Source: Rhizobium sp. FY34 (GTDB taxonomy: Bacteria > Pseudomonadota > Alphaproteobacteria > Rhizobiales > Rhizobiaceae). From it: DNA of 64,000 bases. Location: NCBI RefSeq assembly GCF_005222845.1, contig NZ_STFZ01000011.1:461996-525995 (forward strand), written 5' to 3'. Positions 1-64,000 of the stretch are shown piece after piece. Numbering within the stretch: the first letter of the stretch is position 1; every line of letters starts with the position of its first letter. Below the pieces are notes generated by a model, which was not told the DNA's origin, made no database searches, and was given only the letters and a program-made list of their open reading frames with translations. Both the position numbers and the translations under genes were made by a program.

Positions 1-1941
1 TTCCAGATCGCCGGCCAAACGCCGGAGCAGCGGGCGGAAAACACCGGCGCCGGCAAGAAGTTGCTCTATGGCGTGCAGCATGCCGGCATTCACGGCACGA
101 TCACCAGCGCGCGGAAAAACACCAATGTCAGTGACATCTATATCATCGATAGCAACGGCATCGTCATTTACACAGTCACGAAAGGCGCCGAATTCCTGAC
201 CAATCTGAACGAGGGCGGCGATGCATCGCTGAAATCGATCTTCGACAAGGTCAATAATGGTGGCATGGATGATGTCCATTCGACCGGTTTCATTCCCTTC
301 AAGACTGAAGACAGCGAAACCTCTGCCTTTATCGGCCGTCAGCTGGTCGTCAGCAGCTGGGGAGAGCGAAAGAAGAAGGGCGTCATTCTGGTGCGCATCG
401 CGCCGGCAAAGCTGGCCGCTTCCGTCATTCCCGATGAAATCGGCAAGAGCATTGACGAGGCCTATCTGATTGCCGGCGATGGCGGCATCCGCGCCGGCTC
501 TGCCCGCACGGCTCCGCTCTCGACGGATCTGATCGCCATGGCCGGCGCAACCACCAGCGGCTCGCTATTTGCCGTCTCCGGGTCCGAGCCAATGTTCTAC
601 ACCTATCTGCCGCTGCAGGTCTTTGGACAGCCACATCTATTGGCCATCGGCCAGAGAGAAAGCCAGGTTCTTTCAGCCGTCAAGGAGCTAGCGGTCTGGG
701 CCGTTCTGGCCACCGCCGCCGTGCTGGTCTGCATGGGCGCCATCGGCCTGCTCGTGGCCTCCGGCCTCACCCGGCCGCTGACGCATCTGGCCGCGCTGAT
801 GAACCGTCTGAATGAGGGCGACACATCCATCGACATTTCCTCCGCCAACCGGGCCGACGAGATCGGCACCATGGCGCGCGCACTCGATTCCTTCCGCAGC
901 AATGCGCTCGACAAGGAACGCATGGAGGTAGAAGCCCGCGAACGCGGCGCCGAAATCGAAAGCGAGCGCAGGCAAAACGAGGCGGAGAAGGCCCGCAGCG
1001 CCCAGGAACTGCAACGAGCCGTCAGCGCATTGGCAGCCGGCCTGCGTCGCTTAGCACGCGGCGAGTTGAACCTATCGATCGATGAACCCTTTGGCCCGAC
1101 GCTGGACCAGTTGCGTATCGACTTCAATCAGTCCGTCGAACAGCTGCAAAGCACGCTCCTCATCATAGCCGGCAGCGCCGACACCATTCGCGCTGGCGCC
1201 GGCAATCTGAAAGCGGCCTCCGAGCACCTGGCTCACCGCACGGAACGTCAGGCAGTCTCGCTGGAAGAGGCCGCCGCCGCCCTTGCGGAAATGACAGGCT
1301 CCATCAACGAGACGCTCAAACAATGCGATACGGCCGTGGATGTGGCGGCCTCCGCCCTCGGCAGCGCCAAGGCCTCCTCCTCCGTCGTCGCCGAGGCCAT
1401 ACTCGCCATGAACAATCTGGAAAATTCATCGGCCAAGATCCGCCAGATCATTGACGTGATCGACCAGATCTCCTTCCAGACCAATCTTCTGGCACTGAAT
1501 GCCGGCGTGGAAGCCGCTCGTGCTGGTGAAGCCGGCAAGGGCTTTGCGGTCGTGGCGCAGGAAGTGCGCGAACTTGCCCAGCGCTCCTCCACCGCCGCCC
1601 GCGATATTTCCGCCCTGATCAACACCTCGACGGCTGATGTCGACAAGGGTGTCGCCCTGGTTCTGAAGACCGGCGAAAGCCTGACGATGATCGAGAGCAG
1701 CATCAGCTCGATCAACGACAATATCGGCATCATCGCGCGCACCTCGCATGAGCAATCGGGACGCCTGAATGAAATCTCCTCCTCCGTCACCGATCTTGAC
1801 CAGGTGACACAGCAGAATGCCGCCATGGTGGAAGAAACGACCGCCGCCGTCTTCTCGCTGTCGCATGAAGCAGACGAACTGGGCGATCAGATCGAACGCT
1901 TCACACTGACATCCGACCAATCGGGGCGCCGCGCCGCCTGA
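1..1941 (+). CDS. Methyl-accepting chemotaxis protein (5' end outside window)
   Basis: The frame is open from base 1 with no start codon, so the N-terminus lies outside the window. The visible part begins in a periplasmic sensor region that looks like the membrane-proximal half of a dCACHE fold (inference). A membrane segment follows at about bases 690-760, then a HAMP domain, a helical stretch with a second HAMP-like repeat near 1030-1150, and the MCP signalling hairpin. The hairpin tip, with NAGVEAARAGE and GKGFAVVAQEVR, lies near 1497-1575 and is where CheA and CheW dock in this family. The C-terminus ends GRRAA and lacks a CheR-tethering NWETF-type pentapeptide. The ligand cannot be told from sequence. 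It is followed by rplY with its own promoter, so the two are probably not one operon. Confidence 0.93.
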   Translation, partial: FQIAGQTPEQRAENTGAGKKLLYGVQHAGIHGTITSARKNTNVSDIYIIDSNGIVIYTVTKGAEFLTNLNEGGDASLKSIFDKVNNGGMDDVHSTGFIPFKTEDSETSAFIGRQLVVSSWGERKKKGVILVRIAPAKLAASVIPDEIGKSIDEAYLIAGDGGIRAGSARTAPLSTDLIAMAGATTSGSLFAVSGSEPMFYTYLPLQVFGQPHLLAIGQRESQVLSAVKELAVWAVLATAAVLVCMGAIGLLVASGLTRPLTHLAALMNRLNEGDTSIDISSANRADEIGTMARALDSFRSNALDKERMEVEARERGAEIESERRQNEAEKARSAQELQRAVSALAAGLRRLARGELNLSIDEPFGPTLDQLRIDFNQSVEQLQSTLLIIAGSADTIRAGAGNLKAASEHLAHRTERQAVSLEEAAAALAEMTGSINETLKQCDTAVDVAASALGSAKASSSVVAEAILAMNNLENSSAKIRQIIDVIDQISFQTNLLALNAGVEAARAGEAGKGFAVVAQEVRELAQRSSTAARDISALINTSTADVDKGVALVLKTGESLTMIESSISSINDNIGIIARTSHEQSGRLNEISSSVTDLDQVTQQNAAMVEETTAAVFSLSHEADELGDQIERFTLTSDQSGRRAA

Positions 1942-1962
1942 TCCAGACGCCCGCCACATCGC

Positions 1963-1991
1963 TTGCCTCCACGGGCCACATGGTTTATAGG
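1963..1991 (+). promoter_or_regulatory. Candidate sigma70-type promoter of rplY
   Basis: TTGCCT (1963-1968) and TATAGG (1986-1991) are separated by exactly 17 bases in the gap between the chemoreceptor and rplY. This is a housekeeping-type promoter by pattern only. It leaves an untranslated leader of about 115 bases before the rplY start. Confidence 0.5.
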
Positions 1992-2115
1992 GCCCTCGTC
2001 CGCGTAGACACCCTTGGAGGCAACGCGGATGAAGCGCATCGGATGATGTCCTTCCAATCCGTCTGCGGTCTCATGCTCGCGGCGGGTTCTCCAAATAACC
2101 TCGAAAGGATATGCC

Positions 2116-2715
2116 ATGAGCCACGCATCTTACGAGCTCAAGGCCGAGGCGCGCGAACGGGTTGGTAAGGGGTCCTCCCGTGAACTTCGCCGCAACGGTT
2201 TGATTCCTGCCGTCATCTATGGCGACAAGCAGGCCCCGATTTCTATCGCTCTGTCCACCAATGAGGTGACGAAGCGCATCCACGCCGGCGGTTTCATGAC
2301 CACCGTCGCTTCCATCGTGCTCAACGGCGAGACGATCTCCGTTCTGCCGAAGGACTACCAGCTGGATCCGGTGCGTGATTTCACCATGCACGTCGATTTC
2401 CTGCGCGTTTCGGCCGACAGCCAGGTCACCGTTGACGTTCCGGTTCACTTCATCAACGAAGAGAAGTCCGGCATCAAGATCGGTGGCGTTCTGAACATCG
2501 TTCGCCACGAAGTCGAAATGATCTGCCCGGCCAACGACATCCCGGAATTCATCACCGTGGACCTCGCAGGCTTCAAGATCGGCGACAGCATCCATATCTC
2601 GCATGTCAAGCTGCCCCAGGGCGCAAAGCCGACAATCACCGACCGCGATTTCACCATCGCGACGCTGGTTGCACCGGCGGCTGGCGTGTCCGAAGAAGAC
2701 GCTGCTTCCGAGTAA
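2116..2715 (+). CDS. rplY: 50S ribosomal protein L25 (general stress protein Ctc type)
   Basis: The 199-residue protein starts [19 protein letters not shown] and carries the L25/Ctc sequence [18 protein letters not shown] near its N-terminus. The first half is the 5S-rRNA-binding L25 domain. The second half is the TL5/Ctc C-terminal beta domain (about residues 95-190), giving the long form of the family rather than the 95-residue E. coli form. The tail EEDAASE is acidic. AAGGA lies just upstream of the ATG. In many alphaproteobacteria rplY sits close to pth, and here the two are separated only by the c-di-GMP gene pair. A strong terminator follows directly. Confidence 0.97.
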
Positions 2716-2739
2716 GCCCGATCCATCGGACTTTCCTGA

Positions 2740-2770
2740 AACCCGCCCGGGCAACCGCGGCGGGTTTTTT
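2740..2770 (+). terminator. Rho-independent terminator of rplY
   Basis: AACCCGCC (2740-2747) pairs with GGCGGGTT (2759-2766) and is followed by a T run to 2770. It lies 24 bases after the rplY stop codon. Confidence 0.85.
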
Positions 2771-2813
2771 ACGTTCATCCTTTGATTTCGTTAAGCATAT
2801 TGAGAACTTCAAC

Positions 2814-2990
2814 AAGCGTCGATGCCCGATGGCGCAGTAGATACAGCCTCAACCGCAAGTTATCGCGGAGTTATCGCATCGACGCTTCAGCAATGTTTAA
2901 TGAATGAATGAAAGCATAGATCAAACAGGGGAATACCCGCGTCATGCCGATCTCGATGATCGGAACCCGTTGCGAAGGATGCAAGCATCC
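2814..2990 (+). other. Intergenic region with three perfect inverted repeats upstream of the GGDEF-EAL gene
   Basis: The 356-base gap between rplY and the GGDEF-EAL gene (2716-3071) holds no credible ORF. Beyond the rplY terminator it contains three perfect inverted repeats: AAGCGTCGATGC / GCATCGACGCTT (2814-2825 with 2876-2887), CCGATC / GATCGG (2947-2952 with 2958-2963) and GGATGC / GCATCC (2977-2982 with 2985-2990). GCAT at 2985-2988 can alternatively pair with ATGC at 2997-3000. Such stacking suggests a structured leader or small RNA. I could not match it to a known riboswitch class, and the GEMM c-di-GMP consensus is not apparent. Confidence 0.4.
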
Positions 2991-3071
2991 GGTCCCATGC
3001 AATAGGTTTCCATCATCGAGACTTGGTATCAATCAGAGCCATCGTCTTTCAAGGGGGCCGAGCGGAGTCGA

Positions 3072-5447
3072 ATGACTCATTCCGTCGAAAGTCGCTTCAT
3101 TGCGATCATATCTGCCGCACTGCTGATCGTGGTCGCGCCCCTGTTTACGTTGTTTCTCGCCCTTTCGTCGCAGCAGGCGGCCGAAAGCCTGCATGAACAT
3201 GTCGAAATCCTCATCAATGCCAATGCCCAGGCACTGGCCAAGCCACTCTGGGATCTGGATGTCGAAAGCATTCAGCAGATTACCGGCACCCTTCTCAACG
3301 AGAAGGGTATTCGCCTCGTCCACGTGACAGATACGCTCGGCAAACTCGACCTGACCGAAAGCAGCGTGCGCGACGCCAGCGAGACGCTGGAAGTGATGAC
3401 GAAGCCGATCCTCTACCGCTCGACCGAAGGCATGCGCGAGGTCGGCGCGATCACCATTCGCTATGATCACGTCGGCCTGTTTTCAGCGCTCAGCCATATG
3501 GAAACGGCGTTCATATCAATCTTCGTCGTGGCCATCCTGACCGTCGTGGGCGCGGCCATCCTCGGCAACCGGACGATGATCATCCGCCCGCTTCTGAGAC
3601 TGACGGCTGCCATCGAAGCTACCCGTCGCCTGGGATCGCGCCACCATGTCGACTGGCGCTCCACCGACGAGATGGGCCGTCTGGCAAAAAGCTTCAACGA
3701 GATGCAGATCCAACTGGAGCGAGAAGAACGCGAGTTGAAGCGCGCGCATCAGCAGACCACCGAAATCTACAATCTCACGCCGGCAATGCTGTTTTCACTG
3801 AACGATGACGACATGATCTGGGCCGTCAGCGAATATTGGCTGCGGGCAACGGGCTATCAGCGCAAGGATGTCATCGGTCGCCCGTTCATCGAACTCGTCG
3901 CCGAGGATGATCGTGCCGCCTATACCGAGCGCCAGCAGCAGACCCGTTCGATATCAGGCGTCAGCGGCGTGACCGTGCGCTTCCAATGCGCCGATGGCCG
4001 ACTGATCGACGTACTGATCCTTGAAACCGTCCTCAAATCGGCCGGCGCCGATCTGCCGGCATCGCTCAGCGTCATGACCGATGTGACGGAACTCAAGCAG
4101 TCGGAACTGCGCAATCGCCGCCAGGCCATTTCCGACCACCTGACCGGCCTTCTCAACCGCCAGGGCTTTGAAGGCGTGCTGGACGACAAGATCGCCCTGG
4201 CCGACAAGACGGCGACGGATGTCGCCTGTCTGTTCATCGACCTCGACCGGTTCAAGGCGATCAACGACACGCTCGGGCACGCCGCCGGCGACAGCGTGCT
4301 ATGCCAGTTCGTCGAACGCATCAGGCCGCTGATCCGCCATAGCGACGCCGCAGCCCGCCTCGGCGGCGACGAGTTCGCCTTGCTGATCACGGGACATGGC
4401 GCCGAAACGCGCGCCAACGAGATCTGCCAGAAGATCGTCGATCTGTTCGAAGTTCCTTTCAAGGCCGATGGAACAAGCGTGCGTCTGAGCGCCAGTATCG
4501 GGCTTGCCTATTATCCGCGCCACGCGACAAGTGCCGCCGAACTGCTCCAGCGCTCCGACATGGCCATGTATGTGCGCAAGCGCGATGGCAAGAACGGCGC
4601 CAATATCTATGACGAAGCGATCCTCGAAAGCGCCCGTCAGCGCGCCGAAATCGAAAGCGATATCGAGGTTGCCATCGCGGCCAACTGGTTCGAAGCACAT
4701 TTCCAACCGATCGTTGCCGTGACCGATGGCCGCATTCTCGGCTTCGAGGCCCTGATGCGCATGCGCCACCCCCGCAAGGGACTGGTTTCGCCGGCAGCGA
4801 TTATCGATGTTGCGGAAGAAACGGGTTCAATCGGCCAGATCGGCAATCTGATCCTGGAAGATGCGCTGGCCAATCTCGCTCGCGTCTCCAGGCTGCCCGG
4901 CATGGATCACACCTATGTGGCGGTCAATTTTTCGCCACTACAATTCGAGCCTGGCCTGCCCACACGCATTGCCGCCATGGCCGGCCGCTACGACATCCTG
5001 CCGCAACGCATTGTCGTGGAAATCACCGAGGCCGTGCTGATGCACGACAATCCGGAAATCCGCACCATTCTCGAGCAGGTCCACAAGCTGGGTTGCCGCA
5101 TCGCACTCGACGATTTCGGCACAGGCTTCTCCTCGCTCAGCTATCTCAGCCGCTTCCCGGTCGATATCGTCAAGATCGACCAGTCATTCGTGCGCTCCAT
5201 CGGCACCGATGTCGAGGAGGTCGAGCGCAAGAACCGCATGCTGGTTGAAGGTATCAGCGCCATATCGCACAAGATGAACTGTACCGTTGTCGCCGAAGGC
5301 GTGGAAACGGTGAAGCAGCACGACCTACTTAAGGAAATCGGCATAGACTGTGCGCAAGGTTATCTCTTTTCCCGTCCCCTCAGCATCATGGATATTCTTG
5401 CTAAATTAGACCACAACACAAAGGTTCTGGAAAACCGCGTCGGATGA
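3072..5447 (+). CDS. Membrane-bound bifunctional diguanylate cyclase/phosphodiesterase (HAMP-PAS-GGDEF-EAL)
   Basis: The 791-residue protein has two membrane segments (about residues 8-31 and 145-165) bracketing a periplasmic domain of about 110 residues. HAMP (165-220), PAS (230-345), GGDEF (350-515) and EAL (525-780) domains follow. The GGDEF motif is intact (431-435). It is preceded five residues upstream by an RxxD inhibitory site (R422, D425). The EAL motif (559-561) and a downstream DDFGTG are also intact, so both synthesis and breakdown of c-di-GMP look possible; which dominates cannot be read from sequence. GGAG lies four bases before the ATG. A periplasmic binding protein gene begins within about 30 bases of the stop, which suggests a shared signalling input (inference). 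Confidence 0.95.
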   Translation: MTHSVESRFIAIISAALLIVVAPLFTLFLALSSQQAAESLHEHVEILINANAQALAKPLWDLDVESIQQITGTLLNEKGIRLVHVTDTLGKLDLTESSVRDASETLEVMTKPILYRSTEGMREVGAITIRYDHVGLFSALSHMETAFISIFVVAILTVVGAAILGNRTMIIRPLLRLTAAIEATRRLGSRHHVDWRSTDEMGRLAKSFNEMQIQLEREERELKRAHQQTTEIYNLTPAMLFSLNDDDMIWAVSEYWLRATGYQRKDVIGRPFIELVAEDDRAAYTERQQQTRSISGVSGVTVRFQCADGRLIDVLILETVLKSAGADLPASLSVMTDVTELKQSELRNRRQAISDHLTGLLNRQGFEGVLDDKIALADKTATDVACLFIDLDRFKAINDTLGHAAGDSVLCQFVERIRPLIRHSDAAARLGGDEFALLITGHGAETRANEICQKIVDLFEVPFKADGTSVRLSASIGLAYYPRHATSAAELLQRSDMAMYVRKRDGKNGANIYDEAILESARQRAEIESDIEVAIAANWFEAHFQPIVAVTDGRILGFEALMRMRHPRKGLVSPAAIIDVAEETGSIGQIGNLILEDALANLARVSRLPGMDHTYVAVNFSPLQFEPGLPTRIAAMAGRYDILPQRIVVEITEAVLMHDNPEIRTILEQVHKLGCRIALDDFGTGFSSLSYLSRFPVDIVKIDQSFVRSIGTDVEEVERKNRMLVEGISAISHKMNCTVVAEGVETVKQHDLLKEIGIDCAQGYLFSRPLSIMDILAKLDHNTKVLENRVG

Positions 5448-5475
5448 GTTCATAGTGCACACGGGGATTTTCGGG

Positions 5476-6216
5476 ATGGAGAGGCGCATGTGGCATCTTG
5501 TTCTTGCTCTCGGCATGGTGCTTGCGCCGTCCTTTGCCCTATCCGCCGAGATCCGCTTTGCCACAGAACCCTATCCGCCCTTCAGCTTCCAGAATGCCGA
5601 GGGCAAGGCCGATGGTGCCGGCGTAAAACAGGTGGAAGCCGTCATGAAAGCGGTGGGAGCCGATATCGGCTATTCCATTGAGGTGATGCCCTGGGCCAGA
5701 GCCCTTGCACTGGCTGAGGCCCGTCCCGACCATTGCGTGTTTGCGACAGCGCGAACGCCGGAACGGGAAGCGCGCTTCCAATGGGTCGTCCCGCTGCTGC
5801 GCGACATCAATGTGCTTGTCGCCCGGCAGGGGTCGAGCGTCACGGCCACGCGGCTTGAAGAGGCCACGGGCTTTACGGTCGGAACACAGCGCGAGGATTA
5901 CAGCGAAGCCCTCTTACGCAATGCTGGCTTCACCAAGATCGATCTCAGCGCCAGCTTTGACATTACTTTAGCCAAGCTTCTGGGTCAGCGCATCGAACTG
6001 ATGGCGATGTCCCTGCCTGTCTACCAGAAGCTGCTGCGCGACAATGTGCCGGTGCGCCTCCTGACGACGCTTTCCGCCCAGGATCTGGGGATTGCCTGCA
6101 ACAAGGATATCGACACGCAGCTAATCGCTCGTATGCAAAAGGCACTTGATGCCCTGATCGCGAGTGGCGAGCAGGCGAGGATCCAGCAAAGCTTCGGAGT
6201 TCCCCCCGTTCGTTAG
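5476..6216 (+). CDS. Periplasmic substrate-binding protein, amino-acid/polyamine-like SBP family 3
   Basis: The 246-residue protein has a signal peptide (MERRMWHLVLALG, cleavage expected after ALSA) followed by EIRFATEPYPPFSF, the usual opening of family 3 solute-binding proteins. The rest keeps the two-lobe pattern, for example GFTVGTQREDYSE and a late DLGIACNK. Starts are possible at 5455 (GTG), 5476 and 5488; 5476 is preferred because it gives a basic n-region behind GGGG. No permease or ATPase gene is adjacent, so this is probably not a conventional ABC importer component. Directly behind a GGDEF-EAL gene, it may instead present a ligand to that protein's periplasmic domain, as NspS does for MbaA in Vibrio. 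That role is inference. Confidence 0.8.
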   Translation: MERRMWHLVLALGMVLAPSFALSAEIRFATEPYPPFSFQNAEGKADGAGVKQVEAVMKAVGADIGYSIEVMPWARALALAEARPDHCVFATARTPEREARFQWVVPLLRDINVLVARQGSSVTATRLEEATGFTVGTQREDYSEALLRNAGFTKIDLSASFDITLAKLLGQRIELMAMSLPVYQKLLRDNVPVRLLTTLSAQDLGIACNKDIDTQLIARMQKALDALIASGEQARIQQSFGVPPVR

Positions 6217-6296
6217 AAACTATGGCCGCCTGGGGCGCTTGACATCCACTCCATTTCACGATGGAAGGCTTGCCAACGCCAGAAGGATCATTCGCC

Positions 6297-7040
6297 ATGC
6301 TGATCATCGCCGGCCTCGGAAATCCGGGCGCCAAATATGCCGGCAACCGCCACAATATCGGCTTCATGGCCGTGGATGCGATCCAGCGTCTGCCGGGCTT
6401 TGCCCCGTGGTCGAAGAAGTTCAAGGCGGAGATTTCCGAAGGCGAGCTTGCCGGCGAAAAGGTTCTGCTGATGAAGCCGCAGACCTTCATGAACCTGTCG
6501 GGCGAGGCCGTCGGCGAGGCCATGCGCTTCTACAAGCTCGAGCCGGCAAACATCGTCGCCATCTATGACGAGCTGGATCTGGCGCCCGCCAAGGCGCGCA
6601 TCAAGACCGGTGGCGGCCATGGCGGCCATAATGGCGTCAAATCGCTCGATGCCCATTGCGGCAGGGAGTACCGCCGTCTGCGGCTCGGCATCGGCCATCC
6701 GGGCAATAAGGCACTCGTCGAAAATTATGTGCTGGGCGATTTCGCCAAGGTGGACCGCGACTGGCTGGATCTGCTGCTTGGCGCCATTGCCGATAATGCC
6801 GCCATGCTGGTGAAGGCCGAGGATTCGCAATTCATGAACCGGCTGGCGCTTGCCGTTGGCGGCAAGACCGAAGACGACCCGGCAAAGCCTGCCAAAGGCG
6901 ACAAGCCGCAAAAGGCAGGCACCGGCGCGGGCCAGTCGCATATCCGTGCCGCCCGCAACTTCAATCAGCCAAAAGCCCTGCCGACGACCGGACCGATGGC
7001 CGATATGCTGAGCAAGATGTTCGGCAAAAAAGAGGATTGA
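6297..7040 (+). CDS. pth: Peptidyl-tRNA hydrolase
   Basis: Pth releases tRNA from prematurely dropped peptidyl-tRNA. The 247-residue product opens [11 protein letters not shown] with the catalytic motif RHNIGF, and continues with [10 protein letters not shown] and [14 protein letters not shown], all hallmarks of the family. The catalytic core is about 190 residues. The remaining 55 residues form a Lys/Ala/Pro-rich tail that many rhizobial Pth proteins carry. The start at 6297 is chosen over an in-frame ATG at 6261 because AAGGA (6283-6287) sits 9 bases upstream and the GLGNPG strand must be N-terminal. A RIME-like repeat pair follows the gene. Confidence 0.96.
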
Positions 7041-7073
7041 GGGCTGAGCCTCGCGGCGCGTCAGTGCGAAGCG

Positions 7074-7116
7074 CCCCCCTCTGCCTTGCCAGGCATCTCC
7101 CCCTCAAGGGGGAGAT
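7074..7116 (+). repeat. RIME-like intergenic repeat, left copy
   Basis: This 43-base unit runs from CCCCCCTCTGCC to GGGGGAGAT and contains the small palindrome CTCCCCCTCAAGGGGGAG. It is repeated in inverse orientation at 7226-7269 with one extra base. The composition and the CTGCCTTGCCAGG / CTCCCCCTC blocks resemble Rhizobium-specific intergenic mosaic elements (RIME); that assignment rests on recall, not a search. Confidence 0.7.
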
Positions 7117-7225
7117 TGGCAGGTGGCACCATCGTACGCATTCCAGCAAAACAAGTGCCGTTGGCACGTCGCGTCACCGTCTTGCATCTGAGATTAGCGA
7201 GGGATCTGCATCAGCGCTCCATCCG

Positions 7226-7269
7226 ATCTCCCCCCTTGAGGGGGAGATGCCTGGCAAGGCAGAGGGGGG
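7226..7269 (-). repeat. RIME-like intergenic repeat, right inverted copy
   Basis: This is the reverse complement of 7074-7116 apart from a single inserted base in the G run. The two copies flank about 109 bases without a gene, so transcripts through the gap could fold into a very long hairpin between pth and clpS. Confidence 0.7.
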
Positions 7270-7305
7270 TGAGAGTCGGATCATTGTTGCCCGCTCACTC
7301 TCCCC

Positions 7306-7614
7306 CTACTCCTCCGGTTCGGCCTTGAACATCAGCGGAAAGCCTGCCTCCTTGGCCAGATCCATGGCTTCCGTCACCTTGGTCTCGGCAATATCTTTGG
7401 CGCAGACGATTACGACGCAGGATCCCAGCCGATGAGCGGTCATCATCACCCGGTGACCGGCATCCTCGCCGATACGGAAGACGACCTTCAGCACCAGCGT
7501 GACGAATTCTCGTGGCGTGTAATCATCATTGAATAGAATGACCTTGTAGAGCTTTGGTCGCTCCAGCTTCGGCGTGGTGATGGTCTTCGGCTTGACGGTG
7601 GTTCCGTTCGCCAT
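7306..7614 (-). CDS. clpS: ATP-dependent Clp protease adaptor ClpS
   Basis: The 102-residue protein contains the ClpS core: KLYKVILFNDDYTPREFV, the MTAHRLGSCVV helix region and a C-terminal MFKAEPEE. ClpS binds the ClpA N-domain and delivers N-degron substrates. The start at 7614 is supported by AGGAGG about 11 bases upstream and by family length; an in-frame extension to 7794 lacks support and would run into the divergent ychF promoter region. Alphaproteobacteria usually have two ClpS paralogues. This copy is not next to clpA, so it may be the second one, but the sequence alone does not decide this. Confidence 0.95.
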   Translation of the reverse strand: MANGTTVKPKTITTPKLERPKLYKVILFNDDYTPREFVTLVLKVVFRIGEDAGHRVMMTAHRLGSCVVIVCAKDIAETKVTEAMDLAKEAGFPLMFKAEPEE

Positions 7615-7811
7615 GACGGGCAGGCCTCCTGATGTCACCTGAGGCGGTGCAGCCAATCGGTTTTGCGATACTGTTACTAGAGATAGGAGATGCGCGCCGC
7701 TTGAGCAAGAGAAGCGGCGAAACGGCCCGTAAACAAAGCCTGCACTTGACCCTTTGGCCGCTTTCCCCCATAGCCAAGCCAAGAACGAAATCAAGCACGG
7801 GCGGAACCCTT

Positions 7812-8915
7812 ATGGGCTTCAAATGCGGTATCGTCGGTCTGCCGAATGTCGGCAAGTCGACCCTTTTCAACGCGCTGACCAAGACGGCAGCGGCGCAGGC
7901 GGCAAACTACCCCTTCTGCACCATTGAACCGAACACCGGCGAAGTGGCCGTGCCGGATCCGCGCATGCAGACGCTGGCCACGGTCGCCGGCTCCAAGGAA
8001 ATCATCCCGACGCGCATTTCCTTCGTCGATATTGCCGGCCTGGTGCGCGGCGCTTCGAAGGGCGAAGGGCTTGGCAACAAGTTCCTCGCCAATATCCGCG
8101 AAGTCGATGCCGTGGTGCATGTGCTGCGCTGCTTCGAGGATGACGACATCACCCATGTCGAAGGCCGCATCAACCCGGTCGGCGATGCCGAGACGATCGA
8201 GACCGAGCTGATGCTCGCCGATCTGGAAAGCCTGGAACGCCGCGTCGAGCAGACCCGCAAACGCGCCGCCTCCAAGGACAAGGATTCGGTTGCCCAGCTG
8301 CCGATCATGGAAGCAGTGGTGGCGCTGCTCAACGAGGGCAAGCCAGCCCGTCTTCTTCTGAAGACGCTGGCCGCCGACGAAATCGAGATCCTCAAGGGTC
8401 TCAACCTTCTGACCTCGCATCCGGTTCTCTATGTCTGCAACGTGGCCGAAGCCGATGCGGTGGATGGCAATGCCCATACCAAGGCGGTTGCGGAGATGGC
8501 GAAGTCTCAAGGTGCCGAATGCGTCATCATTTCGGCAGCCATCGAATCGGAAGTCGCCCAGCTGCCGGAAGAAGAAGCCAAGGAATTCCTCTCCGCCCTT
8601 GGCCTTGAGGAAGCCGGTCTCGACCGCCTGATCCGCGCCGGCTACCAGTTGCTGCACCTCATCACCTATTTCACCGTCGGGCCGAAGGAAACGCGGGCCT
8701 GGACCATCGTTCGCGGCACCAAGGCCCCGGCGGCGGCCGGCGTCATCCATACGGATTTCGAACGTGGCTTCATCCGCGCCTTCACCATCGCCTATGACGA
8801 CTACATTGCCTACAAGGGCGAAGTGGGCGCCAAGGAAGCCGGCAAGGGCCGCGACGAAGGCAAGGAATATGTCGTGCAGGATGGCGACGTGATCCACTTC
8901 CGCTTCAACACCTGA
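7812..8915 (+). CDS. ychF: Redox-regulated ATPase YchF (Obg-related)
   Basis: The 367-residue protein starts [17 protein letters not shown], the P-loop of the Obg/YchF subfamily. It has the switch [16 protein letters not shown] and, in place of the GTPase NKxD motif, NVAEAD, which is consistent with the ATP preference known for YchF. A coiled-coil insert (about residues 130-165) and a C-terminal TGS domain ([12 protein letters not shown]) complete the family architecture. YchF associates with ribosomes and modulates stress responses. The start at 7812 fits the conserved N-terminus; an in-frame start at 7632 would add 60 unrelated residues. It is divergent from clpS, with about 200 bases between them. 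Confidence 0.97.
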
Positions 8916-8934
8916 TCGATCCACATCCACGATC

Positions 8935-8969
8935 AAAAAAGGCGCCTGCGGACAGCATGGCGCCTTTTT
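8935..8969. terminator. Bidirectional terminator between ychF and the TDT transporter
   Basis: AAAAAAGGCGCC (8935-8946) pairs with GGCGCCTTTTT (8959-8969), giving T runs on both strands between two convergent genes. Confidence 0.85.
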
Positions 8970-8993
8970 CATGCCTGTCATTTCCCGAGCCGG

Positions 8994-9992
8994 TCACTCC
9001 GGCAGGAGAAGATTTCCGGACAGGAAGGCCTTGACCGTCGCCCCGAAGACGAAGGCGACAACGAGGGAGACGAAGCCGACCAGCAGCCAGAGCACCGGCG
9101 TCATCAGCGGGAACGGATGCGAATGGGAAGCCTTCATGCTGGCAGTGGCAAAGGCGGCGCTGGGAAAGGTATAGCCCCACCAGGACATGGAAAAGGGCAC
9201 GGTGCGAAACTTGGGCACCAGCAGCAGCATGACGGCGGCAATCAATACCCCATAGCCATAGATTGCCAGCGGCCCCGGCCCGAATCCATCAGTCAGCAGC
9301 GAAAGCGCCAGACTGCCAACCGCTGGCGGCGCCAGCAGAATGACCAGACCCGGCCACATCTTGGCCGGCAGGATAGGCCCCGTGGAAATCCGGTAGAGAA
9401 TGAGCGGCTGCACGATGATCCACAGCAGAGCGCCGAGCCCGAACAGCATCCAGGACAGCGTCATGAAGCCGAGCTTGGCGCCAATCACCGGCGCCAGCAC
9501 ATTGCCGACCAGTGGCAGAAGCAGCGGCGGCGTCAGCGTTGCCGCCTCGCGCGGGCTGACAAGGAGGCTGCGCACGATATAGGCGCCGATCATCAGGTGA
9601 ATAGCGACAGCCAGCCCCCAGATCGCTGCGGCAGGACCTGCCGCATAGGGAACCAGGCCGCCGGCAATGATCATCAACCCGATCGACAGCCCGCCGGCAA
9701 AGGCGCTTCGGATCGGATGCTTGAGATCAGACACCAGTGCCTCGGGATGACGGACAACCCGCAGCACATGCCCGATGAAGATGATGCACCAGAAAATACC
9801 GGTTGCCAGCATCAGCCCTTCACCGATGGCTGATGGCGCACCGAGCATGACGGAGGCCTCCCGCCAGGTCATCGCCAGTCCACCCAGCCCCATGGGCACG
9901 GAAAACAGCGGTAGCGGAAGGTGACGCAGGCCAGCGGCAGACGGCGAAGGTTCCGGTAATGATGGAGAAATCGAAGATTGAAGAGGGTTCAT
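8994..9992 (-). CDS. TDT/SLAC1-family transporter (tellurite resistance TehA-like)
   Basis: The 332-residue protein has about ten hydrophobic segments spread over its length and belongs by pattern to the TDT family, which includes TehA, plant SLAC1 anion channels and C4-dicarboxylate transporters. The phrase PLFSVPMGLGGLAMTW near residue 30 is the typical first helix. The start at 9992 (MNPLQSSIS) has AAGAGA close upstream, and the basic extension to 10148 overlaps the opposite promoter region. Substrate cannot be inferred; tellurite, sulfite and dicarboxylates all occur in the family. It is divergent from the MaoC pair, with 179 bases between. Confidence 0.85.
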   Translation of the reverse strand: MNPLQSSISPSLPEPSPSAAGLRHLPLPLFSVPMGLGGLAMTWREASVMLGAPSAIGEGLMLATGIFWCIIFIGHVLRVVRHPEALVSDLKHPIRSAFAGGLSIGLMIIAGGLVPYAAGPAAAIWGLAVAIHLMIGAYIVRSLLVSPREAATLTPPLLLPLVGNVLAPVIGAKLGFMTLSWMLFGLGALLWIIVQPLILYRISTGPILPAKMWPGLVILLAPPAVGSLALSLLTDGFGPGPLAIYGYGVLIAAVMLLLVPKFRTVPFSMSWWGYTFPSAAFATASMKASHSHPFPLMTPVLWLLVGFVSLVVAFVFGATVKAFLSGNLLLPE

Positions 9993-10171
9993 GAAAATCT
10001 CTTTTGATAGAATATCAGGACGCAAGCACTGAAGACCGGGCAGCAGCGGCACCGGGATAGGCCTCAAGGGCTCCAGCGCGTTGCGCCAATGCGACAACCG
10101 CCCATAGACCCTCCCGAATTTCCAAGGCATAAACTGCATTCTGCACATCGCAGAGGAGGAAGAAACACCGG

Positions 10172-10645
10172 ATGCAGGCAGATTGGCTCTATTTCGAGGA
10201 CTTCACGCCGGGGCGGGAATTTCCGCTTGGTCCCCGAACAGTTTCGGCGGAAGAAATCATTGAATTCGCAAAAGAATTTGACCCACAACCAATGCACCTT
10301 TCCCAGGAAGCCGGCAAAGCCAGCATTCTGGGCGGGCTATCGGCCTCCGGCTGGCACACGGCCGCGCTGCAGATGCGCATGGTGGTCGACAGCTATATCG
10401 GCCATTCCAGCTGCCAGGGCGCACCGGGCGTCGATTTCATGGACTGGAAGAAACCCGTGCTGGCCGGCGACACGTTGAACGGTCGCGGCATCGTCACGGA
10501 GGCACGCATCCTGCGCAGCCGGCCGGGCCTTGGCCTGGTGCGCATGCGCACGGAACTGGATAACCAGCGAGGCGAAACGGTCTGCATTGCCGAACAGGTG
10601 ATCATGTTTCGCATGCGCGAGCCACAGCAGGAGGCGACCCCATGA
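10172..10645 (+). CDS. MaoC-like hotdog-fold dehydratase, first of a pair
   Basis: The 157-residue protein contains FAKEFDPQPMHLSQEAGK, a variant of the MaoC/R-hydratase motif with the Asp and His expected for enoyl-CoA hydration. GLSASGWHTAA and the late DNQRGETVCIAEQ fit the hotdog fold. The gene follows GAGGAGG and overlaps the next MaoC-like gene by four bases (ATGA), indicating translational coupling. The two proteins share the same blocks (FDPQPxH, ASGWHT, KPVLAGD/RPVFAGD) and are tandem paralogues. They may form a heterodimer (inference). The acyl-CoA substrate is unknown. Confidence 0.88.
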   Translation: MQADWLYFEDFTPGREFPLGPRTVSAEEIIEFAKEFDPQPMHLSQEAGKASILGGLSASGWHTAALQMRMVVDSYIGHSSCQGAPGVDFMDWKKPVLAGDTLNGRGIVTEARILRSRPGLGLVRMRTELDNQRGETVCIAEQVIMFRMREPQQEATP

Positions 10646-11109
10646 GACTGGCCGAACTCACGCCGATCGGCACGCGCATCGAGACGGGCACGCTGGAATT
10701 CACCGCAGACGACATCATCCGTTATGCCAGCAAATTCGATCCGCAGCCCTTCCACATTGATGCCGAAGCCGCCAAGACCTTTGTCTTCGGCGCCCTCTGC
10801 GCCTCGGGCTGGCATACCTGCGCCGGCTGGATGAAGACATTCCTGGCCCATTGGGCAGAGGAATCGGCCAGACTGAAGGGCCAGGGCATCAAGCCGCCGA
10901 AGCTTGGCCCCTCGCCCGGCTTCAAGAACCTCAAATGGATGCGCCCGGTGTTTGCCGGAGACCGCATCAGCTATTCCGTTACGCTGCTCGACAGCCGGGA
11001 ACTTGCCTCGCGTCCCGGCACCTGGCTGAATTCCACCTTCAACGAAGGCGTCAACCAGAATGGCGAGGTGGTCATCCGCTTTGAAAGCAGCGTGCTGGAA
11101 TTCACCTGA
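10642..11109 (+). CDS. MaoC-like hotdog-fold dehydratase, second of a pair
   Basis: The 155-residue paralogue of the preceding gene has the motif YASKFDPQPFHIDAEAA and the blocks GALCASGWHT and MRPVFAGDRISY. The hydratase Asp and His are present in both proteins, so neither looks like a purely structural partner. Its start codon lies inside the 3' end of the first gene. It converges with a LysE-family exporter 30 bases downstream. Function is limited to the family level: hydration or dehydration of an acyl-CoA. Confidence 0.88.
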   Translation: MRLAELTPIGTRIETGTLEFTADDIIRYASKFDPQPFHIDAEAAKTFVFGALCASGWHTCAGWMKTFLAHWAEESARLKGQGIKPPKLGPSPGFKNLKWMRPVFAGDRISYSVTLLDSRELASRPGTWLNSTFNEGVNQNGEVVIRFESSVLEFT

Positions 11110-11139
11110 CCGGACAGCGCCGGCGAAAGCGCTGGTGGA

Positions 11140-11754
11140 TCAGCGGGTTGCGACCACCACCACGCCGGCGCCGACCATGGCTGCACCCGCTCCACGGTTC
11201 AGCCGTCTGACCGCGCGCGGATTGCGCAGCATGCGACGCGCGCGACCGGCCAGAACCACATGCGCGCCTATCACCACTGCCTCAACCAGGAGGATGACGA
11301 GTGCAAGGCTTGCCGCAGCCCCCAGCGTCAGATTTGGCCCGACGACATTGGGCAAAAGCGCGATGTAGAAGAGCGGCATTTTCGGATTGCCGAGATTGAG
11401 CACCACGCCGGCCAGAAAACCGCGACGCAGATCGCCGGCCTCCGTCATCGGGCCTTCCTGCGGCACCACGACCGGGGATGTCCACATGCGAATGCCCATC
11501 CAGATGAGATAGGCAGCGCCCGCATAGCGCAGCACGGTCATCACCACGCCCATTTCGCCGGCCAGCGCCGACAGGCCAAAGGCCGCCAGAAACAGGAAAA
11601 TGAGAATGCCGGTCACGGTGCCCAGACCATAGGCTATGCCGGAGGCCGCACCATTGTGAATGGTACGGGCAAGGATGGTCATATTGTCCGGGCCGGGACT
11701 GGCGGCAAACACAAAAAACGTCGCCCCGAAGGCGATCAGCGTGTGAAGATCCAT
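11140..11754 (-). CDS. LysE/RhtB-family amino-acid exporter
   Basis: The 204-residue membrane protein has six hydrophobic segments and the LysE/RhtB signature FAASPGPDNMTILARTI in the first loop. The C-terminal half carries VVLNLGNPKMPLFYIALLPN, the usual second conserved block. GGGGAG lies five bases before the ATG at 11754, which is preferred over the ATG three bases earlier. Exporters of this family expel amino acids or homoserine lactones; the substrate here is not predictable. The gene is monocistronic by spacing and lies downstream of apt on the same strand. Confidence 0.9.
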   Translation of the reverse strand: MDLHTLIAFGATFFVFAASPGPDNMTILARTIHNGAASGIAYGLGTVTGILIFLFLAAFGLSALAGEMGVVMTVLRYAGAAYLIWMGIRMWTSPVVVPQEGPMTEAGDLRRGFLAGVVLNLGNPKMPLFYIALLPNVVGPNLTLGAAASLALVILLVEAVVIGAHVVLAGRARRMLRNPRAVRRLNRGAGAAMVGAGVVVVATR

Positions 11755-11833
11755 CATTACTCCCCAAGGCTTGTTGTTGGCGAGAAGGTTAGCGCACGGC
11801 ACGCCCCAGCCACAAGCCCAGAGAAATCAGGGA

Positions 11834-12376
11834 TCAGTGCCCGTCGAAGGAGACGAGCGTGCGCACCTCGACGCCGAGCGCCTCAAGCTTCTGGCGCCCG
11901 CCAAGCTCCGGCAGGTCGATGACGAAACAGGCCGACACGACATCGGCGCCCAGCTGGCGCAACAACTTCACTGCGCCTTCGGCCGTGCCGCCGGTGGCAA
12001 TCAGGTCATCGCAGAGGATCACCTTGTCGCCCGGCTTGACCGCATCGACATGCATTTCCATCTCATCGACGCCATATTCCAGGCTATAGGCCACGCGCAC
12101 CGTGGTGTGCGGCAGCTTGCCCTTCTTGCGGATCGGCACGAAACCCGAAGAGAGCTGGTGCGCCATGGCACCGCCAAGGATAAAGCCGCGCGCCTCGATG
12201 CCGGCGACCTGATCGATCGCCAGATCGGCATAAGGCTTGACCAGTTCGTCCACGGCACTGCGGAAGGCGACGGCATCGCCCAGAAGCGTGGTGATGTCGC
12301 GAAAGATGATCCCCGGCTTCGGGTAGTCGTGAATGGCGCGGATGGAGGCGGCAAGCGTCGTTGCGATATTGGACAT
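11834..12376 (-). CDS. apt: Adenine phosphoribosyltransferase
   Basis: The 180-residue enzyme converts adenine and PRPP to AMP in purine salvage. The PRPP-binding loop [14 protein letters not shown] (about residues 118-131), the N-terminal [15 protein letters not shown] and the base-binding AGIEARGF are all present. Length and motif order match bacterial Apt. The gene lies directly downstream of petC on the same strand, an arrangement seen in other rhizobia, with a terminator-like hairpin between them. Confidence 0.97.
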
Positions 12377-12430
12377 CAGGTCTTCCGATGAATGGATAAG
12401 TTTGAAAGAGAACGCTCGTCTTGAAATGCG

Positions 12431-12454
12431 AAAGGCGGCCCCAGGACCGCCTTT
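12431..12454 (-). terminator. Terminator-like hairpin behind petC
   Basis: AAAGGCGG (12431-12438) pairs with CCGCCTTT (12447-12454), 23 bases after the petC stop. The T tail is short, so termination may be partial and apt could receive read-through. Confidence 0.55.
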
Positions 12455-12476
12455 CTAACCATCATACCGGCAAGGC

Positions 12477-13337
12477 TCAATGTTCCTTGTTGGAATAGAC
12501 TGATTTCTTGGTGAGATAGATCAGGATGGTGAAGATCGCCAAAAACACCATGACCATGAAGCCGGTGCGCTTGCGCTCTTCCAGATGCGGCTCTGCAGCC
12601 CACATCAGGAAGGCCGAGATATCCTTGGCATACTGGTCCAGTGTTTCGGGGGAACCGTCCTCATAGGTCACCTGACCGTCGGACAGCGGCGGGGCCATGG
12701 CAAGCGCCGCAGCATTGGCGAAATACGGGTTGTAATGCGTGCCCGTCGCCACTTCGACACCGACCGGCGGCTCCTGGTAGCCGGTCAGCAGGGAGTAGAT
12801 ATAATCCGGCCCACCCTGCTGATACTGTGTGAAGATATCGATGACGAACTGCGGAAAACCACGCGTGATACCACGCGCCTTGGCGATCAGCGAGAAATCC
12901 GGCGGGGCAGCGCCATTGTTGGACGCAGCAGCCGCCTGGGCATTGGCAAAGGGTGCCGGGAAGTGGTCGGACGGCACTGCCTTGCGGGTAAACATATCGC
13001 CCGCTTCGTTCGGTCCGTCCTGCACTTCGTAATTGGCGGCAAAGGCCTTTACCTGGGCATCCGAATAACCAAGTGCCTCCAGGGTGCGGAAGGACACAAG
13101 GTTCATGGAATGACAGGCTGCACAGACTTCCGTGTAGATCTTCAGCCCGCGCTGCAACTGGCCCTTGTCATAATTGCCGAACGGCCCGGCAAAGCTCCAG
13201 TCCACCTCACGCGGCTTGTGGATCGGGTAATGCGGCGTTCCGCCTTCGGCATGCGCCCCCTCCTCGGCGGCGCTCACGCCGGTCGCAAGACCGGCAATCA
13301 GCGCCAGGGACAGGAGGCCTTTTATAAGCATTTTCAT
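12477..13337 (-). CDS. petC: Cytochrome c1 of the bc1 complex
   Basis: The 286-residue protein begins with a signal peptide (MKMLIKGLLSLALIAGLATG, cleaved near VSA). It has the haem c motif CAACH (C72, C75, H76), a late MAPPL block that supplies the axial Met, and a C-terminal membrane anchor (about residues 258-276) followed by a basic tail. It passes electrons from the Rieske protein to cytochrome c. It is separate from cytochrome b, not fused as in Bradyrhizobium fbcH. The start at 13337 is set by the signal peptide; the 78-residue in-frame extension overlaps petB. Only 25 bases separate it from petB. Confidence 0.97.
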   Translation of the reverse strand: MKMLIKGLLSLALIAGLATGVSAAEEGAHAEGGTPHYPIHKPREVDWSFAGPFGNYDKGQLQRGLKIYTEVCAACHSMNLVSFRTLEALGYSDAQVKAFAANYEVQDGPNEAGDMFTRKAVPSDHFPAPFANAQAAAASNNGAAPPDFSLIAKARGITRGFPQFVIDIFTQYQQGGPDYIYSLLTGYQEPPVGVEVATGTHYNPYFANAAALAMAPPLSDGQVTYEDGSPETLDQYAKDISAFLMWAAEPHLEERKRTGFMVMVFLAIFTILIYLTKKSVYSNKEH

Positions 13338-13362
13338 CGTTTTGTCCTCTCGGTCTCTGGCG

Positions 13363-14634
13363 TCAGGCGCGCATGTCGGCGGTCGCGGTGCCGTTCTTTT
13401 GCAGAACAGCTTCCGTGATGGAGTTCGGAATGCGCCGCGGCGTCTCGACCAGGCCGAGAATCGGCATGATGACGAGGAAGAAGCCGAAGTAGTAGAGAGT
13501 GCCGATCTGCGACAGGATGACATAAATGCCATCGGCCGGCATGGCACCCAGCCACCCCAGGATGATCGCATTCACGACAAACAGCCAGTAGAACAGCTTG
13601 TACCAGGGACGGTACACGGCCGAGCGAACCTTGGACGTATCGAGCCAGGGCAGGAAGAAGAGCACGATGATGGCGCCGAACATGACCAGAACGCCGCCGA
13701 GCTTCGAATCGATCGGACCGACATTGAAGGTGATGGCGCGCAGCATGGCGTAGAAGGGTAGATAGTACCATTCAGGCACGATATGCGCCGGGGTCTTCAG
13801 GGCATCGGCCGGAATGTAGTTGTCCGGGTGACCGAGATAGTTCGGCATGTAGAAGACGAACCAGGCATAGGCCATTAGGAATACGGACACACCGAGTGCA
13901 TCCTTCAGAGTCGCATAGGGCGTGAAGGGAACCGTGTCGGTCTTGGTCTTCACCTCGACGCCGGTCGGGTTCGTCTGGCCAGTCACATGCAGTGCCCAGA
14001 TATGCAGGATCACCACGCCGACGATCATGAAGGGCAGCAGGTAATGCAGCGAGAAGAAACGGTTCAGCGTCGGCTGGTCGACGGCAAAGCCACCGAGCAG
14101 GAATTGCTGGATCCACTCGCCAACCAGGGGGAAGGCGGAGAAGAAGCCGGTGATGACCGTCGCACCCCAGAAGGACATCTGGCCCCAAGGCAGAACATAG
14201 CCCATGAAGCCGGTGGCCATCATCAGGAGGTAGATGACGACGCCCAGGATCCAGAGGATTTCGCGCGGCGCCTTGTAGGAGCCGTAGTAGAGGCCACGGG
14301 CAATGTGCAGATAGACGGCGATAAAGAAGAACGATGCACCATTGGCATGCATGTAGCGCAGCAGCCAGCCATGATTGACGTCGCGCATGATCTTTTCGAC
14401 GGAATTGAAGGCCACCGTCGTTTCAGCTGCATAATGCATGGCCAGAACAATGCCGGTCAGGATCTGAACGATCAGCATGACCGCCAGCATGGCACCGAAT
14501 GTGTAGGCATAGTTGAGGTTGCGCGGCACCGGATAGGCCACGAAACTGTCATACATCATGCGCGGCAGGGGAAGCCGCGCGTCGATCCATTTTTCAAGGC
14601 CAGTGGATGGCTGGTAATTGGAATGCCCGCTCAT
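13363..14634 (-). CDS. petB: Cytochrome b of the bc1 complex
   Basis: The 423-residue integral membrane protein has eight expected helices. It carries the haem-ligand histidines of helices B and D (for example H96 and H110 in [12 protein letters not shown]...YLH) and the quinol-oxidation motif PEWY. It oxidises ubiquinol and builds proton-motive force as part of complex III. GAGGGG seven bases before 14634 fixes the start; the upstream in-frame extension overlaps petA. The gene is the middle member of petA-petB-petC. Confidence 0.98.
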
Positions 14635-14645
14635 GCTGTGTCCCC

Positions 14646-15224
14646 TCACCCGATCCGGATCACTGTATCGGAAGCAAATGTAAATGTCGGAATGGCCAGG
14701 TTCTGCGGCGCCGGGCCTTTGCGAATACGGCCCGCCGTATCGTAGTGCGAGCCATGGCAGGGACAGAACCAACCGCCGAAGTCCCCGGCCTGGCCAAGCG
14801 GCACACAGCCCAGATGAGTGCAGGAACCGATCATGACGATCCAGTTTTCCTTGCCTTCGCCGGCCGACCGGTCAACGTCGGTCGCCTGCGCTTCGGCCGC
14901 GATATTGGCGTTGCGTGCCACCGGATCCTTCAGATCGGCCAGCGCCACGGCCTTGCCTTCGGCAATTTCCTGTTCGGTGCGGTTGCGGATGAAGACCGGC
15001 TTGCCGCGCCATTTGACGGTCAGCGACATGCCCGGCGCCACGCTCGAAACATCCACCTCGATGGAGGCCAGCGCCAGCGTCGATGCGTCAGGCCGCATCT
15101 GGTCGATGAAAGGCCATGCGACGGACACTGCGCCCACTGCGCCTGCCATGCCTGTCGTCAGATAAAGGAAATCGCGGCGAGTAGGCTCGCCCACGCTTCC
15201 GCTATTCGTGTCGTGCTCGCTCAC
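14646..15224 (-). CDS. petA: Rieske iron-sulfur subunit of the bc1 complex
   Basis: The 192-residue protein has a twin-arginine-type anchor ([14 protein letters not shown]) and the 2Fe-2S motifs CTHLGC (C135, H137, C140) and CPCHGSHYD (C154, C156, H157). It transfers electrons from ubiquinol to cytochrome c1. The start is a GTG at 15224, preceded by AGAGGATGG nine bases upstream; an in-frame ATG at 15299 has no ribosome site and would displace the Tat motif. It is first in the pet operon, 11 bases before petB. Confidence 0.97.
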
Positions 15225-15686
15225 GGTCAAACCATCCTCTGCACATAAATGTGATGAATACTCATTGCCCCTCGCCCCTTCACAATCCAATTCGGACACA
15301 ATTGGACCTTACTCCCCACTCAAATTTTTAAGCTTCACCCGACAATAAGTCTAGCCTCCGCACCAGCATATGGGCACATTGTCGCGGGTGCGGGAACCGC
15401 GAAACCCTGCATAGCGCAAGATTTTTTCGCAACGCATTGTTTCAGATCAAGTCAGAGCCGGTATTTGCTGCGCTGCACGCGCAGATGGTCGATTCGCCAT
15501 CGGTCATCCGCGGCAAAATTGCTGCGCTGCACAGTCAAAGATGCCCGAATGCTGGGCAGAGCCTTCAGCTGCCCTCCAGGTCAAGTTGCAAACGCAGCCA
15601 AATATGGTGATCGGCTGTGATCCGCATCACAAGCTGATTCGCATCATCAGATGCCTGCAACCCGAACCAAAGGCCAGATGCAGATA
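15225..15686. other. 462-base intergenic region upstream of petA
   Basis: No credible gene. It must hold the pet promoter (minus strand), though I see no convincing -35/-10 pair. It contains a 14-base direct repeat, TTGCTGCGCTGCAC, at 15465-15478 and 15519-15532, which is offset by 54 bases, and it is more AT-rich near 15325-15350. Confidence 0.5.
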
Positions 15687-17549
15687 TTACGCAGGCTCAT
15701 CGATTGCCAGGAAGCCGCCGGACTGACGCGACCAGAGTTCGGAATAGAGACCGCCTGCGGCGACAAGCTGGGCATGCGTTCCCTCCTCCACAATACGGCC
15801 TTTGTCCATGACAATCAGCCGATCGAGCGCTGCAATCGTCGATAGCCGGTGGGCGATAGCCAGCACAGTCTTGCCGTGCATCAACTGGTCGAGGTTAGAC
15901 TGGATGGCCGCCTCCACCTCTGAATCCAGTGCAGAGGTTGCCTCGTCGAGCACGAGGATGGGAGCATCTTTCAGCATGACACGGGCAATGGCGATGCGTT
16001 GGCGCTGGCCGCCCGACAGCTTGACGCCGCGTTCGCCCACATGCGCATCAAATCCGCTGCGCCGCCGCTGGTCTTCCAGCGACAGGATGAAACCGTCAGC
16101 CTCCGCCCTCTGTGCCGCGAGCAGCAATTGCGCCTCATCGGCTCCCGGCTTGCCAAACAGGATATTGTCGCGGATGGAGCGATGCAGAAGCGAGGTATCC
16201 TGCGTCACCATGCCGATCTGCGCGCGCAGCGATTCCTGGCGGACCTTGGCGATATCCTGCCCGTCAATCAGAATGCGCCCCTCTTCCACATCGTAGAAAC
16301 GCAGAAGCAGGTTGACGAGCGTCGATTTTCCCGCGCCGGAGCGCCCGACAATGCCGACTTTTTCGCCCGGCCGAATGGCAAGGTCCATATGTTCGATGAC
16401 GCCCTTGCCGCGCCCGTAGTGAAAGCTGACATTCTCAAAGCGGATGTCTGGCTGGCGCACAATCAAATCCGGTGCATCCGGCACGTCCTCAAGCCCGATC
16501 GGCTGCGAGATCAACTCCGCAGCATTCTGGACCGTACCGAAATTGCGCATGATGCCGTTGAATTGCGTCATCAGCCGGCCAAGCAGGAAATTCAGCCGCA
16601 GCACAAGCGCCAGTGTAAAGGCCACAGCACCGGCGCTGATCCGGTTATCCAGCCATAGATGGATGCACAGCGCCGCCATGCTGGTGATCATCACGCCCGA
16701 CAGAAGCGCCATGGACGCGCGCACGCCGGTAATGAAGCGGGTAAACATCATGGTCGAGGTCTGGAAAGTATCAAACCCCTCGCGCATATAGCGGTCGTTT
16801 GCCTCATCACGCCCAAACAGACGCAGCGTCTGGATATTGCTGTAGGAATCCACCATGCGGCCGTTCAGCATGGAGGCGGCCTCTGCCGTATCCTTCGAAT
16901 GGGCGCGGATGCGCGGCACGAAATAGCGGGCGAGGAAGGAGAAAATGCCGACCCAGACGAGAACGATCATTGCCAACCGCCAGTCCAGCCCGCCGATCAG
17001 CGCCAACATCGAGACCGAATAGATGGCCACGAACCAGACGCTTTCCATGAGCGAGGTCACGAGATCGCCGGCGGCCTGCCCGCCCGACCAGACCTTGGTA
17101 ACGATGCGTCCAGCAAAATCATTCTGAAAGAAGGATAGCGACTGGCGCGCCACATGCTGATAGGACTGCCAACGCACGAGATTGTAGAAGCCCGGCGTAA
17201 TCACCTGCTGGTCAACCAGTGCCGTCGTCATGGTCACGAGAAAGCGCACCAGCCCGATCAGCACCAGCATTCCGGCAAGCTCATAGCCATGAGTGGCGAG
17301 AAGCCCCGACCAGCCTGCCGCACGATCGACGGTTGCCAGAATATCGACAAGCCGACCCACGAACCAGAAGAGAGCCGCCTCGATAGCAGCCGTCAGGCCG
17401 CCCAGCACCAGCATGGCGAGGAAGGGTGTCTTTGCCTGGCGCACATAGAACCAGATGAAGGCAACAGTGGTGCGCGGCGGACGCAGCTCCCGCCGTTGGG
17501 CGAAGGGCTGGATGCGGGTTTCGAAGAAGCGGAACAGCGTATCGATCAT
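15687..17549 (-). CDS. ABC exporter half-transporter (permease-ATPase fusion), copy 2
   Basis: The 620-residue protein has an N-terminal six-helix ABC exporter membrane domain (about residues 35-330) and a C-terminal ATPase. The ATPase has Walker A GRSGAGKST, signature LSGGQRQRIAIAR and Walker B ILVLDEATSALD, with catalytic Glu present. It is paralogous to the gene at 18900-20759; even the tails match (LWSRQSGGFL followed by an acidic end). Each half has a complete ATPase, so homodimers or a heterodimer are possible. Type I exporters of this class move drugs or lipids, and the substrate is not evident. It lies 85 bases downstream of a degenerate-GGDEF gene on the same strand. Confidence 0.92.
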   Translation of the reverse strand: MIDTLFRFFETRIQPFAQRRELRPPRTTVAFIWFYVRQAKTPFLAMLVLGGLTAAIEAALFWFVGRLVDILATVDRAAGWSGLLATHGYELAGMLVLIGLVRFLVTMTTALVDQQVITPGFYNLVRWQSYQHVARQSLSFFQNDFAGRIVTKVWSGGQAAGDLVTSLMESVWFVAIYSVSMLALIGGLDWRLAMIVLVWVGIFSFLARYFVPRIRAHSKDTAEAASMLNGRMVDSYSNIQTLRLFGRDEANDRYMREGFDTFQTSTMMFTRFITGVRASMALLSGVMITSMAALCIHLWLDNRISAGAVAFTLALVLRLNFLLGRLMTQFNGIMRNFGTVQNAAELISQPIGLEDVPDAPDLIVRQPDIRFENVSFHYGRGKGVIEHMDLAIRPGEKVGIVGRSGAGKSTLVNLLLRFYDVEEGRILIDGQDIAKVRQESLRAQIGMVTQDTSLLHRSIRDNILFGKPGADEAQLLLAAQRAEADGFILSLEDQRRRSGFDAHVGERGVKLSGGQRQRIAIARVMLKDAPILVLDEATSALDSEVEAAIQSNLDQLMHGKTVLAIAHRLSTIAALDRLIVMDKGRIVEEGTHAQLVAAGGLYSELWSRQSGGFLAIDEPA

Positions 17550-17634
17550 GCTGATCGGTATAGGGCCTTTCGCGCCGGCAACAAGTATGGCGCGGCTTAA
17601 ATCTTGGCAATGTCAGCCGCTCACAGGCCGGGGC

Positions 17635-18783
17635 TCACCGACGCCCATAGATCGCCGGATACCGGCGATTGGCAGCCGACGGCGACACCCGATTGATCAG
17701 CAAGCCGTCATTTTCGGTCAGTTCGGCGCGCTGGAGGGCAAGCCGGGCACTGCTGTATAGCTGAGCCGGAGACACGGCCCCCAGCGCCAGCGCGCAGCCG
17801 AAACGGGCGCCAACCGGTGTCAGGTCCTTGACCGTCCGGCGTGCATGCGTGAACGCGCCATCGACGAGACGCCGCAGGCGCTGGCTCACATCCGTCAGAT
17901 GGATCTCGTTGTCGGAATTCAGCAGTAGCCCCATTTCATCGGCGGACATCCAGCAGGCGCTGTCCTGCTTGCCGATCATCCGGCTGGTCTGGCGCCCCAG
18001 CGTATCGAGGAGGAAATCACGTGCCTTGCGCAGGATCGGGGTGCGATAGGTATCGAGGCCCGTCACCCGGCACAGCATGAGGCTGTAGCCATCCAGATGC
18101 TGCTCACCGGAATGCAGAGCCTGAAGGCGGCTCATCATTTCGGTCCGTTCGCCCAGCCCATGGCTCAATCCCGGCGCAAGCGGATGCGCAATGATATCGG
18201 CATGGCCAGCGTGGCTTTCGTCCGGCGCCGGGGTCTTCTGCTGCATCTGGCTCTGGGGGGACTGCATGGCCGCAAGCGGCTCGCCGGCTCGGTCGAGATC
18301 GCCCAGCCATCCGGCAATCGCGTGCAGGGCGCGCGTATTGACCTCGGCCTGAGCTTCGGCCGATTGCGACAGTTGTGTCAATACATGGGCGACGGGCGGC
18401 GCGGCGGCCTCGCCTACCGCCAGGATGACCGATTGCGTCTTGGTCAGCTGCGCGCCGAAATCCGAAAGCGATGTCTGCATGCGCTCCAGCAGGTGCTGAA
18501 CCGTGGGCAGGGCCTGCGACAGCGCCACGGCCGCGCTGATGCTTTGTGGCGCAAGCGTCAGGAAGGGCACGAACTGCCGCGCCAGTTCGCTCATGTCGGC
18601 TTGCGAAATCGGACGGCGGAGCTGGGCAAAACTCCGCTTCAGATCATCGTTACTTCCACGCAACAGCAAGGTAACGACGTAGAAGTTCTCAGGCGTCAGC
18701 TCAAGACCCAGCCGCGTCAGAACGGCAACGGCCTGTCTGCCGACAGATGGCTCTGCATGGTGTTCCGACTGGGGCGAGGACAT
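17635..18783 (-). CDS. Protein with degenerate GGDEF domain (SADEM in place of GGDEF)
   Basis: The 382-residue protein has an alpha-helical N-terminal half (about residues 10-165), a Gln/Pro-rich linker (170-200) and a C-terminal domain with the GGDEF fold pattern. YSLMLCRVTGLDTYRT replaces the metal-binding strand, SADEM (280-284) stands where GGDEF should be, and GCALALGAVSP...LYSSARLALQRAE matches the final helices. The loss of both Gly residues and of Phe argues against cyclase activity, so a nucleotide-sensing or scaffolding role is more likely (inference). No membrane segment is seen. It sits between two paralogous ABC exporters on the same strand. Confidence 0.75.
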   Translation of the reverse strand: MSSPQSEHHAEPSVGRQAVAVLTRLGLELTPENFYVVTLLLRGSNDDLKRSFAQLRRPISQADMSELARQFVPFLTLAPQSISAAVALSQALPTVQHLLERMQTSLSDFGAQLTKTQSVILAVGEAAAPPVAHVLTQLSQSAEAQAEVNTRALHAIAGWLGDLDRAGEPLAAMQSPQSQMQQKTPAPDESHAGHADIIAHPLAPGLSHGLGERTEMMSRLQALHSGEQHLDGYSLMLCRVTGLDTYRTPILRKARDFLLDTLGRQTSRMIGKQDSACWMSADEMGLLLNSDNEIHLTDVSQRLRRLVDGAFTHARRTVKDLTPVGARFGCALALGAVSPAQLYSSARLALQRAELTENDGLLINRVSPSAANRRYPAIYGRR

Positions 18784-18899
18784 GGACGAGCTTCCCGTTG
18801 GGTATTCTCGTCCATGCTAGTCCGCAGTCGCGTAAAAGACTTTAAACGAAACGTTAAAATCTGACACAAAGTCGCCTATAAAGGGCAAATTGCCGCAGG

Positions 18900-20759
18900 T
18901 TACTCTGCGGCACTTGCTTCCTCGATTTCCTCGTCATCGCTCAGAAATCCGCCGGACTGGCGGCTCCACAGGTCCGCATAGATCCCGCCCAGCGCCACGA
19001 GTTCACTATGCGAGCCCTGCTCGACGATGCGGCCTTTATCGAGCACGATCAGCCGGTCCATCTGCGTCAACGTTGACAAGCGATGGGCAATGGCAATCAC
19101 CGTCTTGTCCTCGATCAGCTTGAACAGGCTTTCCTGAATGGCCGCCTCCACTTCCGAATCAAGAGCCGATGTCGCCTCATCCAGGATGAGGATCGGCGCA
19201 TCCTTCAGGAAGACACGGGCAATCGCGATGCGCTGGCGCTGACCGCCCGACAGCTTGACGCCGCGTTCGCCCACATGCGCTTCAAGCCCCCTACGCCCCT
19301 GAAGGTCGGAAAGTCCCTCGATGAAATCCCAGGCATTGGCGCGCTGTGCCGCCTCCTTCACCTGCGCATCGGTGGCATCGGGCCGACCATAGGCAATATT
19401 GTCGCGAATGGAGCGATGCAGAAGCGAAGTATCCTGGGTGACGACGCCCACCAGCGCCCGCAGACTGTCCTGCGAGACATCGGCAATATTCTGGCCGTCG
19501 ATCAGGATGCGGCCCTTTTCCACATCGTAAAAGCGCAGAAGCAGGTTCATCAGCGTTGTCTTGCCCGCGCCGGAGCGTCCGACAAGACCAATCTTCTCGC
19601 CAGCCCGGATGGTGAGCTTGAAATCCTCGATGACGCCCTGCTGCTTGCCATAATGGAAGCGCACATCGTCATAGACGATCTCGCCTTTCGGCGCCGCAAG
19701 CGGTTTCGCGGACGGCCGGTCAACAATGTCATGGCTCTTGGTCATCATGCTCATGCCATCATAGATCGTGCCGATGCTTTCAAACAGGGCCGCCACCTCC
19801 CACATGATCCATTGCGACATGCCGTTGATGCGCATGGCAAGGCCGATCGCCACGGCAATCGCACCGACCGACATCGTGCCATCCAGCCAGAACCATATGC
19901 CGAGGGCAGCCACGGAAAACTGCACCAGCGCATTGTTGATATCGACACAGATGTTGAGGAGCGAGATCTGCCGCATCTGGCGATGCACGGTCACGAGAAA
20001 CGCATCCATGCCCTCCCTGGCATAGGTTTCCTCACGGCCCGCATGCGAGAACAGCTTGACCGTGCCGATATTGGTGTAGCTATCGACAATGCGGCCCGTC
20101 ATCATCGAGCGTGCATCGGCCTGCTCGCTGGAACTCTTGCGCAATCGTGGAATGAAATTGCGCAGGATGAGCCCATAGATGACGATCCAGGCGAGCAGCG
20201 GCACGCCCATCCGCCAATCGATGGAGGCGACAAGCGCCAGCATCGAGACGAAGAAGCTGAGGGCATAGACGAAAACGTCGATGATCTTGATCGTGGCTTC
20301 GCGCACCGCAAGCGAGGTCTGCATAACCTTGGTGGAAACACGACCGGCAAACTCATTGGCAAAGAAGCTCATCGAGTGGCGCAGCAGGAAGCGATGCATC
20401 TGCCAGCGGGCAATCATCGGGAAATTGCCGGCCAGAACCTGGTGCATGGTAACAGTGTGGACAGCGCCGGCCAGCGGCAGGCCGATCAACAGCAGTGCCG
20501 CCATGCCGATCAGGCGATGACCTTCATTGCTGAGAAAGGTTGCCCGGTCGGCATTGCTCAGCCAATCGACGATATTGCCGAGAAACTGGTAGAGAAACAC
20601 CTCGGCCACGGCAATCGCCATGGAGCAGAAGCCGAGCAGAAGCAGCCAGGGCCAGACAGGCCTGGTATAGTGCCAGCAGAAAGCGAGCAGCCCCTTGGGC
20701 GGCAATGTCGGCTCCCCGGCGGGATAGGGATTCACACGGGATTCAAACCAGGCGAACAT
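18900..20759 (-). CDS. ABC exporter half-transporter (permease-ATPase fusion), copy 1
   Basis: The 619-residue paralogue of the 15687-17549 gene has six membrane helices followed by an ATPase with GRSGAGKTT, LSGGQRQRIAIAR and ILILDEATSALD. The ATG at 20759 (MFAWFESRVNP) is preferred because GGAG lies ten bases upstream; a TTG at 20777 is also in frame. The acidic C-terminus ends EEIEEASAAE. It is first in a same-strand set of three (exporter, pseudo-GGDEF protein, exporter). An 18-codon ORF with its own ribosome site lies about 160 bases upstream. Confidence 0.92.
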   Translation of the reverse strand: MFAWFESRVNPYPAGEPTLPPKGLLAFCWHYTRPVWPWLLLLGFCSMAIAVAEVFLYQFLGNIVDWLSNADRATFLSNEGHRLIGMAALLLIGLPLAGAVHTVTMHQVLAGNFPMIARWQMHRFLLRHSMSFFANEFAGRVSTKVMQTSLAVREATIKIIDVFVYALSFFVSMLALVASIDWRMGVPLLAWIVIYGLILRNFIPRLRKSSSEQADARSMMTGRIVDSYTNIGTVKLFSHAGREETYAREGMDAFLVTVHRQMRQISLLNICVDINNALVQFSVAALGIWFWLDGTMSVGAIAVAIGLAMRINGMSQWIMWEVAALFESIGTIYDGMSMMTKSHDIVDRPSAKPLAAPKGEIVYDDVRFHYGKQQGVIEDFKLTIRAGEKIGLVGRSGAGKTTLMNLLLRFYDVEKGRILIDGQNIADVSQDSLRALVGVVTQDTSLLHRSIRDNIAYGRPDATDAQVKEAAQRANAWDFIEGLSDLQGRRGLEAHVGERGVKLSGGQRQRIAIARVFLKDAPILILDEATSALDSEVEAAIQESLFKLIEDKTVIAIAHRLSTLTQMDRLIVLDKGRIVEQGSHSELVALGGIYADLWSRQSGGFLSDDEEIEEASAAE

Positions 20760-21147
20760 GACTAAAGGCTCCGTCAATCGGAAGGCCGTGACCGACCGCG
20801 CAATGCTTAAGCGCGCATCAGTGCAAGTGTCGGAACACGGACGCTATTCAAGTGTCGAGGCTGGCTTCAGCCCCGGAAACGATGGAGAGATGAGAAAACT
20901 GCGAGAACCGCGAGCGCCCTATGCCGTGAGCAGCAAGGGCTGCGGCGGGAGGCGCGTGAACACGGTCATTTCCATGGGGGCCTCCGTCTGCTGGCGTTGA
21001 AGATGAACAGGATCTAGCAGCATCCGCGCCCATTGAGAAGGCACTATCTGCAAGCACCCTCTAGGACAGGATCACCTGTGACGGTTGCGCGACACCGCCT
21101 GTCGATGACATAGCAGCCTTGCACCATTCGACAAGGACACAAGAGCC
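20760..21147. other. 388-base intergenic region between the ABC exporter and trmL
   Basis: Divergent promoter region. It contains no long gene I can support. The only gene-like signal is the 18-codon ORF on the minus strand at 20919-20975. Confidence 0.5.
20919..20975 (-). CDS. Possible 18-residue leader peptide upstream of the ABC exporter
   Basis: The ORF reads MEMTVFTRLPPQPLLLTA and stops with TAG. A GGAGG site (20981-20985 on the opposite strand) lies five bases before its ATG, better than most start sites in this window. It is on the exporter's strand, with about 160 bases between its stop and the exporter start. Three consecutive Leu codons and a Pro-Pro near the end are features that could stall or slow a ribosome. 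Expression and function are unproven, and chance occurrence is quite possible for so short a frame. Confidence 0.3.
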   Translation of the reverse strand: MEMTVFTRLPPQPLLLTA

Positions 21148-21609
21148 ATGACACGCCTGCGCATCGCCCTCTACCAGCCGGATATTCCGGGCAATACCGG
21201 CACGATATTGCGGCTGGCCGCCTGTCTCGGCGTGCAGGTCGATATCATCGAACCGGCCGGCTTCGTGTTGTCGGACAAGAACCTGAAACGCGCCGGCATG
21301 GATTATCTGGCAAGCGTTTCCATGACGCGCCATGTCAATTTCGCGGCGTTCGACGCCTGGCGGGCCGGCGAAAACCGTCGCATCGTGCTCGCCTCCACAA
21401 AGGCGGCAGAACGCTACACGGATTTTCAGTTTCACGATGGCGATGTGCTGCTGTTTGGCCGCGAAAGCGCCGGCGTGCCGGATGCCGTGCACGACAGGGC
21501 CGATGCCCGCCTTCTCATTCCCATGGTCGAGGGCCAGCGCTCGATCAATGTGGCGATTTCCGTCGCAATGCTGGCGGGCGAGGCCATGCGGCAAATCGTC
21601 TGGCGCTAA
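21148..21609 (+). CDS. trmL: tRNA (cytidine/uridine-34-2'-O)-methyltransferase, SPOUT family
   Basis: The 153-residue SPOUT enzyme starts RIALYQPDIPGNTGTILR and carries the knot motifs LLFGRESAGVP and IPMVEGQRSINVAISVAM typical of TrmL, which methylates the wobble base of leucine tRNAs using SAM. Length and motif order match E. coli TrmL. The gene stands alone on the plus strand between divergent or unrelated neighbours. Confidence 0.96.
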   Translation: MTRLRIALYQPDIPGNTGTILRLAACLGVQVDIIEPAGFVLSDKNLKRAGMDYLASVSMTRHVNFAAFDAWRAGENRRIVLASTKAAERYTDFQFHDGDVLLFGRESAGVPDAVHDRADARLLIPMVEGQRSINVAISVAMLAGEAMRQIVWR

Positions 21610-21713
21610 ACAAACGCCACACTCCGAAGTGGTATTGTCGGCCTGTCATCTTTATGAGAGATTGCTGTAACGAATGCCTGCCATGAACACTCGCCAGCCT
21701 CGGAGAGAAGCAC

Positions 21714-23039
21714 ATGTTCCCTACCGCATTCACGCATAACATTACCCAGTTTGCCCGAACTCTGACGCTTCCTGAACGAATCCAGCATTCGCCGGCGCGC
21801 AATCTTTCGCTGGAAAGCCTGCGGCGCAGAAACACCACGCTCGACTCACTGTTCTACGACGTGAAGTCCGTAACGGCTGATGAAGCCTTCTATATCAGCG
21901 GTTGTCTTGCCGCCGAAGGCGCCATACTCATTGTTCCGCCGACCGGCGGTCCACCCTTGAAGCTCTGCGATACGCTGGATGATTTCATCATGGCCGGCGG
22001 CCCCTCAATCGATACGCTGGCCGTGGCCGGCGTCGGTTCCTCGGCGCTCGGATCGGCAGCCTTTGCCCGCAATATCGCCGATGCCATCGACAAGCCGGTC
22101 GCCGTGGTGATTTCCGGCTATGGCCTGGCGGATGTAATGACCGAGGCCATGGGTGGCTATTTCCTCTTCGGTTACTTAAACAGTGTTCGCCACAGCTTTG
22201 AAATGCTGGACGAACTGTTCGGTCGCCCGCAATTTGGCGCAGCCCCCAAGCTCAGCGCCGAAAAGCTGTCGGAGTCCAGCCTCGATACGCAGACGCTGAA
22301 AGCCCTGCTTCTCGATAAGCGCCTCAACTTCAACCTCATTCTCGGTCATTCCAAGGGTAACCTCGTCATCTCCGAAGCGCTCTACAGCCTGAAGGACAAC
22401 CATAAGGAGCGGCTGGAGGCGATCGCCAGGAACTGCAAGATCATCACCTTGAGTGCGCGCATAGCCATGCCGCCGGTCTTCAAGGATGTTGTCGATGTGA
22501 TGGGCGAATGGGACTGGTTCGGCGAGATCAATTCGCGCGCGTCGATCAAAGCCGATGAAGTCGTACCGCAAGCCTGGCATCATACCAATACCGAATTGCC
22601 CAACCATCTGCCGGTGACCGAGGTTCTGCGCCGCGTGCTGGCCAAGTCTGCCGCCGTCGTCGCTCCCCAATTGGCACTTGCCGCCCCCTTACCCGAACCG
22701 GCCCCGGTGCCGGTTTCAGCTGCGGCACCTGCGCCGATCCAGCCACCTGCGCCGATCCTGACGCTTGTTCCAGCTCCGGTTCCCGAACCTGTCATGGCAA
22801 AACCGGAAGTCCTTGCGACGGTGGCTGATGAGCCCGCAATTGCCGAGGTCGCAGATCCCGTGGCCGAAGACGTGCCGCCCCCGATGGAGGCAAGCGCCCC
22901 GCAGGTGATCGAGCCGGAAACTGTCGAGCACGAGGTGGAGGCTTCACCGGAAGAACCGACTGAACCGCCGCCCTCGACGGTGACACCGATCCTGCGCAAA
23001 CCCACCGCAAATCGAGCTGGCCGCGCGCGCAAGCGCTGA
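21714..23039 (+). CDS. Unrecognised protein: hydrolase-like core with Pro/Ala-rich tail
   Basis: The 441-residue protein is not one I can name. Residues about 45-310 look like an alpha/beta hydrolase: a nucleophile elbow GHSKG (Ser213) follows a hydrophobic strand (FNLIL), and a His cluster lies near 289-298 (HHTNTELPNH). No signal peptide is visible. Residues about 320-430 are rich in Pro, Ala, Val and Glu with short repeated phrases (PAPVP, PAPIQP). The end is strongly basic (RAGRARKR), as in some proteins that bind nucleic acids or polymer granules. GGAGAG six bases before the ATG supports the start. A strong terminator follows. Confidence 0.7.
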   Translation: MFPTAFTHNITQFARTLTLPERIQHSPARNLSLESLRRRNTTLDSLFYDVKSVTADEAFYISGCLAAEGAILIVPPTGGPPLKLCDTLDDFIMAGGPSIDTLAVAGVGSSALGSAAFARNIADAIDKPVAVVISGYGLADVMTEAMGGYFLFGYLNSVRHSFEMLDELFGRPQFGAAPKLSAEKLSESSLDTQTLKALLLDKRLNFNLILGHSKGNLVISEALYSLKDNHKERLEAIARNCKIITLSARIAMPPVFKDVVDVMGEWDWFGEINSRASIKADEVVPQAWHHTNTELPNHLPVTEVLRRVLAKSAAVVAPQLALAAPLPEPAPVPVSAAAPAPIQPPAPILTLVPAPVPEPVMAKPEVLATVADEPAIAEVADPVAEDVPPPMEASAPQVIEPETVEHEVEASPEEPTEPPPSTVTPILRKPTANRAGRARKR

Positions 23040-23073
23040 GGGCCGAAAAATCCAATAGAATTGGCTGCAATAG

Positions 23074-23104
23074 AAAATGCCGGCGGGGTGTCCGCCGGCA
23101 TTTT
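23074..23104. terminator. Strong bidirectional terminator
   Basis: AAAATGCCGGCGG (23074-23086) pairs perfectly with CCGCCGGCATTTT (23092-23104) around a five-base loop, between the convergent hydrolase-like and flagellin genes. Confidence 0.85.
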
Positions 23105-23185
23105 CGGGATGGCTGACGCGACGCTCGACCGACAAGGGAAGCAGTCTCGCGTCGCGCAGCCAAACTTTTAGCGAGGTGTTCGCGA

Positions 23186-24145
23186 CTATACGAACAGCTT
23201 CAGCGAATTCGCCATGGTGGCATTGGTTATGTTGAGACCAATCGTCTGCAATTGTTTCTGAGCCGCAAGCGACGACAGACGCGCCGATTGCTCTTCCATA
23301 TCCGTATCCAGCAGCCTTCCAATGCCCATATCGGTAACGGCCTGCAGGTCCTTCAGGAAATCCGTGTTGGAGCCAATGCGCGAACTGGTCGATCCAAGAT
23401 CCGATCCCGCATTGGTCATTCCCTTCATCATACTGTTGACCGCCGACAGCATGCCATCGATTTCTTCCGACGTGGTTGTGCTGGAAAGGGCAATTTCCTT
23501 TGCCCCGCCGCCATTCGGCACGCTTGAACCGGCGTCAAGCAGATAGAAATCAAAGGCAGCGCCCGATTTGCTGATACCGGCATAGGAGCGGGTCAAAAGC
23601 CCATCGGCTGCATCGCCTTGCGCAACCAGATTGGACTTGGCCGTATCGAAATCGATCACATTGATCGACACATCGCCATTGGAATTGTTGGTGACCGAAC
23701 CCACCATGGATTTCACCTTGGGCGCCTGGGTGGCATCGGTCTTCAGCCAGTTCTGGCCGTTGAAGGCGCTGGAGTCGATGATGGAGCCCAGTTGCTCCTT
23801 CAACTGGCCGATCTCGGAACCGATGACATCCTTGTCGACGCCGGGGCTTTTCGCCAGGATCAGCTTCGACTGGATTTCGGACATGATGTCTGTGGCTGCG
23901 GCCATGCCAACCGATGCCGTATCGGCTATGGCAGCCGAAAAAGCCTGGGCATCTTCCGCACTCGACAGCGACAGATTGCTGGATTTCATCGTCGTGGCGA
24001 TGGACCAGTAAGCGGCGTTATCGGCAGCCTTCTGCACGTCCCGGCCAGACGCGACCCGTGTCACCGTCTCGGTCATTGCCCGCGATGTGCCGCCCAGAAG
24101 AGACAGAGCCGAGGCTGCGGTGGAATTGACAGATGAGCTGTACAT
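23186..24145 (-). CDS. Flagellin
   Basis: The 319-residue protein has the two conserved flagellin ends: N-terminal TAASALSLLGGTSRAM...TVTRVASGRDVQKAADNAAYWSIAT and C-terminal LDTDMEEQSARLSSLAAQKQLQTIGLNI...LKLFV, joined by a short variable centre. This is the compact rhizobial FlaA-D type. GGGGA lies five bases before the ATG at 24145. No other flagellar genes are present within 64 kb, so this is an orphan copy outside the main flagellar cluster. It may be an accessory filament subunit or a recent duplicate. Confidence 0.93.
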   Translation of the reverse strand: MYSSSVNSTAASALSLLGGTSRAMTETVTRVASGRDVQKAADNAAYWSIATTMKSSNLSLSSAEDAQAFSAAIADTASVGMAAATDIMSEIQSKLILAKSPGVDKDVIGSEIGQLKEQLGSIIDSSAFNGQNWLKTDATQAPKVKSMVGSVTNNSNGDVSINVIDFDTAKSNLVAQGDAADGLLTRSYAGISKSGAAFDFYLLDAGSSVPNGGGAKEIALSSTTTSEEIDGMLSAVNSMMKGMTNAGSDLGSTSSRIGSNTDFLKDLQAVTDMGIGRLLDTDMEEQSARLSSLAAQKQLQTIGLNITNATMANSLKLFV

Positions 24146-24195
24146 GAAGTCCCCGTATTTCAGTGTTCGGAACCACACTCTTTCCGATCATGAAG

Positions 24196-24209
24196 ACGGT
24201 TTACACCGT
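24196..24209. promoter_or_regulatory. Palindrome upstream of flagellin
   Basis: ACGGT-TTAC-ACCGT is a perfect inverted repeat about 50 bases before the flagellin start. It is a possible operator. No clear sigma28 promoter (TAAA-N15-GCCGATAA) accompanies it. Confidence 0.3.
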
Positions 24210-24284
24210 GAGACTTTGCAGTTTGGTTGAGCGAAATATTCGGATTTTAGTATTTGCGAAAATATCGAAACGAACCACCTGCAA

Positions 24285-24542
24285 TCAGTCAGATGTCGGC
24301 AAACGGCGCATGGTGAACTCGATCTGGTCGCCTTCCAGCTGCCGCCAGCTTTCCACTTCGGTCCAATAGGCGGCTTTCGGGAAGGCATCGAACCATTCCC
24401 GCGCCTTCTGGCGGGCTTCCTCGCGGGACAGGCGATAGGTTTCGCGCACGAAATAGCCTTCCATACGGCCAGCCTTCTCCTGGCGGTGACGGGTAATTCT
24501 GCGCTTCAAGCCATCGAGCGGCGGGGACGTGTATTTCGCCAT
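24285..24542 (-). CDS. Conserved small hypothetical protein
   Basis: The 85-residue, highly charged and soluble protein starts MAKYTSPPLDGLKRRI and has a helical, basic middle (YRLSREEARQKAREWFDAFPKAAYW). No known domain is recognised. Codon use matches the neighbouring genes, and a gene of this kind seems to recur beside hemF in related genomes (recall, not checked). It is divergent from hemF. Product and function are unknown. Confidence 0.65.
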   Translation of the reverse strand: MAKYTSPPLDGLKRRITRHRQEKAGRMEGYFVRETYRLSREEARQKAREWFDAFPKAAYWTEVESWRQLEGDQIEFTMRRLPTSD

Positions 24543-24742
24543 GCTCTCTACCTCCGGGATCGGCAGGAGTGTGGCACAGCTTATTTTGCCTGTCGAATCG
24601 GATTGCCCCTGCCCGCTATCGACCGACCGTGACAGTCAATGGGCACGCTCCTCTTCGGTTGCGTCTCGGGTCACGACTGCGCTAATCGAAATGCCAGCAC
24701 GTTTCGGCAGCGCGTCGATTCGAACGTCAGAGGATGAACGCC

Positions 24743-25657
24743 ATGGAAAGACCGCAGATCCCGGTCGGCCTGCCGGACAATATCGAAGACAAGAAGGTGC
24801 GCGCCCGCGCCTGGTTCGAAAGCCTGCGTGACACGATCTGTGCAAGCTTCGAGGCGCTGGAAGACGAGCTTGCAGGCCCCTTGAGCGACCAGCCGGCTGG
24901 CCGTTTCACACCGAAGGACTGGCTGCGGGAAGAAGGCGCCGGCGGTGGCGGGCGCATGTCGATGATGGAAGGTCGCGTCTTCGAGAAGGTCGGCGTGCAT
25001 ACCTCGACCGTGCACGGCGAATTTTCAGAGGAGTTCCGCAAGCAGATGCCCGGCGCATCGGAAGATCCGCGCTTCTGGGCCTCTGGTATCTCGCTGATCG
25101 CTCATCCAGTGAACCCCAATGTGCCGGCCGTGCACATGAACACGCGCATGGTGGTAACGTCCAGCCAATGGTTTGGCGGCGGTGCCGATCTGACACCGGT
25201 TCTGTCGCGCCGTCGCACGCAGGACGACCCAGACAGCCAGCTCTTCCACAAGGCGCTGGAAATCACCTGCCGCCGCCATGAGACGGTTGCCGATTACGAT
25301 CGCTACAAGACATGGTGCGACGAGTATTTCTTCCTGCCGCATCGCAACGAGGCGCGCGGCATTGGCGGCATTTTCTTCGACTGGCTGCACCCGCAGGCAG
25401 AGAAAGGCGGCTGGGACGCCAATTTCGCCTTCGTGCAGGATGTCGGCAAAGCCTTTCACATTGCCTATCCGAAGATCGTCCGGGCCAATTTCAACAAGAG
25501 CTGGACGGAAGCCGATCGCGATGAGCAGCTCATCCGGCGCGGGCGCTATGTGGAGTTCAACCTGCTCTATGACCGCGGCACGATCTTCGGTCTGAAAACC
25601 GGCGGCAATGTCGAATCGATCCTGTCGTCTCTCCCACCGGTTGTGCGTTGGCCCTGA
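24743..25657 (+). CDS. hemF: Oxygen-dependent coproporphyrinogen III oxidase
   Basis: The 304-residue enzyme carries out the aerobic oxidative decarboxylation of coproporphyrinogen III in haem synthesis. Characteristic blocks are [47 protein letters not shown] and [15 protein letters not shown]. An ATG at 24734 abuts the AGAGG site with no spacing, so the ATG at 24743, nine bases behind that site, is preferred (MERPQIP). It is followed by a small hypothetical gene on the same strand. Confidence 0.97.
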
Positions 25658-25740
25658 CACATTAGTGCATTGACAAATGCGATATCCGAATCATCCTGCC
25701 GGTGTTAGTCTTTGTCGACTGCACCGGAGGAGGATCCGCC

Positions 25741-26010
25741 ATGGTCATATCGAACAGCGTGCCAGTACCCCCGAACGCCGACCCGGCTCGGATTATAGAG
25801 AGCCCTGAACTGATTGATCGAATGGCGGCAGAGCTGCGCGCGCGCAGTGATACGGACTTGCCCCACTCCTTCTATGTCGAGCAGATACGCCGCCAGTTGG
25901 CCGGCCAGGCCATTGCCGCACAGGCGGTCGCCAATGACGATCCGATGCAGACAAAGCGTGCTGGACAGGCTCATCCATCCGTCTTTCACGCCTGGGCCCT
26001 TTCGGACTGA
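25741..26010 (+). CDS. Small hypothetical protein downstream of hemF
   Basis: The 89-residue protein (MVISNSVPVPPNADPARI...) has an excellent GGAGGAGG ribosome site eight bases before the ATG at 25741. No domain, signal peptide or membrane segment is evident. The centre, ELRARSDTDLPHSFYVEQIRRQLAG, should be helical. It is 83 bases downstream of hemF on the same strand and could be co-transcribed. Function unknown. Confidence 0.65.
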   Translation: MVISNSVPVPPNADPARIIESPELIDRMAAELRARSDTDLPHSFYVEQIRRQLAGQAIAAQAVANDDPMQTKRAGQAHPSVFHAWALSD

Positions 26011-26042
26011 TTGTCGGTCTGACGGGCGGACCATGCATTTAC

Positions 26043-26070
26043 GTCAAGGCGGACCGAGACCCGCCTTGAC
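26043..26070. terminator. Hairpin between convergent genes
   Basis: GTCAAGGCGG (26043-26052) pairs perfectly with CCGCCTTGAC (26061-26070). There is no T run, so it may act as a transcript-stabilising hairpin rather than an intrinsic terminator. Confidence 0.5.
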
Positions 26071-26100
26071 CGTTCGGTGCATGACCGTGTCGGCCTTCAT

Positions 26101-27087
26101 TCAGCCGAGCGTTTCGCGCCCATGCGTGCTATCGAAATCCAGAAGCGGCCCGAGCGGCACAATACCGGTTGGATTGATCGTCTCATGGCTGCGATAATAG
26201 TGCTCCTTGATATGACGCAGGTTGACCGTCTCGCGCACGCCCGGATGCTGGTAAAGATCGCGCAGATAGCCTGAAAGGTTCGGGTAGTCGGCAATACGGC
26301 GCAGATTGCACTTGAAGTGGCCGACATAGACCGCATCAAACCGGACAAGCGTGGTGAACAGGCGCCAATCCGCTTCCGTCAGCCGGTTGCCGACGAGATA
26401 GCGGTCGGCGGCAAGCCGTGCGTCCAGCTGATCGAGCGTCTCGAAGAGGATCGTAACAGCCTCCTCGTAAGCCTCTTGCGTGGTGGCAAAGCCCGCCTTG
26501 TAGACGCCATTGTTGACGCTGTCATAGACGAGGCTGTTGACCGCATCCACCTCTGCCCGTAGCGCTTGCGGGTAAAAATCAACGGTAGAGCCGGTGATCC
26601 CATCAAAGGCGCTGTTCATCATCCGGATGATATCCGCCGATTCGTTGGAAACGATGGTATTGTTCTCTTTGTCCCAGAGGACCGGCACGGTAACGCGGCC
26701 GCTATAGTGCGGATCGGCCTTCAGATAGACTTCGTAAAGCGCCTGCGACCCGAAAAGAGCATCCGCCGTCGCATCCGCATCGTCCTGTGGGCGAAACTGC
26801 CAGCCCTTGTCGCGCATCAGCGGATGCACGACCGAGAACGAAATCGCCGCCTCCAATCCCTTCAGCGCCCTGAAGATCAGTGTGCGATGCGCCCAGGGAC
26901 AGGCAAGCGACACATAGAGATGATAGCGGCCGATCTCTGCCGGAAAGCCACCCGCGCCGCTTGGGCCAGCGGCGCCGTCGCGCGTCACCCAGTTGCGAAA
27001 CTGCGACTGGGACCGCTTGAAGCGCCCGCCGGTGGATTTCGTGTCATACCACACGTCCTGCCAGACGCCGTCCACGAGCATTCCCAT
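26101..27087 (-). CDS. Glutathionyl-hydroquinone reductase-like (Xi-class GST, YqjG/EcmB type)
   Basis: The 328-residue protein has the Xi-class GST motif CPWAHR with catalytic Cys63. It also has NNTIVSNESADIIRMMN, the glutathione-binding Val-Ser block, and a C-terminal helical domain with VRFDAVYVGHFKCN typical of YqjG. These enzymes reduce glutathionyl-hydroquinones formed from quinones or aromatic compounds. AGGAAGG six bases before the ATG at 27087 fixes the start. The gene is divergent from an acetyltransferase. Confidence 0.92.
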   Translation of the reverse strand: MGMLVDGVWQDVWYDTKSTGGRFKRSQSQFRNWVTRDGAAGPSGAGGFPAEIGRYHLYVSLACPWAHRTLIFRALKGLEAAISFSVVHPLMRDKGWQFRPQDDADATADALFGSQALYEVYLKADPHYSGRVTVPVLWDKENNTIVSNESADIIRMMNSAFDGITGSTVDFYPQALRAEVDAVNSLVYDSVNNGVYKAGFATTQEAYEEAVTILFETLDQLDARLAADRYLVGNRLTEADWRLFTTLVRFDAVYVGHFKCNLRRIADYPNLSGYLRDLYQHPGVRETVNLRHIKEHYYRSHETINPTGIVPLGPLLDFDSTHGRETLG

Positions 27088-27342
27088 GATATTTCCTTCC
27101 TGCAATCATCCAACAAGTACACTTTGCCAGCCTCGACAGCCGATGGCGAGGTCGCAGACAGTGACGGTGTGTTTTATATGGACGACCGGAATTTTTGCTG
27201 TTATTGGCGATCGTCAAGCAAGGATCATATCCCGACATGAGTGAAGCTAGGACCCTACGACGACGCTGAACGAGATGCCCGACACCTTTCGTGTGTCGCT
27301 CACGATCCCGTTGTCCTGTCCGTATATTGGTTTCCGCTTCTC

Positions 27343-27882
27343 ATGCACAGCCACGAACTTGTTTACCTCACAGAGGACGCGTCGCATGACGCCATCATCG
27401 AACTCATCAATGCCGAGGCCTTCGGTCCGGGTCGCTTCGCGAAGGCTGCGGCGCGCATTCGCGAACAGGGCCCGCATGATCGTTCGCTCTCCTATATCTG
27501 CGCCGACGATGGCGAGACCATCGCCTCGGTGCGAATGACGGCGGTGAAAGCCGGTGGGGTCGATGCCCATCTGCTTGGTCCTCTGGCCGTGCGCCCCTCG
27601 CACAAGAACCTCGGCATTGGCCGCGAACTGGTGCGCATCGCCATTGAGGCGGCGCGGCGCAAGGGCTCGGAAGCCGTCATTCTGGTCGGTGATCCGCCCT
27701 ATTACATGCCGCTCGGTTTCGAGAAAGTCTCCTATGGCGCGCTGACTTTTCCAGGCCCCGTGGATGCCGGTCGCGTGCTCGTCGTGCCGCTGGCAGAGGG
27801 CGTGCATGCGCGGCTGAAGGGCGTGATTGCCTGGCAGGACTGGCAGCCGCAGGCCGTATCGCTGGCTGCCGCGGCGGAATAG
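27343..27882 (+). CDS. GNAT-family N-acetyltransferase
   Basis: The 179-residue protein belongs to the group with LLGPLAVRPSHKNLGIGRELV, where the Q/RxxGxG/A acetyl-CoA loop appears as HKNLGIG. GDPPYYMPLGFEKV near the C-terminus is shared with YhbS-type acetyltransferases. The start is uncertain: the ATG at 27343 fits the family but lacks a good ribosome site, and the frame stays open to 27241. The substrate is unknown. It converges with the methyltransferase gene nine bases downstream. Confidence 0.82.
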   Translation: MHSHELVYLTEDASHDAIIELINAEAFGPGRFAKAAARIREQGPHDRSLSYICADDGETIASVRMTAVKAGGVDAHLLGPLAVRPSHKNLGIGRELVRIAIEAARRKGSEAVILVGDPPYYMPLGFEKVSYGALTFPGPVDAGRVLVVPLAEGVHARLKGVIAWQDWQPQAVSLAAAAE

Positions 27883-27891
27883 GTTTCGCGC

Positions 27892-28617
27892 CTACGGCTT
27901 TTTCCATTCCATCAAATGCGCATAGGGCACGCGGTTATAGGCATCGCGTGTCTCCGGTGGCCCTCCGATGGCTGGCGGCTCTTCGAAGCGGACGAGATGC
28001 AAGCCGGCCTGAAGCAACAGCGTCATATAGCGGCTCATCGGGCGGTGATAGTTCAGGATGCGGATGCCGCGCCATTCCTGCCACTCAGCATGTTCCGTCA
28101 GATAGGTATCGACCTGCACAAACTTTTTCTTACCCGCACCATCTCTGACCCAGGCGCCGCTTCCGCAAGCAGTAATGAACGAATTGAGATTGGCGATGAG
28201 CAGGCTACCGCCGGGGGTAGTGACGCGGGCCATTTCATTGATCGCCGTTTCGATATCGGCAATATCGATCAGGGTGAAATAGCTGACGACAAGGTCGAAA
28301 CTGCCATCCGGAAAAGGCAAAGCCTCTGCTTGGGCAAACCGGTAGTCACCAGCCGGATCACGGCTGCGGGCAGACGCCAGAAGCGGTTCTGTGGGGTCAA
28401 TACCGGTAACAGAGGTGACCTTCTGGTGCTGCTTCAGGCGTCGGCAAAATCTGCCTTCGCCGCAGCCTACATCAAGCGCTCTTTGAAAAGATCGCTGCTC
28501 AAGCAGCCGGTCTATGGCCGGATCAAGCACAAATTGGCGATTGAAATCGCCGTCGCGACCTTGGCTTTCCACCCAGGCCGGCGCCGATTGAGACCAGCCG
28601 TTTTCCACATTGCTCAC
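27892..28617 (-). CDS. Class I SAM-dependent methyltransferase
   Basis: The 241-residue protein has SAM motif I ALDVGCGEGRFCRRL, motif II-like VTGIDPTEPLL, and the motif IV region FDLVVSYFTLIDI. It ends PYAHLMEWKKP. The start is a GTG at 28617 with GGAGGT six bases upstream, and it overlaps the stop of the preceding acetyltransferase (GTGA), so the two are translationally coupled. The acceptor is unknown; the family methylates small molecules, quinones or lipids. Confidence 0.87.
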   Translation of the reverse strand: MSNVENGWSQSAPAWVESQGRDGDFNRQFVLDPAIDRLLEQRSFQRALDVGCGEGRFCRRLKQHQKVTSVTGIDPTEPLLASARSRDPAGDYRFAQAEALPFPDGSFDLVVSYFTLIDIADIETAINEMARVTTPGGSLLIANLNSFITACGSGAWVRDGAGKKKFVQVDTYLTEHAEWQEWRGIRILNYHRPMSRYMTLLLQAGLHLVRFEEPPAIGGPPETRDAYNRVPYAHLMEWKKP

Positions 28618-29054
28618 TGTATTACCTCCGGCCCATCGAAGCGCTTGGACAGCCAGGTGATGCTGAGATCGCCCGTCATCGGGCCATGACTGCCGTTTAC
28701 CGCATAACCGCACCGCAGATAAGTGTTCAAGGCCTGCGGGTTCATCGTGTCGAGATAGGCGCCGATGCAGCCGCGGGCTTTCGCCTCGTCTTCGGCCAGC
28801 GCCAGAAGCTTGGGCGCAAGGCCCTGGCCGCGCTGATGTTCCGGAATGAAGAGAAGCCGCACATAGAGCCAGCCGCGCGCCGTATGGCCGATCAGCCCGC
28901 CCTCGACATCGCCTGCCTCGTCCCGCAGCAGAATGGATAGCGACTTGCGATCGCTCTTTCCGAAGGTTGCGACATTATAGGCAACCAGACGATCCTCGAC
29001 CGCCTTTTCGTCCTCCGGCGCGACGTATTCGCTGATGCTGAATTTATGGCTCAT
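28614..29054 (-). CDS. GNAT-family N-acetyltransferase
   Basis: The 146-residue protein contains the acetyl-CoA motif LLFIPEHQRGQGLAPKLL, followed by the typical GAYLDTMNPQALNTYLRCGY. GGAGG nine bases before the ATG at 29054 supports the start; residues further upstream in frame overlap the next gene's 3' end. It overlaps the methyltransferase start by four bases. Substrate unknown. Confidence 0.85.
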   Translation of the reverse strand: MSHKFSISEYVAPEDEKAVEDRLVAYNVATFGKSDRKSLSILLRDEAGDVEGGLIGHTARGWLYVRLLFIPEHQRGQGLAPKLLALAEDEAKARGCIGAYLDTMNPQALNTYLRCGYAVNGSHGPMTGDLSITWLSKRFDGPEVIQ

Positions 29055-29128
29055 AGGCAACCGCCTCCATGCTGGGAGGTGATGGTTAGCAGCCTGCCGG
29101 ATGCGCGGCAAATGGGTATCGCCGATAT

Positions 29129-31195
29129 TTACCGCCCCTCGCGCCACCACATGGCCGAAACCGCCAGCAGCAGGGCCGCCAGCCCGGCAAAGCCGGCAAA
29201 TAGCGGTGTCGTGTCGATCCCGCGCAGCACTGTCTCATCGGTCATGCGAATGATCATACGATCGGGATCATTGACCCGCACCTCGCCACGCACCGGCAGG
29301 ATATCAGGCAGCGTCACCCCATCGCCATTTTCAACACGGGCCACCAGGCCTCGGGTTTTCTGCGCATAGGGGGCAAGCGTCTCGGTGGTCGAGATCATCG
29401 CCTTGAATTCCGGCGCGTCCACCGTGCCGATATGCACCAGCGTCGAGAATGTGCCGTTCGACACTTCGAACAGGCCGATCTCGTTCATGCGCTGCTCGAT
29501 CCGATAGAGGCCGGGCCCGGCAGCGGTAAAGGGCACCGTTTCGATACGACCGGACGGATATTTGATCGTCGCCGGTCCCGGATCATCACCGATGGTCTGG
29601 CGGGTCGCTTCCAACGTGCGGCCAAGCGCGCGCGCCGTCAGCGCCTCTTCCTCCAGTTCCGGTTCCTTCATCAGCCAATGGGCAATGCGGCGATAGAGCG
29701 ACACATGCGGGCCGCCGCCTTCAAAGCCGCGCGCCCAGAGCCAGCCCTGATCGGAGAGAAGCATGGCAACACGGCCCTCGCCCTGGCGATTGAGAACGAG
29801 CAACGGTCGGCCGCCATCGCCCTGCATGACCGTCTGGCCCTGCGGCGGATCGACATCGATGGTGCGGAACCAGCGGCCCCAGGTGGGCGGTTCGCTGCCA
29901 GACCCATCGAGCCCACGGGTGACGGGATGTTTCTTGCCAGCCTCCGACAGGCGCGGAAAGAAACCGGCTGTGTGCACAGTGCCGGTTGGTGCCGCCGGCA
30001 GCACGGTGGAAAGCGGGGTCGCCGCAATCGAAGCCTCGCCGGCATGTTCGGGGCCGGCGGCAATCAGCAGCGCCCCACCCTTTTCCACATACTGGGCGAT
30101 ATAGTCGTAATAAAGGATCGGCAGCACGCTACGATGCTGGTAGCGGTCAAAGATGATGAGGTCGAAGTCCTCAATCTTATCAACGAACAATTCGCGCGTC
30201 GGAAAGGCAATCAGCGACAATTCGTTGATCGGCGTGCCATCCTGCTTTTCCGGCGGGCGCAGAATCGTGAAATGAACGAGATCGACGGACGCATCGGATT
30301 TCAACAGGTTGCGCCAGGCGCGCTCACCCGCATGCGGTTCGCCCGACACCAGCAGCACGCGCAGGTTCTGGCGGATGCCGTCAATGACGTGCACGGCGCG
30401 ATTATTGGCCGTCGTCACTTCGCCTGGCAGTTCTGCGACGGAAAACTCCATCACATTATTGCCGCCACGCGGCACCGTGAAATTGAAGGGAACGGGCGCG
30501 CCGGGCGTTGCCTGCAGCGTGGCAATCACCTCGCCATTCATGCGCACGGTTAGAGGTGCCGCCCCGCCCCGCGCGCGCCCGTCATCGAAGACGCGCAGCG
30601 TCATAGACTGTTCTTCGCCGACAATGCCGAAACGCGGCGCACGAACCACTTCCACACGTCGGTCGAATTCATCGGCACGGCCGGTAATCAGCCCATGCAG
30701 CGGCGCATTGAAGCCAAGCTCCTGGTTGACGTCCGGCAGATCGTGGATCTGCCCGTCGGTGAGGAACACCGCACCGCCGATACGGCTCGGCGGCACATCG
30801 ACCGTGGCGGAAGATAGCGCCGTGAACAGCCGCGTCGAGGGCGTATCGGACCGCTCGTCGTCCTGGACCTCCACCACGCGGGTCTCGATGCGGGGAAAGC
30901 GGGAGAATCGCTCTTGCAACTGTGCGAGAGCGGCATCGGTCTGGGCCAGACGCAGTTGGGTATCCTGGCTCTGTGAGCGGTCCACGATAACCGGCACAAT
31001 GGTGGAAAGCTGCTCACGGTCTTCCTGCGTCAGCGTCGGATTGGCAAGCGCGAGAAGCAGAGCGGCCAGCGCCAGACCGCGCAAGGTCGCGCCACGCAAG
31101 CCGCGCCAGAAAGACATGGTAACCAGGCCTGCGGCAAACACACCGAGCACCAGCAGCACGGACAGAGGCAGGAAGGGCGCGAATTCGATCGTCAT
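29129..31195 (-). CDS. Large membrane protein, last gene of the MoxR/BatA-like operon
   Basis: The 688-residue protein has two N-terminal membrane helices (about residues 8-52) and one at the C-terminus (about 660-680). The long extracytoplasmic part begins with a von Willebrand-like strand (STIVPVIVDRSQSQDT) and later has a glutamine-amidotransferase-like stretch (RVLLVSGEPHAGERAW, DLIIFDRYQHRSVLP, KGGALLIAAGPEH). Proteins of this layout accompany MoxR-DUF58-BatA genes in alphaproteobacteria. GAGGAGG upstream sets the start at 31195, 13 bases after the DUF4159 stop. A role in assembly or surveillance of envelope complexes is inference. Confidence 0.75.
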   Translation of the reverse strand: MTIEFAPFLPLSVLLVLGVFAAGLVTMSFWRGLRGATLRGLALAALLLALANPTLTQEDREQLSTIVPVIVDRSQSQDTQLRLAQTDAALAQLQERFSRFPRIETRVVEVQDDERSDTPSTRLFTALSSATVDVPPSRIGGAVFLTDGQIHDLPDVNQELGFNAPLHGLITGRADEFDRRVEVVRAPRFGIVGEEQSMTLRVFDDGRARGGAAPLTVRMNGEVIATLQATPGAPVPFNFTVPRGGNNVMEFSVAELPGEVTTANNRAVHVIDGIRQNLRVLLVSGEPHAGERAWRNLLKSDASVDLVHFTILRPPEKQDGTPINELSLIAFPTRELFVDKIEDFDLIIFDRYQHRSVLPILYYDYIAQYVEKGGALLIAAGPEHAGEASIAATPLSTVLPAAPTGTVHTAGFFPRLSEAGKKHPVTRGLDGSGSEPPTWGRWFRTIDVDPPQGQTVMQGDGGRPLLVLNRQGEGRVAMLLSDQGWLWARGFEGGGPHVSLYRRIAHWLMKEPELEEEALTARALGRTLEATRQTIGDDPGPATIKYPSGRIETVPFTAAGPGLYRIEQRMNEIGLFEVSNGTFSTLVHIGTVDAPEFKAMISTTETLAPYAQKTRGLVARVENGDGVTLPDILPVRGEVRVNDPDRMIIRMTDETVLRGIDTTPLFAGFAGLAALLLAVSAMWWREGR

Positions 31196-31208
31196 GGCCA
31201 CCGCCTCC

Positions 31209-34019
31209 TCATTGTCCAAGCCGCTCGAGCAGTGCCGGCACATGCACCTGGTCGGCCTTGTAGTTGCCGGTGAGCATATACATCATGATGTTAACGCCAG
31301 CGCGGTAGGCATATTCGCGCTGCATGTCGTCGGGCGGCACCGTCGGCAGGACCGAATTCCCATTGCCATCGATCGCCCAGGCGCCGGCAAAATCATTGCC
31401 GGTAATGAGAAGCGGCGTCACGCCATCGCCGGAGGATGACAGCTCACTTTCGGAATTTCGGGCATCCTGACGCGCTTCCACCCAGAGCGGGCTGCCGGAA
31501 TAGCGGCCGGGAAAACTGGTGAGCAGATAGAAGGAGCGCGCCAGCACATGGTCTGTCGGCGTCGGCTCAAGCGGCGGAATATCGACATTGGCGAGGATTT
31601 CCTGCAGCCGCTGGCTGTTGGCGCTCAGGGCACCGACCCCGTCCAGCGTCGAAATCTGATCGCGCGTATCAAACAGAACCGTGCCGCCGCTGCGCATATA
31701 GGTATCGATGCGCGAAATGGCCGCCGCAGTCGGCATGGGGGCGGTGGATGAAATCGGCCAATAGATGATCGGATAGAAGGCCAGTTCATCCTTGGAAATA
31801 TCAAGGCCAACCGGGGTGCCGGGCTCCAGCGTCGTGCGATAGGAAAGAAACTGGCTCAAGCCTTCCAACCCCTGTTCGGAAATGCGATCGACATCAGCTT
31901 CACCGGTGATCACATAGGCGAGATGAGTTACATCGAGCCGTTCCAGCGCCTGTTCATCGCCCGGTTTTGCATCCTGCGCACGCGCATCCGACAGCGACAG
32001 GGCAAAGGGTGAAAGCGCCAGCAACAGGATGGCAGCAGCCGAGCGCCCTGCTCGCGACAGGCGCGAGAAGCCACCATTCATGAAGAGCACGACAAGACTA
32101 TCGACCAGCAGCAGCAAAAGGGCGATGGTAAACAGCGCCGGGCGCAGCGATACGGCCTCGCGCCCGATAAGGCCTTGCCGCGTAACCGAGAGGCCAGCAA
32201 TATTGGTATCGATCGGGTTGAGTTCGGTGCCCGGCGGCAAAAGGTTGACAGCGGTAAAACCATCCTCGGACCCATAAAGGCCGGGCGGATGATCAGGGCT
32301 TGCCACCGGCACCTGGCCCGGCGCGGGCGTGATCGGCTTGGCAGGTCCCGTCTCCGTCGTCAGCACTCCATCGGCGGTCAGCAACCGGTAGGGCGGCAAG
32401 GCGACAGCCGCGGCACCGGCCAAGGACGTGGTCTGCGCGCCACTGGCACGGGCAAGCTGCACCAGACGCCGCAGCATTTCGACGAAATCACCCGACAGCG
32501 GCAGATCAGACCAGGTGGCCTCGGCGCTCACATGAAAGAGCACGATACGGCCGGCCTCCACTTCTCGCGTCGTCACCAGCGGCGTTCCATCGGCAAGGCT
32601 TGCCCAGGTGCGTTCCGCCAGATCCGGCGTCGGCTCGGCCAGTACCTGGCGCTTGACGAGAACGCTTTCAGCGTGCGGCATGCCGGCAAAGGGCCCGAAT
32701 GGTGGGAAATCGGCAAGCGGCTGTGGCTCGGCCCAGGACAAGGCCCCGCCCAGCGCCCGTTCGCCACGCCGCAGGATAACAGGCACCAAAGGATCATCGG
32801 TCGGTGCCGCGGCAAGCCGCGACCCGGCAAAGCGGATCAGCATGCCGCCGCGCGCGATCCAGCGCTGCAGTGGTTCATAGGTATCTGCCGGAAGCCGACC
32901 GATATCAGCCATGATGATGGCCGAGGGGTTGTTGGCAAGAACGTCTGGAAGCGAGGTCGAAAGGTCGGAGCCGCGCGGCTGGATGATATCGGCATAGGGT
33001 TGCAGCGCACGGCTGATATAATAGAGCGGCAAAAGCAGCGGCTGCATTTCATTGCCGCTGTCGCCCGACAGAAGCGCCACCCGGCGGCGCTTGAACCCAT
33101 CATCCAGCAGATGCGCGGCACCGGCCGTCGCATGGCCTTCAATGGAAAGGCGGGCAAAATCATTGCGCAACTCGAAGGGAGCGGAAATCTCTGCGCTCGC
33201 CGTGCCTGAGCCGACGGCAAAGGAAAGCGGTGCCGAGGCAAGCGTGCGTCCCCGCTGGTCAAGCGCATTCACGGTAAAGCTCTGCCCTGCTGCGCGATTG
33301 AGGCGCGAGGCCGTCACGCTCATCGAAGTTGCGTTATTGGTCGCCTGCGTCAATGCCAGGGCTCCGTCGCCATCACCTTCGATAAGGCGCAGATCAGCAG
33401 GCGAAAGGCTGGCAAGATCGGCCATCATCTCTTGATCCTCGGCTGCCGCCACACCATCGGTGAGGAATGCGACAGTACCGGGGCGCAAACCGTTGAAAGC
33501 CTCGGTCAGGGCTTGCGCCGTGCGCGCCCGCTGCGGCACCAGGGGCTGCGGCCGGGCAGCCGCCAACTTTTCGCGCGCCGCCGCTGCCGTTCCCGGCACG
33601 GCATCATGGGTAGCGTCTGCGGTAAAGACGATCGAGACCGGCAGGTCTGCCTGTTGTGCATCGTCGATCAGCATGTCGGCGGTTTCGACCCGCCGTTGCC
33701 AATCCTTGGCCGCCGCCCAGCTATTGTCGACGACCAGCACCAGCGGACCACCAGACGACAGCGAGCCAATGCGCGGGTTCATCACCGGATCGGCAATCGC
33801 AAAGATCAGGGCCGCTGCCATCAATATGCGCAGCAATGTCAGCCACCAGGGGCTGTTGGCCGGCGTTTCCTGGCGTTTCAACACGGTGGCAAGAATGGCC
33901 AGCGGCGGAAACACTTCCGATTTCGGACGCGGAGGTGTCAGCCTCAGCAACCACCAGATGGCCGGCAGTGCGATCAGCGCAATCAGGATGGCGGGACTTG
34001 CAAAGGCAAAGGCGCTCAT
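31209..34019 (-). CDS. BatA N-domain / DUF4159 membrane protein
   Basis: The 936-residue protein begins with the aerotolerance-type BatA N-terminal region, two helices around FASPAILIALIALPAIWWLLRL and LLRILMAAALIFAIADP. A vWA-like segment follows (PLVLVVDNSWAAAKDWQRR, where the metal site is DNSWA rather than DxSxS). A further membrane helix near residues 645-680 precedes a C-terminal DUF4159 domain (LAYVITGEADVDRISEQGLEGLSQFL through VLFDTRD). It overlaps the DUF58 gene by four bases. The altered metal motif suggests MIDAS binding may be weak or absent. Confidence 0.85.
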   Translation of the reverse strand: MSAFAFASPAILIALIALPAIWWLLRLTPPRPKSEVFPPLAILATVLKRQETPANSPWWLTLLRILMAAALIFAIADPVMNPRIGSLSSGGPLVLVVDNSWAAAKDWQRRVETADMLIDDAQQADLPVSIVFTADATHDAVPGTAAAAREKLAAARPQPLVPQRARTAQALTEAFNGLRPGTVAFLTDGVAAAEDQEMMADLASLSPADLRLIEGDGDGALALTQATNNATSMSVTASRLNRAAGQSFTVNALDQRGRTLASAPLSFAVGSGTASAEISAPFELRNDFARLSIEGHATAGAAHLLDDGFKRRRVALLSGDSGNEMQPLLLPLYYISRALQPYADIIQPRGSDLSTSLPDVLANNPSAIIMADIGRLPADTYEPLQRWIARGGMLIRFAGSRLAAAPTDDPLVPVILRRGERALGGALSWAEPQPLADFPPFGPFAGMPHAESVLVKRQVLAEPTPDLAERTWASLADGTPLVTTREVEAGRIVLFHVSAEATWSDLPLSGDFVEMLRRLVQLARASGAQTTSLAGAAAVALPPYRLLTADGVLTTETGPAKPITPAPGQVPVASPDHPPGLYGSEDGFTAVNLLPPGTELNPIDTNIAGLSVTRQGLIGREAVSLRPALFTIALLLLLVDSLVVLFMNGGFSRLSRAGRSAAAILLLALSPFALSLSDARAQDAKPGDEQALERLDVTHLAYVITGEADVDRISEQGLEGLSQFLSYRTTLEPGTPVGLDISKDELAFYPIIYWPISSTAPMPTAAAISRIDTYMRSGGTVLFDTRDQISTLDGVGALSANSQRLQEILANVDIPPLEPTPTDHVLARSFYLLTSFPGRYSGSPLWVEARQDARNSESELSSSGDGVTPLLITGNDFAGAWAIDGNGNSVLPTVPPDDMQREYAYRAGVNIMMYMLTGNYKADQVHVPALLERLGQ

Positions 34020-34933
34020 GGGCGGGCTCCGGCCATGCCCGACGGGTTGCCGGAGAGATAGCCGTAGACGGCACCCAGCGCTTCCGATGCCAGATGATCG
34101 GTGCGGTGGAAGGCAAAACTCCAGCCAAGCCGTCGCAGCGATTGGCCGAGGCTCTCCCGGCGCGCCAGATAGGCCCGCTGATAATCCTCGCGCAGGGTCT
34201 CAGCCCGGCCGGACATCAATTTTTCCCCGGTTTCCGGATCGGTAAACTCCGTGCGCCCCGTAAACGGGAACGTCTCTTCGGCCGGATCGGCCACTTCCAC
34301 CACATGGCCGCGCAGATTGCGCCGGGCCAGCGGCGCAATGCGCTCCATGATCCGGTCGGCATCATCGAGAAAATCACCGATCAGCACGATATCGCTCGAT
34401 CCGCGGATCATCGCCGTATCAGGCATGCCTTCCGTTTGCGGCGCATGCATGATGGCAGCCGCCAGCCGTTCGGCAGCATTGCGGGCCGAAACCGGTTCCA
34501 TGACGCCAGGGCAACCGATGCGCTCGCCTGACCTGGCAAGGATTTCAGCCAGTGCCAGCATCAGCACCAGCGCCCGGCTTTCCTTGGAGACGGAACCGAG
34601 CGTCGATTTATACATCATCGAGGGCGACAGGTCGGCCCAGAGCCAAACCGTATGGGCTGCCTGCCATTCGCGGTCACGCACATAGGTATTGTCATCGCGG
34701 GCGGACCGGCGCCAGTCGATGCGCGCCAGGCTCTCGCCTTCGGTATAAGGGCGGAACTGCCAGAAATTCTCGCCTATGCCGCGCTTGCGCCGGCCATGCC
34801 AGCCGGCAATCACGGTATTGGCGATGCGGCGTGCCTCGACCATGCAATCCGGCACAAGGGCGGCTCGCTGACGGGCGCGGGCAAGAACTTCGCCGCCGGG
34901 GGTCTGCGGAACGATCTGGCCTATGGATGCCAC
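34016..34933 (-). CDS. DUF58 domain protein
   Basis: The 305-residue protein carries the DUF58 hallmark FRPYTEGESLARIDWRRSARDDNTYVRDRE followed by VWLWADLSPSM, a vWA-like strand with D-x-S-x. No membrane segment is evident. DUF58 proteins are the usual partners of MoxR AAA+ ATPases. It lies 58 bases after the moxR-like gene and overlaps the BatA/DUF4159 gene by four bases. Confidence 0.9.
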   Translation of the reverse strand: MASIGQIVPQTPGGEVLARARQRAALVPDCMVEARRIANTVIAGWHGRRKRGIGENFWQFRPYTEGESLARIDWRRSARDDNTYVRDREWQAAHTVWLWADLSPSMMYKSTLGSVSKESRALVLMLALAEILARSGERIGCPGVMEPVSARNAAERLAAAIMHAPQTEGMPDTAMIRGSSDIVLIGDFLDDADRIMERIAPLARRNLRGHVVEVADPAEETFPFTGRTEFTDPETGEKLMSGRAETLREDYQRAYLARRESLGQSLRRLGWSFAFHRTDHLASEALGAVYGYLSGNPSGMAGARP

Positions 34934-34991
34934 GCCTGCTCCTTACCTGTTTTTCCGGTCTGTACTGTCCTGGTCAGCAACACGCGGCGGG

Positions 34992-36005
34992 TCAGCCGCG
35001 CGCCTGCTTGACCAGGCCCGCAATCACGTCGCGCACGGACATCCCTTCGGCACGCGCCGCAAAGGTCAGCGCCATGCGATGTTCCAGCACCGGTTCGGCC
35101 AGCGCATGCACATCATCCAGCGATGGGGCAAGCCGGCCCTGATAGAGGGCTCTGGCACGGGCGCAGAGCATCAGCGCCTGGCCGGCACGCGGGCCCGGCC
35201 CCCAGGCAACATGCCGGTCGGTCATCGTATTGCCATGGCCGGGACGCGCCGAGCGCACCAGCGACAGAATGGCATCGACCACCGTATCGCTGACCGGCAT
35301 CTGGCGGATGAGAGACTGGATCTCCTGCAGGCGCGGCGCATCGATAATGCTGCGCGCCTTCGCCTCGGATAGGCCTGTGGTGTCGAGCAGGATCTGCCGT
35401 TCGGCGGCCAGATCCGGATAGAGCACGTCAACCTGCAAAAGGAAGCGGTCGAGCTGGGCTTCGGGTAGCGGGTAAGTACCTTCCTGCTCCAGCGGGTTCT
35501 GCGTGGCCAGCACATGGAAAGGCGCCGGCAGGTCATAGCGCTGGCCGGCCATGGTGATATGGTATTCCTGCATGGATTGCAGAAGCGCCGACTGCGTGCG
35601 CGGGCTGGCGCGGTTGATTTCGTCGGCCATCAGCAATTGCGCAAAGACAGGTCCCTTGACGAAGCGGAACGAACGGCGACCATTCTCGTCCTGGTCCATC
35701 ACTTCAGTGCCGAGAATATCCGACGGCATCAGGTCGGGTGTGAACTGAATGCGGTTGGCGTTCAGGCCCAGCACCGTGCCAAGCGTGGTGACGAGCTTGG
35801 TCTTGGCAAGCCCCGGCACACCGACCAACAGCGCATGGCCGCCGGACAGGACTGCGATCAGAGTGTTTTCCACCACCTGTTCCTGGCCGAAGATCACCTT
35901 GGAGACTTCCGCCCGGATTTCGGCGATATCGGAGAGCGCCCTTTCGGCGGCTGCGATGATGGCTTTTTCATCGAGTGGAGTTTCGGTGGAAGTCATCACA
36001 CCCAT
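34992..36005 (-). CDS. MoxR-family AAA+ ATPase
   Basis: The 337-residue AAA+ protein has Walker A GVPGLAKTK, Walker B LLMADEINRA, sensor 1 VLATQNP followed by EQEGTYPLPEAQLDRF, and a C-terminal lid domain. MoxR ATPases work as chaperones for metalloenzyme or envelope complexes with vWA partners, here the next three genes. The start at 36005 (MGVMTSTETP) has GGAG six bases upstream; starts at 36017 and 35996 are also possible, and the long in-frame extension overlaps the divergent DUF1285 gene and is rejected. Confidence 0.93.
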   Translation of the reverse strand: MGVMTSTETPLDEKAIIAAAERALSDIAEIRAEVSKVIFGQEQVVENTLIAVLSGGHALLVGVPGLAKTKLVTTLGTVLGLNANRIQFTPDLMPSDILGTEVMDQDENGRRSFRFVKGPVFAQLLMADEINRASPRTQSALLQSMQEYHITMAGQRYDLPAPFHVLATQNPLEQEGTYPLPEAQLDRFLLQVDVLYPDLAAERQILLDTTGLSEAKARSIIDAPRLQEIQSLIRQMPVSDTVVDAILSLVRSARPGHGNTMTDRHVAWGPGPRAGQALMLCARARALYQGRLAPSLDDVHALAEPVLEHRMALTFAARAEGMSVRDVIAGLVKQARG

Positions 36006-36164
36006 GTCGGTCTCCATCAGGCTTTCAACCCGGCATGATGCCCGGTCTGGCGAATCGCTCTCAATAGACGAGTGGTCCATTCTGTCCAACTTATTCCCGC
36101 CTTGGCGGCTGACAAGAACGATCTGAATGACTATCTCGTGAGACTGGACGCATAAACCGCAACC

Positions 36165-36800
36165 ATGACGGAAATTATGGCAGGCATGACGATAAATACC
36201 GCGACGGACGCAGCAGGTCTTGCCGCATTGATCGGCCGCGCCGCCGAGCAGACCGGCGAGCAGAATCGCGGTTTGCCGCCCGTTGAGCGCTGGAATCCGC
36301 CATTTTGCGGCGATATCGACATGGAAATCCGCGCCGATGGCAACTGGTTCTATCTGGGAACCCCGATCGGCAGGCCGGCACTGGTGCGGCTTTTCTCCAC
36401 CGTTTTGCGCAAGGATGAGGACGGCCAGACCTACCTCGTCACGCCTGTGGAAAAACTCGGCATTCGCATCGAGGATGCGCCGTTCCTGGCCGTGGAGATG
36501 ACGCTCACGCAGCGTGACGGTGCACCGCTCATCACACTGCGTACCAATGTCGGCGATCTCGTGGAGATTGATGCGGATCATCCGCTACGCCTTGCCATCG
36601 AGCCTCAGACGGGGGCGCTCAAGCCCTATGTGCTGGTGCGCGGGCGGCTGGAAGCCCTCGTCACGCGGGCGCTCACCTATGAACTGATCGAGCATGGGCA
36701 AGTGATTGACGTGGATGGCATCGAAATGTTTGCACTATGCTCGGGCGGCGCCATCTTTCCCATCATGCCGGCCGCAGAACTGGATCGTCTGTCGCAATGA
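36165..36800 (+). CDS. DUF1285 family protein
   Basis: The 211-residue protein matches DUF1285 by pattern: PPVERWNPPFCGDIDMEIRADGNWFY, GTPIGRPALVRLFSTVLRKDEDG and YLVTPVEKLGIRIEDAPF. Its molecular function is not known. Starts at 36177 and 36186 are equally possible. Its stop overlaps the start of the NUDIX gene (ATGA), which in turn overlaps cca, so the three form a tight operon divergent from the MoxR group. Confidence 0.88.
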   Translation: MTEIMAGMTINTATDAAGLAALIGRAAEQTGEQNRGLPPVERWNPPFCGDIDMEIRADGNWFYLGTPIGRPALVRLFSTVLRKDEDGQTYLVTPVEKLGIRIEDAPFLAVEMTLTQRDGAPLITLRTNVGDLVEIDADHPLRLAIEPQTGALKPYVLVRGRLEALVTRALTYELIEHGQVIDVDGIEMFALCSGGAIFPIMPAAELDRLSQ

Positions 36801-37444
36801 GTAACCTGCTGCTGAACCCGGATTTTTATTCGGCCGATGAATTTCGCCGCCGCGCCGCACATCAGGGGGGCCCGCCAATCGAGCTTGCCTCGCGTGAACA
36901 TGGCGACCACCTGCTCAATCCCGGCATTCTGGCGCATCTGGAAGGTCTGACACTGCGCGATGCAGCGGTGCTGGTACCGGTCGTCAATGATCCGGATGGG
37001 GCCAAGATCATCCTCACACAGCGCACGGCAACCTTGCGCAAGCATTCGGGCCAGATCGCTTTTCCCGGCGGCGCCGTCGATCCGGAAGATGCAAGCGTCG
37101 AGGCGGCAGCCCTGCGCGAAGCAGAAGAAGAAATCGGCCTCGACAGGCGCTTCGTCGAGCCTGTTGGTCGCCTGCCGGATTATTTTGCTGCTACCGGTTT
37201 TCGCATCACGCCAGTGCTGGCGGTCGTCGAGCGCGGCTTTGATCTGAGGCTGAACCCGACCGAGGTCGATCAGGCCTTCGAGGTGCCGCTTGCCTTTCTG
37301 ATGGACCCGGCCAATCACGAGACCGGCAGCCGCGAATGGCAGGGCGCCGTTCGCCACTTCTACCGCATGCCCTATGGCGAATGGAATATCTGGGGCATTA
37401 CCGCAGGCATTCTGCGGACCCTCTATGAAAGGTTATATGCATGA
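36797..37444 (+). CDS. NUDIX hydrolase, CoA pyrophosphatase type
   Basis: The 215-residue protein has the CoA-specific preamble LTQRTATLRKHSGQIAFPGG directly before a NUDIX box (GGAVDPEDAS...REAEEEIGL). This combination identifies the NudL/PCD1 branch, which cleaves CoA or acyl-CoA to phosphopantetheine and 3',5'-ADP. It starts within the DUF1285 stop and its own stop overlaps cca by four bases. Confidence 0.92.
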   Translation: MSNLLLNPDFYSADEFRRRAAHQGGPPIELASREHGDHLLNPGILAHLEGLTLRDAAVLVPVVNDPDGAKIILTQRTATLRKHSGQIAFPGGAVDPEDASVEAAALREAEEEIGLDRRFVEPVGRLPDYFAATGFRITPVLAVVERGFDLRLNPTEVDQAFEVPLAFLMDPANHETGSREWQGAVRHFYRMPYGEWNIWGITAGILRTLYERLYA

Positions 37445-38697
37445 CGAGCCTTGCCGGACAGACCTGGCTCACCGATCCCGCTGTAGAGCGGGTGTTTGCA
37501 CTTCTGAATGCAGAGGGTGGCGAGGGGCGCGTCGTGGGCGGTGCCGTACGCAATGCCCTGATGGGCGTTGCGATCTCGGATGTCGATTTTGCCACCACCA
37601 ACCTGCCGCAGGTGGTGATGGAGCGCGCGCGCGCCGCCGGCCTCAAGGCCGTCCCGACCGGCATCGACCACGGCACGGTGACGCTGGTTGTCGATGGACG
37701 CGGCTTTGAGGTGACGACGCTTCGCCGGGACGTGACAACCGATGGACGCCATGCGCAGGTGGCCTTCGGCACCGATTGGCAGGAGGATGCCGAACGGCGC
37801 GATTTTACCATCAATGCGCTCTACGCGACCGTCGATGGTACGGTGGTCGATCTCGTTGATGGGCTGAAGGATATCGAGACGCGCACGGTGCGCTTCATCG
37901 GCGACGCCTCGACGCGCATTGCCGAGGACTATCTGCGGGTTCTGCGTTTCTTCCGTTTCTTTGCCACCTATGGCTCCGGCCGTCCGGATGCCGATGGCTT
38001 GCGGGCCGTTGCCAAGGCCAGGGATCGGCTCGACCAGTTATCGGCAGAACGGGTCTGGGCCGAGATGAAGAAGCTTCTGTCTGTTCCCGACCCATCACGC
38101 GCGCTTTTGTGGATGCGCACCACCGGCGTGCTGACCGCCATCCTGCCGGAAACCGAAAAATGGGGCATCGACGCCATCCATGGCCTGGTCACCACGGAAC
38201 AATCCCTCGGCTGGACGCCCGACCCGCTGCTTCGGCTGGCGGGCATGGTGCCGCCGGATGGTGAGCGGATCGCCGCCATGACCAAGCGGCTTCGTACATC
38301 CAATGCAGAGGCCGAGCGGTTGGCGCTCTGGGCCAAGGCGCCGGCGCCCACGCCTGAGCTTGCCGAGACGGCACTCGACCGGCTTCTCTACTGGAATGGC
38401 AGAGACGGAATGTTGATGCGCCTGAAACTGTCTTTGTCCAGCGCTCGCACCAATGCCGTGGCAAGCGATGCCGACATGCTGAAATCCGCACGGTTTTCCA
38501 CCTTGCTGAAACGTGCCGAACAGTTCAGCAAGCCGGCTCTGCCGCTGAGCGGTGCCGACGTCATGGCGCTTGGCGTGCCAGCCGGTCCAAAGGTCGGGCA
38601 ATTGCTCGGCGATATCGAAAAACTCTGGGTGGAGCGCAATTTCGCGCTGGACCGCGAAGCGCTGAGCACGAAGCTGGCGGAGATGGTCGCCGGCTGA
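37441..38697 (+). CDS. cca: CCA tRNA nucleotidyltransferase
   Basis: The 418-residue class II nucleotidyltransferase has the active-site motif GGAVRNALMGVAISDVDFAT (GG and DxD), the ERRDFTINALY block, and the RVLRFFRF helix that templates nucleotide choice. It adds or repairs the 3'-CCA end of tRNAs. It is the last gene of the DUF1285-NUDIX-cca operon and starts by four-base overlap. Confidence 0.95.
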   Translation: MTSLAGQTWLTDPAVERVFALLNAEGGEGRVVGGAVRNALMGVAISDVDFATTNLPQVVMERARAAGLKAVPTGIDHGTVTLVVDGRGFEVTTLRRDVTTDGRHAQVAFGTDWQEDAERRDFTINALYATVDGTVVDLVDGLKDIETRTVRFIGDASTRIAEDYLRVLRFFRFFATYGSGRPDADGLRAVAKARDRLDQLSAERVWAEMKKLLSVPDPSRALLWMRTTGVLTAILPETEKWGIDAIHGLVTTEQSLGWTPDPLLRLAGMVPPDGERIAAMTKRLRTSNAEAERLALWAKAPAPTPELAETALDRLLYWNGRDGMLMRLKLSLSSARTNAVASDADMLKSARFSTLLKRAEQFSKPALPLSGADVMALGVPAGPKVGQLLGDIEKLWVERNFALDREALSTKLAEMVAG

Positions 38698-38733
38698 CCT
38701 CTTCAGCAGAAGGCGGTCAGTGCCAGCGGTCGA

Positions 38734-39222
38734 TCACCAGATCTCCGCCTTCTCTGCTTTGCCGGCCAGTTCGTTCAGGCGGGCAAGCGTTGCCGTCGTC
38801 ACGTCTGCCGGCAGGGCATCGAGAGCAAAGAAACCGCTCTCGGCGATTTCCCGATCAGCAAGTCGCGGCGCGCTCTGGCGCACTTTCGCCCGGTAGAAAA
38901 TCACATGGTCGCGCGCACTTGCCCGGCGGTTCTGGTAGACATGGAAAATCTCCGGGCTCTCCAGCAATTCGAGATTGCCTTCTTCCCGCAGTTCCTTGAC
39001 AAGCGCCGCCTGCACAGTCTCACCGCGCTCCACGCCGCCGCCCGGCATGTACCAGCCGGGCACATAGGTATGGCGCACGAGGAATACCCGCCCCTCATCA
39101 TCGAAGCAGGCGGCGCGCACGCCAAGCGTCATGCCACGGGTCAACGCAAAGATACGGTGCAGAAAGAACACCATGGTCCGCGTTTTCCAGCCTGAGATTT
39201 CCGCGACACCTTCGCGCTGCAT
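38734..39222 (-). CDS. NUDIX hydrolase
   Basis: The 162-residue protein has a NUDIX box GGGVERGETVQAALVKELREEGN and the preceding FLVRHTYVPGWYMPGG. The substrate is not predictable from these motifs. Start 39222 has a G-rich site upstream; an internal ATG at 39174 (MVFFLHRIFALTRG) is equally compatible with family length. It converges with cca and is divergent from the phosphoesterase gene. Confidence 0.85.
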   Translation of the reverse strand: MQREGVAEISGWKTRTMVFFLHRIFALTRGMTLGVRAACFDDEGRVFLVRHTYVPGWYMPGGGVERGETVQAALVKELREEGNLELLESPEIFHVYQNRRASARDHVIFYRAKVRQSAPRLADREIAESGFFALDALPADVTTATLARLNELAGKAEKAEIW

Positions 39223-39263
39223 GCGCCTTGCCCCCCTGCCTGCTTGGCTTTATGTCTCCTGGC

Positions 39264-40217
39264 ATGTACACGTTTGCGCACATCTCCGATATCCATCTCG
39301 GGCCCCTGCCCCGCCTGTCAGTGCGTGAGCTGGCATCGAAGCGCATCACCGGCTTCATCAACTGGCATCGCAACCGGCGCAAGCACATGCAGGCGGATAC
39401 GCTGGACCTTTTGCTCGGTGACATGCGCTTGCGCGCGCCGGAACATCTGATGATTACCGGCGATCTCGTCAATCTTGCGACGCCGATCGAAATCCGGCTG
39501 GCTGGCGAATGGCTTCGCTCGATAGGCGAGCCTCTGGATACCACAGTCGTGCCCGGCAATCACGATGCCTATGTGCCGGGCGCCCATCATCGCTCCGTAC
39601 GCGAATGGTATCCCTTCATTGCCGGGGACGAAGGACCAGTGGACTGGCCGGACGAGGAACATGTGTTTCCGACCTATCGACGGCGCGGGCCCATCGCGAT
39701 CATCGGTTGTTCCACGTCGAATGCCACTATTCCGTTTTCCGCCGCCGGCTATTTCAGCGCCCGCCAGGCACGCGAACTGGCCAATCATTTAAAGCGCGCG
39801 AAGGATGAGGGCTTGTTCCGGGTCGTTCTGATCCACCATCCGCCGGTGCGGGGGGCGGCCTCATCGCACAAGCGCATGATCGGCATAAGGCGCTTTGCCG
39901 CCGCCTTGTCGATTGGCGGCGCAGAACTGGTCTTGCATGGCCATACTCATCTCAACACGGTCTATACGCTGAAAACCCATCACGGCCCCGTGCCGGTGAT
40001 GGGCATTGCCTCGGCCTCACAAGGGCCAGGCGGCCATAAGCCTCCGGCCGCCTACAATCTGTTTTCGCTGACGGGTGAACCGGGCGCCTGGAACCTTGCC
40101 TGCGACCGTTACGGACTGACGCCAGCAGCCGATGCCATAGTGCACGAACAGAGGCACGTGCTGCATGGCGATGCCACGGCGATCCCCGCGCAAGAATTCC
40201 TGCAACCAGTGGATTGA
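39264..40217 (+). CDS. Calcineurin-like metallophosphoesterase
   Basis: The 317-residue protein keeps all metal-binding motifs of the family: DIHLG, GDLVN, GNHD, HHPP and GHTH. It resembles the 3',5'-cyclic-nucleotide phosphodiesterase branch by motif order, but that is not decisive. Start 39264 (MYTFAHISDIHLG) is placed by the position of DxH near the N-terminus; 39252 is an alternative, and neither has a strong ribosome site. No signal peptide or membrane segment is visible. Confidence 0.88.
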   Translation: MYTFAHISDIHLGPLPRLSVRELASKRITGFINWHRNRRKHMQADTLDLLLGDMRLRAPEHLMITGDLVNLATPIEIRLAGEWLRSIGEPLDTTVVPGNHDAYVPGAHHRSVREWYPFIAGDEGPVDWPDEEHVFPTYRRRGPIAIIGCSTSNATIPFSAAGYFSARQARELANHLKRAKDEGLFRVVLIHHPPVRGAASSHKRMIGIRRFAAALSIGGAELVLHGHTHLNTVYTLKTHHGPVPVMGIASASQGPGGHKPPAAYNLFSLTGEPGAWNLACDRYGLTPAADAIVHEQRHVLHGDATAIPAQEFLQPVD

Positions 40218-40304
40218 GCCAGCTTGGCGAAAGCCCGGCCTGCTTTATTGTTAAGCCAGAACTGATTTAGCAATCACAAGAAACCCAGGGCTCGACGGGA
40301 CCGC

Positions 40305-40784
40305 ATGGACGCACATTCCCCAGGCACGGATATTCGGCGTGAACTCGTGGCGCTTCTGCCGCAGATCCGTCGCTTTGCCATGACATTGACATCCGATGCC
40401 GGGCGCGTGGATGAACTCGTGGCGTCAGCCTGCGAGCAGGCCATCCAGAAATCGCATCAGTGGCACGGAGAAAGACGGCTTGAGCCGCGTCTCTTTGCTC
40501 TCCTGCGCGCACTCTCGCGGGATGATCCACGCAAGCGCAAGGCCGGGGAGGCTGATGCAAGGCCCGAAAAGCCGGCCGCACGCGAGAAGGCTCGACATTC
40601 GATCATGGACACGCTGACAAAGGACAATGCCGCTATATTCCTCCTCTGCGTCGTCGAGGGGCTTTCCTACCTTGAAGCAGCGGCGGTGATGGGGATCGCG
40701 CCAGAAATTATCGCCGATTCCATGGTTTCGGCACGCCGTGAACTTGCAGCAGCAGCGGCCGCCGCTGCCGAACGGAGAGCCTGA
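40305..40784 (+). CDS. ECF-type RNA polymerase sigma factor-like protein
   Basis: The 159-residue protein has a poorly conserved sigma-2-like first half (LVALLPQIRRFAMTLTSDAGRVDELVASACEQAI). A clearer sigma-4 helix-turn-helix follows (IFLLCVVEGLSYLEAAAVMGIAPEIIADSMVSARREL). It overlaps the following anti-sigma gene by one base (TGATG), the usual gene order for such pairs. No -35/-10 pair of autoregulated ECF type (GGAAC-N16-CGTT) is seen in the 88 bases upstream. The target regulon is unknown. Confidence 0.8.
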   Translation: MDAHSPGTDIRRELVALLPQIRRFAMTLTSDAGRVDELVASACEQAIQKSHQWHGERRLEPRLFALLRALSRDDPRKRKAGEADARPEKPAAREKARHSIMDTLTKDNAAIFLLCVVEGLSYLEAAAVMGIAPEIIADSMVSARRELAAAAAAAAERRA

Positions 40785-41614
40785 TGCACGACGGGCGCGT
40801 GAAGCCAATCGATCTGCAGGTCTCGCTTCTGCTGGATGGCGAGCTCACCGACAATGAGCGCGAGGCACTCGAGGCGATATTGCAACAGGATCCGCAGGCA
40901 CGCGCGCGTCTGGAGGAATTGCGCCTGTGCGACGAGCGGGCGCGCAAATCCTTCGAAGACATGCTGAAGGAACCGGTATCGCTGGACCTGGTGCGCTCGA
41001 TCCGCACGGCTACACCGCCGCGTCGCGCTGTGCGCCTGCCGGGTTCCGCGCGTCCACGTCTGCCCGTCAAGCCCAGCGTCACCGCCATCATCACCGCCTC
41101 TCTGGTCATGTTCGCATTGGGTACCAGCGCAGGCTACATGCTAGCCGGTCGACCGGGCATGACGACCTATGCCGATCTTGCCGGAGATCCCAACAAGGCA
41201 TGGCTCGACGATGTGGCCTCGCATTACCGACTGTTTTCGCGTCAATCCCGCCATCTGGTGGAAGTGCCGGCCATCGAATCGGCGCATATCGTTGACTGGC
41301 TGATGGCAACCACCGGCGTGTCCTTCCGCATCCCGGACCTGTCCAAGGAAGGCCTACAGTTTCTCGGTGCACGCCTCTATTCAGCCGGTGGCCGCCCGGT
41401 TGGACAACTGATCTATCGCAATGGCGATTCGGACGTGATCGCCATTTCCTTCACCAAGAGCATCGCCCCGTCGGAAACCGGCATGCGCGAGGTCATCCGC
41501 GATGATATCGGGCTCGTCGTCTGGCAGGGGCTGCAGGCAAGCTATGTGCTGACGGGCCCCTCGGCAGATGCCATGCTGGACACGCTCGCCTCCAAGGTGG
41601 CCGGGATTATCTGA
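40784..41614 (+). CDS. Transmembrane anti-sigma factor
   Basis: The 276-residue protein has an N-terminal cytoplasmic part (VSLLLDGELTDNEREALEAIL, about residues 12-32) of the anti-sigma type. There is a single membrane helix near residues 97-120 and a periplasmic sensor of about 150 residues. The zinc-binding HxxxCxxC motif is absent. It begins one base inside the sigma gene stop. The signal it detects is not evident. Confidence 0.82.
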   Translation: MHDGRVKPIDLQVSLLLDGELTDNEREALEAILQQDPQARARLEELRLCDERARKSFEDMLKEPVSLDLVRSIRTATPPRRAVRLPGSARPRLPVKPSVTAIITASLVMFALGTSAGYMLAGRPGMTTYADLAGDPNKAWLDDVASHYRLFSRQSRHLVEVPAIESAHIVDWLMATTGVSFRIPDLSKEGLQFLGARLYSAGGRPVGQLIYRNGDSDVIAISFTKSIAPSETGMREVIRDDIGLVVWQGLQASYVLTGPSADAMLDTLASKVAGII

Positions 41615-41620
41615 GCGGGA

Positions 41621-42484
41621 TCAGCGCGCAAAGCGTCTCGCCCCCACCACACACAGCACCACGCAAAGAGTGACCGCAATCATCATCGGGCTCACCGGTT
41701 CATGCAGCAAAAAACCGGCCAGCAGCAGGCCGAAAAAGGGTTGCAGCAATTGCAGCTGGCCGACAGCTGCGATGCCGCCCAGCGCCAGCCCGCGATACCA
41801 GAAAACGAAGCCAACCAGCATGCTGAACACCGAGACATAGGCAAGCCCGCCCCAGGCGCCCACCCCCACCGCCGACCAATCCGCCGGCAGAGTGGCGAGC
41901 GCAATGACGAGCATCGGCGCGAGGGCCAGAATCAGCGCCCAGCAGATCACCTGCCAGCCGCCAAGCCGACGTGACAGCCTTGCCCCTTCCGCATAGCCAA
42001 GGCCGCAGACGATCACGGCAGCCAGCATCAACAGATCGCCCGGTAGCGCGCCCGCGCCGCCAGTAACCAAAGCGAACCCGGCGACAACTGCACTGCCGAG
42101 GCAGGAAAACAGCCAGAACAGCGGTTTTGGCCGCTCACCGCCGCGCAGCACACCGAAGATGGCGGTGGCAAGCGGCAAAAGTCCGATGAAGACAATGGAA
42201 TGGGCCGAGGTGATGGTCTGGAGCGCAAGTGCCGTCAGCAACGGAAAGCCGACCACCACGCCAGCCGCAATGACCACAAGCGAAGCAAGATCGGCACGCA
42301 CTGGACGCTTTTCGCCCAGGCAAAAGAGCAGCATCGCCGCCAGCCCAGCGGCAATCACCGCGCGCGCCGAGGTCAGAAACAGCGGAGACAGATCCGCCAC
42401 CGCCACCCGCGTCGCCGGCAGCGATCCGCTGAAGATCACCATGCCCATAAACCCGCTCAACCATCCATCCAGAGAAGCTTTCAT
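41621..42484 (-). CDS. EamA/DMT-family transporter
   Basis: The 287-residue protein has ten hydrophobic segments in two similar halves, the EamA layout. GSLPATRVAVADLSPLFLTSARAVIAAGLA in the first half is typical. Members export metabolites or amino acids. It is divergent, with 114 bases between, from a MocR-type regulator that probably controls it (inference from many such pairs). Confidence 0.88.
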   Translation of the reverse strand: MKASLDGWLSGFMGMVIFSGSLPATRVAVADLSPLFLTSARAVIAAGLAAMLLFCLGEKRPVRADLASLVVIAAGVVVGFPLLTALALQTITSAHSIVFIGLLPLATAIFGVLRGGERPKPLFWLFSCLGSAVVAGFALVTGGAGALPGDLLMLAAVIVCGLGYAEGARLSRRLGGWQVICWALILALAPMLVIALATLPADWSAVGVGAWGGLAYVSVFSMLVGFVFWYRGLALGGIAAVGQLQLLQPFFGLLLAGFLLHEPVSPMMIAVTLCVVLCVVGARRFAR

Positions 42485-42598
42485 TGTCCCTCGCTTTCTG
42501 GTGCCTGCTTAGGCAAAGGCGCTTGGCAGCGACAGATACGAAGAGATACAATCCATCCAAACTGTACTGGTATATTATTTGTTACACTTGGAGGAAGA

Positions 42599-43999
42599 AT
42601 GCCCAGCAAGTCCGCCGGTACGCGCACAATGGAGGTGATGGCGGCGATCCGCACTCGCATCGAAAGCCGTGCACTCCTGCCCGGTGATCGCCTGCCTTCG
42701 GTGCGCAGTTTTGCTGGTCTGATGAAGGTTTCCCCGACCACCGTGGTGGAAGCCTATGACCGGCTGGTCGCAGACGGGTTGATCCGTGCGAAACGCGGTT
42801 CCGGCTTCTACGTCGCGGAAAGTGCCTGTGCGCCACTCTCCCTGATGAAGGCTTCAACGCCACAGGCGCGGGCCGTCGATCCCTTCTGGGTATCGCGCCA
42901 GTCCCTTGATGCTGACCAGACCGTGCTGAAACCCGGCTGTGGCTGGCTTCCCGCCGACTGGATGCCGCAGGAGGCCCTGGGCCGTGCCATGCGCCACGTT
43001 GCGCGCTCGGATACCATGCTGCTTTCCGACTATGGCAGCACGCGCGGCGCACCCAACCTGCGCCGACTGCTTGCCTCCCGCTTTGCTGACGAAGGCATGG
43101 CTGTCGATCCTGATCAGGTGCTGTTGACGGCCACCGGCACGCAGGCCCTCGATCTGACTTGCCGCTTCCTGTTGCGCCCCGGCGATACGGTACTGATCGA
43201 TGATCCGTGCTATTTCAACTTTCAGGCGCTGTTGACTGTACATCAGGTGCAGACTGTCAGCGTTCCCTTTACCGCCACCGGGCCAGATCTCGACGCCTTC
43301 GAGGCAGTCCTGACCAACCATAAGCCGCGCCTCTACATCACCAATTCCGGCCTGCACAACCCGACCGGCGCAACGGTTTCGCCACAGACGGCCCATCGGC
43401 TGCTGAACCTTGCCGCCCGGCACGGTGCCACCATTGTCGAGGACGACATCTTTGCCGATTTCGAGCCAGAGGCTTCGGCAAGGCTTGCAGCACTGGATGG
43501 CCTTACCAATGTGATCCGCATCGGCAGTTTCTCAAAAACGCTGTCGGCCTCCATCCGCTGCGGTTACATTGCTGCACGAGCAGACTGGATCGACGGTCTT
43601 GTCGACCTGCAGGTGGCCACCAATTTCGGCGGGCCGAGCCCGATCTCCGCAGAAGTGGTCGCGCATGTTCTCTCCGCCGGCGGCTATCGCAAGCATATGG
43701 AGGACCTGCGTCGCAAACTCTCGCATGCCAGACGGGATGTGGGCGAACGGCTCAGCCGGCTTGGCATAGAACTGGTTTTGTCGCCCCGCGGCGGTTTTTA
43801 TCTCTGGTGTCGCCTGCCGCGGGGCGCCGATTCGGCAACGATTGCGCAGCTTGCCTTGTCGCAGGGCGTAGTGCTGGCGCCGGGCAATGTGTTCAGCCTC
43901 AGCCAGACCGCCGGCCCCCTGATGCGCTTCAACGTGGCGCAGATGCAGGACCGTCGTATTGATGCGGTGCTGGCAGAGGCCTTGCAGCAGGTTTGTTGA
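42599..43999 (+). CDS. MocR-type regulator: GntR winged helix fused to a PLP aminotransferase domain
   Basis: The 466-residue protein starts with a GntR helix-turn-helix (ESRALLPGDRLPSVRSFAGLMKVSPTTVVEAYDRL, about residues 20-57). A fold type I aminotransferase domain follows, with PLP lysine in SFSKTLSASIRCGY and substrate-binding NPTGATVSP. MocR regulators sense PLP or amino-related ligands and often control a divergent transporter, here EamA. GGAGG four bases before the ATG at 42599 sets the start; the long upstream in-frame extension lies inside the EamA gene and is not used. The promoter gap contains the AT-rich ACTGTACTGGTATATTATTT stretch just before the ribosome site, a plausible operator. 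Confidence 0.93.
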   Translation: MPSKSAGTRTMEVMAAIRTRIESRALLPGDRLPSVRSFAGLMKVSPTTVVEAYDRLVADGLIRAKRGSGFYVAESACAPLSLMKASTPQARAVDPFWVSRQSLDADQTVLKPGCGWLPADWMPQEALGRAMRHVARSDTMLLSDYGSTRGAPNLRRLLASRFADEGMAVDPDQVLLTATGTQALDLTCRFLLRPGDTVLIDDPCYFNFQALLTVHQVQTVSVPFTATGPDLDAFEAVLTNHKPRLYITNSGLHNPTGATVSPQTAHRLLNLAARHGATIVEDDIFADFEPEASARLAALDGLTNVIRIGSFSKTLSASIRCGYIAARADWIDGLVDLQVATNFGGPSPISAEVVAHVLSAGGYRKHMEDLRRKLSHARRDVGERLSRLGIELVLSPRGGFYLWCRLPRGADSATIAQLALSQGVVLAPGNVFSLSQTAGPLMRFNVAQMQDRRIDAVLAEALQQVC

Positions 44000-44040
44000 G
44001 ACACGTCGCGAGATGCTGGGTTCTGTGAGCGGGCGGATTG

Positions 44041-44134
44041 CCCCCTCACCCCGCAGGGTAGAAGGGACCGAAAGCGTTGTGGCATTCCATCTTCTCCCCA
44101 GCGGGGAGAAGATGCCGGCAGGAGGATGAGGGGG
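44041..44134. repeat. Palindromic intergenic repeat, second family
   Basis: The element has terminal inverted repeats CCCCCTCA (44041-44048) and TGAGGGGG (44127-44134). It contains a perfect 12-base hairpin CATCTTCTCCCC (44088-44099) / GGGGAGAAGATG (44103-44114). Elements of this shape are common between rhizobial genes. It is distinct in sequence from the pair near 7.1 kb. Confidence 0.65.
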
Positions 44135-44189
44135 GCAAAGGTCACTGACGCAACCTGTTTCAACAGCCTACCGGCCTTTGTTTTATTAC

Positions 44190-44220
44190 AAAAAACGCCC
44201 GGCGCTTGGTAGCACCGGGC
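44190..44220 (-). terminator. Rho-independent terminator of leuA
   Basis: Read on the minus strand, the hairpin 44220-44211 / 44206-44197 has nine of ten pairs and a four-base loop, and is followed by a run of six T (44195-44190). It lies 29 bases after the leuA stop. Confidence 0.85.
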
Positions 44221-44248
44221 ATCTCCTGCACATCAAACACGAAACACG

Positions 44249-45973
44249 TTACTTGCCGGCCAGGACCTGGTTGGCGGCTGAGACAATCGCCTCCAGCGAG
44301 GCTGCGACGATATTGGTATTGATGCCGACACCAAACAGCTTGCCGCCGGCATGCTCCACCTCAACATAGGCAATGGCCGAAGCATTCGAGCCATGTTGCA
44401 GCGAATGCTCGGAATAATCCGCCACCGACAATTCAACGCCGAGATAGATCGACAGGGCATTGATGAAGCCGTCGATCGGGCCGGTGCCCTTGCCCTCGAT
44501 GCGCTTTGTCTCGCCCTTATCGGTGATTTCGGCGGCCACCACGCGGATACCCTTCTGCTCCATGCCGGCCGGGTAGGTGTGGTGATCGACAAATTTGAGA
44601 CGGCCTTCCGGCTGCTCCACATAGCGCGCGATAAAGCGGTCATAGATGCTTCTGGAAGGCAGTTCCTTGCCTTCCTCGTCGGTAATGCGCTGGATATCCT
44701 CGCGGAATTCCACCTGAAGATTGCGCGGCAGGTTGATGCCGTAATCGGCCTGCAGGATATAGGCGATGCCACCCTTGCCCGACTGCGAGTTGATGCGGAT
44801 GATCGCCTCATAGGTGCGCCCGACATCCTGCGGATCGATCGGCAGGTAAGGCACTTCCCAGACCGGGGAATTGGCGGTCTTTACCGCCTTCATGCCCTTG
44901 TTGATGGCATCCTGGTGCGAGCCGGAAAACGCCGTATAGACCAGTTCACCGACATAAGGATGGCGCTCGGGAATGACCATTTCATTGGAATATTCGTAGA
45001 CGGCCTTGATGCGCTCGATATCGGTGCAATCCAGTTCCGGATCAACGCCCTGCGTATACATGTTGAGCGCCAGCGCCACGACATCGACATTGCCGGTGCG
45101 CTCGCCATTGCCGAACAGCGTGCCTTCGACACGGTCAGCGCCGGCCATCAGGCCGAGTTCGGTCGCGGCAATCCCCGTACCACGGTCATTGTGCGGATGC
45201 AGAGAGATGATGACGTTTTCGCGGTTATCCAGGTTGCGGCACATCCATTCGATCTGGTCGGCATAGATATTCGGCGTCGCCATCTCGACGGTCGATGGCA
45301 GGTTGAGGATCAGCTTGTTCTCGGCGGTCGGCTTGATTTCGGCAATCACCGCGTTGCAGATCTCCAGCGCCACTTCCAGCTCGGTGCCGGTAAAGCTTTC
45401 CGGCGAATATTCATAGCGGTAGCCGCCGCCAGCCTTCTCAGCCATATCGATGATCATCTTGGCGGCATCCACAGCGATCTGCTTGATGCCCGGAACATCC
45501 TTGGCAAACACGACGCGGCGCTGCAGTTCCGAGGTGGAATTATAGAAATGGATGATCGGCCGGTGCGCGCCTTGCAGCGCCTCGAAAGTGCGGGTGATCA
45601 GCTCCGGCCGGCACTGCACGAGAACCTGCAACGAGACATCTTCCGGCACGCCGCCCTCTTCCACGCACCAGCGGGCAAAATCGAAATCGGTCTGTGAGGC
45701 GGACGGGAAGCCGATCTCGATTTCCTTGAAGCCCATGTCGAGCAGCAGCTTGAACATGCGCGCCTTGCGGTCATGCCCCATGGGGTTGACCAGCGACTGG
45801 TTGCCGTCGCGCAAATCGACCGAACACCAGATCGGCGCCTTGTCGATCACCTTGGAGGGCCAGGTGCGGTCAGGGATCTGGATCTGCGGATAGGCGCGGT
45901 ATTTGCGCGATGCGTCGGGCATGCCCTTTTTGGCCGAGGCGGTCACAGTGGCGGCGGAATTCTTGGCGTCCAT
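44249..45973 (-). CDS. leuA: 2-isopropylmalate synthase
   Basis: The 574-residue enzyme condenses acetyl-CoA and 2-ketoisovalerate, the first step of leucine synthesis. The catalytic barrel has WCSVDLRDGNQSL at the start, the metal site HPHNDRGTGIA and GNGERTGNVD. A linker and the regulatory LeuA-dimer domain follow, ending HSLQHGSNASAIAYVEVE...NTNIVAASLEAIVSAAN, the leucine-binding region used for feedback inhibition. Length matches the long LeuA form. GAAGGAG nine bases before the ATG sets the start. An upstream Leu-rich leader peptide indicates attenuation control. Confidence 0.97.
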   Translation of the reverse strand: MDAKNSAATVTASAKKGMPDASRKYRAYPQIQIPDRTWPSKVIDKAPIWCSVDLRDGNQSLVNPMGHDRKARMFKLLLDMGFKEIEIGFPSASQTDFDFARWCVEEGGVPEDVSLQVLVQCRPELITRTFEALQGAHRPIIHFYNSTSELQRRVVFAKDVPGIKQIAVDAAKMIIDMAEKAGGGYRYEYSPESFTGTELEVALEICNAVIAEIKPTAENKLILNLPSTVEMATPNIYADQIEWMCRNLDNRENVIISLHPHNDRGTGIAATELGLMAGADRVEGTLFGNGERTGNVDVVALALNMYTQGVDPELDCTDIERIKAVYEYSNEMVIPERHPYVGELVYTAFSGSHQDAINKGMKAVKTANSPVWEVPYLPIDPQDVGRTYEAIIRINSQSGKGGIAYILQADYGINLPRNLQVEFREDIQRITDEEGKELPSRSIYDRFIARYVEQPEGRLKFVDHHTYPAGMEQKGIRVVAAEITDKGETKRIEGKGTGPIDGFINALSIYLGVELSVADYSEHSLQHGSNASAIAYVEVEHAGGKLFGVGINTNIVAASLEAIVSAANQVLAGK

Positions 45974-46133
45974 GGTCTCTTCTCCTTCGCGTCCAGCGTC
46001 GGCGCTTGTGGCAAAAGCCTGTGACAGCGCTCGGAACGTGGATCAAGGCCTCAGTCGAGGCTTTTGGTTTCAAATCGGGGAAATTCTGCGAGGAGCTTTG
46101 AGCCGACGGGCGCTTACGGCCGCCGGGCGCTCC
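45974..46133 (-). promoter_or_regulatory. leuA leader RNA with competing hairpins
   Basis: Between the leader-peptide stop and leuA, CAAAAGCCT (minus strand of 46058-46066) can pair with AGGCTTTTG (minus strand of 46012-46020), a perfect 9-base match. The same arm can instead form the tight hairpin GCCTC-GACT-GAGGC within 46044-46066. The two are mutually exclusive, as expected of an attenuator. A textbook U-tailed terminator is not obvious, so whether control is by termination or otherwise is unresolved. Confidence 0.45.
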
Positions 46134-46259
46134 TCAACGGACCCGGCAACCGCGGATAAGGCCGAGAAGAAGAAGCGAGTTTGGCACGGATGCGCGAATG
46201 CCGGCCGCAGTGCGGGCAGTCATGTCAGTCGCAGCAATGGTTGTGCCGTTGATCGTCAT
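46134..46259 (-). CDS. leuL: leuA leader peptide
   Basis: The 41-codon ORF on the leuA strand ends with the run CTT CTT CTT CTC GGC CTT (Ser-Leu-Leu-Leu-Leu-Gly-Leu), seven codons before its stop. Leucine codons at this spot upstream of the leucine synthase gene are the hallmark of ribosome-mediated attenuation. The stop lies 160 bases before leuA. A promoter (46266-46294) ends only 6 bases before the ATG, so the transcript probably begins at or next to the start codon (leaderless), as reported for trpL in Sinorhizobium. A second in-frame ATG at codon 13 has no ribosome site. Confidence 0.75.
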   Translation of the reverse strand: MTINGTTIAATDMTARTAAGIRASVPNSLLLLGLIRGCRVR

Positions 46260-46265
46260 GGAAGT

Positions 46266-46294
46266 TTGATAGCGCGGGAAAATGCACAGTGCAA
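46266..46294 (-). promoter_or_regulatory. Promoter of the leuL-leuA transcript
   Basis: On the minus strand, TTGCAC (46294-46289) and TATCAA (46271-46266) are separated by exactly 17 bases. The expected start is near 46259-46260, at the leuL ATG. Confidence 0.65.
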
Positions 46295-46299
46295 GCGGG

Positions 46300-46548
46300 T
46301 TATTCGGCGGCTGCCGCCGAAGCCGCTTCCAGTTTTTCCGTCAGCCAGATTTCAAGGAGTGCATCCCGTGTCACACCAAGTTGCTTGGCACGCCTGTCTA
46401 AGTGCAACATAGTCCCACGCTTGACCATTACCGTCATCTGAACGGGCTCCAGATTGGGCCGGGTTGCCTTACTCCAGTCGACATAGTCGCTGATGTCCTC
46501 GCCATCATCGAATTTGCGATCGAATTCTTCAGCGCTGATTGTCTTCAT
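46300..46548 (-). CDS. brnA: BrnA-type antitoxin
   Basis: The 82-residue protein has an acidic N-terminus (DRKFDDGEDISDYVDWSKATR) typical of BrnA, followed by a ribbon-helix-helix-like region ending RAKQLGVTRDALLEIWLTEKLEAA. Its start overlaps the toxin gene by 20 bases, as in other brnT-brnA operons. It should bind and neutralise BrnT and repress the operon. The -35 of the leuL promoter begins six bases after its stop. Confidence 0.88.
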   Translation of the reverse strand: MKTISAEEFDRKFDDGEDISDYVDWSKATRPNLEPVQMTVMVKRGTMLHLDRRAKQLGVTRDALLEIWLTEKLEAASAAAAE

Positions 46549-46798
46549 ACCGACGCCTTTCCTGAATTCTGGCCCGACGGACAGAGATGATGCGAATATT
46601 CTCCCCACGCGGGGTGTAGATCGCCGTCCAGAACACACCATGGATGCGGCCTATCAAGACACGCCTGTTCTCTGCGACATGGTCCGTATCGAACTCGACG
46701 CCCCGCACATCATACCACAAAGCCTGGGCCTCGACAAAGTCGATCCCATGCTTTTCTTTATTGGCAGCGCTCTTGACCGGATCGAATTCGAACTCCAT
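46529..46798 (-). CDS. brnT: BrnT-type ribonuclease toxin
   Basis: The 89-residue protein has FEFDPVKSAANKEKHGIDFVEAQALW at the start and GVFWTAIYTPRGENIRIISVRRARIQERRRYE at the end, the conserved BrnT pattern. BrnT is a RelE-fold ribonuclease active on mRNA when free. The toxin precedes its antitoxin on the minus strand. The module lies between benE and leuA. Confidence 0.9.
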   Translation of the reverse strand: MEFEFDPVKSAANKEKHGIDFVEAQALWYDVRGVEFDTDHVAENRRVLIGRIHGVFWTAIYTPRGENIRIISVRRARIQERRRYEDNQR

Positions 46799-46837
46799 GC
46801 CGCATCAAAGCACGGGCGCGCGCAGGAATCGAAATCC

Positions 46838-48016
46838 TCAACCCTTCGTTGATATCCGTTTCAGCCCGAGCATGACCGCGCCGGCCACCAGCCCCCAGAA
46901 AGCGCCGGACACCCCGGCAAAGGCAAGGCCGGAGGCCGTGACGAGAAAGGTGATGGCAGCCGCCTCACGCGTCTCCACATCGCGAAACGCCGCCTGGGCA
47001 GAGCTGGAAAAGGCGCCGACAAGCGCCAGACCCGCCACGGCCTGCAACAGGATGGGTGGTGACAGCGCCACGAAGGCGATGATGGCGGAGGCCAGAAGCC
47101 CAAGCAGGATATAGCCGATACCGCCCACCAGCGCCGACCAGTAGCGCCGCTTCGGATCGGCATGCGCCTCTTCGCTGGCGCACATGGCCGCTGTCACGGC
47201 GGCCAGGTTGACCGGCACCGTGCCAAACAGCGCGCCGATGGCGGAAAACACGCCGGTTAGTGAGAAGAGCAGACTTGGCGAAGGCTCATAGCCATGAACC
47301 TTCAGGATCGCGATACCGGGAATATTCTGCGAGGCCATGGTGACGATGAACAGCGGCACTGCCACCGAAATGGCGCCATGCAGGGTAAACACCGGCGCGA
47401 CAAAAATCATCTGCGGGTGAATGGCGTGGCTCAGTTCCGCCAGCACATCTGCCGGAAGCCCGACACCGAAGAGGAGCACAAGCGCGAAGGCGGCCAAAGC
47501 CGCCGGCACTGCCCAGAGCCGCTTCCAGATGACAAACACCATCCATGTGGCGACGATGGGCAGACCAAACAGCGGATTGAAGGCGACGGCCTTGACCGGC
47601 GCCAGGCAGAGATTGACGAGAATGCCGGCCAGCATGGCCTTGGCAAGCGGCGCCGGGATCATTCTAATCGCACGCCCAAGCGGCGAGAATAGCCCAGACA
47701 GCACGATCAGCGCCGCGCAGATGACGAAGGCGCCCACCGCTGCCGGAAACCCACCCTCGATCACGCCAATGCCCGCCAGAAGCGCTGCGCCAGGCGTTGA
47801 CCAGGCGATACTGATCGGCATGCGCTTCCAGACCGGCAGGATCACGCCGAGCGACCCCATCAGCACCGACAGAACCAGCAGCGCGGATGCCACCTCATCC
47901 GGGGAGGCGCCCATCGCCGTCAACCCCTGCATGATCACCGCAAACGAACTGACGAAGCCGACAAAGGCGGTGAGCAGACCCATGATCATGGCCTGGGCGG
48001 AAAAATCTTTGAGCAT
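46838..48016 (-). CDS. Benzoate/H+ symporter BenE-family transporter
   Basis: The 392-residue membrane protein has about eleven hydrophobic segments and the BenE pattern (ISIAWSTPGAALLA, PAPLAKAMLAGIL, FVAPVFTLHGAISVAVPLFIVTMASQNIPGIAI). The family imports benzoate in soil bacteria. No aromatic-degradation genes are nearby, so the actual substrate is uncertain. Start 48016 (MLKDFSAQAM) is set by the hydrophobic N-terminus; a weak AGAGA lies upstream. The in-frame extension to 48208 has no support. Confidence 0.88.
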   Translation of the reverse strand: MLKDFSAQAMIMGLLTAFVGFVSSFAVIMQGLTAMGASPDEVASALLVLSVLMGSLGVILPVWKRMPISIAWSTPGAALLAGIGVIEGGFPAAVGAFVICAALIVLSGLFSPLGRAIRMIPAPLAKAMLAGILVNLCLAPVKAVAFNPLFGLPIVATWMVFVIWKRLWAVPAALAAFALVLLFGVGLPADVLAELSHAIHPQMIFVAPVFTLHGAISVAVPLFIVTMASQNIPGIAILKVHGYEPSPSLLFSLTGVFSAIGALFGTVPVNLAAVTAAMCASEEAHADPKRRYWSALVGGIGYILLGLLASAIIAFVALSPPILLQAVAGLALVGAFSSSAQAAFRDVETREAAAITFLVTASGLAFAGVSGAFWGLVAGAVMLGLKRISTKG

Positions 48017-48292
48017 AAGCGGTCTCTGAAGCAGCCACGAAGAGCGGTGAGAAGCAGAACGGCCGGCACTTGGCAAGCCGTTTTGCCGGCGCTCCCGGTC
48101 TCCCCATGCTCTCCAAACAGGCAGAGGCGCAAGGAAGATACAGCATTCCCGAAGGCCCGCTGACCATCCAGTGACGCTTTTTCGCGGAAAAACGGCAGAT
48201 TGTGGCAAGATCTGGCGCTTGGCGCTTGCCTATGACAAAGCTTTTCCCTACCTCGCCATCCTTGGTTTTTCTGAAAGCGCGAGAAACAGGCC

Positions 48293-49390
48293 GTGATCCA
48301 GACGCCCTATTATCTGATCGACAAGTCGAAGCTGCTTGCCAATATGGAAAAGATCGCGACCTTACGCGAACTTTCCGGTGCAAAGGCGCTTCTGGCGCTC
48401 AAGTGCTTTGCCACCTGGGGCGTGTTCGATTTCATGCGCGACTATATGGACGGAACGACCTCGTCCTCACTCAACGAAGTGCGCCTTGGCCATGAGCGCT
48501 TCGGTAAGGAAACGCACGCCTATTCCGTCGCTTACGCCGATTACGAGATCGACGAGGTGATTTCCCACGCCGACAAGATCATCTTCAATTCGATCGGCCA
48601 GTTGACCCGCTATGCCGACAAGGCATCCGGCATCACGCGCGGCCTGCGTCTCAATCCCGGCGTATCCTCCTCCAGTTTTGATCTCGCCGATCCCGCCCGC
48701 CCCTTCTCGCGGCTTGGCGAATGGGATGTGAAACAGGTCGAGCCGGTGATGGATCTCGTCTCCGGCTTCATGATCCACAACAATTGCGAAAACGGCGATT
48801 TTGACCTCTTCGACCGCATGCTCGGCCAGATCGAGGAAAAATTCGCGCCGCTTCTCAAAAAAGCCGAATGGGTAAGCCTTGGCGGCGGCATCCATTTCAC
48901 CGGCGAGGACTATCCGCTGGCAAAATTCGCGGAACGCCTGAAGCGCTTTTCCGGCGAGTATGGCGCGCAGGTCTATCTGGAGCCGGGCGAGGCCTCGATT
49001 ACCAAATCCACGACGCTGGAAGTCTCGGTGCTCGATACGCTCTATAACGGCAAGAAGCTTGCGATCGTCGATTCATCCGTCGAGGCGCATATGCTCGACC
49101 TCCTCATCTACCGCGAAAGCGCCAAGATGAGCCCGAATGATGGCCCGCACCGCATCATGATCTGCGGCAAATCGTGCCTGGCCGGAGATATTTTCGGCGA
49201 ATTCAATTTCGACCATGACCTGAAGATCGGCGACCGGATCTCCATCCAGGACGCTGCCGGTTATACCATGGTCAAGAAGAACTGGTTTAACGGCGTGCAA
49301 ATGCCGTCAATCGCCATCCGCGAACTGGATGGCAGCATCAGGACGGTCCGTGAGTTTGACTACACGGACTACGAACACAGCCTTTCCTGA
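48293..49390 (+). CDS. nspC: Carboxy(nor)spermidine decarboxylase
   Basis: The 365-residue fold type III PLP enzyme has its Schiff-base Lys in LLALKCFATWGVF (Lys37), the PLP phosphate-binding region LGGGIHFTGEDYP, and the substrate Cys block CGKSCLAGDIFGEF. It decarboxylates carboxyspermidine (or carboxynorspermidine) in the alternative polyamine route used by many alphaproteobacteria. The start is a GTG at 48293 without a strong ribosome site. The partner dehydrogenase follows 42 bases downstream. Confidence 0.94.
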   Translation: MIQTPYYLIDKSKLLANMEKIATLRELSGAKALLALKCFATWGVFDFMRDYMDGTTSSSLNEVRLGHERFGKETHAYSVAYADYEIDEVISHADKIIFNSIGQLTRYADKASGITRGLRLNPGVSSSSFDLADPARPFSRLGEWDVKQVEPVMDLVSGFMIHNNCENGDFDLFDRMLGQIEEKFAPLLKKAEWVSLGGGIHFTGEDYPLAKFAERLKRFSGEYGAQVYLEPGEASITKSTTLEVSVLDTLYNGKKLAIVDSSVEAHMLDLLIYRESAKMSPNDGPHRIMICGKSCLAGDIFGEFNFDHDLKIGDRISIQDAAGYTMVKKNWFNGVQMPSIAIRELDGSIRTVREFDYTDYEHSLS

Positions 49391-49432
49391 AAAGGCTTCT
49401 GACGATTGGACACGAAGGAGTTAGTCCTCATC

Positions 49433-50671
49433 ATGAAAAAGAACGTTCTCATCATCGGCGCCGGTGGCGTTGCCCAGGTCGTGGCGCATAAATGCGCGCA
49501 AAACAACGACGTGCTGGGTGACATCCATATCGCCTCGCGCACAAAAGCCAAATGCGACGCCATCATCGCATCGGTTCACGAGAAGAAGGCGATGAAGCAG
49601 GCGGGCGTGCTGGAAGCCCATGCGCTCGACGCACTCGATATCGAGGCCACCAAGGCGCTGATCGAAAGGCTCGGCACGCAGATCGTCATCAATGTCGGCA
49701 CCGCCTTCCTCAACATGTCGGTCCTGCGCGCCTGCATGGATACGGGCACCGCCTATATCGACACCGCCATCCACGAAGAGCCGAACAAGATCTGCGAAAC
49801 CCCGCCCTGGTATGGAAACTACGAGTGGAAGCGCGCTGAAGAATGCGCAAACAAGGGCATTACCGCCATCCTCGGCGCCGGCTTTGATCCGGGCGTCGTC
49901 AATGCCTATGCGCGTTTGGCCAAGGACGAATATCTCGACAAGGTCACCGACGTCGATATCGTCGATATCAATGCCGGCAGCCATGGCAAATATTTCGCCA
50001 CGAATTTCGATCCGGAAATCAATTTCCGCGAGTTCACCGGCGTCGTCTATTCCTGGCAGGGCGGCGAATGGCAGGTCAACAAGATGTTCGAGATCGGCAA
50101 GGATTACGACCTGCCGGTCGTCGGCACACGCCGCGCCTATCTCTGCGGCCATGATGAAGTGCACTCATTGGCAAAGAACATGGATGGCGCCGATGTGCGC
50201 TTCTGGATGGGCTTTGGCGATCACTATATCAACGTCTTCACCGTGCTCAAATCGATCGGCCTTCTCTCCGAACAGCCGGTCACGCTTGCCGATGGCTCCG
50301 AAGTCGTACCGTTGAAAGTGGTCAAGGCCTGCCTGCCCGACCCCTCCTCGCTTGCCCCGGAATACGAAGGCAAGACCTGCATCGGCGACTATGTGAAGGG
50401 TTTCAAGAACGGCAAGGAAAAGACCGTCTTCATCTATAATGTCGCTGACCACAAGGAAGCCTATAACGAAGTGGGAAGCCAAGGCATCAGCTACACCGCC
50501 GGTGTACCGCCGGTTGCTGCGGCCATGCTGGTTGCCACCGGCGAATGGGACGTGAAGAAGATGGCGAATGTGGAAGAACTGCCGCCCAAGCCCTTCATCA
50601 ACCTGTTGAACAAGATCGGCCTGCCGACCCGTATCCAGGACGAGGATGGCGACCGCGCTGTCGAGTTCTGA
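49433..50671 (+). CDS. Carboxyspermidine dehydrogenase (saccharopine dehydrogenase family)
   Basis: The 412-residue NAD(P)-binding protein starts MKKNVLIIGAGGVAQVVAHKCAQ, a Rossmann nucleotide site, and shows the saccharopine-dehydrogenase-like blocks GAGFDPGVVNAYA and NVADHKEAYNEVGSQGISYTAGVPP. Its place behind nspC identifies it as the carboxy(nor)spermidine synthase that reductively couples putrescine (or diaminopropane) and aspartate semialdehyde. GAAGGAG lies 12 bases before the ATG, slightly long; a TTG at 49406 is an alternative. A strong terminator follows. Confidence 0.93.
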   Translation: MKKNVLIIGAGGVAQVVAHKCAQNNDVLGDIHIASRTKAKCDAIIASVHEKKAMKQAGVLEAHALDALDIEATKALIERLGTQIVINVGTAFLNMSVLRACMDTGTAYIDTAIHEEPNKICETPPWYGNYEWKRAEECANKGITAILGAGFDPGVVNAYARLAKDEYLDKVTDVDIVDINAGSHGKYFATNFDPEINFREFTGVVYSWQGGEWQVNKMFEIGKDYDLPVVGTRRAYLCGHDEVHSLAKNMDGADVRFWMGFGDHYINVFTVLKSIGLLSEQPVTLADGSEVVPLKVVKACLPDPSSLAPEYEGKTCIGDYVKGFKNGKEKTVFIYNVADHKEAYNEVGSQGISYTAGVPPVAAAMLVATGEWDVKKMANVEELPPKPFINLLNKIGLPTRIQDEDGDRAVEF

Positions 50672-50700
50672 TCGGCGTTAGAATGTCGTGAGAGATATGA

Positions 50701-50730
50701 CCCCGCTGGAGCGATCCGGCGGGGTTTTTT
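50701..50730 (+). terminator. Rho-independent terminator of the spermidine gene pair
   Basis: CCCCGCTGGA (50701-50710) pairs with TCCGGCGGGG (50715-50724), including one G-T pair, around a four-base loop. Six T follow. Confidence 0.88.
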
Positions 50731-50851
50731 GTTGCGGGCTAAATGAATACAATTGCCACTCACATCATATCAAGAGCTGATTTAAAGCAGCAATCGCAAT
50801 GAACAACTTTGCTCGAGACTAATATTTCTCGACCAACACAGGCCACACAAC

Positions 50852-50857
50852 TATAAT
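50852..50857 (+). promoter_or_regulatory. Possible -10 box of the P-loop ATPase gene
   Basis: A perfect TATAAT lies in AT-rich sequence about 70 bases before the gene. No good -35 element is found at 16-18 bases upstream. Confidence 0.3.
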
Positions 50858-50927
50858 AAACACTGCAGCGCACCGCCTTCAACCACTGACCGAATTATGC
50901 GATGCTCAAGCCAAAATGGAGGAATCA

Positions 50928-53045
50928 GTGGCCGCGCTTTCAACTAAGGATTTAGACAATTTTCACAAGGCAGCAATCTCGCTGAAGTTGTTCAGCCGTG
51001 CCGAGCTCAATGACGATAAAAATCGCTCACTAATCGAGAAGCTGTATGTGGATCCGTTGCCTAACGACCACGTGTTCAAGACATTACTAGCCGACAATAC
51101 AACTTTTATAATCGGAAGAAAGGGAAGCGGAAAGTCGACAGTCTTCCAGCGCGTCCAGCACGAAATCCGCAAAAATAAATCAAATATAATTTCTGCATAT
51201 ATGGACATTCGCAATGTATTTGAAGCATCACAAATAGATCCCGTCGCACAAACCAAGATAGAAGCTCTTGATGTAGCGATGTCTCCTGACCAAATCCAGA
51301 GATTTTTACTTTACAAACGATTTCTTAGATTGCTGATATCAGACATACGGAATGAGCTCAAGAGCCAGGTTGATCAGAGCTTTCTCACGCGATTGCGCGA
51401 GCGAGTGTCAGGGACTTCAGCGGAGGTTTTTGCTGGTCTCGACCTGCTTATAACGAAACTAGACAACCCCGACTACGAAGACATTGCCGGAATAGTATCC
51501 AAGCAAATCAAGAAAAACAACTCTGCAAGGCATGACAGCAAAGCCACCGGCAGCGTCAACTTTGAGGTGTCTAGTACCGATGTCGCTATAGGCGTCGGCG
51601 TAGGCGCAGAGGTTTCCAAGCTTGGCGAACATGCCGACGAGGAGCTCTATACGCAAATCCTTATGCGGATTATTGGCATCAATGACATAATTTCGGAGAT
51701 TCAGAAAATACTGGGAGCGCTGGGTATCAAGCGACTTTATATTTTTCTTGATGATTTCTCTGAACTCCCACAACAAGCGCTGCATCTCTTGGTGGACGCC
51801 CTGATCTCGCCGTTGGCGAGGTGGTCGGACTTTATAAAGTTCAAAATCGCAGCATATCCGGGTCGAGTATACCTCGGATCATTAGATAAGACTAAGATAG
51901 AAGAAATTCAGCTTGATATGTACGGCCTCTACGGAGGGTCCGGCGTAGCAAAGATGGAAGAAAAAGCGATAGATTTCGTTCAAAGACTGGTTGAGAAGAG
52001 GATTCAGCATTTCTGTAAAGTTGACGCGGAAGTTTTCCTGAACGTGAAGCTGAATGAGTTTTGGCGAACACTTTTTCATGCATGCATGGCAAACCCACGC
52101 ATCCTCGGCCATCTAATGCTCTATGCATATGATGCGCAACTGATCTATCAGAAAAAAGTTGGCATCCAGGCGGTTCAGGAAGCGTCACAGCGTTACTATG
52201 AAGAGAAAATTGCTCCATTTTTTGCAACGGGAAAGTACAAACTTGCACTAGAAGAAAGATCTTCTATTTATTCATTAAAGGAACTCCTAGAGAAAATTGT
52301 TTCACGCGCACGAGCCATTAGACAAGAGGGTTCGCGCGACGCGTCAAATACTCGGAGCCGCCCCTTCGCGAGCCACTTCTATGTTTCCCATGAGTTTGAC
52401 GAGCTACTCCTGTCACTTGAGACGTCATTCTTTTTGACGAAATATTTCGAGCAATCGGACCGAGAAGGTGTTCGAGTTTCTATTTATGCTTTGAATTACG
52501 GCCTATGCACAAAATATCAAATCGGATTTGGACGACCTACAGAAAGAAGAGAGGACAGGCTGTATTTTGTAGACCGTAAGTTTGATTATAATGCACTAGC
52601 GCGGTCTTACATCCAAGAAAATCAAGAAATAAAATGTTCAGAATGCAACTCGGAATACGACCTATCGATGCTGCCAGCATTAAAGATGCTTCATATGTCT
52701 TGCCCTAAGTGTAGAAAGGGGATTTGCGCAGTTGTGAACTTATCCCAGAAGTACGGTGACGTTATAGAAGCCATCGGTCCGGAATTACTGTTACCTGAAA
52801 CTGAACTCGGCATAATGCAGACGCTGTACAGTGAGAAAAAGCCTATGGTGGCAGCAGAAATTGCCGGCGATCTCGATTGCTCTGGCCAATTGGTCGGACG
52901 ACGAGGCAAAAATCTTGCGGAACGCAAGTTAGTTGAGAGGACATCTTCCGGACAGGTCTACAGCTACACCCTAACAGAACAAGCAAAATCTGCTTACTTT
53001 AGCGACCCCACGGCAGGAGATTTAGATATCGCAGATAGTGGATGA
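50928..53045 (+). CDS. P-loop ATPase with zinc ribbon and winged helix (Sll1717-like), probably acquired
   Basis: The protein is 705 residues from a GTG at 50928, which has GGAGG five bases upstream; an ATG at 50916 adds four residues but lacks a site. Walker A GRKGSGKST is at residues 63-71 and Walker B RLYIFLDD at 269-276. A sensor-like strand (FKIAAYPGRVYLGS) follows. Residues near 570-595 hold a four-Cys zinc ribbon (CSEC ... CPKC), and 621-691 look like a winged helix. The layout resembles the P-loop ATPases annotated as Sll1717 family, recalled rather than searched. The gene is AT-rich, with frequent ATA, TTA and AGA codons unlike all its neighbours. No partner gene of similar composition is adjacent. 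A defence or regulatory role is inference. Confidence 0.75.
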   Translation: MAALSTKDLDNFHKAAISLKLFSRAELNDDKNRSLIEKLYVDPLPNDHVFKTLLADNTTFIIGRKGSGKSTVFQRVQHEIRKNKSNIISAYMDIRNVFEASQIDPVAQTKIEALDVAMSPDQIQRFLLYKRFLRLLISDIRNELKSQVDQSFLTRLRERVSGTSAEVFAGLDLLITKLDNPDYEDIAGIVSKQIKKNNSARHDSKATGSVNFEVSSTDVAIGVGVGAEVSKLGEHADEELYTQILMRIIGINDIISEIQKILGALGIKRLYIFLDDFSELPQQALHLLVDALISPLARWSDFIKFKIAAYPGRVYLGSLDKTKIEEIQLDMYGLYGGSGVAKMEEKAIDFVQRLVEKRIQHFCKVDAEVFLNVKLNEFWRTLFHACMANPRILGHLMLYAYDAQLIYQKKVGIQAVQEASQRYYEEKIAPFFATGKYKLALEERSSIYSLKELLEKIVSRARAIRQEGSRDASNTRSRPFASHFYVSHEFDELLLSLETSFFLTKYFEQSDREGVRVSIYALNYGLCTKYQIGFGRPTERREDRLYFVDRKFDYNALARSYIQENQEIKCSECNSEYDLSMLPALKMLHMSCPKCRKGICAVVNLSQKYGDVIEAIGPELLLPETELGIMQTLYSEKKPMVAAEIAGDLDCSGQLVGRRGKNLAERKLVERTSSGQVYSYTLTEQAKSAYFSDPTAGDLDIADSG

Positions 53046-53127
53046 TTGGAATTGAAAAGCGACAAGAACGTTCGCTGACGGCACTTTACTTCGGTATCTG
53101 GAACTTCGTCGCTGAAGGAGAAACACG

Positions 53128-53280
53128 ATGGAAGCTGACTGGAAGACGCTGCGCGCCGAACTGCCAAAGGAAATCCGAGCCCGGCTCGATGCCAAACGCG
53201 AAGAACGCCAGCTTGGCAAGGCGCAGGCGGAACACTCGGGCGCATCGAGCCCCAAACCTTCAAGCAAACCTGCGCCCTAG
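53128..53280 (+). CDS. Small hypothetical protein, 50 residues
   Basis: The ORF starts MEADWKTLRAELPKEIRARL with AAGGAG seven bases before the ATG and ends KPSSKPAP. It is highly charged: a helix-forming first half and a Ser/Pro-rich tail. Codon use is that of the host, unlike the AT-rich gene before it, so it belongs to the resident genome. It converges with an ArgP-like regulator six bases downstream. No function is recognised. Confidence 0.55.
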   Translation: MEADWKTLRAELPKEIRARLDAKREERQLGKAQAEHSGASSPKPSSKPAP

Positions 53281-53286
53281 CCACCC

Positions 53287-54186
53287 TCACCCCACCAGCC
53301 ATTCCCTGGCCGCCTCCACCACCGCCCGCGTCAGCTCCGGCAGCTGTTCCGCCGCCAGCCGGTTGACCTGCCAGTAGAGCGGCACGTCGAGATGCGTGCC
53401 GGGCATCAGTTCCTGCAGCCGGCCAGAGGCGAGATGGGCTTTCACCAGCGGCGCCGGGTTCATGCCCCAGCCCATGCCGGCAAGGCTTGCCTCGACAAAG
53501 CCCTCCGTCGAGGGCAGCCAATGGGTGGGGTGCGGCGGGCTTTTGCCAAAGACTTGTTTCAGCCAGTCTTCCTGCAGCCGGTCCTTCTGGTTGAAGGTGA
53601 GCGCCGGTGCCGTGTGAAAGGCCTCAAGCCTCACGCCGCCTGCAAAATGCCTTGCGATGAAATCGGGGCTTGCGGTGGCGTGATAGCGAAGGCTTCCCAG
53701 CGTCAGCACCCGGCAGCCCTGCACCGGCTTGCCATGGCCAGTCACGGCGGCCAGCACCCGTCCCCGTTGCAGCCATTCGGCGGTATGGTCCTGATCATCC
53801 ACCTCGATCTTCAGCAAATGGCCGGATGTGGCGGCAAAGCGGGCAGCAGCCGTCAGAAACCAGGTGCCGAGACTATCGGCATTGGTTGCCACATGCAGCG
53901 TCACCGGCTGGCCTGCCTCGCCGGGACCGGCGAGCACCGGCAGGCGTCGGGCAAGCTCGGCCTCCAGCATGCCCACTTGCTCCATATGCCGGCACAGCCA
54001 CTCGCCCTGTTCGGTTGCCCTGCATGGCGCACCACGCACGATCAGCACCGCGCCGAGGCGCTCTTCCATCTGCTTCACACGCTGCGAGACGGCAGACGGC
54101 GTGACATTGAGCAGCAAGGCCGCCTTTTCGAAACTGCCGGTCTGCACCACGAGGCTGACGGCTTTCAGGCCTGCATAATCCAGCAT
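53287..54186 (-). CDS. LysR-family regulator, ArgP/LysG type
   Basis: The 299-residue regulator begins MLDYAGLKAVSLVVQTGSFEKAALLLNVTPSAVSQRVKQMEERLG, the ArgP/LysG form of the LysR helix-turn-helix. The effector domain contains VATNADSLGTWFL, also typical of that branch. AAGGA lies upstream of 54186. It is divergent from a LysE/ArgO exporter 102 bases away, the classic lysG-lysE arrangement, and should activate it in response to basic amino acids (family knowledge). Confidence 0.92.
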   Translation of the reverse strand: MLDYAGLKAVSLVVQTGSFEKAALLLNVTPSAVSQRVKQMEERLGAVLIVRGAPCRATEQGEWLCRHMEQVGMLEAELARRLPVLAGPGEAGQPVTLHVATNADSLGTWFLTAAARFAATSGHLLKIEVDDQDHTAEWLQRGRVLAAVTGHGKPVQGCRVLTLGSLRYHATASPDFIARHFAGGVRLEAFHTAPALTFNQKDRLQEDWLKQVFGKSPPHPTHWLPSTEGFVEASLAGMGWGMNPAPLVKAHLASGRLQELMPGTHLDVPLYWQVNRLAAEQLPELTRAVVEAAREWLVG

Positions 54187-54288
54187 CGTCCTTAGCTCCA
54201 CTACATTGGCATAACGAAGTTTAACTGGCCTAATGAGATTGGCAAGCCTAACCCTCGCGCCGGCAACAGTGCACAGAAGGCGCAGGGC

Positions 54289-54897
54289 ATGGCATTTTCG
54301 GTTTACCTGACGGGCTTTTCGATGGGCCTCAGCCTGATTGTGGCGATCGGCGCGCAGAATGCCTTCGTGCTGCGTCAGGGCCTGCGCGGCGAATATGTAT
54401 GTCTCGTCTGCTTCACCTGCGCGGCATCCGATGCACTGCTCATCACAGTTGGGGTGACAAGCTTTGCCAAGGTCGTTGCGCTTCTGCCCTGGCTTGATCC
54501 GGTGATGCGCGCCGCAGGCGCCGGCTTTCTTCTCTGGTATGGCGCGCGCAGCCTCCTCTCGGCCTTTCGCTCCAGCGGGGCGCTGGATGTGGGCGCCTCG
54601 GTGGCCGCACCCCTGTCGCGTGTGCTTCTCACCTGCCTGGCGCTCACCTGGCTCAACCCGCATGTCTATCTGGATACGGTCGTGCTGCTCGGCACGATTT
54701 CCACGCAGTTTGAAGGCGAGCAGCCAAGCTTTGCCGGCGGCGCGGTGACCGCCTCTTTCCTGTTCTTCTTTTCGCTCGGCTATGGCGCGCGCTTCCTGCG
54801 GCCGCTGTTTGCCAAGCCTGCCGCCTGGCGCCTGCTCGAAGCGGCAATCGGCCTTACCATGTGGGCGATTGCCCTGAAGCTCGTCTTCCTCGATTGA
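54289..54897 (+). CDS. LysE/ArgO-family amino-acid exporter
   Basis: The 202-residue protein has six hydrophobic segments and the LysE/ArgO sequence FSMGLSLIVAIGAQNAFVLRQGLRGEYV near the N-terminus, with LTWLNPHVYLDTVVLLGT in the second half. It should export lysine and/or arginine and is paired with the divergent ArgP-like regulator. It converges with an esterase gene. Confidence 0.94.
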   Translation: MAFSVYLTGFSMGLSLIVAIGAQNAFVLRQGLRGEYVCLVCFTCAASDALLITVGVTSFAKVVALLPWLDPVMRAAGAGFLLWYGARSLLSAFRSSGALDVGASVAAPLSRVLLTCLALTWLNPHVYLDTVVLLGTISTQFEGEQPSFAGGAVTASFLFFFSLGYGARFLRPLFAKPAAWRLLEAAIGLTMWAIALKLVFLD

Positions 54898-54900
54898 GAT

Positions 54901-55629
54901 CTAAATATAGAGCGGCGCCATTCTGCGCCAGGCGCCGGCACGGTGGGCGCGACCGTCCCACAAATGCAGGCTATGCTGCACGCCTTTGTCATGGAGAAGG
55001 CGGCTCAGGTAGTGGTTGTTGTCCACAAACGGGTCCGCCTCGCCAATGGTCAGCACGATATCCACCTGGCGCAACCGCTCCAGTTTCCAGTGGCAGTTGA
55101 GGCCGGGCAGGAAATGCGTCGGCGTGTGGAAATAGACGTCATCGTCATAATAGCCATCCAGCAGATCGCCAAAGCATTCAACCTTCAGGGTCAGGTCATA
55201 ACGCCCGGAAAAGGCAACCAGCTTGCGAAACAGATGCGGGTGGCGAAAGACGAGGCTTGCCGCCTGAAAGGCGCCGAGACTGCAGCCATGCGCAATCGTG
55301 CATTCATGCGGATTTTTCGCCGCCATCAGCGGCATCACTTCATGCAGAACATAATCCTCGAAGGCGGAATGGCGGCGAATACGGTCGGCGGGATGGCGTG
55401 CGCCATCGTAAAAGCTCTCATTCGCCAGCCCCTCGATGCAAAACAACTGGAGATGGCCGGCGCGCACCTTGTCGCTGAGGCTATCCACCAGTCCCAGCCG
55501 TTCATATTCCCAGAAACGCCCTTCACGCGTGGGAAACATCAGGACTTTTGCGCCGCTATGGCCGAAAACGAGAAGCTCCATATCTCGATGGAGCCTTGGA
55601 CTGTACCAGCGCACATATTCCCGGATCAT
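54901..55629 (-). CDS. Esterase-family alpha/beta hydrolase
   Basis: The 242-residue protein fits the putative esterase (EstD/antigen 85-like) family: VLMFPTREGRFWEYE near the start, nucleophile elbow GCSLGAF, a DPFVDNN Asp region and a late His (RAHRAGAWRRM). No signal peptide is seen. Its start overlaps the stop of the upstream acetylxylan-esterase-like gene (ATGA), so the two are translationally coupled. Substrate unknown. Confidence 0.83.
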   Translation of the reverse strand: MIREYVRWYSPRLHRDMELLVFGHSGAKVLMFPTREGRFWEYERLGLVDSLSDKVRAGHLQLFCIEGLANESFYDGARHPADRIRRHSAFEDYVLHEVMPLMAAKNPHECTIAHGCSLGAFQAASLVFRHPHLFRKLVAFSGRYDLTLKVECFGDLLDGYYDDDVYFHTPTHFLPGLNCHWKLERLRQVDIVLTIGEADPFVDNNHYLSRLLHDKGVQHSLHLWDGRAHRAGAWRRMAPLYI

Positions 55630-56591
55630 AGCACCTCGAAAAACCGCCGAATCTTCTGTGACAGCAGAGCATGTTGCGATGCAGAATCAGGATAGTCGAA
55701 GTGGCCGGCATCGAGAATGAAAGTTTCATTAAATTTTGATGGCATCAACGCATTGGCAATGGCGAACTGGCAGGGCGGCGCAACGGCCGGATCAAACCTT
55801 GCCACAGCCACCAGCATGGGCACCGTGATACGGCTTGCGGCAATGGCTGCATCAAACAGCGCAAGCACACCATCCACCTGCGGATGCGTCTTGCGGTAGA
55901 TCTGCACGGAGGCGGCACTTCCGGTGGTCGGCAGCGTCAACCAGAGCGGCCGGTGACCGAAAGTCGGCACTTCGAGATAGCCGCGCGCGATGCGGGGGTC
56001 ATAAGGCATTGCCAGCGCGCCGATGCCACCGCCGAAACTGATGCCGCTATAACCGATGCGCCCGGCAAGCTGCGGGTGAAGTGTGGTCAGCGCAGACACG
56101 GCAATCCACAGATCCTCGACACAGCCGCCGATGACATAGCTGTCCGGCTTTTCGATATCATGCAGCACATGCCACTGCGCATCGGGCGAAATCGGCGGAC
56201 AGGGACTTTTCGACATGCCGCGGAAACAGGGAAACAGCAGTACGGCATCACGCACCGGATAATCGAAATCCGGCGCATCGCGCCCACCATAGCCGTGCCC
56301 GACGATGATCCCGCGGCGGATCTTTTCGCGCAGTGGCGTGAGCAGCCAGCCGCCGATGCGCATACCATCCGTTGAGCTATAGGCGATCTCTTCGACGCGG
56401 AAATCCGGATGCGACAGCGCGCAGGGACAAAGAATTGGAGCGGGCTTCACGCCAAGCACTCGGGCATATCTGCTGGCCCAGAACGCATCGAAACTTTCCG
56501 GCGCCGGCGGGGCCTTGATGGCGCGCAGCGCATCGAGGGAATAGCCGTAGCTCGGATCGAAATCGAAAGGATGCTCTGTCGGAATGCTCAT
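55626..56591 (-). CDS. Acetylxylan esterase / cephalosporin-C deacetylase-like hydrolase
   Basis: The 321-residue protein has the carbohydrate-esterase-7-like blocks RIGGWLLTP, IIVGHGYGGRDAP, nucleophile GISFGGG, AVARFDPAVAPPCQFA (Asp) and DAGHFDYPD (His). The family deacetylates short acetyl esters of sugars. No signal peptide is present, so it should act in the cytoplasm. Start 56591 (MSIPTEHPFDF) is set by homology; the in-frame extension to 56798 overlaps clpP. It lies upstream of the second esterase in a two-gene operon. Confidence 0.87.
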   Translation of the reverse strand: MSIPTEHPFDFDPSYGYSLDALRAIKAPPAPESFDAFWASRYARVLGVKPAPILCPCALSHPDFRVEEIAYSSTDGMRIGGWLLTPLREKIRRGIIVGHGYGGRDAPDFDYPVRDAVLLFPCFRGMSKSPCPPISPDAQWHVLHDIEKPDSYVIGGCVEDLWIAVSALTTLHPQLAGRIGYSGISFGGGIGALAMPYDPRIARGYLEVPTFGHRPLWLTLPTTGSAASVQIYRKTHPQVDGVLALFDAAIAASRITVPMLVAVARFDPAVAPPCQFAIANALMPSKFNETFILDAGHFDYPDSASQHALLSQKIRRFFEVL

Positions 56592-56663
56592 GCCTGCGTT
56601 TGTTTCGCGAAACGCAGGCCGCCACAAGGGCGCAAGGGCTGGCAAAGGGTGAAAACCCCAGCA

Positions 56664-56696
56664 AAAACCCGCCGGCGCGTGCTGCACCGGCGGGTT
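56664..56696 (-). terminator. Rho-independent terminator of clpP
   Basis: On the minus strand, AACCCGCCGG (56696-56687) pairs with CCGGCGGGTT (56675-56666), with further T just beyond. It lies about 20 bases after the clpP stop. Confidence 0.8.
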
Positions 56697-56715
56697 GTTT
56701 AAAAGCCAATCAGGC

Positions 56716-57303
56716 TCAGCCGATTTCCGACTGGCTCTCGATGATCTTCGAAACGAGGCCATAGGTGACGGCTTCGTCGGCAGACAGCCAGTAATCACGG
56801 TCGATGTCCTTGGCGATCTTGTCTTCGCTCTGGCCGGTGGCCTTGGCGAAGATGCGGATCAGGCGCTGGTTCATCTTGATGATTTCATTGGCCTGGATCT
56901 GAATGTCCGATGCCATGCCGCGCGTGCCGCCAGAGGGTTGGTGCAGCAGGAAGCGGGTGTTGGGCAGGCAAATGCGGCGTGCCTTCGGCACCGAGACATA
57001 GATCAGCGCGCCGGCGGAGGCGACCCAGCCGGTACCGATGATCCAGACCTTCGGCTTGATGAACTTGATCATGTCATGGATAGAATCGCCCGATTCGACA
57101 TGGCCGCCGGGAGAGTTCACATAGATGCGGATATCGTCGTCGCTGGCGGCGGCAAGGGCCACCAGCTGCGTGCAAACCTTCTGCGCCAGTTCCTGGGTAA
57201 TGCCGCCATAGATGAAGATCGAACGCGACTTGAAAAGATTCGCCTCCGTTTCCTTGCCGAGCGCCAATTCCTTCGTCTTGTCGTCGTCATTCTCATCAAG
57301 CAT
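56716..57303 (-). CDS. clpP: ATP-dependent Clp protease proteolytic subunit
   Basis: The 195-residue serine protease keeps the Ser block [11 protein letters not shown], the His block [24 protein letters not shown] and the late [20 protein letters not shown] with catalytic Asp. [18 protein letters not shown] fits the oxyanion region. The sequence diverges from the main clpP that pairs with clpX (for example GWVASAGA and DYWL), so this is probably one of the accessory ClpP paralogues of rhizobia. Start 57303 has GGAGA upstream. It stands alone, without clpX or clpA. Confidence 0.93.
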
Positions 57304-57516
57304 AAAGCAGTCTCCAGTGTGGATTTCCTTACCTCGGACATAATGCGTTCGCCGCCACAAAACAATGCGCCAAAGGCAAGGAAGCTGCCGGTAAGGTGAA
57401 TAGGGCCTTCGTCATTTTACGGATGGACAGATTTTTAGGCACTGCCTAATCATAGGCATTGTTGCGTCGCAGCAGGTCTGCCTGCCCGGCTCCGGAATTT
57501 TGATGAGGGGAACCTG

Positions 57517-58107
57517 ATGTTCAAACGCCTTTTGCTCACCGCCGTCACGCTGGGTGCAGCCACCGCACCCGCCTTTGCCCACCTTGATCCGCTGGCGCAT
57601 GGCTCCTTTGCCGCCGGCCTCTCGCATCCGATCTTTGGCGCAGACCATGTCCTGGCCATGGTGGCTGTCGGCCTCTGGGCCTCGCAGATTGCCGCCTCAT
57701 CAGGTCGCAAGGCAGCGCTTTTTGTGGTGCCGTTCGCTTTCGTCGCCACCATGGCGCTCGGCTTCGTGCTCGCCGTTCTTGGCGTGTCGCTGCCCTTCGT
57801 CGAGCCTGCCATTCTTGCCTCGGTCATCGGCCTTGGCCTGCTGGTCGCCATGGCCGTGCGCCTGCCCGTGGCAGCGTCTGCTGCCGTTGTTGGCGTGTTC
57901 GCACTGTTCCACGGCCATGCGCATGGCGGGGAACTGGGATCCGCCGGCGCCCTGCAATTCGGCCTCGGCTTTGTGGTCGCAACAGCGCTTCTGCATGCCG
58001 CCGGTGCAGCACTTGGCCTCGGCCTTGGACGCTTTGCACCGGTCGTTGCGCGCCTCGCCGGCGGGCTGACCGCACTGGCCGGCCTGTCGCTCGTCTTTGG
58101 CAGCTGA
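57517..58107 (+). CDS. HupE/UreJ-family membrane protein
   Basis: The 196-residue protein has a signal peptide ending near FAHLDPLA and six hydrophobic segments. The HupE/UreJ signature HPIFGADHVLAMVAVGLWA includes the His and Asp residues that bind nickel in this family. A second His cluster, FHGHAHGGELG, lies mid-protein. HupE and UreJ are secondary nickel permeases, but no hydrogenase or urease genes are nearby, so it may supply Ni or Co for other enzymes (inference). Confidence 0.9.
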   Translation: MFKRLLLTAVTLGAATAPAFAHLDPLAHGSFAAGLSHPIFGADHVLAMVAVGLWASQIAASSGRKAALFVVPFAFVATMALGFVLAVLGVSLPFVEPAILASVIGLGLLVAMAVRLPVAASAAVVGVFALFHGHAHGGELGSAGALQFGLGFVVATALLHAAGAALGLGLGRFAPVVARLAGGLTALAGLSLVFGS

Positions 58108-58120
58108 TATTTCAGGATCA

Positions 58121-58149
58121 CCGATGGGTCGGATACGCCGACCCATCGG
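58121..58149. other. Perfect 12-base hairpin downstream of the HupE/UreJ gene
   Basis: CCGATGGGTCGG (58121-58132) pairs with CCGACCCATCGG (58138-58149) around ATACG. There is no T tail. A second inverted repeat AAGCTTA / TTAAGCTT follows at about 58158-58180. Confidence 0.5.
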
Positions 58150-58256
58150 GCAGACACAAGCTTACCAAGATTTAAGCTTGGCACCGCTGCAAAAGCCGGA
58201 TTCCGGCCCCATTTGCTCCTCATGGATTTTTAAATACCCCGTTGAGGAGACATGAA

Positions 58257-59084
58257 ATGTCACCGGAAGAACGCCAGCTTCTGTCTACCCTGTTTGACCG
58301 CGTGCGCGCGGCATCCAACACTCCGCGCGATCCCGATGCCGAGAGCCTGATCGCCGAAGCACTGCGCCAGGTGCCGCAAGCACCCTATTATCTGGCCCAG
58401 GCCGTCATCGTGCAGGAAAAGGGGCTCGAAGCCGCCGCGAAACGCATCGAGGAGCTGGAAGCGCGCCTTCGCCAGATGGAGCAGCAGGCACAGAGCGCCA
58501 GCATGCGCCCGGCAGAACAGCGCGGCGGCTTTCTCTCCTCGATCTTCGGCTCAGCCGAGCCGCCGCCGGCCGCCCCAAGAACTCAGCAACAACAGCAATC
58601 CGGCTATGGCGGCGCAGCATCGGGCCCCTGGGGCCAAGCCTCCGGTCCAGCCCAACCGCAGGCCTATGCCCAGCAACCCGGTTATGGCCAACAGCCCGGC
58701 TACGGCCAGATGCAGCAGCCGGCCGGTCCCTGGTCAAACCCCATGCGCACGCCATCTGCAGGTGGCGGTTTTCTCACCGGCGCGCTGGGCGCAGCGGCGG
58801 GTGTGGCGGGCGGCATGCTGCTGGCCAATTCCCTGAGCGGCGTGTTCGGCAATCACATGGCAGGGCTCGGGCTCGGCAATCCCGCCGCAGAGGGCCTAAC
58901 CGCGGCCCCGGTCGAGGAAACCGTAATCAACAATTATTATGGCGATGATGCCCGTCCCGGCCCTGACGCGAGCACAGACGCCTCAGACAATCGCGATGAC
59001 GGCGTGCAGCAGGCCGATCTCGATGACGATGGTGCCAATGGCTGGAGCGATGATTCGGGCTCAGACGATAGCGGCTACGCGTGA
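58257..59084 (+). CDS. DUF2076 family protein
   Basis: The 275-residue protein has the DUF2076 start MSPEERQLLSTLFDRVRAA and an N-terminal coiled region with a ligand-sensor-like fold expected for the family. A Gln/Gly/Pro-rich low-complexity stretch follows (repeats of QQPGYGQ, about residues 105-165). A glycine-rich hydrophobic segment (GFLTGALGAAAGVAGGMLL) and a very acidic Asp/Ser tail complete it. GAGGAGA precedes the ATG at 58257. Function unknown beyond a proposed periplasmic sensor role. Confidence 0.85.
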   Translation: MSPEERQLLSTLFDRVRAASNTPRDPDAESLIAEALRQVPQAPYYLAQAVIVQEKGLEAAAKRIEELEARLRQMEQQAQSASMRPAEQRGGFLSSIFGSAEPPPAAPRTQQQQQSGYGGAASGPWGQASGPAQPQAYAQQPGYGQQPGYGQMQQPAGPWSNPMRTPSAGGGFLTGALGAAAGVAGGMLLANSLSGVFGNHMAGLGLGNPAAEGLTAAPVEETVINNYYGDDARPGPDASTDASDNRDDGVQQADLDDDGANGWSDDSGSDDSGYA

Positions 59085-59170
59085 TAGTTCAAAAGCACGT
59101 GCGCTTGAGAACAGACCCTCATCTGCGAACGCCCCGGCCCTTCGCTTTAGGCTCCGGGCGTTCGCTGCTC

Positions 59171-59193
59171 AAATCGCTCCACTGGAGCGATTT
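59171..59193. repeat. Short palindrome between DUF2076 and queF genes
   Basis: AAATCGCTCC / GGAGCGATTT form a perfect 10-base inverted repeat with a three-base loop, between convergent genes. It may terminate or stabilise the queF transcript. Confidence 0.5.
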
Positions 59194-59214
59194 GCCGGCT
59201 AAGGCCGTCGCAGC

Positions 59215-59685
59215 TCACCCACGACCGCGATAGGTCGGCACGCCCTGCTCCGGCAGCCACACGCCTTCGGGTGCCGTACCGGTCTGATAGAACACATCGA
59301 TCGGAATGCCGCCGCGCGGATACCAGTAGGCGCCGATGCGCAGCCATTTCGGATCGAGAAGCTCAACGATGCGCCTGGCAATATAGACCGAGCAATCCTC
59401 GTGAAAGGCGCCATGATTGCGGAAGGACTGCAAGAACAGCTTCAGCGATTTCGATTCGACCAGAAACGCGTCGGGAATATAATCGATGACGATATGGGCG
59501 AAATCCGGCTGGCCGGTCATCGGGCAGAGCGAGGTGAATTCCGGCGCCGTGAAGCGCACCACGTAATCCGTGCCGGCATTGCTGTTCGGCACCTTTTCCA
59601 TCACCGCCGCTTCCGGGCTTGCTGGTGCATCCACTTTCTGGCCGAGTTGCGACAGCCCGCTGACATCCGTCATGCTCATGATCAT
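59215..59685 (-). CDS. queF: NADPH-dependent preQ0 reductase QueF
   Basis: The 156-residue unimodular QueF has the catalytic Cys in [14 protein letters not shown] and the QueF motif [21 protein letters not shown]. It reduces 7-cyano-7-deazaguanine to preQ1 in queuosine synthesis. The ATG at 59685 overlaps the stop of the CDF transporter gene (ATGA); ATG codons at 59679 and 59673 are also possible. Being downstream of a cation transporter may help meet metal need, but queF itself needs only NADPH. Confidence 0.96.
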
Positions 59686-60596
59686 TGACCTTCTAACTTA
59701 ACCCGCAGCCCGTGGGCATCCTCGCCCTCCGGCTCCACATGAATTGCAAGAGAAGCGCCGGGAATAGCCGCTTTGATCGCATCTTCCAAGCGGTCGCAAA
59801 TCATATGCGCCTTGCCGACTGCCATTTCGGCCGGCACCACCAGATGAAAATCGATGAAGGCGGCAGCACCGGCGCGGCGCGTGCGCAGGTCATGCACATC
59901 GAGCACGCCCGCCGCATGGGTGGCAATGGCAGCCTTGATCGCTTCCTCCTCTTCCGGCTCCACGGCGCGGTCCATCAGCCCGCCCAGCGAATGGCTGATC
60001 ACCTTCCAACCCTGGTAGAGAATGTTGATGGCGACGATGATGGCGAGAAGCGGATCAAGGATCGCATAGCCGGTGAGGATGGCGAGCACCAGGCCGATCA
60101 GCACGCCGATGGAGGTGACGACATCCGACATGATGTGATGGCCGTCGGCTTTCAGCGCCGGCGAACGGTAGCGGGTGCCAACCCGCAGCAGAAGCGTTGC
60201 CCAAATGGCATTGATCACGCCGGCGGCCCCGTTGATGGCAAGGCCAAGCAAAGGCGCATCCGGCAGGCGGGGATCGACAAGCCCGCCCCAGGCCTCGCGC
60301 ACGATCAGAAGCGCGGCAACGACGATCAGCACGCCTTCCAGCACCGCAGACAGATATTCCGCCTTGTGGTGGCCGAACTGATGGTCCTCATCGGCGGGGC
60401 GTTGCGCATAGCGAATGACGAAATAGGCAATCACCGCTGCTGTCACATTGACCGTGCTTTCCAGCCCGTCGGACAAAAGCGCCACCGAGCCGGTCACCCA
60501 CCAGGCGACCAGCTTCAGTCCCATGACGCCGATCGCAAGCGGTATCCCCCAGAAGGCGATCCGTTGAACGAGAAGATTGTTTGGTTCGGTCATCAT
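59682..60596 (-). CDS. Cation diffusion facilitator transporter
   Basis: The 304-residue protein has six membrane helices and a cytoplasmic C-terminal domain (about residues 210-300). Site A appears as [11 protein letters not shown] in helix II and [10 protein letters not shown] in helix V, a form common in CDF proteins of Fe/Zn/Mn type. The histidine-bearing loop [16 protein letters not shown] is also present. It overlaps queF by four bases. The transported metal is not certain. Confidence 0.92.
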
Positions 60597-60640
60597 CTTT
60601 CCATGCGCATGCGAGTGAGTTGCAACAGCCCTGAAACAGC

Positions 60641-60677
60641 GAAACCGCCGGAGCGCATATTAGCGCCCGGCGGTTTC
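60641..60677. other. Long hairpin in a divergent intergenic region
   Basis: GAAACCGCCGG (60641-60651) pairs perfectly with CCGGCGGTTTC (60667-60677), with an inner GCGC/GCGC extension after a one-base bulge. It lies between two divergent genes, where a terminator has no obvious gene to serve. Confidence 0.4.
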
Positions 60678-60809
60678 CAATTGATGCGCTGTATGAATCA
60701 GATTGGACGAGAAGTCAAAACGGAATTGAAATGCATGCTAGACATAAATTCGTCACGACATTGCTCGTAAGCATGTTGATCATCATGGTTCGGGCGCTGG
60801 GGCATCGGC

Positions 60810-61376
60810 ATGCAAATTCGCATATTCGCAAAACGGGCAGCACTGAGCGCGCTTGGCCTGGTATTGGCCCTTGGCCTTTACCTGGGTTATCTCCAGCTCA
60901 GCGGAAATTTCCACGAAATCTTGCCCGGAAAGTTTTACCGGTCAGCGCAGCTTTCGAGTGAAGATCTTGGCCGCGCCATTGATACCTATCACATCAAGAC
61001 GGTCATCAATCTTCGCGGCACCAATACCGGCCATTCCTGGTATGATGACGAGGTTGCCGTCACGCAGGCCCATGGCGCAAAACACATCGATTTCGGTATT
61101 TCGGCACTCAAGGAACTAACGCCTGAAAAGAGCATGGCGCTTGTCGCGCTGATGCGCGATGCCGAAGGCCCACTCCTCATTCACTGTCGGGGTGGCGCCG
61201 ATCGAACCGGGCTGGCATCCGTGATGTATCTCCAGCAGATCGCCGGCGTCGACGAGGAAACCGCCGAATGGCAGCTGACACCGCTCTATGGCCATATCAA
61301 CCTGCCCTTCCTGGGCGCCTATGCTATGGATGATACCTGGGAACAGTTCGAGAAACTGATTGGGCTGCCAAGCTGA
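60810..61376 (+). CDS. Tyrosine/dual-specificity phosphatase-like membrane-anchored protein
   Basis: The 188-residue protein has an N-terminal membrane anchor (about residues 10-30) and a phosphatase domain with the signature HCRGGADRTG (Cys-x5-Arg). FYRSAQLSSEDL and VINLRG further upstream are typical of the PTP/DSP-like family. The catalytic part would face the periplasm if the anchor is a signal anchor. Substrate is unknown; polysaccharide or inositol phosphates are possible in this family (inference). Confidence 0.85.
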   Translation: MQIRIFAKRAALSALGLVLALGLYLGYLQLSGNFHEILPGKFYRSAQLSSEDLGRAIDTYHIKTVINLRGTNTGHSWYDDEVAVTQAHGAKHIDFGISALKELTPEKSMALVALMRDAEGPLLIHCRGGADRTGLASVMYLQQIAGVDEETAEWQLTPLYGHINLPFLGAYAMDDTWEQFEKLIGLPS

Positions 61377-61457
61377 AATAGTGGCAGCCACAGTTGCCCT
61401 TGCGATACTCGAACCGCCAAGAGCCTGCTATGGACATGAGAGGGACAGAGGATTAAA

Positions 61458-61484
61458 TTATCACCAGGTATTACTTGGTAATAT
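61458..61484. promoter_or_regulatory. Operator candidate of the RHH/ParE module
   Basis: TATTAC-TTG-GTAATA (61469-61483) is a perfect inverted repeat, embedded in the larger imperfect TTATCACCA / TGGTAATAT. It lies 10 bases before the antitoxin ATG, next to GGAG, as expected for autorepression by an RHH antitoxin. Confidence 0.5.
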
Positions 61485-61493
61485 GGAGCCCTG

Positions 61494-61766
61494 ATGGCAA
61501 CTTCCCTGAAGATTGACGACAGGCTGAAGGGTCGCGTGCAGCAGCTTGCCAGCCAGCGTCGCCGCTCGCCGCACTGGATCATGCTCGAAGCCATCCAGCA
61601 ATATGTCGAGCGCGAAGAGGCACGCGAGAGTTTCAAACAGGAAGCCATGATATCCTGGGCCGCCTACACGCAAACCGGTCGCCACCTGACCGGCGAAGAG
61701 GTCAGCGCCTGGCTGAACACCTGGGGTAGCGATGACGAGAAGCCGGTGCCCGAGTGCCACGACTGA
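61494..61766 (+). CDS. RHH (CopG/ParD-like) antitoxin
   Basis: The 90-residue protein starts MATSLKIDDRLKGRVQQLASQRRRSPHWIMLEAIQQYVEREE, a ribbon-helix-helix motif. An acidic C-terminal tail should bind the toxin. GGAG lies upstream. It overlaps the ParE-like toxin gene by 13 bases and a palindromic operator precedes it. By family it autorepresses the operon. Confidence 0.9.
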   Translation: MATSLKIDDRLKGRVQQLASQRRRSPHWIMLEAIQQYVEREEARESFKQEAMISWAAYTQTGRHLTGEEVSAWLNTWGSDDEKPVPECHD

Positions 61767-62047
61767 TCGTGACGGAAGGCGCCGTCAAGGGCTTGCAGCG
61801 TTGCCAGCGTTTTCTTGCCGCCAGGGCACCGAAGGCTGCATCGCGGGCGGCGGAGGCGATCAAACGACAACTTCTTCAGCTTGAAACAATACCCGATATG
61901 GGCAGACCGCTGCTGGAAGAACCAGAACTGCGCGAATTGGTGATTGCCTTTGGAGACACAGGCTATGTGGCTCTCTATCGTCACAAGCCCGCAGAGGATG
62001 CGGTCTATGTTCTAGCCTTTCGGCATCAGAAGGAAGCGGGTTACTGA
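61754..62047 (+). CDS. RelE/ParE-family toxin
   Basis: The 97-residue protein has the ParE/RelE fold pattern: LIVTEGAVKGLQRCQRFLAAR, then MGRPLLEEPELRELVIAFGDTGYVALYRHKP and VYVLAFRHQKEAGY. The final AFRHQKEAGY is characteristic of the family's active edge. The start is a GTG at 61754 inside the antitoxin gene. The target (gyrase or mRNA) is not decidable. Confidence 0.9.
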   Translation: MPRLIVTEGAVKGLQRCQRFLAARAPKAASRAAEAIKRQLLQLETIPDMGRPLLEEPELRELVIAFGDTGYVALYRHKPAEDAVYVLAFRHQKEAGY

Positions 62048-62095
62048 TGCGATTGCTGGTGTTTGCGACTGTTTAGATTTCGAGGAAAGATATCA

Positions 62096-62623
62096 ATGGC
62101 GCTCACCAGCAAAATCTCCCTCTATAATAGCCAATGGCCTTTTCAATTCTCAGCCGAAGCAGAGCGGATTGCAGAATGCTTTAATTCGGAACTTAGCAGG
62201 ATTCATCATGTCGGAAGCACAGCGGTTCCCGATCTTGCGGCAAAACCTGAAATAGACCTACTGGTTGAAGTGTCCGAGCATCAAAACGAGGCCATTCGCG
62301 ACGCAGCCATGCGGGATCTGGGCTATATACGTGGAAGTAATCTTTCAGAAGGCCACCATTTTTTCCGTCGCGATGTTGGAGGAATTCGAACACATAAAGT
62401 GCATATCTGCGTCATAGGTCATTGGCAGATTGAGCGAATGATCCGCTTTCGCGATCTTTTACGAGCTGATCCTGTTATTCGGCAGCAATATCAGGATCTG
62501 AAGCTTCGGTTGGAGGCCAATAACCGGGAGGGCATTGGCGAATATCTTGCGCAGAAAGCGCCTTTTATCGATGCATTGATGGGCATTCAGGATCTCAATC
62601 CAGCAACAACGCCATCTGGATGA
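62096..62623 (+). CDS. GrpB/UPF0157 nucleotidyltransferase-fold protein
   Basis: The 175-residue protein has HHVGSTAVPDLAAKPEIDLLVEV, the GrpB/UPF0157 hallmark resembling a nucleotidyltransferase G-S and DxD site, and the late RFRDLLRADPVIRQQYQDLKLRL. GAGGAAAG upstream sets the start at 62096. Its 3' end overlaps the convergent acetyltransferase gene by 29 bases. AT content is somewhat higher than in neighbours. Biological role unknown. Confidence 0.88.
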   Translation: MALTSKISLYNSQWPFQFSAEAERIAECFNSELSRIHHVGSTAVPDLAAKPEIDLLVEVSEHQNEAIRDAAMRDLGYIRGSNLSEGHHFFRRDVGGIRTHKVHICVIGHWQIERMIRFRDLLRADPVIRQQYQDLKLRLEANNREGIGEYLAQKAPFIDALMGIQDLNPATTPSG

Positions 62624-63092
62624 CGTCGATGAACCGCCCGTCGATTCGCACACCATCGCGCGCCACTCCTTCCGTCACGAAGCCGACCTTTTCGTAAAGT
62701 GCCTTGGCGCGGAGGTTGTCGGCATAGACGTCGAGATCAATTCGGTGAAGTTTCAGCGCGCGAGCCGCTTCGATGGTCGTTGTGATCAGCCGCCGGCCAA
62801 GCCCGCAGTCCCGATATCCGGGCACGATTCCCATGCCGAGCGTGCATCGATGGGCGTGAACCTCCCGCTGGTGGCGGCGAAGATCGCACCAGCCAATGAC
62901 TTGCCCTTCCGCGATCGCGACGAATTGTGGATGGCCGTTGCGGATATTGTCCAACACAAAGTCACGGGTGCCATCCAGCGGAGGCGCCTCCAGAAAGGAG
63001 AGGTACCTGCGTTCACGGGCCACAATGTCGAGGGCCTTGTGAAAGCCCTCGACATGAGCTTCCCGGATCGGTTCAATCCGGATTTCCTTCAT
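62595..63092 (-). CDS. GNAT-family N-acetyltransferase downstream of trpE(G)
   Basis: The 165-residue protein has the acetyl-CoA loop GMGIVPGYRDCGLGRRLI and the RimI/PhnO-like end DVYADNLRAKALYEKVGFVTEGVARDG. It starts one base after the trpE(G) stop, so it is almost certainly translated from the same mRNA. Substrate unknown. It converges with grpB. Confidence 0.9.
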   Translation of the reverse strand: MKEIRIEPIREAHVEGFHKALDIVARERRYLSFLEAPPLDGTRDFVLDNIRNGHPQFVAIAEGQVIGWCDLRRHQREVHAHRCTLGMGIVPGYRDCGLGRRLITTTIEAARALKLHRIDLDVYADNLRAKALYEKVGFVTEGVARDGVRIDGRFIDVIQMALLLD

Positions 63093-63093
63093 C

Positions 63094-64000
63094 TCAAGCC
63101 GCCTTTTCCTTCACCCGCCGGGCAAGCTTTTCCACGACATTCTCGATCATCCGCATGCCGGCATCGCCGCCAAGCGTCATGATCGATTCCGGGTGGAACT
63201 GTACGGCGGCCACCGGCTCGCGGGCATGTTCGATGCCCATGATCGTGCCATCCTCGCTTTCGGCGGTGATGATGAAATTCGGGTCGAGCGTGCGTGGATC
63301 GGCAAAGATCGAATGGTAGCGGCCAACCGTCACTTCGCGGCCAAGGCCTGCAAACACTTTTCCCGGCTCCAGCACGCGGATGCGCGAGGGCTTGCCATGC
63401 ATGGGAACGGCCAGATGCCGCAACTCGCCGCCATAGGCTTCCGCCAGCGCCTGAAGCCCCAGGCAGACGCCGAAGATCGGCAGGTTTCTGGCGCGCGCCG
63501 CCTTGATTGTCGCCTTGCAATCGAAATCCTTCGGATTGCCGGGTCCAGGAGACAGGACGACCAGATCCGGGTTCAGGCGATCATAGATTTCCGCCGGCAC
63601 CGGAGTGCGCACGGTGGAAACTTCCGCACCCGTCTGGCGGAAATAATTGGCGAGCGTGTGGACAAAGCTGTCCTCGTGATCGACGAGCAGGATCTTGACG
63701 CCCTCACCGACTTTCTGCACGTCACGCCCTCCCTTGGCGATATTGCCGGAACGGGCATCGCGGATCGCGGAAATCATCGCGGATGCCTTCAGCTCGGTTT
63801 CGGCCTCTTCTTCCTGCGGATCGCTGTCGTTCAGCAGGGTCGCACCGGCACGCACCTCGGCAATGCCGTCCTTGATACGGATGGTGCGCAGCGTCAGGCC
63901 GGTATTCATGTTGCCATCAAAACCGACCATGCCGATCGCACCGCCATACCAGGCGCGCGGGCTCTTCTCGTTCTTTTCGATGAAGCGCATGGCCCAGAGC
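63094..64000 (-). CDS. trpE(G): Anthranilate synthase TrpE(G) fusion, C-terminal part
   Basis: The reading frame runs past the right edge, so the start is outside the window. The first visible part is the end of the TrpE chorismate-binding domain ([27 protein letters not shown]). A linker precedes a TrpG-type glutamine amidotransferase: [23 protein letters not shown], catalytic Cys in GVCLGLQ, and QFHPES with His and Glu. The fusion of both anthranilate synthase subunits is typical of rhizobia. A leader peptide (trpL) would lie beyond the edge. A GNAT gene follows the stop by one base. Confidence 0.96.

Follow-up and report, generated by a model that had tools for sequence, protein, structure and literature searches.

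The leuA gene of Rhizobium sp. FY34 is, with little doubt, preceded by a leucine leader, a short open reading frame that ends shortly after a run of leucine codons and lies on the same strand as the gene. A Leu-rich ORF is found at the same place ahead of leuA in all 80 of the relatives that were kept for comparison (the best 80 of 569), and the leucine leader peptide proposed for leuA in a preliminary description of this DNA is thereby upheld. Tentatively, we propose that the leader is a leucine-sensing, ribosome-operated translational switch of the type known as the LEU element, a mechanism to which, taken as a whole, we give slightly less than an even chance. If it is true, an actinobacterial element of unsettled mechanism would also control leucine synthesis across a large alphaproteobacterial family, and the mechanism would become testable in genetically tractable alphaproteobacteria. 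It would furthermore provide a clean case of codon choice fixed by decoding and base pairing jointly. The analysis also adds to most genomes of the family a leader gene that is unannotated in the records examined.

The window, which is the whole stretch of 64,000 nucleotides that was analyzed and to which all positions refer, belongs to an assembly of 5.04 Mb. Its leuA product scores over the cut-off for NF002991 and for TIGR00970, the latter being the yeast-type leuA model, and the nearest named relatives of the LeuA protein are found in Neorhizobium, Rhizobium, Pseudorhizobium and Allorhizobium. The features of the locus are collected in Table 1. The preliminary description gave the Leu codons of the 41-codon ORF exactly but placed them at its end; the run lies near the end, and seven codons (ATC CGC GGT TGC CGG GTC CGT) separate the last Leu codon, CTT, from TGA. 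Likewise, the interval 46134-46294 that had been marked out contains the ORF but omits a structured downstream part at 46133..45977 (-). Searches of the leader peptide of the window against Pfam and NCBIfam gave zero family matches. Rfam gave no match above the curated threshold in the window, the leader region, nine relatives or three actinobacterial loci, and its one match to the leader region is at chance level and on the opposite strand. Between a benE-like transporter gene and the leuA leader promoter is positioned a BrnT/BrnA toxin-antitoxin pair (46529..46798 and 46303..46548 (-); Pfam PF04365, NCBIfam NF047399).

Table 1. Positions in the window of the leader, its promoter, the predicted RNA structures and leuA
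Feature	Position	Strand	Basis and remarks
-35 box TTGCAC	46289..46294	(-)	Sequence; 17-nt spacing to the -10 box in 75 of 81 leaders
-10 box TATCAA	46266..46271	(-)	Predicted transcription start at the A of the leader ATG (46259)
Leader ORF	46134..46259	(-)	41 codons, MTINGTTIAATDMTARTAAGIRASVPNSLLLLGLIRGCRVR, stop TGA; conserved
Putative sensor codons CTT CTT CTT CTC GGC CTT	46158..46175	(-)	Codon bias and duplex
Predicted base stem, 5' side, CUUCUUCUUC	46175..46166	(-)	First ten bases of the Leu run; duplex
Segment 2, CGGTTGCCGGGT	46141..46152	(-)	Within the RGCRV codons; pairs with 46128..46117; covariation
Segment 3, GCCCGGCGGCCG	46117..46128	(-)	Pairs with segment 2, or joins the inner stem of the second hairpin
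Second hairpin, 5' arm GAGGAGC	46129..46135	(-)	Overlaps the stop codon; within the loop of the 2:3 hairpin
Second hairpin, 3' arm GCTCCTC	46090..46096	(-)	Without a U-tract after it
Small hairpin H4, GCCTC GACT GAGGC	46048..46061	(-)	Predicted fold
Long hairpin H5, directly before the leuA Shine-Dalgarno (SD) sequence	45992..46042 (approximate)	(-)	Predicted fold; weak covariation in another set of loci
leuA SD region, GAAGGAGAAG	45979..45988	(-)	Predicted to pair with the Leu run at 46175..46166: 10 pairs, one G-U
leuA, 2-isopropylmalate synthase, 574 aa	44249..45973	(-)	Family matches

The promoter pair TTGCAC-17-TATCAA is present as had been claimed, with 6 nt between TATCAA and the leader ATG. 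A generic consensus promoter scanner, which demands a T at the sixth -10 position, misses the pair. Promoter placement was compared in a set of 81 leaders composed of 77 placed relatives, L082, L083, L084 and the window; L062, L070 and L078 were seen separately. After five leader starts that had been set too late were moved two codons upstream, the -10 box was found to end 6-7 nt upstream of the leader ATG in 72 of the 81, so that the leaderless layout put forward earlier is borne out by the promoter spacing. Where a leader has several in-frame ATGs the start was picked by promoter score, which favours this result; a gap of 6-7 nt is nevertheless seen in 26 of the 29 leaders that offer only one in-frame ATG, and in 46 of 60 further loci of the family. 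The mean promoter score is 9.0 at leader ATGs versus 4.4 at 5,998 control ATGs, 0.017% of which reach the observed median. To judge from this layout, the leuA leader transcript is very probably leaderless. The likeness to trpL seen earlier also holds for the promoter, as in this genome trpL (MKTSLVISIWWWAR) and the upstream ORFs of ilvI and leuC have, by eye, a promoter layout of the leaderless type. Work on Sinorhizobium meliloti reports rnTrpL as leaderless and places a small leaderless ORF ahead of leuC (PMC10117765). The ORF ahead of leuC in the genome of the window (leuC at 161312 of G000:C34, locus L121) has 40 codons, the leaderless promoter layout and no Leu run, and is possibly the counterpart of the translated S. 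meliloti SEP18 (PMC10117765).

Conservation of the leader extends across most of the family. Loss of the Leu codon run in close relatives was looked for among the 80 kept and found in none, and alignment of the upstream regions of leuA in the Rhizobiaceae confirmed that the Leu codons and the hairpins are both kept. The leader is 41 codons long in 67 of the 81 leaders, and its end takes two main forms, LLLLGL(I/T)RGCRVx and LSLLSLDLTRGCRVx. When the family was sampled with R1, a covariance model built on this region, 182 of 199 genomes and 101 of 109 genera gave a match, with a single match per genome in all but one genome; eight of the 17 family genomes without a match are at most 2.0 Mb in size. 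With filters that lose weak matches, R1 matched 18 of 297 genomes in a sample of the order, confined to two families, and, with the same loss, two of 289 in a sample of the class, the window's own genome included. The sole match outside the order, L210, precedes a LeuA frame and has the leader MHIFDGILLLGLIGARRA. Sixty further and diverse loci of the family all have a Leu-rich leader, and the LeuA motif lies downstream in 59 of them; at the sixtieth, L150, it was found with a second motif pattern. The S. meliloti record CP090106.1 (L082) carries the leader and lists no feature there, its gene table being incomplete. This record of 3.7 Mb is labelled S. meliloti pSymB and carries the leuA locus; its size suggests a mislabelled chromosome. 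Among the literature matches listed, as titles and the starts of abstracts, there is no report of a leuA leader in Rhizobiaceae, and Vitreschak et al. 2004 may include one.

The leader ORF bears signs of translation, as far as patterns of substitution and codon use can indicate it. In the N-terminal half, substitutions fall on codon positions 1, 2 and 3 in shares of 28, 23 and 49% (352 overlapping pairs from 67 leaders). At least four of the last 16 codons encode Leu in each of 141 leaders, and a CTT stands eight codons upstream of the stop in 140 of them. CTT accounts for 63% and CTC for 27% of the Leu codons in these last 16 positions, or 696 of 771 together. The choice is quite different within leuA itself, where among the 1,185 Leu codons in the first 230 codons at 80 loci (L083 being out of frame and left out) CTT makes up 1.3%, CTC 12.5% and CTG 72%; the two favoured codons thus amount to 90% at the leader end versus 14% (163 of 1,185) in leuA. 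A search for tRNA genes in the window's own genome gave 42 matches, and the ten long ones that were examined include five tRNA-Leu genes, one of them with the anticodon GAG.

Two helices near the leader stop codon were followed through the family in two alignments, A3 with 56 sequences and A5 with the 60 further loci and the window, fitted to a model of the 2:3 helix. In A3, 99.7% of the cells of this helix are paired, with eight double changes that all fall in one pair; in the more diverse A5, 98.1% are paired, with 14 double changes over five pairs. Sliding the partner strand reduces pairing to 19-57% in A3 and 20-50% in A5. Shuffled versions of A3 reach the count of pairs with double changes in 368 of 500 cases and the count of pair types in 477 of 500, and for A5 each of the two counts is reached by 68 of 500 shuffles. 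Other measures of covariation in the 2:3 helix lie above all shuffles, an excess that kinship alone can give without structure. In Hoeflea and others the peptide GCRVR has become DRRAR with the 2:3 pairing kept; because the change leaves the pairing intact, the conserved C-terminus of the peptide appears to serve the RNA.

Every one of 56 aligned sequences pairs at all seven positions of the outer stem of the second hairpin; at the first of these, 43 have GC and 13 have AT. One gap column hides part of this pairing from the formal count. The 3' arm differs correspondingly in leaders with a TAA stop codon or an inserted base. For the inner 3' strand, the actual order of bases fits the hairpin better than mononucleotide shuffles do (mean z -1.62 over 50 distinct sequences, 43 of them below -1). 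Fold z scores in the window are -2.73 for the 2:3 hairpin and -3.00 for the second hairpin; over 63 loci, the attenuator region does not surpass the leader coding part in fold energy (mean z -1.28 versus -1.24). Both helices covary, and since GAGGAGC sits in the loop of the 2:3 hairpin, the modelled helices could coexist as an H-type pseudoknot. Because both hairpins show compensatory changes, the element looks like a regulatory leader rather than a functional small protein. Two further hairpins are predicted at 46061..45992 (-), and their topology recurs in relatives together with large sequence turnover. That H4 and H5 form a separate structured domain was considered and set aside, as their fold energy has a mean z of -1.11 versus -1.24 for the leader coding part (63 loci) and the H5 stem shows weak covariation, with 81.9% of cells paired in 24 sequences; the domain stays a lead.

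Our reading of the leader draws on the complementarity between its Leu codons and the leuA SD. The start regions of 52 genes in the window, assigned by script, were compared as partners of the Leu run, and the best is that of leuA, at -20.1 kcal/mol against a mean of -11.35. For the wider comparison the 141 leaders were reduced to 138 (L180 is without a LeuA motif and two are without a usable start), and then to 129 by a distance filter of 85-185 nt and the removal by hand of L042, L177, L190, L191 and L196, whose assigned starts looked wrong. Collapsing identical pairs left 111 for partner permutations and 106 for folds, shuffles and ranks. When these 106 leaders are folded whole, the SD pairs mainly with the Leu codons, at 2.0-2.6 expected pairs per 6 nt, versus 0.6-1.1 on the flanks of the run and on the last stretch before the SD and less than 0.3 in most other places; more than three pairs between the SD and the Leu run are expected in 98 of the 106 folds. 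The longest complementary run has a mean of 7.1 and is at least 8 in 43 of 106 leaders, compared with 0 to 5 of 104-106 for four other segments.

How specific the pairing is to each leader's own gene is less clear-cut. When the own SD was ranked among 51 generic start regions as a partner of each leader, it came within the best 10% in 34 of 106 cases, compared with 11 of 106 for a control segment; its rank is worse than 0.3 for 25 of 106, with S. meliloti L082 at 0.49. Matched partners are 0.75 kcal/mol better than permuted ones, a difference that 2 of 5,000 permutations reach with relatedness uncontrolled. Against dinucleotide-shuffled SDs the gain is slight (mean z -0.26, s.e. 0.10), since any purine-rich stretch pairs with CUU codons. 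Individual pairs illustrate the complementarity. In L156 and L159, of one genus, the leader carries CTCTTACTT and the stretch before leuA AAGTAAGAG, and Neorhizobium leaders such as L015 carry CTCGCTTC with GAAGCGAG at their leuA start. We regard the predicted base stem between the Leu run and the SD as likely, though short of proven. The possibility that the 3' arm GCTCCTC by itself masks the leuA SD was also considered, and it does not hold generally, as GGAG, GAGG or AAGGA is present in only 58 of 106 leuA start regions.

In the switch that we propose, transcription would start at the AUG of the leader ORF, and the ribosome would therefore start at the very 5' end of the RNA. The run of CUU and CUC codons would serve as the sensor, decoded by tRNA-Leu(GAG), and also as an anti-Shine-Dalgarno sequence that pairs with the purine-rich leuA SD about 180 nt downstream. 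When leucine is abundant, the ribosome would pass the run and leave, the run would pair with the SD with the help of the intervening hairpins, and leuA would be silent. With leucine short, the ribosome would presumably stall in the run and hold it open while the 2:3 hairpin forms ahead of it; the SD would then be uncovered and leuA translated, the direction of control and the translational output being those that we infer. Under this model leuA could be turned on only if the leader is translated, and replacing the run by synonymous CTG codons should make leuA expression constitutive. A bolder reading, which we consider somewhat less likely than not, is that the sensor codons are the anti-SD itself, that transcription termination has no part, and that one such switch is common to the Actinomycetota and the alphaproteobacterial Rhizobiaceae. 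Effects of leader changes in Streptomyces that are unlike those of classical attenuation could be explained in this way, because sensor and stem would be hit at once.

Attenuation in the manner of trpL was the mechanism first suggested for this leader, and part of that suggestion, the leucine leader, stands. Competing, covarying helices also suit such a mechanism; an intrinsic terminator is not supported, as the U-tract is absent in nearly all leaders. Classical ribosome-mediated transcription attenuation would have the ribosome stall on the Leu codons so that 2:3 forms as an antiterminator, with the stop-codon hairpin otherwise terminating transcription, and its terminator would have a weak or unusual tail or the help of a protein. 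Several observations speak for it. The two covarying helices would be mutually exclusive if the second hairpin zips fully, a ribosome with the fourth Leu codon in its A site would just leave segment 2 free, and the second hairpin, whose inner 3' strand order beats the mononucleotide shuffles, resembles an attenuator terminator except in its tail. In the same genome trpL and ilvI look classical, and as controls they show what is wanting, since their hairpins are followed by T6 and T7, respectively. After the second hairpin of the leuA leader, however, a run of at least four T within 12 nt is present in 2 of the 81 leaders and 1 of the 60 further loci, and missing from 79 and 59, and a terminator scanner found nothing between leader and leuA on the leuA strand; farther downstream of the hairpin, before leuA, a run of 4 or 5 T occurs in 34 of 81. 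Moreover, a terminating ribosome would cover the 5' arm of the hairpin, because the hairpin begins inside the stop codon. In view of the complementarity between the Leu run and the leuA SD, translational control of leuA is at least as likely. The weak shuffle statistics, the poor ranks and a published statement on Streptomyces coelicolor that is taken up below nevertheless leave some room for classical attenuation with an unusual terminator, which we judge unlikely without dismissing it. The trpL locus (L117, ahead of trpE at the right edge of the window) and the ilvI locus (L112, leader MIVSNALIVVGKRMGRVV) are in their own right classical-looking leaderless attenuators.

The lack of an intrinsic terminator in the scan would also agree with leucine-dependent Rho termination, or RNA processing, between the leader stop and leuA, set by the position of the leader ribosome, and Rho has been suggested for actinobacterial cys leaders that are without terminators (PMC1262725). 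However, beyond the hairpin the RNA shows little sequence conservation and is predicted to be structured, and we consider this explanation improbable. That the ORF encodes a small protein with a function of its own seems to us scarcely credible and was rejected. The codon-position constraint in its N-terminal half would be expected of such a protein, and in S. meliloti a resistance operon reportedly requires the peptide peTrpL for its regulation (PMC7298713), but the N-terminal half is highly variable, the shift of the conserved C-terminus from GCRVR to DRRAR goes together with a change in its RNA partner, and the protein family searches described above returned nothing.

Our preferred reading, the translational switch, has a good architectural likeness to the LEU element of actinobacterial leuA genes (Seliverstov et al. 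2005, PMC1262725). This element is described as a leader ORF with a Leu run and a pseudoknot or alternative hairpin, in whose base stem the Leu codons pair with the leuA SD. Like the rhizobial leader in our proposed reading, it combines a short Leu-run ORF before leuA with pairing of run and SD and with central helices that can form a pseudoknot or another hairpin, and no terminator is described for it. Its authors favoured a protein-binding site and considered classical attenuation unlikely on the basis of S. coelicolor mutants (PMC1262725). In that species, mutations of the leader peptide of leuA had some effect inconsistent with classical attenuation, and the same work concluded that mutations of the Leu codons were without influence on regulation (PMC1262725), a statement that therefore counts against the SD switch in S. 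coelicolor.

Actinobacterial leaders were read in Nonomuraea (MLRGLLLSCRGGGL), Microbacterium (MQFGLLLLSCRDESSD) and Nocardia (MQRALLLGRRDGV). By eye, a -10-like box lies 6-7 nt ahead of the ATG in those of Microbacterium and Nonomuraea, as in the rhizobial leader. The three ORFs are 13-16 codons long, whereas most rhizobial ones have 41, and the rhizobial hairpins differ in sequence from those of the LEU element, with H4 and H5 lying between. In Microbacterium the Leu run and the SD would form a long helix around a GC-rich hairpin, and in Nocardia their pairing is weak, at -8.2 kcal/mol. With the alphaproteobacterial model, the Nonomuraea leader is recovered at its proper position (19.8 bits, rough E 0.0019), whereas Microbacterium L252 yields nothing up to E 10 and the leader of Nocardia L253 is likewise missed. 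Within 350 nt, a Leu-rich leader was found in neither Streptomyces L254 nor Burkholderia L255, and Sphingomonas L256 has a different Leu-rich leader. The LeuA protein is 54% identical to that of Nocardia and about 50-52% identical to several proteobacterial copies, and these values single out no donor for a horizontal transfer of leuA together with its element from Actinobacteria.

Leu-run leader peptides of leu operons are also known from enterobacteria. The enterobacterial leuL uses rare Leu codons and, like the rhizobial leader, is biased to one set of Leu codons; unlike the rhizobial leader, it has a classical terminator at its end and a translation start from an SD. Its peptide is 28 aa long with four Leu (PMC6123439). 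Within the alphaproteobacteria, a leader of ilvIH or ilvB is attributed to Vitreschak et al. 2004, as cited in PMC1273637, and an ilvIH leader is known in Caulobacter (PMC4117421); like the leuA leader, these are branched-chain leader peptides upstream of biosynthetic genes. The ilvI leader of the window's own genome shares the leaderless layout and differs in the T tract after its hairpin. The leuA leader resembles the S. meliloti trpL/rnTrpL (PMC10117765) in its leaderless layout and in carrying several codons in a row for the amino acid that is sensed. The trpL of the window's genome has 14 codons and its hairpin leads into T6, whereas the leuA leader is without a U-tract and is complementary to the SD of its gene.

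Other families of the order have leaders of different kinds ahead of leuA. In L107, L110 and L111 an extra short ORF lies upstream of a Leu-poor leader. By eye, the extra ORF ends in RLLSPTS in L107 and reads RLVCPTS in L111, and its stop codon is located in a hairpin loop; the Leu-poor leader (LRLIGSRRD in L110) retains the 2:3 helix with different letters. A further leuA leader, ending by eye in LLLSRP or LLLLSRP, is found in L096, L097, L099, L103, L104 and L106, and in it a hairpin surrounds the stop codon.
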